Shown here: positions 1 through 23,512 of the stretch, piece after piece
Layout: each line of letters begins with the position of its first letter
How positions within the stretch are numbered: the stretch's first letter is position 1
Source: a virus
IMG/VR virus record: IMGVR_UViG_3300028829_004031
Location: 1-23,512 of that record
Length of the DNA: 23,512 bases
Strand: one strand, 5' to 3'
The notes under the pieces: generated by a model
What the model saw: only the letters and a program-made list of their open reading frames with translations
Database searches by the model: none
What the model was told of the DNA's origin: nothing
Made by a program: the position numbers and the translations under genes

Positions 1-33
1 ACTACAGCTTTCGGTATTACAATGAAGTTTTAA
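1..33 (+). CDS. Possible C-terminal end of an upstream gene (partial)
   Basis: The first frame reads TTAFGITMKF and then stops at TAA (31-33). The last residues alternate hydrophobic/aromatic at -1 (F), -3 (M), -5 (I) and -7 (F). This is the pattern of the C-terminal beta-strand of bacterial outer-membrane beta-barrels, and it also fits other beta-rich proteins. Only ten residues are visible, so neither the gene nor its reality is certain. A strong hairpin starts about 25 bases downstream, consistent with the end of a transcription unit here. Confidence 0.35.
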   Translation, partial: TTAFGITMKF

Positions 34-58
34 TAATTTAAAACTACAATAAAATCTT

Positions 59-91
59 GCAAGGGAGCTATTAAGGTAGCTCCTTTCTTGC
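59..91 (+). terminator. Hairpin, probable transcription terminator
   Basis: GGAGCTA (64-70) pairs perfectly with TAGCTCC (77-83) across a 6-base loop. GCAAG (59-63) pairs with CTTGC (87-91) across a TTT bulge, giving about 12 base pairs in total. A long U-run does not follow (CTTGCTTACTGCTT), so it is either a weak intrinsic terminator or an RNA-stabilising stem. It separates a possible upstream gene from the small-gene run beginning at 137. Confidence 0.55.
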
Positions 92-119
92 TTACTGCTT
101 ATTAAACTGTTATTATAAT
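87..119 (+). promoter_or_regulatory. Candidate promoter upstream of the first small gene
   Basis: A perfect -10 hexamer TATAAT (114-119) lies 17 bases upstream of the ATG at 137. The only good -35 candidate, TTGCTT (88-93), is 20 bases away, which is long for a sigma-70 promoter. The segment at 87-100 also resembles the CTTGCTWWATRCTC motif found upstream of genes at 15888, 16178 and 23048. A GGAG ribosome binding site follows at 126-129. Confidence 0.45.
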
Positions 120-136
120 CAAAATGGAGATTTGAA

Positions 137-313
137 ATGACAGACGAACATTACCCATACGATAAAATATTTGATCAACCACATCCAGGTCTTATAAGGC
201 AAGAACTTGTCACTTATACTGAACTTGATGGTCGAGTTCATCGCACTACAGTCACCAGATCATTCTTTGGTAACGACTACCACGATTCTACAACCTCTTG
301 CCCTATAGGATAA
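137..313 (+). CDS. Small hypothetical phage protein (58 aa)
   Basis: This short gene encodes a 58-residue protein starting MTDEHYPYDK and ending in STTSCPIG. The start is supported by ATGGAGATTTGAA, with GGAG about 7 bases before the ATG; the same leader arrangement recurs before 1617. It is rich in aromatic and acidic residues, with no membrane segment or signal peptide. The ending resembles small uncharacterised proteins common in T4-like cyanophages, but I recognise the style rather than a named family. The next gene starts 3 bases after the stop, so the two are probably co-transcribed. Function unknown. Confidence 0.75.
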   Translation: MTDEHYPYDKIFDQPHPGLIRQELVTYTELDGRVHRTTVTRSFFGNDYHDSTTSCPIG

Positions 314-316
314 ACT

Positions 317-505
317 ATGTCACTTAAAGATAAACTTTCTAAAGTAAATCCACAAATCAATATCGAACGTGCTGAAAACGGTTGGATTTTTGAAGCTTCT
401 GGTCGCTCACATGATGATGACTGGAAAAATGTGAAGATTCTTGTAAACACTTCAGACACTCTATACAGCTTGATTCAAGAACATAATGAGATGGAAACCG
501 ACTAA
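317..505 (+). CDS. Small hypothetical protein (62 aa)
   Basis: A 62-residue soluble, charged protein begins MSLKDKLSKV. It starts with ATG three bases after the previous stop, with TATAGGA of the upstream gene's end as a plausible ribosome binding site. No recognisable domain, membrane segment or cysteine cluster is visible. It is followed directly, in the same reading frame, by the 506-1060 gene: only one TAA codon separates the two frames. It could therefore be a separate small gene or, less likely, the N-terminal part of a readthrough product. Function unknown. Confidence 0.7.
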   Translation: MSLKDKLSKVNPQINIERAENGWIFEASGRSHDDDWKNVKILVNTSDTLYSLIQEHNEMETD

Positions 506-1060
506 TTGGCATCACTTTTCGCCTACACAGGTGAAGTTGAGGTCAAACCGTTAGTTCAATCTTTTAATCCTTGGTTAGAAGATCGATGTAAGCAAATTCT
601 TAACTTTCCTTATCACTTACAGTGTCATGCCGCTCTTTGGCGTGAACAATTTCAAAAGCCTTCGTGGATAGTCTATAATCTTAATTGTTTTTGGACTACT
701 CACGGAGGCTCTCGTTTACTTGTAGCCTATTTACGTGGAGATAGATATATTAAGGCTAATATCCTATGTCAATATACTGAGCCACCGTTACCTGGTTTGG
801 TACCCTTTACAGATCTAAAAGTTACTAATAATATGCTAAAGTGGGACGACGACGATCACGAATGGGATAAGTGGTGTGTTAGTAACATGAACTTTGAACA
901 CGGAATAAAGATTAAGTGTGGATCTATTGATCATGTTTTAGTTGATAAAAAACCTATACAAACAATACAAGGTAACTACGTCTCTATAACTCGCAGGCTT
1001 TTAGAGAAAGTATCCGACTGGAACAAGGATAAAGAGTATTGGAAATCATTGAACACATAA
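506..1060 (+). CDS. Hypothetical protein, possibly ParB/sulfiredoxin-like fold
   Basis: This 184-residue frame opens with TTG immediately after the TAA of the preceding gene. There is no ATG within the first 100 residues, so TTG is the best start, although its ribosome binding site (GAGATGGAAA) is weak. Around residues 65-74 it has a HGGSRLLVA segment followed by a basic stretch and a beta-strand-like KANIL. That arrangement resembles the G-x-x-R box of ParB-like nuclease domains. The resemblance is weak and should be treated as a guess. The protein is Trp-rich and acidic in the middle (DDDDHEWD). Its end overlaps the next gene by 22 bases. Confidence 0.6.
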   Translation: MASLFAYTGEVEVKPLVQSFNPWLEDRCKQILNFPYHLQCHAALWREQFQKPSWIVYNLNCFWTTHGGSRLLVAYLRGDRYIKANILCQYTEPPLPGLVPFTDLKVTNNMLKWDDDDHEWDKWCVSNMNFEHGIKIKCGSIDHVLVDKKPIQTIQGNYVSITRRLLEKVSDWNKDKEYWKSLNT

Positions 1061-1581
1061 AATGGTGGCGTGTAAATAGAGTCTTTTCTCAAGATGAAGG
1101 AGATAGAATTAAAGCCTATATTCGTGGTCACGTTCTTCTAAATTTTGCACACGGAAAACGAGATGATGCCATTAAAAGAACTTTTGTAACTAAAAGCTCG
1201 CCTTTTAAATATATTTTTGAAGAATTAGATGTAGAATTAAGAGAGTATTTTAAAGATTATATATTAAATACTGATAGGCTTAGAGTTGAACTTTGTGCTG
1301 ATGCACAAGGTATGTGGATTGATCCACACTATGATATAACAGAAAAATCTTTTACAATGCAAGTATTTTTAGGTCATGGAAGTACTGATGGTACTATTTT
1401 TCATTTTGAAGAAGGCTATGACTATGAAGTACCTTGGGTTGGTAACTGTGGTTATGTTATTGTTAGAGACAAACCCTTGCTACATAGTCTAAATAGAGTT
1501 AAACAAAAAGTAAGACACACAGTTTTAATTAATTATGTTAATGACTCATGGAATAACACTTCACAGTTGCTTTATGGATAA
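1039..1581 (+). CDS. 2OG-Fe(II) oxygenase
   Basis: This 180-residue protein has the double-stranded beta-helix signature of 2-oxoglutarate/Fe(II)-dependent oxygenases. The proximal iron ligands are H97-x-D99 (DPHYD), the distal ligand is H149 (LLHSLNRV), and a 2OG-binding basic residue is likely R159 just before HTVLINY. It would couple 2OG decarboxylation to hydroxylation of an unknown substrate. The start is TTG at 1039, inside the end of the previous gene, with AAGGAT about 9 bases upstream; no ATG is available before the core. A promoter for the next gene lies within its 3' end. It is the most divergent of the window's 2OG enzymes. Confidence 0.82.
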   Translation: MEIIEHIKWWRVNRVFSQDEGDRIKAYIRGHVLLNFAHGKRDDAIKRTFVTKSSPFKYIFEELDVELREYFKDYILNTDRLRVELCADAQGMWIDPHYDITEKSFTMQVFLGHGSTDGTIFHFEEGYDYEVPWVGNCGYVIVRDKPLLHSLNRVKQKVRHTVLINYVNDSWNNTSQLLYG

Positions 1582-1595
1582 TTGTTTGATATAAT
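1567..1595 (+). promoter_or_regulatory. Sigma-70-like promoter
   Basis: TTGCTT (1567-1572), a 17-base spacer and a perfect TATAAT (1590-1595) lie at the very end of the 2OG oxygenase gene. The start of transcription would be near 1602, just before the ATGGAG ribosome binding site of the gene at 1617. Spacing and hexamers fit a housekeeping-sigma (early phage) promoter. Confidence 0.6.
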
Positions 1596-1616
1596 ACTAA
1601 AATTATGGAGATTTAT

Positions 1617-1793
1617 ATGAATAGAAATGAACGAGATAAATACGAAAGAATTATTCATCTTTTGCGTGAAATTGAGTTTGCTAGATCGCAGCTTCAACCA
1701 CACGATACAGGTCATATCAATACTGCAATCAGTTGGATGGAAAAGCGTGTGACTGCCTTGACTAAAGAACTTAGAAATAATGACACCGATTGA
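1617..1793 (+). CDS. Small hypothetical helical protein (58 aa)
   Basis: An ATG also occurs at 1605, but that codon contains part of the GGAG ribosome binding site. The ATG at 1617, 6 bases after GGAG and matching the leader before position 137, is the better start. The 58-residue product (MNRNERDKYE...) is strongly charged and predicted helical, with heptad-like Leu/Ile spacing (IIHLLREIEF...), so it is probably a small coiled-coil protein. It has its own promoter immediately upstream and overlaps the next gene by 14 bases. Function unknown. Confidence 0.7.
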   Translation: MNRNERDKYERIIHLLREIEFARSQLQPHDTGHINTAISWMEKRVTALTKELRNNDTD

Positions 1794-2013
1794 AATATTT
1801 GAATACAAGCAAAAATGGAAACCTGGATATGTAGTCAGACTTCACTCAGACCTGAGAAGTAAAGCTAAAGATTATTGTAAAGTTCAGATGCTTAAACATC
1901 AATGGGATGTTAATGAATATACTAACTCTTACGAAGATACGTGGGTGTTTGAAAATAGACTAGATGCCATTAGCTTTACAGCACAATGGGATGAAAGGTT
2001 TGTAAATCAATAA
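1780..2013 (+). CDS. Conserved small phage protein (77 aa)
   Basis: This 77-residue soluble protein starts MTPIEIFEYKQKWKPGY and has the look of a conserved, uncharacterised protein family of T4-like cyanophages (PIEIYEFK..W.PGY...HSDL). That is recognition from memory, not a search. The start lies inside the previous gene (14-base overlap), indicating translational coupling. No catalytic motif, signal peptide or membrane segment is visible. The next gene begins 1 base after its stop. Confidence 0.72.
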   Translation: MTPIEIFEYKQKWKPGYVVRLHSDLRSKAKDYCKVQMLKHQWDVNEYTNSYEDTWVFENRLDAISFTAQWDERFVNQ

Positions 2014-2014
2014 G

Positions 2015-3136
2015 ATGAATAAACATTTACTAAATAATTTTAATAATAACTCTTTGCAGTATGACAAAGAAAAATACCCCTTTGATAAATATGTATTGTC
2101 AGTTATTCAAGAAGATCACCCTTATGTAGTTGAATTATCAAAGATTCATACATACAATCTTAGCGGTAATCAAATTCTTAAAATTAGTGAAAAGGTTCAA
2201 AAATCTTTTAGTAGTCATGAATTTGGTACTATGATTGATTCATTTGCTAGCGACTATTTACAGCCATTGATTGGGGACACAGAGTTTCTTGTCAAAAGAT
2301 ACCCAACCCTTAATTTTGTTGTTCCTAATCAAGAAGTGATCGGTAGACGTTTACCTTTTCATCAGGGTGTTACTTATGATAATGGTCGTGGGCAAGGAAC
2401 AATTTGGATGCCCTTAACACCAACATTCGATAGTAATTCTATGTATGTTGTTGATCATGAGAGTAGTAAAAAAATTACCACTTTTGCTATTATAAATCAA
2501 ATTACCTTTGAAGAATGGGAGAGATTATGTTTAGAAAGCTCTTATCCTATTAAGTATGATGTTGGGTTTGCTCATCTTTTTCATCAAGAAATAATACACG
2601 GAAATGTTAATAATGTTACCGACAATACTAGAATGGCTATTGACTGGCATATACTATTAAAAGACGAAGAGTTTGGCTGTAGAATTCCTGGAGGGTTTTT
2701 TAGAAAAAAAGAGGACTTCAAAGAAGCTACATTAGTCAATAATTCTCAACAAAGTATTATTTATATATCAAGCAACTCTGAGTATGATAAAAATATTGTT
2801 AAAATACATCAATATAATATGATCAAAGCATACTGTGACGCTAACAATATAGAATATAATTTTAAACTAGAAGAAAACGATCATTTTGCATGGCTGCCCT
2901 ATTTAGAGAGCCTAATGGAGCATGATTACATAGGCACAATACTTATGCTTAGTATATTCAGCCTACCTGATGACAAAGAACGAAGAAGTACAATACTTCA
3001 AAAAGCAGTTAAAAATAAGAAAAAAATTGTTTTTGCAAATGAAATGCAAATTATTGAAAACTTAAAGGATATAGCTACCGTTGAGTACTATAGAACTTTT
3101 GCTGTAAAGAAAAAAGGTAAGTATTATTGGGAATGA
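2015..3136 (+). CDS. 2OG-Fe(II) oxygenase-like / sporadic carbohydrate cluster fusion protein
   Basis: This 373-residue protein appears to be a two-domain fusion. Residues about 20-225 resemble the 2OG-Fe(II) oxygenase found in 'sporadic carbohydrate clusters': a PFHQG segment, then a WMPLTPTFDSNSM strand, then a distal HGNVNN (H195) and R206. Residues about 246-373 resemble the LIC12192-type sporadic carbohydrate cluster protein, with YNMIKAYC, the SLPDDKERR box and the K-I-VFANE strand. These families usually occur as adjacent separate genes in surface-polysaccharide loci. The expected proximal HxD iron site reads H116-Q-G118, so the Asp ligand is absent, as in 2OG halogenases or inactive relatives. 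It overlaps the next gene by ATGA. A role in sugar modification is inferred from the families. Confidence 0.75.
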   Translation: MNKHLLNNFNNNSLQYDKEKYPFDKYVLSVIQEDHPYVVELSKIHTYNLSGNQILKISEKVQKSFSSHEFGTMIDSFASDYLQPLIGDTEFLVKRYPTLNFVVPNQEVIGRRLPFHQGVTYDNGRGQGTIWMPLTPTFDSNSMYVVDHESSKKITTFAIINQITFEEWERLCLESSYPIKYDVGFAHLFHQEIIHGNVNNVTDNTRMAIDWHILLKDEEFGCRIPGGFFRKKEDFKEATLVNNSQQSIIYISSNSEYDKNIVKIHQYNMIKAYCDANNIEYNFKLEENDHFAWLPYLESLMEHDYIGTILMLSIFSLPDDKERRSTILQKAVKNKKKIVFANEMQIIENLKDIATVEYYRTFAVKKKGKYYWE

Positions 3137-3699
3137 TTTACGGTAGTGAAGGTTTAATTGATACTGATTTTATTATCAAAACTAATCTTGATACAGATAA
3201 TCTTGAATGGGAAGAAGCTTACTTATTAGCTGCTAATGAAACAGGGGTTTTGTTTGATTATAAAGGATCAAATGAAAATATAAAACAAGAGCAGCTTTAT
3301 ATCTCAAAGGGTATGAACCCCGAATCAAGTAAGCATTACGCTATGTTTAACGTCTCTTTAGATTTAGATAATTTTTTCCCTAATCATTACTATTATGTGT
3401 CTTACTTAAAATTACCTGCTGGGTATAACTTGTGGTGGCATAGAGATTTTTATTATTCTTTTCTTAATAAGCATAATATAAAAAATAGAAATAAAAATTC
3501 AATCAGAAGAACTATAATTAATCTAAATAATTGGAGTCCAGGTCAGTTATTTCAAGTAGAAGATGCTATTGCAATAGATTGGAAAAAAGGTGATTGTTAT
3601 ACTTTTAGAGAGAATATCTGGCATGGAGTAGGTAACTTCTCGCTTGAAGATTATATAATCATGCAAGTTACTTGGATAGACAAAAATGATATTTTATGA
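3133..3699 (+). CDS. 2OG-Fe(II) oxygenase
   Basis: The ATGA overlap with the previous stop makes ATG 3133 the start, giving 188 residues; a TTG six bases earlier is less likely. The iron-binding site is H103-R-D105 in LWWHRDFYY. It is followed by NNWSPGQLF, the DWKKGD strand and the distal H164 in WHGVGN. The usual basic 2OG-binding residue about ten positions later is not obvious: the segment reads EDYIIMQVT where relatives have R or K. This may mean a different 2OG anchor. It overlaps the radical SAM gene by 4 bases, so the two are translationally coupled and may act on the same substrate. Substrate unknown. Confidence 0.83.
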   Translation: MIYGSEGLIDTDFIIKTNLDTDNLEWEEAYLLAANETGVLFDYKGSNENIKQEQLYISKGMNPESSKHYAMFNVSLDLDNFFPNHYYYVSYLKLPAGYNLWWHRDFYYSFLNKHNIKNRNKNSIRRTIINLNNWSPGQLFQVEDAIAIDWKKGDCYTFRENIWHGVGNFSLEDYIIMQVTWIDKNDIL

Positions 3700-5384
3700 A
3701 AAATGTTTATTTAGCACAGTTTTCTACTGTCTCACTTGATACCTATTACTTTTTTCCTTATTCTGTAGGACTTATTCAGTCTTATGCTCATTCTGTACCT
3801 ATAATTGCAAAAAATTACGATTTAAAACCTCTGCTGTGGAAGAAACTACCAATTGATGAGTTAGTAAACTCACTTGATAATCCTGCAGTATTTGGCTTTT
3901 CTAGCTATGTGTGGAATGCTAACTACAATTTACAACTCGCAAAAGCTGTTAAAGCTAGATACCCAGAGTGTATTATCGTGTTTGGGGGTCCTGGCGTTCC
4001 TGACGCAGATGCAGACTTCTTTGTTAATCATCCTTGGGTTGATTACCTAATCCACACTGAAGGCGAGCAGAGTTTTGCAAATCTTTTAGAGACTCTATTA
4101 AAAGGTCCTTGTAAAACTCATGTTGCAATTCCCAGTAACCGTACTAAATCACTTGACACAATTCCATCACCTTATCTATCTGGCGTATTTGATTCAGTGC
4201 TTGCAGAAGCAGCAGAACAGAAAGTAATCATCAATGCACTACTTGAAACTAACCGTGGTTGCCCTTTTAAATGTACCTTTTGTGATTGGGGAGGGCTCAC
4301 TTTTTCTAAGATTCACTGTTTTGACTTAGACCGAATCAAGCAAGAGATAACCTGGCTAGGCAAAAACCAAATAGAGATGCTTAGTTTAGCTGACGCAAAC
4401 TTTGGTATTTTTCCAGATCGTGATCTTGAGATAGCACAGTGGGCAATAAAAATTAAACAAGAGTATGGATTTCCAAAATACTTTGATACTTCTTGGACTA
4501 AAAACACTAAACCTGTGACTATTGAAACTGCTAAATTATTAATGCAGGCCGGTATGTTGCGCAAGTTTGTTATGAGCCTCCAAACCTTAGATATTCAAAC
4601 TCTAAGCAATATCAAACGCAGAAACATTGATGGTAGTAAGTTTTCACAACTTATTGAAGATCGCAGTGTGAGTGTTTCAACAGAATTAATAGTTGGCTTA
4701 CCAGGTGAAACTCTTGCGTCTTATAAACAAGGAGTGTGTCAGTTGATTGATGATGAGATTAAAATTATCACTAATCCACTTACTTTATTACCTAATTCTG
4801 AGATGAGTACTTCTGAGTATCGCTCTCAATGGTCAATCGAATCTGTTACCTTTAAAAGTTCGTGGTCTTCACATGGTATAGACGAGTGGGAAGAACTTGT
4901 GGTTGCTACCTCTTCTTATACTACTAAAGATTGGAGTGAAATGATACTTTGGGGTTGGCTCACCGTATTTTTAGAAACCTACTACTGGACTGATTTAATA
5001 GCAAAGAGTTATAACACACAAATGTGGTACGATTGGTGTTATGCTTGGTTTAGAACACATAATAACCCCCTTACTCCCTGGCTTTCAAGATGGGAAAATC
5101 ATTTATCTGATGGACTAAGCTATGAATTATGGGGTGGAGGGGTTGGTACTACAGATTTAGATGCAAATCAAGCAATTATAGACAGTACTTGTTGGAATGA
5201 AACTTTAAAGCTATGTGTTAAAGAATTTTGTGATACACATTCTCTTCCTCATCCTTCTACTTATATACTAGAAACACAAGCTAATAGACATAAAGTTATA
5301 GACGGCTATTCATCGCTTTCACAACAGCTTGTCGCAAACCGTTGGAACTTTTTATCGCAAAATTTAGAGCACCAAGCTAACTAG
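3696..5384 (+). CDS. B12-binding-domain radical SAM enzyme
   Basis: A 562-residue protein. Residues about 1-140 form a Rossmann-type cobalamin-binding-like domain (VFGFSSYVWN, FGGPGVPD, HTEGEQSF) without an obvious DxHxxG motif. The radical SAM core follows, with C189-x3-C193-x2-C196 (RGCPFKCTFCDWGG) for the 4Fe-4S cluster and a GLPGE motif in the second half of the barrel. A Trp-rich C-terminal region of about 170 residues follows. The CDWG form is typical of B12-type radical SAM enzymes that methylate or rearrange unreactive carbons in natural products. Its substrate is unknown. It overlaps the 2OG oxygenase upstream and is the last gene before a promoter-bearing gap at 5385-5465. Confidence 0.87.
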   Translation: MKNVYLAQFSTVSLDTYYFFPYSVGLIQSYAHSVPIIAKNYDLKPLLWKKLPIDELVNSLDNPAVFGFSSYVWNANYNLQLAKAVKARYPECIIVFGGPGVPDADADFFVNHPWVDYLIHTEGEQSFANLLETLLKGPCKTHVAIPSNRTKSLDTIPSPYLSGVFDSVLAEAAEQKVIINALLETNRGCPFKCTFCDWGGLTFSKIHCFDLDRIKQEITWLGKNQIEMLSLADANFGIFPDRDLEIAQWAIKIKQEYGFPKYFDTSWTKNTKPVTIETAKLLMQAGMLRKFVMSLQTLDIQTLSNIKRRNIDGSKFSQLIEDRSVSVSTELIVGLPGETLASYKQGVCQLIDDEIKIITNPLTLLPNSEMSTSEYRSQWSIESVTFKSSWSSHGIDEWEELVVATSSYTTKDWSEMILWGWLTVFLETYYWTDLIAKSYNTQMWYDWCYAWFRTHNNPLTPWLSRWENHLSDGLSYELWGGGVGTTDLDANQAIIDSTCWNETLKLCVKEFCDTHSLPHPSTYILETQANRHKVIDGYSSLSQQLVANRWNFLSQNLEHQAN

Positions 5385-5401
5385 ATACAGCAAGTCCATA
5401 C

Positions 5402-5430
5402 TTGTCAAATTGTCCTTTTATGTTTATACT
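5402..5430 (+). promoter_or_regulatory. Sigma-70-like promoter
   Basis: TTGTCA (5402-5407), a 17-base spacer and TATACT (5425-5430) sit in the 81-base gap after the radical SAM gene. The expected transcription start is near 5437, 29 bases before the ATG at 5466. The transcript would cover three small genes and both tRNAs. Confidence 0.6.
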
Positions 5431-5465
5431 ACTTCAATAATGATGTTTTTAAGGATTATAATTAA

Positions 5466-5756
5466 ATGATAGGAAATACCTTTTGGGAAGAGTTAGAGAT
5501 TGATGCTGTTGAAGTAGGTGAAGATGTGAAACACAAGGCTCACACTTTAATTGATCATTGGGGTAGTAATTTGACTGAAAAAGACCTCTTAAATTTATCT
5601 GCTTACTCAAAGTGTGCTGATACACCTATTCAGTGTGCGTTAGCAAAAGCAGCCCTATCCTACTACCAAACTAAAAACTTTATTCCAGAACATATTCATT
5701 CAGATATGGATACAACTCCTAAGAAAAAGTGGTGGAAGTTTTGGACAGCCGTATGA
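5466..5756 (+). CDS. Hypothetical protein (96 aa)
   Basis: A 96-residue soluble protein starting MIGNTFWEEL, with AAGGAT as ribosome binding site about 10 bases upstream of the ATG. It is mostly helical in character, with two Cys and a basic, Trp-rich tail (KKKWWKFWTAV) that could contact nucleic acid or membrane. No family is recognised. It has its own promoter upstream, and its stop overlaps the next start as ATGA, so the two are coupled. Confidence 0.75.
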   Translation: MIGNTFWEELEIDAVEVGEDVKHKAHTLIDHWGSNLTEKDLLNLSAYSKCADTPIQCALAKAALSYYQTKNFIPEHIHSDMDTTPKKKWWKFWTAV

Positions 5757-5977
5757 TTCAACTCTATGAAGCACGCTTAGATAACTGTCTTATGGCTCGT
5801 GACCGTTGTGAAGAAGACAGTTGGGGCTGGATGTTTTGGCAGTCTCGGTTTACAATACTACTTAGACGACTGAATATTGAACTTACAGGGGCGAAGTGTT
5901 ACGGTAGCACAGCTGGCTCCAACCCAGCGGGACAGGGTTCAATTCCTTGCGCCCCTGCCAATAAGGATTTACAATGA
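5753..5977 (+). CDS. Small hypothetical protein reading through the tRNA-Trp gene
   Basis: The ATGA overlap with the previous stop favours the ATG at 5753 (74 aa) over one 24 bases earlier. The first 45 or so residues (MIQLYEARLD...LLRRLNIEL) look like an ordinary small phage protein. The remaining C-terminal part is encoded by the tRNA-Trp gene (5887-5960) and a few bases beyond, and has no protein-like character (rich in G, S, P, C). The likely history is loss of an original stop codon where the tRNA gene sits. Whether the tail is made depends on whether the tRNA is processed out of the message first. It ends ATGA-overlapping with the gene at 5974. Confidence 0.6.
   Translation: MIQLYEARLDNCLMARDRCEEDSWGWMFWQSRFTILLRRLNIELTGAKCYGSTAGSNPAGQGSIPCAPANKDLQ
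5887..5960 (+). tRNA. tRNA-Trp (anticodon CCA)
   Basis: A complete 74-base cloverleaf. The 7-bp acceptor AGGGGCG/CGCCCCT is perfect, followed by discriminator G and an encoded CCA. The D-arm is GTGT-TACGGTA-GCAC. The anticodon arm is GCTGG-CTCCAAC-CCAGC with anticodon CCA at 5919-5921. The T-arm is CAGGG-TTCAATT-CCTTG (one G-U pair). The acceptor and discriminator match bacterial tRNA-Trp identity. Position 8, almost always U, reads A (AA at 5894-5895). It lies entirely inside the 3' part of the frame at 5753-5977 and 13 bases before the next gene. Confidence 0.93.
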
Positions 5978-6177
5978 CTGAAATTAAACAAGTAATGATG
6001 AGTGAAGACAGGTCTAGACGAGCTGAAATATTTTCAAAAAACGATGTTTGGCACGTTAATATGATTATTGGAGGACAGCTTATAGAGTGTCGTCCGATGA
6101 TTTCTGATGGTACTGTACATTCGTTGCACTATGCAGAGGATGCAGCAGAAAACTGGTGTATGGGAATTATAGAGTAA
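5974..6177 (+). CDS. Small hypothetical protein (67 aa)
   Basis: A 67-residue protein beginning MTEIKQVMMSEDRSRRAEIF. The ribosome binding site AAGGA lies between the tRNA-Trp end and the ATG. The sequence alternates short strands and turns (VWHVNMIIGGQLIECRPM) and ends in a helix (YAEDAAENWCMGIIE), a pattern common in small phage accessory proteins. I do not recognise a named family. Its TAA stop directly abuts the first base of tRNA-Gly with no spacer, so RNase P cleavage at the tRNA 5' end would leave the message ending at its own stop codon. Confidence 0.75.
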   Translation: MTEIKQVMMSEDRSRRAEIFSKNDVWHVNMIIGGQLIECRPMISDGTVHSLHYAEDAAENWCMGIIE

Positions 6178-6252
6178 GCGGGTATAGTATAATGGCTATT
6201 ATTGCAGCCTTCCAAGCTGAGGATCGGAGTTCGAGTCTCCGTACCCGCTCCA
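6178..6252 (+). tRNA. tRNA-Gly (anticodon UCC)
   Basis: A complete 75-base cloverleaf. Acceptor GCGGGTA/TACCCGC is perfect, with discriminator T and an encoded CCA. The D-arm is GTA-TAATGGCTAT-TAT. The anticodon arm is GCAGC-CTTCCAA-GCTGA with anticodon TCC at 6211-6213. The T-arm CGGAG-TTCGAGT-CTCCG is perfect. It closely resembles Escherichia coli glyT from memory, with the same anticodon loop and D-loop. The outermost anticodon-stem pair is a G-A mismatch (6204/6219), where E. coli has a U-A pair. It sits between two protein genes with almost no spacer. Confidence 0.95.
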
Positions 6253-6256
6253 ACTT

Positions 6257-6739
6257 ATGAATCAGTATAAAGATTTAAATCAAGTTAAATCTCTAATTAA
6301 ACAAGCCTTTCTTATCAATCAAGTACTAGATGAATACAAGTTTACGAGTATTTTAGATATAGGTACTGGGCCTGGGATTATTAAAAGAGTTCTTGTCAAA
6401 CAAGGTAAATTATGTGATACTGTAGAACAGTATCAGCAATGGGGAGACTTTACCTCCTTCAACCCTTCAATTGATTACAGAATGGGGTATTATAAAGATA
6501 GAAAGTGGGAACTTCCTGTACTAGATAAAACGTATGATTGTGTCGTACTTTCAAGGTTTTTTGATCTTTTTCATACTGAAGTTGATTTTGAGTCTGTAGT
6601 AACAACATTGACCATGTTATACTCTAAAAATATTTTGATTCTACATAATCCAACAGCGTGGAGACTTAATACCCACGTGCAATCAATAGCAAAACGCCAT
6701 GACACTTTCCTATGGCCTATATATGTGTTACAGAGGTAG
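6257..6739 (+). CDS. SAM-dependent methyltransferase (class I)
   Basis: A 160-residue protein with a class I methyltransferase motif I at residues 31-41 (SILDIGTGPGI) and a later acidic strand YDCVVLSRFFDLF followed by KNILILHNP, as expected for the core Rossmann fold. The length is short (typical 200-250), so it is a minimal core without a recognisable substrate domain. The ATG comes 4 bases after tRNA-Gly, and the ribosome binding site is unclear. It precedes a 2OG oxygenase and the aminotransferase/amidinotransferase cassette. Substrate unknown; small molecule or sugar is inferred only from neighbours. Confidence 0.78.
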   Translation: MNQYKDLNQVKSLIKQAFLINQVLDEYKFTSILDIGTGPGIIKRVLVKQGKLCDTVEQYQQWGDFTSFNPSIDYRMGYYKDRKWELPVLDKTYDCVVLSRFFDLFHTEVDFESVVTTLTMLYSKNILILHNPTAWRLNTHVQSIAKRHDTFLWPIYVLQR

Positions 6740-6751
6740 AGAGATAAACAG

Positions 6752-7279
6752 ATGTTTCTTAAAGAAGTTTCTATAAATTACAACTTTGATTTTATCTACG
6801 ATATTGATTGGGAACAGTTTGAGCACGACTGTTTAGGGCATCAACAAGTAGAACTTAAAGATATTCACGATAAAGTTGGTGGCTTTCCTAAATCATTAAG
6901 TCATTATAACACTATGTTTTATCAAAAATTCTTTGATAACAGTGAAATAGATTATACAGATTTAGGTAATCAACTAGGTATAGAGGCAATTACTGTATCA
7001 ATGATTAAACAACCACCTGGCATGACTAACCCTATGCACCGCGATACTTTTTACCAGATCAATAAGAAATTTCCAAATGAAGAAAGAACAAAAGTCAGAG
7101 CTAACTTACAGCTGTTAGACTGGAAAGCAGGACACTTCTTACAGTTTAATGACACAGTAGTTACGCACTGGAAAGCAAATACGGGACATATGTGGGATTC
7201 AACAGTTCTTCATTTAGCAGCAAATGCAGGTCTAGAAGACCGTTATTCACTTCAAGTTTCAGGATTTTTAAACTCTTAA
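6752..7279 (+). CDS. 2OG-Fe(II) oxygenase
   Basis: A 175-residue oxygenase with the phage-type motif series. A QPPG strand leads to the iron site H96-R-D98. Next come LLDWKAGHFLQFND, HWKANTGHMWDS and the distal H154 (VLHLAANAG), then R164 for 2OG and the closing strand YSLQVSGF. It is the same subfamily as the enzymes at 15250 and 18903-22988. Its stop overlaps the aminotransferase start (TAATG), so it belongs to the same transcription unit and may hydroxylate a product of that pathway. Confidence 0.88.
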   Translation: MFLKEVSINYNFDFIYDIDWEQFEHDCLGHQQVELKDIHDKVGGFPKSLSHYNTMFYQKFFDNSEIDYTDLGNQLGIEAITVSMIKQPPGMTNPMHRDTFYQINKKFPNEERTKVRANLQLLDWKAGHFLQFNDTVVTHWKANTGHMWDSTVLHLAANAGLEDRYSLQVSGFLNS

Positions 7280-8211
7280 TGGTTCGCTATACAAATCTTC
7301 CCGACAATAAGAACAAACCTTTTGGAGGTGCTTACAGTGTTTATGATGAAAATACTGTATCTCATCGCGACTACTTAATTCAAGAGTATGCAAAAGATAC
7401 TTTAAGTCTCGACTTTGAGCAACTTAAACTTGATTATTTTGATGAATTTAAACACTTTCTCGGAAATTCTCATAATTTAATTGGTCTTGATTCTTACATT
7501 CATTCTTGTTTTACTCAAGGCACGACTGAATCCTTTACTCATTTTTATATTAGATATAGAAATAAAAACAGATTGAGGCTTGCTCGTGGAGAGTATTTTT
7601 ATCATCAGATGATAAAATCTATGTACTATCCTATGCGCTTTGATTGGTTAGAAGATGATGAGCTAAAACAAGGAGACGTGTTAGTAATTAGTGCTCCTTT
7701 TTCTGATACTTGTGAACTATATCCAAATCTTGAGCAAATACTATGTGAGTGTGATGAAAAAGAAATACCTGTTCTTTTGGATCTTGCATATCTTAATATT
7801 GCAATTGATTTGGAGATAGACTTATCGCACCCTTGTTTAGAGTATGTTGTGTCTTCTCTTTCTAAAGTTTTTCCTGTAGAGAATCATAGGATAGGTATCA
7901 GATTACAAAAAGAGATATTTGAAGACCCGTTATATGTAATTAACGAGCCCAATTATAACTATATTAATATGTTAAGCGTGTACTTAGGTTTAAAAATGAT
8001 GCAAGAGTTTGGTCCTACCTATATTTACAATAAATACGTAAATAAACAGCAAGAGTACTGTATGAAATTAGGTCTTAAACCTACTTCTTGTGTGTATTTT
8101 GGGTTAGATCTTGATAACAAATTTCCAGAATATAATAGAGGTAGAGAACATAATCGTTTGTGTTTTTCTAGATTATGGGATGGTAGAATGACTTATGAAC
8201 CTCCTATTTGA
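7279..8211 (+). CDS. PLP-dependent aminotransferase-like enzyme (fold type I)
   Basis: An in-frame ATG exists 87 bases earlier, but the TAATG junction with the upstream gene favours 7279 (310 aa). Signature elements of fold type I PLP enzymes are present in order: a phosphate-binding TQGTTES (79-85), a possible stacking aromatic in GEYFYH (about 105-109), the pyridine-binding D168 (LLDLAYL), and the Schiff-base Lys K196 (SSLSK) followed by an Arg-rich strand. It is shorter than typical aminotransferases (about 380-420), so the N-terminal or C-terminal small domain is reduced. A damaged paralogue lies at 17112-17868. Next to an amidinotransferase, it plausibly installs the amine that is then amidinated, as in streptidine-type pathways; this is inference. 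Confidence 0.75.
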   Translation: MVRYTNLPDNKNKPFGGAYSVYDENTVSHRDYLIQEYAKDTLSLDFEQLKLDYFDEFKHFLGNSHNLIGLDSYIHSCFTQGTTESFTHFYIRYRNKNRLRLARGEYFYHQMIKSMYYPMRFDWLEDDELKQGDVLVISAPFSDTCELYPNLEQILCECDEKEIPVLLDLAYLNIAIDLEIDLSHPCLEYVVSSLSKVFPVENHRIGIRLQKEIFEDPLYVINEPNYNYINMLSVYLGLKMMQEFGPTYIYNKYVNKQQEYCMKLGLKPTSCVYFGLDLDNKFPEYNRGREHNRLCFSRLWDGRMTYEPPI

Positions 8212-9277
8212 TTCATTAAATAAACCTAATTTAGAATCTTATAACGCACCCAATGCATATTCCTATTTTTATCACAAAGGTTTTTATGTACCACAGATAT
8301 TCTATCAATACAAAGATATAATTAAATGTTATACTACTAATCAGATTAATGAGTTGGATTTTTTTGTATATCCAATTAATTTCTGTGATCCCTATTACCA
8401 CCCAGAGCTAAATAAAAGCGGTAAGTTCTTAACCCACATTGATAAACAGGTATTAGACAAAGTAAAAAACAATAAAGGTATTATTTTAATTGATGCTATT
8501 TATGAAGCCTTTAATCTAAATCATTCTTTGGAACTCAAAGAGAATATTGAAAAACTAACGGGTATCAATAATGTATTTTTAAATTCAAGATTTTTTCATC
8601 TATTTCCTGATGATACTTTTTTTACAAACTTTCCTTCTCTTCTTGAATTTTCTGAGTGCCATGTACAAATTGACAACGAAATTAAGGTTAATACAAATAA
8701 AAAATTCTGCCTATTTGGTTCTAGTATTGATAAACACATTGGTGGTCTATGTCTTATAAAGTGGTTAAAAGAGCAAAAACTTCTTTCTCAGGGTCACATA
8801 AGTTTATCTCGTACCACTAGTGTCCTTGATAATGGTCGTTGGTTAGCGTTTATACGTCCTTTTATAGCTATAGATGCTCTTAACTACGTTGACTTCAATA
8901 TTGTTGTAGAATCGTGGTTTACCTCTGTAGGCAATGAAGATTATCCATTCTTATCTGAGAAAGTATTTAGAAATATCCATTATAAAAAACCTTTTGTATT
9001 AGTAGGGCAGGTAGATACTATTAAACAGTTTAAAAGGTTAGGCTATAAAACTTATGATGAAGTGTTTGACGAGTCTTATGACACAGAAAAAGACAGTTAT
9101 ATTAGGTTACACAAAGTCTTTACACAAATACAACGGTTGATTAATGAACCAGAAGATTTCTGGCAGAAAAACAAAGAAAAACTAGATGATATACATAATC
9201 ATAACTTAAATAATTACAAAAATAGAATACTAAGTTTAAGTAAATTTTATGAAGATCTTACACGTGGAGTAATTTAA
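8195..9277 (+). CDS. Glycosyltransferase-like protein, copy 1
   Basis: A 360-residue protein homologous to the product at 10292. The C-terminal third carries the shared block DFNIVVES...PFLSEKVFRN...KKPFVLVG...LGYKTYDEVFDESYD (about 233-297). It resembles the nucleotide-sugar-binding C-terminal domain of GT-B type glycosyltransferases (the E-K...P..F...G pattern), as seen in many unannotated marine phage proteins. Residues 170-180 (KFCLFGSSIDK) could start the second Rossmann-like half. No transmembrane segment is seen. It overlaps the aminotransferase by 17 bases and the amidinotransferase by 1 base. Sugar transfer is a plausible function; donor and acceptor are unknown. Confidence 0.62.
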   Translation: MNLLFDSLNKPNLESYNAPNAYSYFYHKGFYVPQIFYQYKDIIKCYTTNQINELDFFVYPINFCDPYYHPELNKSGKFLTHIDKQVLDKVKNNKGIILIDAIYEAFNLNHSLELKENIEKLTGINNVFLNSRFFHLFPDDTFFTNFPSLLEFSECHVQIDNEIKVNTNKKFCLFGSSIDKHIGGLCLIKWLKEQKLLSQGHISLSRTTSVLDNGRWLAFIRPFIAIDALNYVDFNIVVESWFTSVGNEDYPFLSEKVFRNIHYKKPFVLVGQVDTIKQFKRLGYKTYDEVFDESYDTEKDSYIRLHKVFTQIQRLINEPEDFWQKNKEKLDDIHNHNLNNYKNRILSLSKFYEDLTRGVI

Positions 9278-10299
9278 TGAGCTGCAATAACGATTGGGAT
9301 CCCTTAGAAGAAATCATTGTAGGAACTGCTGACTTTGCAAATATACCTGTTCCTAATATCAGCGTAATGAAATCTCAATTTCCTGAGTACGAAGAGACTT
9401 TTATCAAAGAGTTTACAGGGTTTTACCCAGACCAAATCATAGAAGAACAAAACGAAGACTTAGACAAACTTGCAGACGTATTAAAAAGATTAGGAGTTAC
9501 AGTTCATCGTCCTGATACGTCGTACGCTACAGCTGAAACTAAATCTCCTACTTGGCATGGAAAAAATTGGCATTATTATAGTCCAAGAGATCTTACTCTT
9601 GTTGTAGGCGATACACTCATAGAAACTCCTTCACCAATTTGGAATCGTCAATTTGAAACATGGGGTTATAGAGATGTTTTTACTAAGCTTTGGCATGAAG
9701 GATATAATTGGATTAAAGCACCCGTTCCAATGCTTTACGATGAGAACTATAAAGAAGATACAAAAGGCGTACCTTCTTTGCACAATGAAGAAATACTTTT
9801 TGAGGCAGCTAATTGTGTTCGTATGAATGATGATATACTCTATCAAGTATCAAACACCGGTAATGAAAACGGAGCTAAATGGTTACAACGAGTTTTAGGA
9901 GATTCTTATAAAGTACACGTAGCAAAAGATCTTTATTCTTATGCTCATCTTGATAGTACTATTGTTCCATTGAGAGAAGGTCTTGTACTATATAACGCAA
10001 CAAGGGTAACTCCTCAAAACGAACCTGAAGTATTCAAAAACTGGGATAAGATTTGGGTCCATGACTGTGTAGGATCGGCTAATTCCTTCAATCTTCCTTG
10101 GGGTGCAAGTGAGTGGATTGGCATGAACTTACTCAGCGTAAATGAAAATCTTGCTATTGTAGATAAAAAACAAACTGAAATCCACGATAAACTTAATCGT
10201 TTTGGTATTGAAACTATTCCTCTCGAATTAAGACATGATAGAGTTTTAGCTGGAGGGTTCCACTGCGTAACTCTCGATCTCAAAAGAAAAAATGCTTAA
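9277..10299 (+). CDS. Glycine/inosamine-type amidinotransferase
   Basis: A 340-residue enzyme of the arginine:glycine / arginine:inosamine-phosphate amidinotransferase family, which transfers the amidino group of arginine to an amine. Visible landmarks: SPRDLTLVVGDTLIE (D105), LFEAANCVR (176-179), YAHLDSTIVPLREGLVL (H224, D226) and the catalytic C330 in AGGFHCVTLDL. The length fits StrB-type and AGAT cores (about 340-420). Where vertebrate AGAT has FDAAD, this protein has FEAAN, so one acidic residue near the active site differs. Its TAATG start couples it to the glycosyltransferase-like gene, and its end overlaps the next by 8 bases. The acceptor (glycine, an amino sugar or an inosamine) cannot be told. 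Confidence 0.9.
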   Translation: MSCNNDWDPLEEIIVGTADFANIPVPNISVMKSQFPEYEETFIKEFTGFYPDQIIEEQNEDLDKLADVLKRLGVTVHRPDTSYATAETKSPTWHGKNWHYYSPRDLTLVVGDTLIETPSPIWNRQFETWGYRDVFTKLWHEGYNWIKAPVPMLYDENYKEDTKGVPSLHNEEILFEAANCVRMNDDILYQVSNTGNENGAKWLQRVLGDSYKVHVAKDLYSYAHLDSTIVPLREGLVLYNATRVTPQNEPEVFKNWDKIWVHDCVGSANSFNLPWGASEWIGMNLLSVNENLAIVDKKQTEIHDKLNRFGIETIPLELRHDRVLAGGFHCVTLDLKRKNA

Positions 10300-11443
10300 C
10301 ATAGTTCTTGATAACTTGAACACTTCAAATGTTTGGTTTCCCAAAAAACCGAACTGCTTTCCGTGGTTTAGTAAATCACTTGTTTCTGAACCACGTAGTA
10401 GTACGTCTAAATTTCAACAACCAGACCACAAAGTAACACTTCCAATTTTACTTTATTGTATGGAAAATTTTTCTATCCACAACTCAGCAAACCAATTAGA
10501 TACGTTTATTTATCCTGTATCAATGCCTGAACCTTACATTCAAGTTAGGTCTTTAATAGCAAATCAAAATGCTTATGGTTTTTGGTCTCACGTCTCTGAT
10601 AGCGTAATTGAAGCGTTGAAAGAAAAAAGAGGTTGGATAATTATTGATTTACATTCTGAACCGCTCGGTCAGTCTGACTTTGATGATATGTTAGTTGCAT
10701 TGTCTGATACTTCTGTATTTCCAAATGATAGAATCTTAATAAACGTAACCTCTCCTCATTTTGCTGATAATAAACGAGTATTTTGTTATCCTAGCCATTT
10801 GGAACTTGGTTGCATTATGCATGAGTTATACCCTAATTTAAATATTATAAATCCTTGTCCTTGTCATCCTAAAAATTTAAAAAAGTTAGACTATCTACGC
10901 AAAAGATTTCTACTTCTTAGCAGTCATAGAGATCTCCCTATTAACGCGATTTTAGATAAGTATGCTAGTAAATATCCTAATTTGTTTTTAGATAGTGCAA
11001 ACAATTTAGAAAACACATTTTTTAGTTCTCGTTTTTTACTTTTACCTAACGCACTGTATGCAACTGATTTTAATATCGCGATAGAAGCTTATTTAGAAAA
11101 CAATGTGGTTGAGTATCCGTTTCTTACTGAAAAGACTTTGAGAAATATTAAGTACAAAAAACCTTTTATTTTACTAGGTCAACAATCAACTCTCGCAGCT
11201 CTTCATAAATTAGGCTACAAAACTTTTCATCCATTTGTTGACGAGTCTTATGATGAAATTAAGGATACAGAACTAAGATGTGCAACAGTGTTAAGAGAAT
11301 TAAATAGATTGAGAAAAATGAATGATACTGAGTGGTCTAACTTTTTAGATAACTGCAAACCTATAGTTGAACATAATTATAACAATCTACTAAGACGTGT
11401 AAATCAAACTAGGGCTTGGCTAGAGGAGTTAAAAAATCTATAA
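10292..11443 (+). CDS. Glycosyltransferase-like protein, copy 2
   Basis: A 383-residue paralogue of the product at 8195. Shared blocks include YPSHLELG (about 166-173; copy 1 FPSLLEF), DFNIAIEAYLEN (259-270) and YPFLTEKTLRNI...KKPFILLG...LGYKTFH...DESYDEIKD (275-325). A CPCHPKN patch near 188-194 is unique to this copy and could bind metal. It probably shares the GT-B-like fold, with a different acceptor preference. It overlaps the amidinotransferase by 8 bases and the next small gene by 1 base. The two copies flank the amidinotransferase, suggesting duplication within a functional cassette. Confidence 0.62.
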   Translation: MLNIVLDNLNTSNVWFPKKPNCFPWFSKSLVSEPRSSTSKFQQPDHKVTLPILLYCMENFSIHNSANQLDTFIYPVSMPEPYIQVRSLIANQNAYGFWSHVSDSVIEALKEKRGWIIIDLHSEPLGQSDFDDMLVALSDTSVFPNDRILINVTSPHFADNKRVFCYPSHLELGCIMHELYPNLNIINPCPCHPKNLKKLDYLRKRFLLLSSHRDLPINAILDKYASKYPNLFLDSANNLENTFFSSRFLLLPNALYATDFNIAIEAYLENNVVEYPFLTEKTLRNIKYKKPFILLGQQSTLAALHKLGYKTFHPFVDESYDEIKDTELRCATVLRELNRLRKMNDTEWSNFLDNCKPIVEHNYNNLLRRVNQTRAWLEELKNL

Positions 11444-11556
11444 TGAACAAAGAATATTTAGAGACTCAACTTAAACTTTATGCAAACTACCCGCAATACT
11501 GTGAGTATTTATTGACAGTATGGGAATATCTTATAAGGAGAAACAATGCTAGATAG
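11443..11556 (+). CDS. Very small protein (37 aa)
   Basis: A TAATG junction with the preceding stop opens a 37-residue frame (MNKEYLETQLKLYANYPQYC...), ending in TAG 11 bases into the next gene. AGAGGAG lies about 14 bases upstream of the start. The sequence is amphipathic and helical. The tight overlap at both ends supports a real coupled gene, though its main role could be to carry ribosomes to the next start. Function unknown. Confidence 0.55.
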   Translation: MNKEYLETQLKLYANYPQYCEYLLTVWEYLIRRNNAR

Positions 11557-11752
11557 AGAACAAATGCTAAAAGCTCTCGTAGCTCACGCAGAAGGACACT
11601 TAGCTAAACACCAAATGAATGTGGAAGTTTATCTTAAAAATCCTGCTGGAATTGGTGAGCATCAAGACATCTTTGAAGCAATGGAGCTAGAAATTTTTGA
11701 AATGGCTAAATATCACGACGTAATTGAAATGGTAGAAACATACCTTGAATGA
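11546..11752 (+). CDS. Conserved small phage protein (68 aa)
   Basis: A 68-residue acidic helical protein starting MLDREQMLKALVAHAEGHL, with a good AAGGAG ribosome binding site 6 bases before the ATG. The pattern (REQMLKALVAHA.GH...NVEVYL.NP.GIGEH) matches, from memory, a small protein widely conserved in T4-like cyanophages and related marine phages. Its function is not known. Its stop overlaps the next start (ATGATGG), so translation is coupled. It supports the T4-like marine phage assignment. Confidence 0.82.
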   Translation: MLDREQMLKALVAHAEGHLAKHQMNVEVYLKNPAGIGEHQDIFEAMELEIFEMAKYHDVIEMVETYLE

Positions 11753-12468
11753 TGGAAAATCTTGTTGATAAGGCAAACGAACTTACTAACAGAGAAAACC
11801 CACTAACTGCTCATAACCCTAAAGTCCCTAATCCAACTTTAATTATATTAGATCATATAATTACTAATTTATTAGATGCAAAAAGAGCTGCTCTTGCTCT
11901 AGGTTGTTTTACAGCACGAGACTTAGACTATTTACTGCCAATTTGTAAAAAAGTAAATAAACAGATAGAGTGTGTAGATTCTTTTGAGCCTTTACAAGAA
12001 CCCATTAGAACTAATTTAATTAAAGAAATTGAGAAAAAGTACAACTCTCCTTTAGTAGAGTGGACTTGGGATGATGGTTCTACTAGTAAGTACTTAAGAA
12101 GTGCAGACTATATTTATTGTTCCTTAGACCATAGATTTCCTATGGACGAGTTGATGTTATCTGCTGATTATCCTTGTGTGTGGGCAAAAAATAATCCATC
12201 ATGGTTATGGCCTCTAATTGGGCAAGCTTTGTACCAACAAAAACTATTCACTTTAATTTGGTGTACTAATGGTTTAACACTTTTTACTAACTCACGTCAG
12301 CTTAAAGACGATTTTTTAGATACAATACCTACAATCAATTCTAAGTTGAAAAAAATTAATTTTTATGTAGATAATTCGGGATTTACTTGTAAGTTGAGGT
12401 CTACTTCAAAAACTGGTGATGGTTGGCAGCCTGAGAAAAGTATATGGAAAGAGCTTAATTCATTATGA
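11749..12468 (+). CDS. Putative Rossmann-fold methyltransferase-like protein
   Basis: A 239-residue protein starting at ATG 11749 or the adjacent ATG 11752. Residues about 45-80 suggest a Rossmann beginning (AALALGCFTARDLDYLL, then a strand IECVDSFEP with an acidic end), as in class I methyltransferases, but the glycine motif is not canonical. A second core strand is DYIYCSLDHRFP. It immediately precedes two other methyltransferase-like genes with ATGA-type overlaps, supporting a related job. No catalytic residue can be assigned; it could also be an inactive partner subunit. Moderate to low certainty on function. Confidence 0.6.
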   Translation: MMENLVDKANELTNRENPLTAHNPKVPNPTLIILDHIITNLLDAKRAALALGCFTARDLDYLLPICKKVNKQIECVDSFEPLQEPIRTNLIKEIEKKYNSPLVEWTWDDGSTSKYLRSADYIYCSLDHRFPMDELMLSADYPCVWAKNNPSWLWPLIGQALYQQKLFTLIWCTNGLTLFTNSRQLKDDFLDTIPTINSKLKKINFYVDNSGFTCKLRSTSKTGDGWQPEKSIWKELNSL

Positions 12469-13064
12469 GCTGGAAGTTTGACGAATCTATATCACGAATT
12501 TATGAAGGTCATGTTCTTCAACACATTCCTTTGTATGAAAAAACTATTAACTACTGTCTAGATTATGCAGAGAATCATATACCAAAAGATGCTCCTATTT
12601 TAGACTTTGGTTGTGCGACAGGCGTGACACTACGAAAGTTTGCTTCTCGTGGTTGGACTAATCTTTGGGGTGTTGATAGCTCTCCTGTTATGTATCAAAA
12701 CTATGAAGATGATATAATTAAATACTCTACAAACATTGAGCCTGAACAATATGCTCTTACGCTCTGTAACTGGACTTTACATTTTTGCCCAAACAAGTGG
12801 TTAACAATAGATCAACTGCTTAAATGTTCTAAAACTTTGATAATTTCTGATAAAACTCTTCATTCTAAGCAACAAGAAATTGCATACGAACAGTGGAAGA
12901 TAGATCAAGGATGTACTAGAGAAGAAGTTGAAGAAAAGAAACGCAGCTTACAAGGGATAATGTACTTACATCCTGTAGCAGATTATATTGATTTTTTAGA
13001 AAACTACTCAATAGTTCATTCAAAACTTGGGTTTTATACTTTTTTAGGACACGGTAACGCATGA
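12465..13064 (+). CDS. CmoA-like methyltransferase family protein (carboxy-SAM synthase-like)
   Basis: A 199-residue protein resembling CmoA along its whole length. The N-terminus WKFDESISRIYEGHVLQHIP matches the CmoA WxFDE..A..F...I..S.P pattern. Motif I is ILDFGCATG (45-53), motif II is GVDSSPVM (69-76), then LCNWTLHF, LIISDK, and GCTREEVEEKKRSLQGIMYL, which parallels CmoA's GYSELEISQKRSMLENVML. CmoA converts SAM and prephenate to carboxy-S-adenosylmethionine, used by CmoB to make cmo5U34 in tRNA. The protein is about 50 residues shorter than E. coli CmoA (247). No clear CmoB is in the window. It might support tRNA modification or use carboxy-SAM chemistry on another substrate. It overlaps both neighbours by 4 bases. 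Confidence 0.8.
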   Translation: MSWKFDESISRIYEGHVLQHIPLYEKTINYCLDYAENHIPKDAPILDFGCATGVTLRKFASRGWTNLWGVDSSPVMYQNYEDDIIKYSTNIEPEQYALTLCNWTLHFCPNKWLTIDQLLKCSKTLIISDKTLHSKQQEIAYEQWKIDQGCTREEVEEKKRSLQGIMYLHPVADYIDFLENYSIVHSKLGFYTFLGHGNA

Positions 13065-13624
13065 GTATACCCCCTAATTTAAGAGATATACGTGCTAAAG
13101 GTAGAATACAGCAACTTAAAGTAATGAATAAACGGTGGAAATCAGATTTAACTGGTACTATTTATGAGTTTGGTTGTAAGCAGGGTGAGATGGCGTGGTT
13201 TATGGCACAACAAGCAGAGTGTGTATATTGCTGGGACATACTCGAAAAGTACAAGTCTTTTTGTGATAGCTTGCCTCGTAAAAAACCTATTTGGGTTAAA
13301 CCACACCATGTTCCTTTAGTTGATACAGTATATTTAGGCGGTGTATTACTTTGGGTAGCGATTGATCATGATGTAAGCGCTTGGATTGACGCTCATGTTA
13401 ATCACATTCAAGCACCTGTTTGGATTTTTAGAGAGAATCTTGAAGCTTGGGTAGATGATCGTGTGCCTTACTCTTATACCTCTCCTGGTTGGGCAAAAAC
13501 TCAAGAGTGTGTAGAACAGGGCTCTACGTTGAGAATTACAGATATAAAAGAAGCTTCTACACTAAACGTAGATGGAAGGATAGACGTCAATAGGTTTATC
13601 AGGTGTGAGCGAATTGTTAGTTGA
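13061..13624 (+). CDS. Putative methyltransferase-like protein
   Basis: A 187-residue protein with a plausible SAM-binding beginning at residues 32-46 (GTIYEFGCKQGEMAW), then a strand ending in an acidic residue (VYCWDIL) and a later DTVYLGGVLLWV strand, as in compact class I methyltransferases. Motif I is degenerate (EFGCKQG). It is Trp-rich. It follows the CmoA-like gene with a 4-base overlap and may be its partner, but it does not look like CmoB to me. It is the last gene of the run; a promoter for the next gene overlaps its stop codon. Confidence 0.62.
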   Translation: MSIPPNLRDIRAKGRIQQLKVMNKRWKSDLTGTIYEFGCKQGEMAWFMAQQAECVYCWDILEKYKSFCDSLPRKKPIWVKPHHVPLVDTVYLGGVLLWVAIDHDVSAWIDAHVNHIQAPVWIFRENLEAWVDDRVPYSYTSPGWAKTQECVEQGSTLRITDIKEASTLNVDGRIDVNRFIRCERIVS

Positions 13625-13649
13625 CATTTTTTAGTTTGCAGATTATAAA
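13621..13649 (+). promoter_or_regulatory. Sigma-70-like promoter for the DctP-like gene
   Basis: A perfect TTGACA (13621-13626), a 17-base spacer and TATAAA (13644-13649) overlap the stop codon of the preceding gene. Transcription would start near 13656, about 40 bases before the ATG at 13695, with a strong TTTAGGAG ribosome binding site between. It is the best sigma-70 match in the window and suggests strong or early expression. Confidence 0.7.
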
Positions 13650-13694
13650 GGATTATGTTATTGTAATAAAAAATAACCCCTTTAGGAGATTGAA

Positions 13695-14606
13695 ATGACA
13701 CAAAAAATTAAATGGTTACTCTTTCATGAGCCTGCTGAATTGTTCATCCGTACTGCACGACACTTTGAACAAGAACTTAATGCTTTGACAGATGGAGCCT
13801 ATGAGTTTGAGATTTTAGAACTCGCAGACTATGAAACAAAATACTTAAATGGCAATCGTTGTGACCCTATTACAGAGTTAAAAGAAGGTCGTGTTCAAAT
13901 GAGCCAGATCTACATTAACAACTTAGCTCGTGCAAATGTTACTAACTTCTTAGCACTAGGACTACCTTTCCTTTTCCGCGATCATGCTCATGCAGCTCGC
14001 GTATTTGAAGGTGAAATTGGTGCAGAACTTTTAGAGAATATCAAAGAACGCATTGGTATCAAAGGTCTTTCGTTTACCTACTCTGGTGGATATAAGTGTA
14101 TGGCAGTAAACCGTTCTATCAAGCAAGTCTCTGATTTTGCAGGATTAAAGTATAAAGTTCGTCCAAATGCTGTTTCTTCTTCAATCTTTGATGCACTTGG
14201 CGCAACTCCTGCTGAGAAGTCTGATATTGATATTGCTGATACAACTCTTCCTCGCTATCATGCTGATGCTCGTGAAGATCAAACCTATGCTATCAATACG
14301 GGTCATGCAATGTATCTCACTACAATTCTAACCAACAATGAAATGTTCAACGCCATGAGCGAAGAGCATCAAGCAGCTTTTGTAAAGGCAGCTAAGATTG
14401 CGGCTTCTGCTGAACGCACACAAAGTGTACAAGATGCAAACGAAATTGCAACTACTCCAACTCTTCAGCGTGAGCGTGGAATTAATGAATTTATTACTTG
14501 GAATGAATCTCAGCTTGAAGAACTACGTGCTCGGTTGATTCCAGTTCTTAACTCTTGGAAAGCCTACTTTCCGAATGACTTGGTTAACCGCATCCAAGCT
14601 TGTTAA
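13695..14606 (+). CDS. TRAP/DctP-type solute-binding protein without signal peptide
   Basis: A 303-residue protein of the DctP family of TRAP-transporter substrate-binding proteins. Family landmarks are LPFLFRDHAHAARVFEGEIG (about 95-114), the GLKYKVRPNAVSSSIFDALGATP segment with the carboxylate-binding Arg, and a long C-terminal helix region (MSEEHQAAFVKAAKIAA). Normal members have a Sec signal peptide and 320-340 residues; this one begins directly with the first strand (MTQKIKWLLFHEPAE) and would stay in the cytoplasm or virion. No membrane TRAP subunits are nearby. It has its own strong promoter and ribosome binding site, and its sequence looks more G+C-rich than its neighbours. It may bind a metabolite inside the infected cell or form a structural element. 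Confidence 0.82.
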   Translation: MTQKIKWLLFHEPAELFIRTARHFEQELNALTDGAYEFEILELADYETKYLNGNRCDPITELKEGRVQMSQIYINNLARANVTNFLALGLPFLFRDHAHAARVFEGEIGAELLENIKERIGIKGLSFTYSGGYKCMAVNRSIKQVSDFAGLKYKVRPNAVSSSIFDALGATPAEKSDIDIADTTLPRYHADAREDQTYAINTGHAMYLTTILTNNEMFNAMSEEHQAAFVKAAKIAASAERTQSVQDANEIATTPTLQRERGINEFITWNESQLEELRARLIPVLNSWKAYFPNDLVNRIQAC

Positions 14607-15094
14607 TGCTTGACGCACAGTTTAACGAATCTACCCTTCCTAGTCAAGGTGCATACATAGTCTCAACATATTCTAACATATTTATAGACCGTATACACCT
14701 TGACTATCTCTACTCCCTCTCACACCGTTTAATTGTTATTGGCTCTGAGCCTATAGTTCATCCTGTAATAAGAACTCACTATCCTAACGCACTTACCTTT
14801 CACACAACAGATGTTGAACACTATAATGGTACTTTACTAAATGGATGCTTATCAAAAACACTAATGTCTAAGTCTCTTCGTACATTTACAAAACATTCCG
14901 CATTTCGCACATTTAGACTGCAATGGGGAACGGATGGAATGCGGTGGCTAACAAAACAAACAGATGCGACAATTTGGAATCGCACAAGCTATGTACGATC
15001 AGGAGACATGCACACAGCTGTATATTGGTTTTCACTACTCCCAAATCTTGCGATTGAAAATTTTGTATTAGACAATGCAATAAATGTATGCTAA
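14606..15094 (+). CDS. Unknown protein (162 aa)
   Basis: The TAATG overlap with the previous stop makes ATG 14606 the start; a TTG six bases earlier is possible. The 162-residue product alternates strands and helices (AYIVSTYSNIFIDRIHLDYLY, HRLIVIGSEPIVHPVI), suggesting an alpha/beta fold. A basic middle (SKSLRTFTKHSAFRTFRLQW) and a Trp-rich end follow. No catalytic motif, signal peptide or membrane segment is recognised. It is translationally coupled to the DctP-like gene, so the two may work together. It is followed by the structured intergenic region at 15101-15220. Confidence 0.65.
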   Translation: MLDAQFNESTLPSQGAYIVSTYSNIFIDRIHLDYLYSLSHRLIVIGSEPIVHPVIRTHYPNALTFHTTDVEHYNGTLLNGCLSKTLMSKSLRTFTKHSAFRTFRLQWGTDGMRWLTKQTDATIWNRTSYVRSGDMHTAVYWFSLLPNLAIENFVLDNAINVC

Positions 15095-15100
15095 TTTATA

Positions 15101-15220
15101 GGCACCAGAGTGGTTGAACTTAAAAACGCTTCGGCACAGCGCGGCACCAGGTTGTTCAATTGCTTTGCGACCGTAGGGAGCTAGGAGTGGAACGGAGTTC
15201 CATATCTTGATACGCCACCC
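15101..15220 (+). ncRNA. Structured G+C-rich intergenic element, possible ncRNA or leader
   Basis: This part of the 155-base gap (15095-15249) is clearly richer in G+C than its surroundings and has no reading frame. TTGAAC (15114-15119) pairs with GTTCAA (15154-15159), enclosing a CGCT/AGCG hairpin (15127-15141). TGGAAC/GTTCCA forms a perfect hairpin (15188-15202). GTGG (15110-15113) can pair with CCAC (15215-15218) to close the element. GGCACCAG occurs twice (15101-15108 and 15143-15150). It could be a free small RNA or the 5' leader of the gene at 15250. No family is recognised and strand is assumed from the neighbours. Confidence 0.5.
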
Positions 15221-15249
15221 TTGCGTCTAAACTATAGTATGAGGAAACT

Positions 15250-15810
15250 ATGAGAAAAGCTACTAATGATATTGACTACAAAAGTTCTCTTAGATATGTA
15301 GGTAATATGAACTTTGATTTTGAGACCTATATAAATAACTTTCATAAAGGTCCTCGTAAGGTTGATCCTTACACTAGAATGGCACGTGAACAAGCTACTT
15401 TCTTACTAGAAAATTTAGATGCAGAAGATGAGCTTTTTAATTACTTAAAAGTTTTTATGAAATCTAGGTTTAATATGTCCCACTTCGATCCTACAGTAAC
15501 TTACTGTCCTCCTGGATCTATTACTTTCCCACATATTGATGTTTATAAAGGTGGAAGACGAAGGCTTGGTCTAGATATTCCAGAGGATGATAATTTATAT
15601 AAAATATTTACTAAGTTTTGGATTCCAATGGAGGATAGAAAGTATGGTCATATTCTAGAAGTTAATGGAGTTATTCTACCTGCATGGAACGCTGGTGATA
15701 TTTGGACTTTTGATGATAACAGAAATCATTACGCTGCTACACTAGGTATGGAACCTCGATATTTTCTTGCCATCTCTGGTATACATGATGATGTGTGGGA
15801 AACCCTTTAG
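15250..15810 (+). CDS. 2OG-Fe(II) oxygenase
   Basis: A 186-residue oxygenase with GAGGAAAC as ribosome binding site before the ATG. The motif series is CPPGSITF followed by the iron site H95-I-D97, then KFWIPMEDRKYGHILEVNG, the PAWNAGDIW strand, distal H160 (NRNHYAAT), R170 (EPRYFLAISG) for 2OG, and a short tail. It is the same phage-type subfamily as the enzyme at 6752 and the five at 18903-22988. It stands alone rather than in a coupled pair, preceded by the structured intergenic element. Substrate unknown. Confidence 0.88.
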   Translation: MRKATNDIDYKSSLRYVGNMNFDFETYINNFHKGPRKVDPYTRMAREQATFLLENLDAEDELFNYLKVFMKSRFNMSHFDPTVTYCPPGSITFPHIDVYKGGRRRLGLDIPEDDNLYKIFTKFWIPMEDRKYGHILEVNGVILPAWNAGDIWTFDDNRNHYAATLGMEPRYFLAISGIHDDVWETL

Positions 15811-15826
15811 ATACTTCTATCTATCA

Positions 15827-15865
15827 CTTGCTTTATACTCAAACATTTGTTAAACTTATTATAAC
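15827..15865 (+). promoter_or_regulatory. Candidate phage promoter (shared CTTGCT motif)
   Basis: CTTGCTTTATACTC (15827-15840) lies just after the 2OG gene and matches the motifs at 16117-16130 and 22988-23001. It contains TTTATAC, close to the T4-type late promoter TATAAATAC. TATAAC (15860-15865) lies downstream but lacks a good -35 at proper spacing. The gene at 15888 follows. Confidence 0.45.
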
Positions 15866-15887
15866 TTGAAATTTAGGGAGATAGTTA

Positions 15888-16115
15888 GTGACCCGTTCTG
15901 ATCCGTATGAAGTATATGCAGAATTAGTAAAACATTCTAATGAGTTGATGGATGAAATGGATATCGGTCCTTTGGAATTGGCTGCTTCCTACATGACTCA
16001 TGCTATGAGAATCTATCGCACAGTACTACCAGAAGAAGACTATCATAAGATGATGACTTCTATCTATAAAAGTAGACATAAGATCGGTCCTATAGAGCGC
16101 CCAGTCCTTCATTAA
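15888..16115 (+). CDS. Small hypothetical protein (75 aa), GTG start
   Basis: GTG at 15888 follows TTTAGGGAG, a strong ribosome binding site about 8 bases upstream, which decides the start; no ATG lies near it in frame. The 75-residue product (TRSDPYEVYAELVKHSNELM...) is helical and acidic at the N-terminus, with a basic end (KSRHKIGPIERP). It looks like the small conserved proteins of T4-like marine phages. No function is known. It has candidate promoters on both sides, so it may be a single-gene transcript. Confidence 0.75.
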   Translation: MTRSDPYEVYAELVKHSNELMDEMDIGPLELAASYMTHAMRIYRTVLPEEDYHKMMTSIYKSRHKIGPIERPVLH

Positions 16116-16116
16116 T

Positions 16117-16130
16117 CTTGCTAAATACTC
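16117..16130 (+). promoter_or_regulatory. Candidate phage promoter (CTTGCTAAATACTC)
   Basis: This motif starts immediately after the stop of the preceding gene and 61 bases before the ATG at 16178. GCTAAATAC differs at two positions from the T4-like late promoter core TATAAATAC. The same 14-base pattern occurs at 15827 and 22988. An AGGAG ribosome binding site follows near 16165. Confidence 0.5.
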
Positions 16131-16177
16131 TTTAATTTGTTATATTTACTCATAATTTAATTATAGGAGATTTTCTA

Positions 16178-16789
16178 ATGCCTAATTGGTGCTCTAATTC
16201 ACTTACTCTTACAGCCGCAACTAAAGAAGAAGCTCAAGAACTTTGCGATCATTTATCTAATCAAGAAGTAGATGACTGGACTTTCTTCGGATTCTTTGTT
16301 CCAGAAACTTGGAATGAGGAAGATTGGTACTACTCACGGGTAAATTCTTGGGGAACAAAATGGGATGCTAATTTTGCAGGCTATGATTGGGTAGATGACT
16401 ACACCGTAGTGATGTCATTTGATACAGCCTGGTCTCCTCCTATTGCAGTTTATGAGGCAGCATCTGAACAAGGTTGGGGAGTTGTTGCTACTTACTATGA
16501 GCCTGGTATGTGTTTTGTTGGTTCTTGGGTTGATGGCGTAGACGAACACTATGATTTTCAAGAATGTACTTCTAAAGACGTTCGCGATGTTGTAGGGGAT
16601 GACCTTGATGACGAGTGGGGAATCTCAGAAATGATGGAAGAATGGGAGAGGGAAAGTGAAGAATATGATCTTCAAGAGACCGCAGCTGACAGTGAAGGAA
16701 AGAGCGAAGCTGAGACGCAAGAGACCGAAAACAACTACGATTCTGACGAACATCAAGGCGGTGTCGAACACTGGGGAGCGAAGCGATAA
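16178..16789 (+). CDS. Api92-like ferredoxin-fold protein with acidic tail
   Basis: A 203-residue protein beginning MPNWCSNSLTLTA, the hallmark of the Api92/YubB-like (DUF1281) family found on phages and plasmids. It continues with the expected alternating strands and aromatic segments (WGTKWDANFAGYDW, VVMSFDTAWSPP, GVVATYYEPGMCFVGSW). The function of this family is unknown. From about residue 145 the protein has a long, very acidic extension (DDLDDEWG, EEWERESEEYD, then E/D/S/Q-rich sequence), likely disordered; such tails can mimic DNA or bind basic proteins. It has a strong ATAGGAG ribosome binding site and a candidate phage promoter upstream. It ends TAATG into the next gene. Confidence 0.85.
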   Translation: MPNWCSNSLTLTAATKEEAQELCDHLSNQEVDDWTFFGFFVPETWNEEDWYYSRVNSWGTKWDANFAGYDWVDDYTVVMSFDTAWSPPIAVYEAASEQGWGVVATYYEPGMCFVGSWVDGVDEHYDFQECTSKDVRDVVGDDLDDEWGISEMMEEWERESEEYDLQETAADSEGKSEAETQETENNYDSDEHQGGVEHWGAKR

Positions 16790-16992
16790 TGGCAAAACAT
16801 AACTTTGGAGAAGTTGTAGGTAAGTGTGAAGTTTGCACTATCAATCTATGGTCATCTGCAGGTGGAGATCCAGTAATTTGGCCTTGTAATGTTAAGGGTT
16901 GTCCTCATGAAGCAAAAGATGAGCAACATGCACACTTAAATGTTAGACATGGTGGGGAGATGAGCAGTGGACTCGGACAAATTGATTTTTAA
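16789..16992 (+). CDS. Small Cys/His-rich, probably zinc-binding protein (67 aa)
   Basis: A 67-residue protein translated from a TAATG junction. It carries C-x2-C (KCEVC) and, about 16 residues on, C-x4-C followed by H residues (CNVKGCPHE...EQHAHLNVRHGG), a pattern suited to a single zinc site. Small zinc proteins of this size in phages are often nucleic-acid or host-factor binders, but nothing shows that here. Its end overlaps another small gene (16967) by 26 bases. Confidence 0.75.
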   Translation: MAKHNFGEVVGKCEVCTINLWSSAGGDPVIWPCNVKGCPHEAKDEQHAHLNVRHGGEMSSGLGQIDF

Positions 16993-17134
16993 CGATCATC
17001 AAGCAGCAGAAGTTTTATTTCTTAGAAAACAGGTAGCAGAACTTAGAGATACTATTGAGTTCCTTAAAGAAGATAATAGAGAGCTTACTAAGTGTTACTA
17101 TAAGGTATTGCATGATAAAAACAAAGAGACCTAG
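16967..17134 (+). CDS. Small coiled-coil protein (55 aa), GTG start
   Basis: GTG at 16967, about 8 bases after GGGGAG, opens a 55-residue frame beginning (M)DSDKLIFNDHQAAEVLFLRK and ending at TAG 17132. The middle has clear heptads (AAEVLFLRKQVAELRDTIEFLKE), so it is very likely a coiled coil. It lies in a different frame from the previous gene (26-base overlap) and overlaps the start of the damaged aminotransferase (23 bases). The strong ribosome binding site and protein-like sequence support a real gene. Confidence 0.7.
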   Translation: MDSDKLIFNDHQAAEVLFLRKQVAELRDTIEFLKEDNRELTKCYYKVLHDKNKET

Positions 17135-17868
17135 ATTTCAGCAGGGAAAGTTCGTTCCAGATCCTACCCTGCTTTCTTTTAATCCAAATATTGATTTATC
17201 ACTTGTTAATGATGATTCTGTTTCTGATAAGTATTTAGATACTTATCGTTCTTGGATACTTTCGACAAAAAACAACAGTCTATCTGGTTTGTCTTATTTC
17301 CCTTTTGCTGCTTTTTCACAAGGTACAACCGAAGCTTTTGATAAATTCTACGTTCGACACTCTAAACGAGTTTTTAGAGTTTTTCGTGGAGAATATGCTT
17401 ATCATAAAATAATGTTTAAATCAGGACTTGATTGGTCTTTTATTGAAGATTCTCCACTAAGTAAAAATGATGCACTAATTATTTCAATTCCTTTTGCTAA
17501 ATATTGATCTTACTTATCCTTGTATCAGAGAAGTTACTTTTTCTCTTTCAAAAACATTTCCAGTGTCCAGATTTAGGGTTGGTATTAGATTTTCAAAGGA
17601 GGACTATGAAGCTGACGGCTTGTTTTCTCATAATAAAAATAAATATATAAATTTCTTCTCTCAACACCTTGGTATTCAATATATGTTAAACTTTTCTCCA
17701 GATTATTTATTTGATACATACAGAGCTAAACAACTAGCGTTATGTTCTAAACTCGCTGTTAATCCCTCTAATGTAGTCTCTCTTGCTACTACACGCGATG
17801 AACAATGGAAGCATCTATGTAGAGGAGGAGAGTATTTTAGACTTTGTTTGTCGGATGAATTGGTATAA
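17112..17868 (+). pseudogene. Broken second copy of the PLP aminotransferase-like gene
   Basis: The 5' part (from ATG 17112, MIKTKRPRFQ...) and the 3' part (about 17496-17868, in another frame) together match the gene at 7279. Shared segments are FSQGTTEAFDKFY (intact FTQGTTESFTHFY), FRGEYAYHK, IISIPFA, then NIDLTYPC (intact EIDLSHPC), FSLSKTFPVSRFRVGIR with the PLP Lys, and the RGGEYFRLCLS end. At about 17496-17510 roughly 35 codons are missing, including the PLP-binding Asp segment LLDLAYL, and the frame changes by one. A single intact enzyme cannot be produced. Outside the gap the sequence is still protein-like, so the damage is recent or an assembly error. Confidence 0.82.
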
Positions 17869-17876
17869 GTTTTATA

Positions 17877-17904
17877 TTGTTTTTCTATAAAAAATTAGTA
17901 TAAT
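17877..17904 (+). promoter_or_regulatory. Sigma-70-like promoter for the PP-loop gene
   Basis: TTGTTT (17877-17882), a 16-base spacer and a perfect TATAAT (17899-17904) lie in the short gap after the pseudogene. Transcription would start at about 17911, which is the first base of the ATG of the next gene. The gap is AT-rich, so chance matches are possible. Confidence 0.5.
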
Positions 17905-17910
17905 AATATT

Positions 17911-18891
17911 ATGTCAAATATGTATTGGGAGTACGCAGGTACTCGATACCGTCAAAAATTTCTGGCAATTCAAGCTGCTGGCAAAAATGTAAATTCTATT
18001 ACATTTAACGCCTTCAGCAATGTCTTTCATAATTACGATTGGTCAATCGAACCTCCTACTCCCTTTTCAAAACTTTGTGACTTAAGAGCGCAACAATTGC
18101 GAGATCAGTACTCCTATATTAAACTTTATTTTAGTGGAGGAGCTGACAGCACGACTATGCTTAACGCCTTTTTAAGAACTAACACTTTTATTGATGAAAT
18201 TGTTATTTGGAGATTAAGCTTAGTGAATGACTTTAATTGTTTTTCAAACTCTGAAGCTAATGACTTCGCTATTCCTTACATAAAAAGTCTTAATCTCCCA
18301 AAAACTAAGATTAAGATTTTAGATATAGGACATGAATACTATAGTAAACTACTTGAAGGTGACAAGTTTATCTATACAAAGAATAATATAGATCTAAGGG
18401 AAACTTTTATTCCTAAAATTCGTGGCAAGAATTTTTGCCATTTACTTGGGGATTTTGAGCCTTGTATCATTTACGAAGATGGTAAATGGTATGAACAAGT
18501 TTTTGACTCTAATAATTTAGTAGAATATAAATATAGGTCTATGGAAGGATTCTTTACTTCTGAGCATTTACCAGAGCTACACGCTAAACAGTGCCATTTG
18601 GTAAAGAACTATCTTAAAAATATTAATAAGGATGCTATCCGTACAGAGTGGCAAAAAGTTGTAAGAGAAAAGCCCATAGCTTCTGTACCTAAGTTTATTA
18701 AACCTAGAACAGGAACTTCTTTTAGAAGTTTACAAGATATGATGTCTAAAGACTTTGTTATGCTAAAAGCGCGTGGTACAAAAGAACTACGAGATAAGTA
18801 TTATGGTATTTTAAGCCAAAAAATAAATAATAAAAGACTCATTGATATTGTTGATGGGATCAAAGGTGAAACATTTTGTTTAGGAAATTAA
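17911..18891 (+). CDS. PP-loop ATP pyrophosphatase (asparagine synthase/QueC-like core)
   Basis: A 326-residue protein with the PP-loop SGGADS at residues 75-80 (KLYFSGGADSTTML), the signature of ATP-pyrophosphatases that adenylate a carbonyl or similar group before amide or thio transfer. No glutaminase domain and no zinc Cys quartet (as in QueC) are visible, so the nucleophile and substrate are unknown. The N-terminal 60 residues and the C-terminal basic, helical third (RTEWQKVVREK, KARGTKELRDKY) are not recognised. No Shine-Dalgarno sequence precedes ATG 17911; an in-frame ATG at 17920 also lacks one. It is followed 11 bases later by the 2OG oxygenase run and could activate a substrate for it. 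Confidence 0.8.
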   Translation: MSNMYWEYAGTRYRQKFLAIQAAGKNVNSITFNAFSNVFHNYDWSIEPPTPFSKLCDLRAQQLRDQYSYIKLYFSGGADSTTMLNAFLRTNTFIDEIVIWRLSLVNDFNCFSNSEANDFAIPYIKSLNLPKTKIKILDIGHEYYSKLLEGDKFIYTKNNIDLRETFIPKIRGKNFCHLLGDFEPCIIYEDGKWYEQVFDSNNLVEYKYRSMEGFFTSEHLPELHAKQCHLVKNYLKNINKDAIRTEWQKVVREKPIASVPKFIKPRTGTSFRSLQDMMSKDFVMLKARGTKELRDKYYGILSQKINNKRLIDIVDGIKGETFCLGN

Positions 18892-18902
18892 AGGAGCAAT
18901 AA

Positions 18903-19712
18903 ATGGAAAAGCTAACTCCAAGCCAAACTAATGCTGATTACAGCGAAATACCAGAAGATATTGAATATTATATAAAAGAAAGTGTAATGGCAAAACAACC
19001 AGAACTTACTTTATGGGAGTTTATGGATACACGCCCTGACTTAGATTATGAGCGTTGGGCTATTAAAATAGGTAGTACACTTACTGAAACTTATGAAGCC
19101 AAACCCTTTGCTCGGTTAGATATAAACGAACAAGATTTCTACGATTTCATGAGTAACAACAAACAAACTTGTCAAAAAAAGTATTATGAACGTCGTCCCT
19201 ACCATGGAAGCGGAGATAGTGAGTTGACTAGTAATTACCCAATGAAATGCGGGTATAATGCTAGAAATACTATTGAGTATAATTGGGGGCTTTATGGTGA
19301 CTCAAATGAGCGCGTAAAAGAATTAATAGGTACAAGAGATGTATGGGAGAATATTATCGGTATCGACTACGATACTGCTTTGATTCGTCTCATGGCGTAT
19401 CTGCCTGGTCAAACACTACCTTGGCATCATGATAATTTAGGAAACTGGTGTAGAAATAATAAACATCTTAACCCCGATGTTGACGCACAAATGTGTGATC
19501 TTGGTCCTATTAAAAGACACTTGGTTATGATCACTGATTGGCATTGGGGGCACGTTCTTCAAATTGAAAATTCATATTTTCCTAATTGGAAATCTGGTGA
19601 GCTTTATAACTTACCGATTCCTCGTCCTCATTGTAGCACTAATATGGGCATGAAACTCAAACTTACTTGTAGTATATCGGGAGCACAAATTAATGAAAAC
19701 TTATCCTATTAA
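18903..19712 (+). CDS. 2OG-Fe(II) oxygenase (first of five in a run)
   Basis: A 269-residue protein with a strong AAAGGAG ribosome binding site. The oxygenase core is in the second half: LPGQTLPW then H175-H-D177, KRHLVMITDWHWGHVLQIEN, FPNWKSGELYNL, distal H243 (RPHCSTNMG), and K251 in the position usually held by Arg, closing with LTCSISG. The N-terminal 140 residues (PEDIEYYIKESV, LWEFMDTRPDLDYERWA) resemble those of the proteins at 21071 and 22233 in having an E-F/x-L-D-x-W leader. It overlaps the next gene by 20 bases. Confidence 0.88.
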   Translation: MEKLTPSQTNADYSEIPEDIEYYIKESVMAKQPELTLWEFMDTRPDLDYERWAIKIGSTLTETYEAKPFARLDINEQDFYDFMSNNKQTCQKKYYERRPYHGSGDSELTSNYPMKCGYNARNTIEYNWGLYGDSNERVKELIGTRDVWENIIGIDYDTALIRLMAYLPGQTLPWHHDNLGNWCRNNKHLNPDVDAQMCDLGPIKRHLVMITDWHWGHVLQIENSYFPNWKSGELYNLPIPRPHCSTNMGMKLKLTCSISGAQINENLSY

Positions 19713-20412
19713 AGCTGATCTAGACTTATACGTTGATCCTTACGCAGCTATTCCACAAGAGATCATCAAACAAAATCCTTGGCACTGGGATCCACAAGAA
19801 ACTAATCATAAAGATGGTGATTCTTTTCTTTACACTGATGCCTCTATCAACTGGTTTGGGCTTGCTGAATGGGCTGTTGCTGAAGCTAATGAAATTAGAA
19901 CTCCACAAAAATATTGGTGGTGGGATGAAGAAAATGAACAAGCAATGCATGCTGATGAATCTGTTAATCATTGTCCTATTTTTGAAACTTGTACTCAGTG
20001 GATGGTTCAAAATGATTATAATGAGCACAATACTCGTTACTTTAAGTTTGCAAACCATGAATTAGGAGCTTTCTATGAACCACTTAAAGCTATGTTTGCC
20101 CATAAGCTTAAGGATATGACTATGAGTTTATTTGTACAACCACCTGGTCAAACTATGCCAACTCACGTTGATACCTTCTCCTCTTATATGAGAAAAACTG
20201 GAGAATATCCAGACTACTCAAAGCTGCGTAGGTATATGACTTTCGTTTCAGATTGGGATTGGGGACACTATTTTCACTATGGAAATCACATAATGCAGCC
20301 TTGGAAAGCAGGAGATACTTGGGATTTAGTACCTGGTATTTATCATGGGAGTGCAAATTGTGGTGTTACACCAAAAGTTACAATGCATTGGAGTGGTAAA
20401 TGTATAGAATAG
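19693..20412 (+). CDS. 2OG-Fe(II) oxygenase (second of five)
   Basis: A 239-residue, strikingly Trp-rich oxygenase (about 5% Trp). The core is LFVQPPGQTMPT then H158-V-D160, TFSSYMRKTGEY, YMTFVSDWDWGHYFHYGN, QPWKAGDTWDL, distal H218 (YHGSANCG), and K228 where an Arg is common, ending VTMHWSGK. The N-terminal region includes YWWWDEENEQ. It is the closest relative of the next protein (20400): both share the F(A/x)NHE/FHDTELN-x-FYxPL helix before the core. It overlaps its neighbours by 20 and 13 bases. Confidence 0.9.
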   Translation: MKTYPIKADLDLYVDPYAAIPQEIIKQNPWHWDPQETNHKDGDSFLYTDASINWFGLAEWAVAEANEIRTPQKYWWWDEENEQAMHADESVNHCPIFETCTQWMVQNDYNEHNTRYFKFANHELGAFYEPLKAMFAHKLKDMTMSLFVQPPGQTMPTHVDTFSSYMRKTGEYPDYSKLRRYMTFVSDWDWGHYFHYGNHIMQPWKAGDTWDLVPGIYHGSANCGVTPKVTMHWSGKCIE

Positions 20413-21074
20413 ATATTAAAAAAGAATTTGAAGATATGTTTCCATGGCATTATGATGCCTTGTCTACACAAAAACAAGACTGTCCTAAATTAGGTACATT
20501 AGATTTTGATTTCAAACCTTTAGTTGAATTAGTATTTGAACTTTGTGAAAACCAAAACCCAAAAACAAGTGGTAAAGGATTTAGTCATTACTTTGAAAAT
20601 AATAAGGTAAAAGAAAATTTAATCAACAGTAGGGACAACAAATTCAAAAAACTATTTGATACATGGATAAAGTCAAATTGGACTATAGACAATAGTTGTT
20701 ATTATGAGTTTCATGATACCGAATTAAATGAGTTTTATAAACCGTTATTAGAAGCATACGAAAATAGAGTAGGTAAATTACAAAATGTACAACTACGTGT
20801 ATTCGTTAAACCACCAATGACTGCGCTAGGCTTACACGCAGATACTTTTGGAACTTATAAAAGAAAGTATGACGTTAGAGAAAATGAAGTATTTCGTGCT
20901 ATGACTTTTGTAGAAGATTGGGAATGGGGACACTACACACTAATAGGAAATGAAGTATGTCACCAATACAAAGCAGGTGATACCATTCAAATACAACCCA
21001 ATGTTTTTCATTGTTCTGGAAATATAGGGTTTAATCCACAAATCACTATGAATATAACGGGGACAAAAACATGA
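20400..21074 (+). CDS. 2OG-Fe(II) oxygenase (third of five)
   Basis: A 224-residue paralogue of the preceding enzyme. Shared landmarks are an FPWHYDA start, EFHDTELNEFYKPL, and RVFVKPPMTALGL then H146-A-D148. Next come TFGTYKRKYD, AMTFVEDWEWGHYTLIGN, HQYKAGDTIQI, distal H204 (VFHCSGNIG), and Q214 where Arg or Lys is expected, ending ITMNITG. The start lies 13 bases inside the previous gene. The missing basic 2OG residue may be supplied from elsewhere. This and the preceding gene look like a tandem duplication that has diverged strongly. Confidence 0.88.
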   Translation: MYRIDIKKEFEDMFPWHYDALSTQKQDCPKLGTLDFDFKPLVELVFELCENQNPKTSGKGFSHYFENNKVKENLINSRDNKFKKLFDTWIKSNWTIDNSCYYEFHDTELNEFYKPLLEAYENRVGKLQNVQLRVFVKPPMTALGLHADTFGTYKRKYDVRENEVFRAMTFVEDWEWGHYTLIGNEVCHQYKAGDTIQIQPNVFHCSGNIGFNPQITMNITGTKT

Positions 21075-21991
21075 CAGAGACACAATATATTAAAAAGACA
21101 CATGAGGAGATAGATCATTCATCTAATAGACTTCTCAATGTCGAGCATCTGCACCAACACCCTTACGATCCTGAAGTACTTGAGAGTATTAGAGACGATA
21201 TACTAAAGCCCAGGACCTGCAAAGAATTTATGGATTGGTTAGAAACTCACCCACACTACGACATGGTTGCTGAAGCGAGTAGCCAGTTTATACGAGGCAC
21301 CCATCAAGACGACTGTTTTTATCAATGTGCAAAGATTAACACTGACTGGAGTAATATAACTTCTCGTATACAAAAATATGCAGATGAGAATCAAATTAAC
21401 GAAAAGTTTGATACAGGCTATACCAAAGAATGGCGAGTGTTTCCAATGAAGAAACAAAAAGAATTTGTACCGTTTAGGCACAATTCCGAACTTGATAATA
21501 TGCGATCGCACGGGTTTACAAAACAATATCAACTCATTGAAGTAACCTTAACTGAGAACTTTCCTGAACTCAAACAGATTGAAAAACTTTTTGACTTTGA
21601 ATGGGGCAAAGCAGATATAAATTATCAACCAACTAGTGGTCAATTTCCTAGGCACGTTGATTTCTTGACTACACCATTTAGAAGAGCTATTGAAACTGAC
21701 TCTAAATTAGCAAATACAAAGTATAATCCATACACAAAAACACCAGAAGGTTATAGCATGACTAGGATCTTAATTGCTTTGGAAGATTGGGTTCCAGGTC
21801 AGATGTTTATGTTTGAGAATTATTCTTGGAATAACTGGAAAGCAGGAGATACAATAAATTTCGCATGGCACTCATGTAGACACTCTACAAGTAATTGTAG
21901 TTACAGACCTAGACCTTTGATGAAAATATCAGGTATGGTTAGAGATGACCATTGGTTAGCTAAGAAACAATTTAAGGAGTTTACATTATGA
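21071..21991 (+). CDS. 2OG-Fe(II) oxygenase (fourth of five)
   Basis: The largest stand-alone 2OG enzyme in the window (306 residues). A 180-residue N-terminal region of unknown fold (CKEFMDWLETHPHYDM) precedes the core. The core is INYQPTSGQFP then R-H195-V-D197, SMTRILIALEDWVPGQMFMFEN, NNWKAGDTINFAW, distal H271 (CRHSTSNCS), R279/R281 and LMKISGMVRDD. The closing motif and the YSMTRILIALEDW strand match the protein at 22233, so those two form a second paralogous pair. It overlaps both neighbours by 4 bases (ATGA). Confidence 0.9.
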   Translation: MTETQYIKKTHEEIDHSSNRLLNVEHLHQHPYDPEVLESIRDDILKPRTCKEFMDWLETHPHYDMVAEASSQFIRGTHQDDCFYQCAKINTDWSNITSRIQKYADENQINEKFDTGYTKEWRVFPMKKQKEFVPFRHNSELDNMRSHGFTKQYQLIEVTLTENFPELKQIEKLFDFEWGKADINYQPTSGQFPRHVDFLTTPFRRAIETDSKLANTKYNPYTKTPEGYSMTRILIALEDWVPGQMFMFENYSWNNWKAGDTINFAWHSCRHSTSNCSYRPRPLMKISGMVRDDHWLAKKQFKEFTL

Positions 21992-22236
21992 TAAGATATA
22001 CACTACTTAAAGAAAAAATGTTAAAAGACGTAGAGTCTTTACAAAAAGACGATTTCTATTTATTAGAAGGCAAATTAATCTTCAAGGAAGAACAAAAAAG
22101 TTTAGCTGCTAAGAACTATTTAGAAAAACACTACGGAACTGTTGAGGTGTTAAAAGCAAACAATCACTCACACTGGAGCAGCCAATACAAAATTGAATTG
22201 TATTTTACGAGTTTATCGGAAGGGATGCAAGCATGA
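21988..22236 (+). CDS. Unknown small protein between oxygenases (82 aa)
   Basis: An 82-residue charged protein (MIRYTLLKEKMLKDVESLQK...) with an ATGA overlap at both ends and AAGGAG upstream, firmly within the oxygenase run. The pattern of strands and helices (FYLLEGKLIFKEEQKSLAAKNYLEKHYGTVEVLKA) suggests a small alpha/beta fold. No known motif is visible. Its position between two related oxygenases suggests an accessory role, but this is only contextual. Confidence 0.72.
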   Translation: MIRYTLLKEKMLKDVESLQKDDFYLLEGKLIFKEEQKSLAAKNYLEKHYGTVEVLKANNHSHWSSQYKIELYFTSLSEGMQA

Positions 22237-22988
22237 CAAAATTAGAACAAACTATGGAAATTTGGAATAATGTAAACACGGTGGATGATTTTATAAACTT
22301 TATAGAAAACCCTAACATTGATTACATGAACTGGTCTGCTAGTTTTGCTGATTCAAGTAAAAGTGGATATTGGATTGGGGCAAGAATCGAAAACTTACCT
22401 GACGTATCTCATTTGTTAGATAATAGCCCACAAATTAAGGCAACAGAATTAAGTTCTACAACTATGACTTCATCAGAGTTAGAATATCACAAGAATTTTA
22501 ATTTTGGAAATGGGTATGATAGACATATACCAACACAAGATTTAATGAAGATCGCTGAATTACTAGGTTTTGAAGATCCTAGTGCGTATTTGAATAATCA
22601 ACCTCCAGCTACACTAATGGGCAGACACGTTGATTGTATAACGTGTTTTTTACACGAACGAACTGAAGAACTTAAAAATCAAAAGTTTGACCGAGTAAGA
22701 AGGCAACCACAAGGAAGTAAAAATGTATGGAGATGCTTTGTTGCATTAGACGATTGGCACCCAGGACAAATAGTAAACTTTGAACCTAATTTTTGGACTC
22801 ACTGGAAAAAGGGAGATGTTTTATTTTTTAATTGGCAATTTACTGCACACAGCACTGCAAACACGGGAGTACACAACAGACCTTTTTTGAAGATCACAGG
22901 CACTATGAAAGACGATCAGTTTGTATTAGATGCTAAAGAAAATCAAAATAAAATAAAAGTATTTAATATTTCTAAAATTAATTCATGA
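22233..22988 (+). CDS. 2OG-Fe(II) oxygenase (fifth of five)
   Basis: A 251-residue oxygenase. The N-terminal leader TVDDFINFIENPNIDYMNW resembles the leaders at 18903 and 21071. The core is QPPATLMG then R-H132-V-D134, KNVWRCFVALDDWHPGQIVNFEP, THWKKGDVLFFNW, distal H206 (AHSTANTG), R216 and LKITGTMKDDQF. It is closest to the protein at 21071. The stop is followed by the motif and hairpin at 22988-23045, so it ends the oxygenase transcription unit. Confidence 0.9.
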   Translation: MTKLEQTMEIWNNVNTVDDFINFIENPNIDYMNWSASFADSSKSGYWIGARIENLPDVSHLLDNSPQIKATELSSTTMTSSELEYHKNFNFGNGYDRHIPTQDLMKIAELLGFEDPSAYLNNQPPATLMGRHVDCITCFLHERTEELKNQKFDRVRRQPQGSKNVWRCFVALDDWHPGQIVNFEPNFWTHWKKGDVLFFNWQFTAHSTANTGVHNRPFLKITGTMKDDQFVLDAKENQNKIKVFNISKINS

Positions 22989-23045
22989 TTGCTAAATGCT
23001 CCTTTTTAAGATAAATTATATCTCTAAAACAAAAAAGGAGCATTT
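22988..23045 (+). promoter_or_regulatory. Ribosome-site-hiding hairpin with an overlapping candidate promoter
   Basis: A perfect 14-bp inverted repeat pairs 22994-23007 (AAATGCTCCTTTTT) with 23032-23045. A smaller AGATA/TATCT hairpin (23009-23023) sits in the loop. The 3' arm contains the AAGGAG ribosome binding site of the gene at 23048. The 5' arm overlaps ATTGCTAAATGCTC (22988-23001), a copy of the motif seen at 15827 and 16117. Messages reading in from upstream would fold and hide the ribosome site; messages starting just after the motif would lack most of the 5' arm. It could also act as a terminator. Confidence 0.65.
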
Positions 23046-23047
23046 AC

Positions 23048-23215
23048 ATGATCTGGAAGTTTTTTACCCTCAAAGTAGTGACTGAAAATGGGGTTACTCA
23101 CAAAGCTACATGGAAAGAGCGTTTTCAGTGGTTGATGCGTGGGTGTCCTTTGCGTAGTGAACGTGTAGTAAAGCGGTACTGCGATTTAGTACATAAAAGG
23201 GCGCACCACTCTTAA
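23048..23215 (+). CDS. Small basic hypothetical protein (55 aa)
   Basis: A 55-residue frame begins MIWKFFTLKVVTENGVTHKA with AAGGAG 7 bases before the ATG, and ends at TAA 23213. It is strongly basic in its second half (RSERVVKRYCDLVHKRAHH) with two Cys, so it may bind nucleic acid. No family is recognised. The ribosome binding site lies in the 14-bp stem upstream, suggesting tight or timed control. Confidence 0.68.
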   Translation: MIWKFFTLKVVTENGVTHKATWKERFQWLMRGCPLRSERVVKRYCDLVHKRAHHS

Positions 23216-23227
23216 AAATTATACTTT

Positions 23228-23260
23228 TTGATTGCCCAGCTGTTAATTTTTTGATAATAT
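23228..23260 (+). promoter_or_regulatory. Candidate promoter for the downstream structured RNA
   Basis: An extended -10 (TGATAATAT, 23252-23260) lies about 20 bases after TTGATT (23228-23233). The spacing to the -35 is long, but the TGn extension can compensate. Transcription would begin near 23267, a few bases before the first hairpin of the G+C-rich region. No ribosome binding site or reading frame follows. Confidence 0.45.
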
Positions 23261-23266
23261 CTATAT

Positions 23267-23512
23267 AGAAAATGAGATGAGGGATCATCCTCCGAGCAAA
23301 ATCAGGTTGTTTTACAGGTTGAACTGCGAAAGTTAAAGTCGGTCAATGATCCAACGGAGTCACGGAAAGCGTCTCGCCCTGCATCACATTTTCGACCCTC
23401 GCTCTGGGTACGAGCCGGATCTCTCCGACAACGAGACGCAAGGCACGGTGTTAAGATTCCCAAGCCCCACCTAGAAGGCTGCTTGTAAAAACACGCGGGA
23501 CTAGGCGCATTG
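23267..23512 (+). ncRNA. Structured G+C-rich noncoding RNA (partial, runs off the end)
   Basis: About 55% G+C by hand count over 23341-23460, with no convincing gene on either strand and many nested complementary segments. GGATCAT (23282-23288) pairs with ATGATCC (23346-23352). GCGTCTCG (23369-23376) pairs with CGAGACGC (23432-23439) and encloses GCTC/GAGC (23401-23415) and CGGA-TCTC-TCCG (23416-23427). GTGTT/AACAC (23448-23452/23490-23494) encloses CAAGC/GCTTG (23461-23485). A local GATGA-GGGA-TCATC hairpin is an alternative at the 5' end. The features fit a large ornate RNA such as GOLLD or ROOL, known from phages, but I cannot match a consensus. I see no tmRNA, RNase P or group I intron core. 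Confidence 0.65.

Follow-up and report, generated by a model that had tools for sequence, protein, structure and literature searches.

The window analysed here is a whole IMG/VR viral contig of 23,512 bases. On its plus strand lies a gene that fuses a 2OG oxygenase domain, with HxG instead of HxD at the iron site, to a TIGR04323-like domain (Table 1). With the NCBIfam models, the focal protein matched TIGR04324 (sporadic carbohydrate cluster 2OG-Fe(II) oxygenase) over residues 30-210 and TIGR04323 (LIC12192 family) over residues 250-358. The scores were 63.9 bits (curated cut-off 150) and 36.6 bits (cut-off 55), respectively, and the protein thus falls outside TIGR04324 membership by the curated cut-off. 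All 55 family members matched the TIGR04324 model, and 53 of the 55 matched the TIGR04323 model.

The HxG enzyme family was spread over marine and freshwater phages. The focal protein showed no match in the phage collection and one weak match in the plasmid records. As a single query it found no direct sequence relatives in the PDB, and the family profile reached PtlH at an E-value of 0.44. No literature naming the sporadic carbohydrate-cluster family was found. In some phage contigs, L014, L015, L137, and L140, the HxG fusion gene occurs twice, as divergent copies that lie on opposite strands. The sole match in the genome-contig scan was L079 (CAJQJC010000067.1), which is binned as Pelagibacter but, judged by the neighbouring genes, looks like phage DNA.

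Table 1. Positions of the fusion gene, its parts, and the neighbouring genes in the window
Feature	Positions	Strand	Basis or remark
HxG 2OG-oxygenase/TIGR04323 fusion gene	2015..3136	+	373 aa, uninterrupted from ATG to stop
PhyH-type double-stranded beta-helix (2OG oxygenase) domain	2093..2719	+	About residues 27-235
H116-Q117-G118, proximal iron His and Gly replacing the Asp ligand	2360..2368	+	143/144 viral HxG; aligned on bacterial HSD
Q191-E192; E192, three residues ahead of H195, may be a second-shell or ligand residue	2585..2590	+	Acid in every HxG member
H195, distal iron His	2597..2599	+	Invariant, 151/151
R206, presumed 2OG-binding Arg	2630..2632	+	Invariant, 151/151
C-terminal TIGR04323-like domain (residues 240-373) with a predicted serine-recombinase catalytic-domain fold	2732..3133	+	Separate prediction, Foldseek, VIA
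Asp_Arg_Hydrox-like 2OG oxygenase, HRD, cluster 1	3127..3699	+	Overlaps focal stop; PF05118 weak, E 0.0074
B12-binding radical SAM protein, KedN5-like	3696..5384	+	NF033712 E 8e-71, 239 bits, cut-off 700
Second cluster-1 Asp_Arg_Hydrox-like oxygenase (HRD)	6752..7279	+	
PLP aminotransferase-like protein, cluster 3	7192..8211	+	Aminotran_1_2 E 0.0056
StrB1-like amidinotransferase, cluster 2	9277..10299	+	Inosamine-phosphate amidinotransferase 1bwd, E 1e-88

Domains of the fusion protein and neighbouring genes

The AF2 model of the whole chain had a mean pLDDT of 94.3. With this model, Foldseek returned CurA halogenase domains first (E 3e-9), followed by PtlH, SnoK, EctD, and others. VIA placed PtlH first, with a Z-score of 14.7 and an rmsd of 3.5 over 210, and hydroxylases led its ranking. 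PF05721 matched 31 of the 55 family members (best value 8.6e-6). On the predicted model, the structural matches establish the PhyH fold, and they do not separate a halogenase from a hydroxylase.

The C-terminal domain, predicted alone, had a pLDDT of 87.2. Foldseek placed serine recombinases on top, and VIA gave Z-scores of 8.7-12.2 to serine recombinases (rank one 12.2), with the next unrelated match at 7.1. Serine recombinases have a YxRVS motif. When the conserved columns were read by eye, and not from a residue-level structural alignment, YxxxN stood at the YxRVS place and DRxxR was not seen. The domain apparently has neither the nucleophilic Ser nor the catalytic Arg residues; that it binds substrate or holds a dimer are guesses. 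In bacterial loci, TIGR04323 is a separate gene adjoining the oxygenase gene, and the phage protein is therefore a natural fusion. The two domains probably work together.

In many related contigs we observed the gene order fusion gene, Asp_Arg_Hydrox-like HxD oxygenase, aminotransferase-like gene, and StrB1-like amidinotransferase. Where fusion and oxygenase genes were neighbours on the same strand, the next ORF started −54 to +11 bases from the fusion end (stop-to-stop ORFs). In other contigs, a NAD-dependent epimerase or B12 radical SAM gene preceded the fusion gene. One contig group held the cassette between phage replication genes, with ribonucleotide reductase/PhoH on one side and RusA-like resolvase/thymidylate synthase on the other. 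The HxD triplet was found by plain pattern match in all 51 sampled cluster-1 oxygenase ORFs, which makes the HxG of the focal protein more striking. The SLSK-type lysine motif was present in 27 of 32 cluster-3 members, one of which (L069) matched Aminotran_1_2 at E 8e-6, and the GGFHC motif in 29 of 31 cluster-2 members.

Several other features of the window and of related phages were noted. Nine more ORFs of the fragment have 2OG-oxygenase-like HxD motifs (HYD, HRD, HRD, HID, HHD, HVD, HAD, HVD, and HVD), and such ORFs lie at 1039-1581, 3127-3699, 6752-7279, 15250-15810, and 18903-22988. A second cluster-3 aminotransferase-like gene is split into overlapping ORFs at 17055-17507 and 17494-17868, perhaps by a frameshift or an assembly error. 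The gene at 13695-14606 encodes a DctP-type periplasmic solute-binding protein (PF03480, E 1.4e-30), and tRNA genes for Trp (cca) and Gly (tcc) stand within the gene island at 5887-5960 and 6178-6252. Annotated relatives of the amidinotransferase gene, whose product resembles StrB1 of streptomycin synthesis, occur in Synechococcus phage S-SCSM2R and in Campylobacter phages. The cultured Pelagibacter phage Mosig EXVC030M (L230) has a similar biosynthetic island beside its tail fibre genes, with carbamoyltransferase, radical SAM, aminotransferases, Asp_Arg_Hydrox, and N-acetyltransferase.

The iron site and the phage branch

The first-pass annotation had placed H116-Q-G118 at the HxD site and had noted that H195 and R206 were kept. 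These positions were confirmed in the intact 373-aa ORF, where 11 residues separate H195 from R206. Profile–profile alignment (hhalign) of the focal family with bacterial TIGR04324, the sporadic carbohydrate cluster oxygenases, gave a probability of 99 and an E-value of 8e-19. It ran through the motif with no gaps and set FHQG on LHSD, so H116 is the proximal ligand position, as had been supposed, and Gly118 takes the place of the Asp ligand. This gapless alignment rules out a misplaced motif. A nearby compensating Asp, for example D122, is also ruled out, because relatives have G, N, or K there. Bacterial TIGR04324 proteins, sampled from the SAR11 order and other genomes, showed HSD, HAD, or similar at the site in the multiple alignment. 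Of the PhyH-type superfamily features, the distal His and the 2OG Arg are present in the focal protein and the HxD/E carboxylate ligand is absent. The focal family has the Fe/2OG halogenase feature, HXG/A replacing HXD/E, and also the AspH-like feature, two histidines and no carboxylate in the HxD position.

When viral sequences were scanned with several segments of the protein, 150 distinct homologues were found in addition to the query. Of the 144 rows that covered the motif, 142 read HQG and one HKG, over about 28-85% identity to the query; at 90% redundancy HxG was found in 69 of 70. Only L301, a distant viral outgroup, was HxD: this protein of 220 aa reads HSD, is 25% identical, and stands alone, with no C-terminal domain. 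A scan with an HQD-carrying query returned relatives that were all HxG where the motif was readable. Two further viral scans, with queries designed after bacterial HxD relatives, yielded a single weak match and no match, respectively.

The dN/dS ratio in the oxygenase part was about 0.10 (dN 0.075-0.084, dS 0.73-0.83, against relatives of 82-85% identity), and the Gln codon of the motif varied synonymously among relatives. N123 and D210 were strongly conserved, with D210 invariant or nearly so; H187 was less conserved in the most distant members. The first-pass annotation had also considered an inactive protein. The invariance or near invariance of HxG, H195, R206, and D210, together with the purifying selection on the gene, led us to reject an inactive remnant. 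The protein could instead be no longer a redox enzyme, as an inactive or regulatory partner, or the substrate could fill the vacancy, as in a substrate-ligated iron enzyme; we regard this as the least likely reading. The fused recombinase-fold domain, apparently devoid of catalytic residues, would suit a scaffold, and an HxD oxygenase often adjoins the fusion gene. However, a dead enzyme need not keep H116, H195, and R206 invariant over so wide a range of identity. The focal protein is probably an active two-histidine open-site 2OG enzyme.

A maximum-likelihood tree was built from 44 sampled proteins, of which 12 were HxG, and these 12 formed a single group with a support of 100/99. As the sampled bacterial TIGR04324 relatives are HxD, HxG marks a phage offshoot. 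By the alignments and the tree, the HxG family is a conserved, phage-specific branch of the bacterial HxD family, with two presumed iron histidines. The earlier idea of an HxG-bearing carbohydrate-cluster subfamily was therefore correct in that a separate HxG clade related to TIGR04324 exists, but the bacterial TIGR04324 family is itself HxD. The nearest HxD relative in the sampled tree was L227, from a SAR11-order genome. A two-sequence search gave it a weak match to the C-terminal domain (16 bits, E 9e-7), which faintly suggests that L227 may already have this domain, in which case the fusion would be older than the Asp loss.

The acid before the distal histidine and the proposed chemistry

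In the AF2 model, E192 lay in the turn, three residues long, between strands 185-190 and 194-197 of the beta VI-VII hairpin. At position 192, Glu was found in 148 rows; the HKG member had Asp, and the HxD outgroup L301 had Lys. The bacterial HxD relatives have mostly Ser, Thr, Gly, Ala, or Cys there; L094, which is also HxD, is an exception with Glu. Position 191, four residues before the distal His, was Gln in 148 of 149 rows and Asn in the HxD outgroup; Gln was common among HxD relatives too. E192, acidic in every HxG member, is the one residue that stands out as a possible substitute for the lost carboxylate.

It is improbable, in our view, that E192 (or D210) binds the iron and re-forms a facial triad, giving a rearranged 2-His-1-carboxylate site and ordinary hydroxylation. 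The acid at position 192 in all HxG members, different in most HxD relatives, and the near invariance of D210 would suit such a triad. However, the hairpin turn is an unusual place for a ligand, D210 is found in HxD proteins too, and prolyl 4-hydroxylase was inactive after its triad residues were moved (PMC2767507).

E192 might instead steady a water in the vacant site, in the role that D721 has in AspH, and the substrate would then be hydroxylated or otherwise oxidised by a two-histidine enzyme. In human AspH, which has H679 and H725, water W1 in the carboxylate site is held by D721, and the enzyme hydroxylates with no halogenation (PMC13168262). HxG alone is therefore no proof of a halogenase. 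Every HxG member has an acid three positions ahead of the distal His, where most HxD relatives have none, and this favours the AspH-like hydroxylase. AspH has its acid four residues before the distal His, however, and the focal family has at that position no acid but the Gln that many HxD relatives share. L094 has the acid together with HxD, so the acid need not compensate for the lost Asp. With a differently shaped turn, the acid at −3 could still act like D721. Though doubtful, AspH-like hydroxylation is a serious rival, somewhat behind halogenation.

Halogenation by the focal enzyme is the leading reading, and we hold it tentatively. The replacement of HXD/E by HXG/A is the accepted mark of Fe/2OG halogenases, and homologues filtered by it gave nucleotide halogenases (PMC11186838). 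The same mark is used by an annotation pipeline (PMC12871659), and the plant halogenase DAH originated via a D-to-G change (PMC12346261). Among the TIGR01762 chlorinating-enzyme members, one had HQG (WHQGDTF) and two had WHQADTF; genuine members have WHQADTFANASG and WHQGDTFAGLNGG, against FHQGVTYDNGRG. The best Foldseek matches, the CurA halogenase domains, also point towards a halogenase. In the halogenase HctB, Glu223 lies near the halide, four residues before the distal ligand His227. The focal family has Gln, not an acid, at this position, which speaks for halogenation; this Gln does not fit the pattern of AspH, and no repulsion of a halide is expected from it.

Other results stand against halogenation. 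Prolyl 4-hydroxylase gave no halogenase after a D-to-A or D-to-G change (PMC2767507), and carboxylate removal alone was insufficient in a BesD-like hydroxylase (PMC13244439). E192 could bind water or iron and disfavour an anion, and the Foldseek rank of the CurA domains, obtained with a predicted model, reflects the shared fold only. Alignment with the SyrB2 family, which the first-pass annotation had proposed, did not place the protein there: TIGR01762 and the 55 members showed no match at E<=10, and hhalign gave an E-value of 0.04.

As a whole, the best explanation is an open-site radical halogenase with the phytanoyl-CoA-dioxygenase (PhyH) fold, working in a phage pathway, to which we give slightly less than an even chance. 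The loss of the carboxylate with the other presumed cofactor residues kept, the conservation, the fusion, and the gene cassette are read from the sequences themselves, and the chemistry would run as follows. Asp would have changed to Gly118 in the ancestor of the phage clade, and the iron would be held only by H116 and H195. 2OG would chelate the iron, anchored by R206, and a halide would most likely fill the vacated site. Once O2 is activated and a hydrogen is abstracted, the resulting substrate radical would take the halogen. The pathway, judged by its neighbours, would make an aminated or guanidinylated sugar-like compound, with the HxD oxygenase, the aminotransferase-like enzyme, and the StrB1-like amidinotransferase as partners. 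A pathway from C-H to C-O, C-N, and C-guanidine is a reasonable guess, in which the halogen might serve transiently as a leaving group. The fuller proposal is more tentative again than halogenation by itself: phage-specific Fe(II)/2OG radical halogenases would derive from a bacterial carbohydrate-cluster hydroxylase, with the Asp lost and the partner fused, and would halogenate, perhaps only transiently, a phage-made amino- or guanidino-sugar-like compound.

Relation to known enzymes

If the halogenase reading is true, infecting marine and freshwater phages would form C-halogen bonds at unactivated carbons. If the enzyme is AspH-like instead, it would be a second, apparently unrelated two-histidine 2OG hydroxylase, which bears on the choice between halogenation and hydroxylation. 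On either reading, the homologous HxD and HxG enzymes and the correlated acid offer a natural comparison for these two outcomes.

The closest known family is homologous over residues about 30-230 (64 bits): bacterial TIGR04324 proteins share the distal HGN and R with the focal protein and have a TIGR04323 partner. The bacterial members are HxD and stand-alone, whereas the phage clade is HxG and fused to TIGR04323, carries an additional acid at −3, and scores below the cut-off.

PtlH, EctD, and other PhyH-fold hydroxylases have the same fold (VIA Z 12-14.7) and the same His/Arg frame, but they keep the Asp ligand; PtlH reads HQD. AspH, the aspartate/asparagine beta-hydroxylase, belongs to a different sequence family from the focal enzyme. 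The human enzyme is similar in its two histidines, the missing carboxylate ligand, and an acid shortly before the distal His. It differs in the position of this acid, D721 at −4 against −3 in the focal family with Gln at −4, and in its substrate, EGF-like domains.

The Fe/2OG halogenases (SyrB2/TIGR01762, CurA Hal, WelO5, BesD, DAH, and AdaV/CtNTH) share with the focal enzyme two histidines, Gly or Ala for Asp/Glu, and the 2OG Arg, and the SyrB2/CurA-type halogenases also share its PhyH-type fold. In contrast to the focal family, the three TIGR01762 members that were read have Thr at the E192 place, and the focal family lies outside TIGR01762 by sequence. In the sampled tree the phage group was placed elsewhere than the halogenases, suggesting that its D-to-G change arose separately.

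The phage halogenases in the literature searched were flavin enzymes only, and flavin-dependent halogenase genes are reported in marine phages, namely cyanophages (review PMC10452541). The cyanophage halogenases are unrelated flavin enzymes, whereas the focal enzyme would use Fe(II)/2OG on aliphatic C-H.

Follow-up and report, generated by a model that had tools for sequence, protein, structure and literature searches.

Amidinotransferases encoded by phages are already known. A putative glycine amidinotransferase was described in 2010 for both Campylobacter phages CP220 and CPt10, as part of an exchangeable radical SAM module (PMC2853527), Synechococcus phage S-SCSM2R has an annotated inosamine amidinotransferase among annotated glycosyltransferases, and a study of gypsum-lake viruses lists K00613 (PMC8226683). 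Among enzymes of known structure, the best match to the protein studied here is StrB1 (1BWD), the L-arginine:inosamine-phosphate amidinotransferase of streptomycin biosynthesis, which acts on scyllo-inosamine phosphate in an aminoglycoside pathway.

Our locus comes from a linear virus record of 23,512 bases, a fragment whose whole length we call the window. A first-pass annotation had read four overlapping genes in it as an aminotransferase, an amidinotransferase and two glycosyltransferase-like proteins following the logic of streptidine or guanidino-sugar synthesis, and had considered such a capability new for a phage. The enzyme class itself was on record in CP220/CPt10 and S-SCSM2R; no paper describing the gene core defined below was found in the literature searched, which was thin on subscription journals. 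CP220 and CPt10 resemble the window in placing an amidinotransferase of the same superfamily in a metabolic module, in CP220 near nucleotide-diphospho-sugar (NDP-sugar) transferase domains, but the proteins are only 23-33% identical, sit on a long branch and are accompanied by radical SAM proteins in place of 2OG enzymes, and a PLP gene of the window's family was not seen in these phages. In S-SCSM2R the amidinotransferase gene (39% identity) is immediately preceded by a 2OG gene and has glycosyltransferases around it, but the phage has an annotated 3-amino-5-hydroxybenzoic acid synthase rather than a class I/II PLP enzyme, and the fusion gene described below was not found there. The features of the window are as follows.

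2015-3136, + strand: fusion protein, 373 aa, with an N-terminal 2OG-oxygenase-like (TIGR04324-like) and a C-terminal LIC12192-like (TIGR04323-like) domain
6257-6739, + strand: weakly methyltransferase-like ORF (Pfam Methyltransf_23, E 0.015; PHROG, E 3e-4)
6752-7279, + strand: 2OG-Fe(II) oxygenase-like protein, 175 aa, core gene (weak match to Pfam Asp_Arg_Hydrox, E 0.005; alignment)
7279-8211, + strand: compact fold-type-I PLP enzyme, class I/II aminotransferase-like, 310 aa, core gene (AlphaFold, Foldseek)
8195-9277, + strand: GT-B-like putative glycosyltransferase a, 360 aa, accessory (paralogy with 10292-11443; synteny)
9277-10299, + strand: StrB1-like L-arginine:amine amidinotransferase, 340 aa, core gene (phmmer, active-site table, tree)
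10292-11443, + strand: GT-B-like putative glycosyltransferase b, 383 aa, accessory (AlphaFold model, PDB folds)

The last four ORFs overlap successively by 17, 1 and 8 bases, in agreement with the coupling of 1 to 17 bases first described, and since homologues of all four, usually syntenic, occur in independent viral contigs, the arrangement is not due to chance. The 2OG gene that had been placed directly upstream is indeed there, sharing one base with the start of the PLP enzyme gene, and it belongs to the conserved block. The methyltransferase also claimed upstream retains a weak Rossmann match, but few relatives have it (L005, L006, L007 and L011) and it falls outside the core. A defence system was considered and set aside, as eight genes submitted to PADLOC gave no defence-system match.

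The enzymes of the locus

The product of 9277-10299 is almost certainly an amidinotransferase. In phmmer searches of the PDB it matched StrB1 at E 1e-88, HsvA at 2e-52, SxtG at 3e-50 and human AGAT at 1e-49. It aligns with StrB1 at 44.5% identity over 335 residues, with no indel of three or more residues, whereas identity to human AGAT is 32.2% and AGAT contains a 13-residue insertion that the phage enzyme lacks. Residues C330, H224, D105, D226, R243 and S278 occupy the positions of AGAT Cys407, His303, Asp170, Asp305, Arg322 and Ser355; the catalytic Cys and His and the arginine-binding Asp170, Asp305 and Arg322 (AGAT numbers) are retained in the window protein and 13 core-clade sequences, and are the same in StrB1. 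In the pocket, the AGAT 300-302 stretch, Asn-Pro-Met, reads Ser-Tyr-Ala in the phage enzyme and Ala-Ser-Thr in StrB1, and the position of AGAT Ser359 is Gly in the phage enzyme and likewise in StrB1. Neither the insertion nor Asn300 and Met302, the features by which we judged AGAT membership, is present, the two residues being replaced by Ser and Ala. At the charge-relay position, AGAT Asp254, the catalytic residue is Asp in StrB1 but Glu (E176) in the window protein, as in all core-clade phage sequences compared and one Actinomadura homologue; the substitution is conservative.

Phylogenetically, the phage amidinotransferases form a clade with full support (100/100) on a long stem. Its neighbours, weakly supported, are a divergent viral sequence (L050), a Bdellovibrionota MAG (L065) and a contig labelled 'Chloroflexi' (L067), while AGAT and HsvA make up a separate clade (100/100); SxtG, although among the PDB matches, was not included in the tree. 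AU tests rejected a clade of the phage enzymes with StrB1 (p 0.001) and disfavoured one with AGAT/HsvA, though short of rejection (p 0.061). Together with the sequence and indel comparisons, these outcomes describe an enzyme that is StrB1-like by sequence but whose acceptor is not readable from phylogeny. The amidinotransferase call is borne out, and by sequence the enzyme is closer to StrB1 than to AGAT; grouping with glycine-specific enzymes, named at the outset, together with missing GT-B folds, as what would speak against a guanidino-sugar, is disfavoured, although sisterhood with StrB1 fails as well.

For the PLP enzyme, an AlphaFold model (pLDDT 87.6) gave 748 Foldseek matches in the PDB at E <=0.001, led by Plu4, HisC, kynurenine aminotransferase and C-S lyases, then MppP and GntC, all with E near 1e-9. 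Sequence searches gave a profile match to HisC (E 0.001) and a weak one to Pfam Aminotran_1_2 (E 0.0047, below the cut-off). D168, K196, R204 and R293 are invariant in the core alignment, and the hallmarks of class I/II enzymes are present: fold type I, K196 as the Schiff-base lysine, D168 as the Asp facing the pyridine nitrogen and R204 as the phosphate Arg. Transamination would be the default expectation, with lyase, oxidase and decarboxylase activities also among the fold neighbours. The aminotransferase of the first-pass annotation thus survives as a fold-type-I PLP enzyme with its catalytic lysine, but one resembling class I/II members (HisC, MppP and others) rather than the sugar type; it is not of the DegT/StsC type, which we take to be the sugar aminotransferases of streptidine synthesis.

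The two glycosyltransferase-like proteins are paralogues, 29% identical, and belong to one family of 36 aligned members for which sequence searches of Pfam and the PDB returned no credible match. An AlphaFold model of the 10292-11443 product (pLDDT 81.9, pTM 0.84) retrieved mostly GT-B enzymes with Foldseek, including LanGT2 (best, E 8e-4), trehalose-phosphate synthases, exostosins, TreT and fucosyltransferases, at low TM-scores of 0.3-0.4. The two Rossmann-like domains of the GT-B fold are thus matched at modest scores by this model, and by paralogy alone for the 8195-9277 product; because the scores are modest, we grade the GT-B fold of the 10292-11443 product as likely. The pair had originally been called glycosyltransferase-like, with the proviso that lack of a GT-B fold would count against the scheme, and the modelled protein does find such enzymes.

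Two proteins of the window resemble 2OG-Fe(II) oxygenases. In the small one (6752-7279), the HxD motif (H96/D98) and the distal H154 are invariant. The larger is the fusion protein, whose domains are relatives, not members, of two NCBIfam families: TIGR04324, the sporadic carbohydrate cluster 2OG-Fe(II) oxygenase (E 1.6e-17, 63.9 bits against a cut-off of 150), and TIGR04323, the LIC12192 family (E 3.6e-9, 36.6 bits against a cut-off of 55). TIGR04324 scores above its cut-off in 6 of 399 Pseudomonadota genomes, where a TIGR04323-like stretch adjoins as a separate gene; the phage protein keeps the order of these adjacent bacterial genes but has them fused.

A conserved core in related viral loci

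Forty-nine related viral loci encode the amidinotransferase, 50 with the window, and the PLP, 2OG, fusion and GT genes were located in them with HMMs made from our own alignments. The conserved order is 2OG-oxygenase fusion, 2OG oxygenase, PLP enzyme, amidinotransferase. In 48 of the 50 loci the amidinotransferase gene is preceded by the PLP gene (in L022 the sequence ends there, and in L047, which has no PLP gene, a GT gene takes its place), in 46 by the 175-aa 2OG gene, and in 35 of the 38 with at least 2.6 kb of upstream sequence by the fusion gene. Fusion homologues directly precede the other three genes in most relatives, and the PLP and amidinotransferase genes are mostly adjacent with overlaps of 11-14 bases. 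In the window the fusion gene is displaced upstream, ~3.6 kb from the 2OG gene, and a GT-like gene of the 8195-9277 type separates the PLP and amidinotransferase genes, which is the case otherwise only in L007, L011 and L016. GT genes come and go around the core; of 15 wide-flanked loci, 12 have a member of the family no more than 6 kb away, at varying positions. The co-occurrence that had been proposed as a check is therefore real, but the four genes are not themselves a conserved unit: on these counts, they represent a local arrangement around a wider core.

The surroundings of the core vary. One contig (L028) combines the cassette with tape-measure and tail-fibre J genes, which marks these viruses as tailed phages; a search of the relatives for a T4-like capsid (PF07068) gave no match, but its control was also silent, making it uninformative. 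Another (L039) has UDP-sugar/GDP-mannose dehydrogenase-like and NAD-dependent epimerase genes just upstream. In relatives of the L009 type, nrdA, nrdB, mazG and phoH precede the core, and PDDEXK nuclease, 5'-3' exonuclease, thyX and GT28-like genes follow it, with a weak dUTPase-like gene also on the far side in related contigs. A contig of a Bdellovibrionota MAG that carries SpoIID and UvrC genes brings together genes of the 2OG, amidinotransferase, PLP and GT-like kinds, and in other Bdellovibrionota genomes the PLP family occurs among apparent radical SAM proteins. In 17 of 41 relatives the amidinotransferase gene is followed by one whose product resembles SGNH/GDSL proteins by eye, with a GES/GDSFSYG start; Pfam support is limited to one member at E 0.028, and it is so low that we kept this gene out of the evidence.

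A proposed guanidinylated product and its alternatives

A StrB1-like enzyme, two 2OG proteins and a PLP enzyme in a conserved operon of about 50 marine viral loci suggest natural-product-like phage chemistry. The explanation we favour, at somewhat less than an even chance, is an operon for a sugar or cyclitol that is oxidised, guanidinylated and then linked to a glycan by the GTs. A sugar- or cyclitol-like starting compound would be oxidised by one 2OG enzyme or by both, with the HxG fusion possibly halogenating rather than hydroxylating it; the PLP enzyme would convert a keto group to an amine; the StrB1-like enzyme would move the amidino group of L-arginine onto that amine by way of its catalytic Cys, releasing ornithine; and a glycan of the virion or the host surface could then receive the product, or neighbouring sugars, from the variable GT-B proteins. 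What sequence and predicted structure establish is the family and catalytic residues of the amidinotransferase, the fold and lysine of the PLP enzyme, a GT-B-like fold for one GT, the conserved arrangement of the genes and the homology of the fusion protein to carbohydrate-cluster families; the sugar nature of the substrate, the succession of steps and the target are what we infer.

In favour of this guanidino-sugar are the intact arginine-binding and catalytic residues of the StrB1-like enzyme, the near-constant PLP gene upstream of it, the similarity of the fusion protein to two carbohydrate-cluster families, the GT genes nearby with their GT-B fold, the sugar-nucleotide dehydrogenase and epimerase genes of L039 and the sugar-related annotations around the S-SCSM2R and CP220 amidinotransferases. 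It is weakened by the PLP enzyme not being the usual sugar-aminotransferase type, by carbohydrate-cluster matches below curated cut-offs, by GTs with low TM-scores and no sequence match in Pfam or the PDB, by the nucleotide-metabolism genes among which relatives hold the cassette, and by the fact that none of the enzymes has been assigned to a guanidino-sugar pathway already known. Streptidine synthesis involves StsC-, StrI- and StrN-type genes. The genes scanned showed neither these nor any kinase or dehydrogenase belonging to it, and the streptidine pathway proper was rejected; the originally proposed logic keeps its StrB1-like enzyme, PLP fold and GT-B-like protein, but loses the sugar-type aminotransferase and the streptidine genes.

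The main rival, prompted by relatives in which the cassette sits among nrdAB, mazG and thyX, is a modified nucleotide: the 2OG, PLP, amidinotransferase and GT proteins would build a guanidino- (and glycosyl-) nucleotide or base as protection against restriction. The position of the core between nrdA/nrdB/mazG/phoH and the nuclease, exonuclease, dUTPase-like, thyX and GT28-like genes speaks for DNA hypermodification; the scanned part of the flanking genes yielded no base hydroxymethylase, hydroxymethyluracil kinase or 7-deazaguanine pathway, however, and the carbohydrate-cluster matches of the fusion protein and the sugar-nucleotide enzymes near the core in L039 count against it. We hold it to be unlikely. 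A little further down the scale comes a product that is not a glycan, such as an arginine-derived guanidino amino acid or osmolyte, with the PLP enzyme acting on (oxidised) arginine in the manner of MppP, Plu4 and GntC. These three are among its best folds, and its conserved C-terminal Arg would suit an alpha-carboxylate, but the matches to HisC, kynurenine aminotransferase and C-S lyases are just as good, and the GTs and the carbohydrate-cluster fusion are left unexplained.

Modification of a peptide or protein, with a virion side chain guanidinated or hydroxylated and the GTs acting on the same protein, seems improbable. The small 2OG protein is weakly like Asp/Asn beta-hydroxylases and the cassette does occur in a contig with tail genes, but we recognised neither a precursor peptide nor a carrier protein and, to our knowledge, known members of the amidinotransferase family act on small molecules. 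Creatine-type auxiliary metabolism, in which a glycine amidinotransferase would help the host make guanidinoacetate, we consider very improbable. KEGG-style annotation calls such viral genes 'glycine amidinotransferase' (PMC8226683), and viral amidinotransferases tend toward such creatine-type labels; the AGAT/HsvA grouping, at p 0.061, is not strictly rejected. This enzyme, however, fits StrB1 far better, and sequence and pocket residues speak against AGAT: the insertion is missing, Asn300, Met302 and Ser359 have become Ser, Ala and Gly, and no guanidinoacetate methyltransferase was identified nearby.

The iron site of the fusion protein

In the fusion protein the HxD metal motif is replaced by HQG in all 41 phage sequences covering the site, where bacterial relatives (L093 and L094) read HSD. 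Replacement of HXD/E by HXG/A is a criterion for picking Fe/2OG halogenases (PMC11186838), and the phage motif conforms to it. The aliphatic halogenases AdaV and BesD likewise have Gly for the metal-binding Asp, and in the alignment the fusion protein keeps both the distal His and the Arg, but it was not found to be related in sequence to known halogenases. A PDB profile search with the fusion alignment gave chance matches only. The constancy of HQG and its agreement with the halogenase motif make halogenation by the fusion enzyme a serious possibility as judged from the motif, and loss of activity may be another meaning of the change. That phages use a carbohydrate-cluster 2OG enzyme with a halogenase-type iron site to make a guanidinylated, possibly chlorinated sugar decorating virion or host glycans is a long shot. 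The cassette makes both parts of it, phage guanidino-sugars and halogenation by an HxG 2OG enzyme of a carbohydrate family, open to test.

Oxygenase-like ORFs and other genes of the window

About ten ORFs between positions 1039 and 22988 of the window encode putative 2OG oxygenases (starts at 1039, 2015, 3127, 6752, 15250, 18903, 19693, 20400, 21071 and 22233). These calls are based mostly on motifs and on similarity of the ORFs to one another, and for most of them the Pfam match was weak or absent. Other genes of the window include:

3696-5384, B12-dependent radical SAM protein that matches the KedN5-like C-methyltransferase family with 239 bits, under the cut-off
13695-14606, solute-binding protein of the TRAP type, with a DctP match of 107 bits

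The TRAP-type gene is phage-borne, and inspection by eye of the N-terminus of its product revealed no evident signal peptide.

A disrupted PLP-enzyme gene

Another gene of the same family as the PLP enzyme at 7279-8211 lies at 17055-17868, where it is split into two ORFs in different frames and lacks an internal segment. An intact close relative, 95% identical in the N-terminal part, is found at 10853-11716 of the related viral locus L016. The gene adjoining the broken copy (17911-18891) encodes a protein with an SGGxDS PP-loop-like motif, for which Pfam gave no match.

Relatives outside the window

In four Halieaceae/Luminiphilus loci (L069, L075, L076 and L077), the amidinotransferase gene is followed by a gene for a protein of ~1,400 aa, and the same set of genes recurs upstream. 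The PLP family is also represented in three Bdellovibrionota clusters (L114, L115 and L116), surrounded by many proteins with an FCxLPW start or CNxxCxxC motifs that, judged by eye, appear radical SAM-like. Contig L067, from a Chloroflexi bin (GC 28%), encodes amidinotransferase, B12 radical SAM and GT-like proteins together with carbamoyltransferase and tryptophan halogenase, and may be a misbinned viral contig.

Follow-up and report, generated by a model that had tools for sequence, protein, structure and literature searches.

The question raised by this locus is what is made from the last 246 bases of a 23,512-base IMG/VR record (the whole stretch of DNA analyzed, referred to here as the window), where G+C rises from ~0.33 to 0.49. 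The initial annotation had remarked on this rise and proposed a structured, possibly new, phage noncoding RNA running off the end. Comparison with homologues bears the proposal out, with covariation, a promoter, and a lack of coding capacity all pointing to a molecule, termed RNA A, that on the strength of its sequence is almost certainly a structured noncoding RNA. The window holds its 5' half, and two IMG/VR sister contigs, L001 and L002, with 96% identity to the last 544 bases of the window, carry it ~240 nt beyond the window end, confirming the run-off.

23267..23512, plus strand: RNA A, 5' half; full length ~490 nt, completed in L002:817-1305 (489 nt) and L001:14014-14502
23232..23260, plus strand: T5-type sigma-70 promoter; TTGCCC 23232-23237, 17-nt spacer, TAATAT 23255-23260

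No ORF is conserved on either strand among 11 RNA A homologues, and stops are scattered through all six frames, in agreement with the annotated absence of coding potential. The promoter just upstream had also been noted, and its position puts the RNA A start at ~23267, the very coordinate given in the initial annotation. The 3' end is uncertain because most lineages are without a terminator directly after RNA A; in L011, a terminator lies directly 3' of it.

The case for structure rests on comparison because, for the 246 bases, minimum free energy folding does not surpass that of shuffled sequence (z = 0.12). Full-length RNA A is present in L002, L007, L011, L014, L015, L016, L042, L051, L058, L085, and L094; in L080 and L092, its middle has diverged. 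Covariation was counted over 11 helices and 53 pairs on an unguided MAFFT alignment (A2) whose 14 rows represent about 6 to 7 independent lineages. Paired cells make up 92.9% of the alignment over these helices, and 26 of the 53 pairs have changed on both sides, so that covariation among homologues sharing no conserved protein frame, the check named in the initial annotation, is found. The covariation score of 0.302 compares with 0.132 in shuffles, none of 500 of which reached the observed value, and pairing drops to 31 to 41% when partners are slid; the helices were picked by eye from the sequences being scored, and relatedness is ignored by the shuffle control but not by the slide control. 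Helices lying within the window are as follows.

23282-23288 / 23346-23352, plus strand: helix P1, GGATCAT / ATGATCC; GG..CC changes to GC..GC; encloses P2
23292-23295 / 23339-23342, plus strand: helix P2, CCGA / TCGG; CCGA/UCGG changes to CUGG/CCAG
23357-23359 / 23373-23375, plus strand: helix P3, GAG / CTC; GAG/CUC changes to GUG/CAC in L011, L015, and L016
23396..23415, plus strand: P5, H-type pseudoknot; CCC 23396-23398 / GGG 23406-23408 with GCTC 23401-23404 / GAGC 23412-23415
23461-23465 / 23481-23485, plus strand: helix P6, CAAGC / GCTTG; changes to CGAU/AUCG; interlocks with P7
23470-23474 / 23501-23505, plus strand: helix P7, CCTAG / CTAGG; CCUAG/CUAGG changes to CCUAC/GUAGG and CUUAC/GUAAG

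Covariation is clearest in P2, P3, P7, P8, P12, P13, and P14. Three interlocked, or pseudoknotted, helix pairs are apparent, namely, P6/P7, P8/P10, and the H-type P5, whose pattern, inspected by script outside the pair counter, is retained in 9 of 11 homologues with the variants CCCA/UGGG, CCCU/AGGG, and GCC/GGC. P8 varies as AGUCG/CGACU, CGUCG/CGACG, CAUCG/CGAUG, and CGCAG/CUGCG, with GGUCG/CGACC read by eye in L213, which is outside the alignment. The P13 loop UGUCGCCUACC and the P14 loop GCGGG are both invariant and are candidate pairing partners; some loci were found with a search pattern that included the former, which is also retained in loci found through the ORF. As for the stems proposed initially, the 7-bp pairing of GGATCAT at 23282 with ATGATCC at 23346 is real and covaries (P1), and the 5-bp pairing of CAAGC at 23461 with GCTTG at 23481 is likewise real (P6). 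Two others did not hold up: the 8-bp stem of GCGTCTCG at 23369 and CGAGACGC at 23432 is missing except in the nearest relatives and was rejected, as its 5' arm overlaps covarying P3, and the 5-bp stem of CTCCG at 23290 and CGGAG at 23355 is not conserved and competes with covarying P2.

Beyond the window, RNA A is part of a mosaic locus. The order in L002 is RNA A, a second promoter, RNA B (~1359-1515), a 105-amino-acid ORF (1625-1942), and RNA C (1943-2460), which carries an intrinsic terminator. RNA B, ~150 nt long, has its own pseudoknot, formed between the loop of a 5' hairpin and CCCU/CCAU on the far side of an A-rich linker, and its closing GGGGAAG/CUUCCCC stem precedes a T run; it is 98.3% paired, with 7 of 18 pairs changed on both sides. 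The RNA C core has a 7-bp stem around GGCGAGGUUGGUGGC with all seven pairs changed on both sides, and RNA C folding is more stable than that of shuffles (z = -2.9). For the ORF that separates RNA B from RNA C, there is a match to phrog_1725 (DNA binding) and a weak resemblance to D5-like regulators.

These modules are rearranged from locus to locus. RNA A and RNA B are contiguous, with no promoter between them, in L015, L016, L080, and L092, and L155 has RNA B without RNA A. Genes or tRNA-like pieces are inserted directly 3' of RNA A in L011, L014, and L051. In L213, RNA B precedes RNA A, which is cut after P10 and joined to the Rfam manA RNA (61.3 bits; cutoff, 55.2) and the C core; in L237 and L238, the RNA A front is fused with a second B pseudoknot and with the C core. 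A minimal C core lies directly after tRNA-Arg and tRNA-Leu genes in L211. Genes upstream of RNA A differ, and what follows is B, a promoter, a gene, or manA plus C; because its surroundings vary, RNA A is not tied to one gene. tRNA genes occur near RNA modules in L013, L211, L213/L216, and the L238 contig, with none near several others; the L213 region has 11, the nearest ~1.1 kb upstream of RNA B.

Several further observations concern these loci. A G+C-rich noncoding stretch directly upstream of RNA B (L238:8440-8680) has its own T5-type promoter, ends in GGGGAGG...CCTCCCC, and may be a further RNA of the kit. tRNA-like genes of ~59 nt, missed by ARAGORN (L011:3917-3975, L013:131-188, and L015:785-843), have a 7-bp acceptor stem (GGUAGUG/CGCUACC in L015, AGCAGUG/CAUUGCU in L013), a D arm, and a T arm, with only ~8 nt in place of the anticodon arm, and in L013 and L015, a normal tRNA gene comes next. 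The L017 contig (L140:8765-19141) has 19 tRNA genes in 20 kb and a 73%-identical ORF, without RNA A or B.

To ask which phages carry RNA A, we turned to the promoters and to gene content. Fifteen further loci have identical hexamers and spacing 5' of RNA A, RNA B, or the ORF; a T5-type promoter recurs before every RNA A copy. Enterobacterial T5-like phages have the same promoter architecture with a TTGAGAGAGGA leader, exemplified by records of Epseptimavirus and Tequintavirus (Markadamsvirinae; TTGCTT, ~17 nt, TATAAT, and the leader), and the promoters that bear a UGAG(A)GAGG leader are of the T5-like phage type. The terminase large subunit in the L015 contig (L137) shares 39 to 41% identity, over its full length, with its counterparts in T5 and relatives; no hallmark gene for a T5-like assignment is present in the window itself. 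Judging from the terminase in one carrier and from the promoters, RNA A carriers are T5-like phages, which we take to be marine from the manA literature, gene content, and our reading of IMG sample numbers. Phage T5-type promoters are strong and early, and the promoter is what suggests that RNA A may be abundant, as the initial annotation proposed.

Other features of the window include a phage ORF that resembles the DctP family of TRAP transporter solute-binding proteins (13695-14606; PF03480, E 1e-30) and an amidinotransferase-like ORF (9277-10299) with 38% identity to one in Synechococcus phage S-SCSM2R and 22 to 33% to Campylobacter phage proteins. By eye, an unusual run of ORFs across 1039-22988 looks like 2OG-Fe(II) oxygenases; a scan of one of them (22233-22985) gave no match in Pfam or PHROG. 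At 22993-23046, the inverted repeat TAAATGCTCCTTTTT / AAAAAGGAGCATTTA would mask the ribosome-binding site of a 55-amino-acid ORF (23048-23215), and both repeat and ORF are conserved in L001, L002, and L007.

Loci were gathered via the ORF, DNA patterns, and ORF alignment. A covariance model of the front domain (R1), trained without the window, L080, L092, L213, L237, and L238, matches window positions 23271-23381 at 124 bits and recovers the held-out L092, L080, L213, L237, and L238 at 79 to 100 bits, the next match being at 16 bits; the front domain is also present in the L213/L216/L232 contigs, L237, and L238. By blastn, 50,697 phage records yielded no copy of an RNA module, and in the cultured T5-like relatives inspected, matches were T5-type promoters before genes or a tRNA region. 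ORF relatives L160-L183 lack RNA A by covariance model and both A and B by profile search. Neither the ORF nor the RNA C pattern yielded relatives in genome contigs, and five pattern matches there, being without surrounding structure, were read as chance. Matches to the RNA B pattern were also mostly chance, the only new real ones being L042, L051, and L058.

Is RNA A a member of a known family? The initial annotation had suggested GOLLD or ROOL, an assignment that found no backing among 4,227 Rfam families, with no match for the window at gathering scores or for the complete L002 RNA up to E = 1; the GOLLD, ROOL, and OLE models gave none in the window, nor up to E = 1 in the L002 RNA. Across our Rfam searches, only tRNA and manA exceeded threshold. 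RNA A does share with ROOL and GOLLD a phage location, a length of hundreds of nucleotides, noncoding nature, covarying structure with multiple pseudoknots, and tRNA genes near some copies (PMC12286853), as a member too divergent for Rfam detection would. Such membership is very unlikely, as the complete RNA goes unmatched and the universally conserved 3' region of GOLLD (PMC12286853) should have been detectable; modular swapped domains and marine T5-like carriers also set RNA A apart. Cryo-EM of known GOLLD, ROOL, and OLE members is described as showing RNA-only homo-oligomeric particles (PMC12286853). No tmRNA was found by ARAGORN in the window or loci or by Rfam. The L002 order of structured RNA, small ORF, and structured RNA might suggest a self-splicing intron or ribozyme interrupted by the ORF (A-B, ORF, C), a reading of slight probability given that neither the group I or group II catalytic core nor any ribozyme matches in Rfam (window and L002), that the parts occur separately and in swapped order, and that no interrupted gene is seen around the locus. 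Slighter still is the likelihood that the region acts at the DNA level, as an origin or a packaging or recombination site whose stems arose by chance; this would suit an intergenic, G+C-rich stretch but not covariation in interlocked helices or a conserved promoter at the 5' edge.

More weight attaches to RNA A, with B, being a long cis-regulatory leader or attenuator for the D5-like ORF or other downstream genes, although we consider it unlikely. Most RNA A copies sit upstream of this ORF, whose own leader has a covarying hairpin, and manA, a module in L213, has been described in the 5' UTRs of metabolic genes and proposed as a cis-regulator (PMC2864571). Against this, the ORF has a separate promoter between RNA B and itself, whole genes or tRNAs intervene between A, B, and the ORF, no ORF comes next inside the L213 array, and the L011 terminator directly follows RNA A. 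RNA A itself is not manA (RF01745), which is absent from the window and L002, above gathering score only in L213/L216/L232, and just below cutoff in the L155 contig. Like RNA A a marine phage RNA, manA is fused behind the A front domain in L213/L216 and the L232 contig, and at L213:2831-3000 and L216:692-861, it lies inside a long noncoding RNA array as one of its domains instead of preceding a metabolic gene.

The comparisons show a family of large structured noncoding RNAs, with its promoter, its lack of coding, the exchange of modules, and tRNA gene neighbors in some carriers. Our preferred account, to which as a whole we give about an even chance, is that RNA A represents a new family of large modular phage noncoding RNA that works as an independent structured transcript, analogous to GOLLD and ROOL without belonging to them. 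In this account, a T5-type promoter drives the multi-pseudoknot RNA of marine T5-like phages, which is made either by itself (~490 nt) or together with RNA B in one ~600- to 650-nt RNA (L015, L016, L080, and L092), and the family is built from exchangeable domains: A front, A back, B, manA, and C core. RNA A would most likely act in trans, folded into a particle that works on its own or together with partners from host or phage, in the way supposed for GOLLD and ROOL, and not as a leader of neighboring genes. Trans action is suggested by independence of any single gene, size, pseudoknots, T5-type promoters, some tRNA neighbors, and the GOLLD/ROOL analogy (PMC12286853); as a mechanism, the trans-acting particle ranges in our estimate from tentative to evenly balanced. 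Expression level, early timing, trans action, and a binding partner are what we infer.

Very few large structured phage RNAs are, to our knowledge, known, and their functions are still poorly understood. No description of the RNA A family, nor of a link between manA and a larger RNA, was found in the literature searched. RNA A adds a family unrelated to the known ones, in which covariation is strong, 5' ends are defined, and domains have been swapped naturally. The swaps mark domain borders, supply constructs that could go directly into structural and functional tests, and tie the orphan manA motif to a larger RNA. Somewhat tentatively, we propose that marine T5-like phages hold a superfamily of large noncoding RNAs whose parts come from a common domain kit, with manA as one exchangeable domain of trans-acting RNAs. 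If this is true, manA, so far seen as a riboswitch candidate, would be a swappable domain in these phages.
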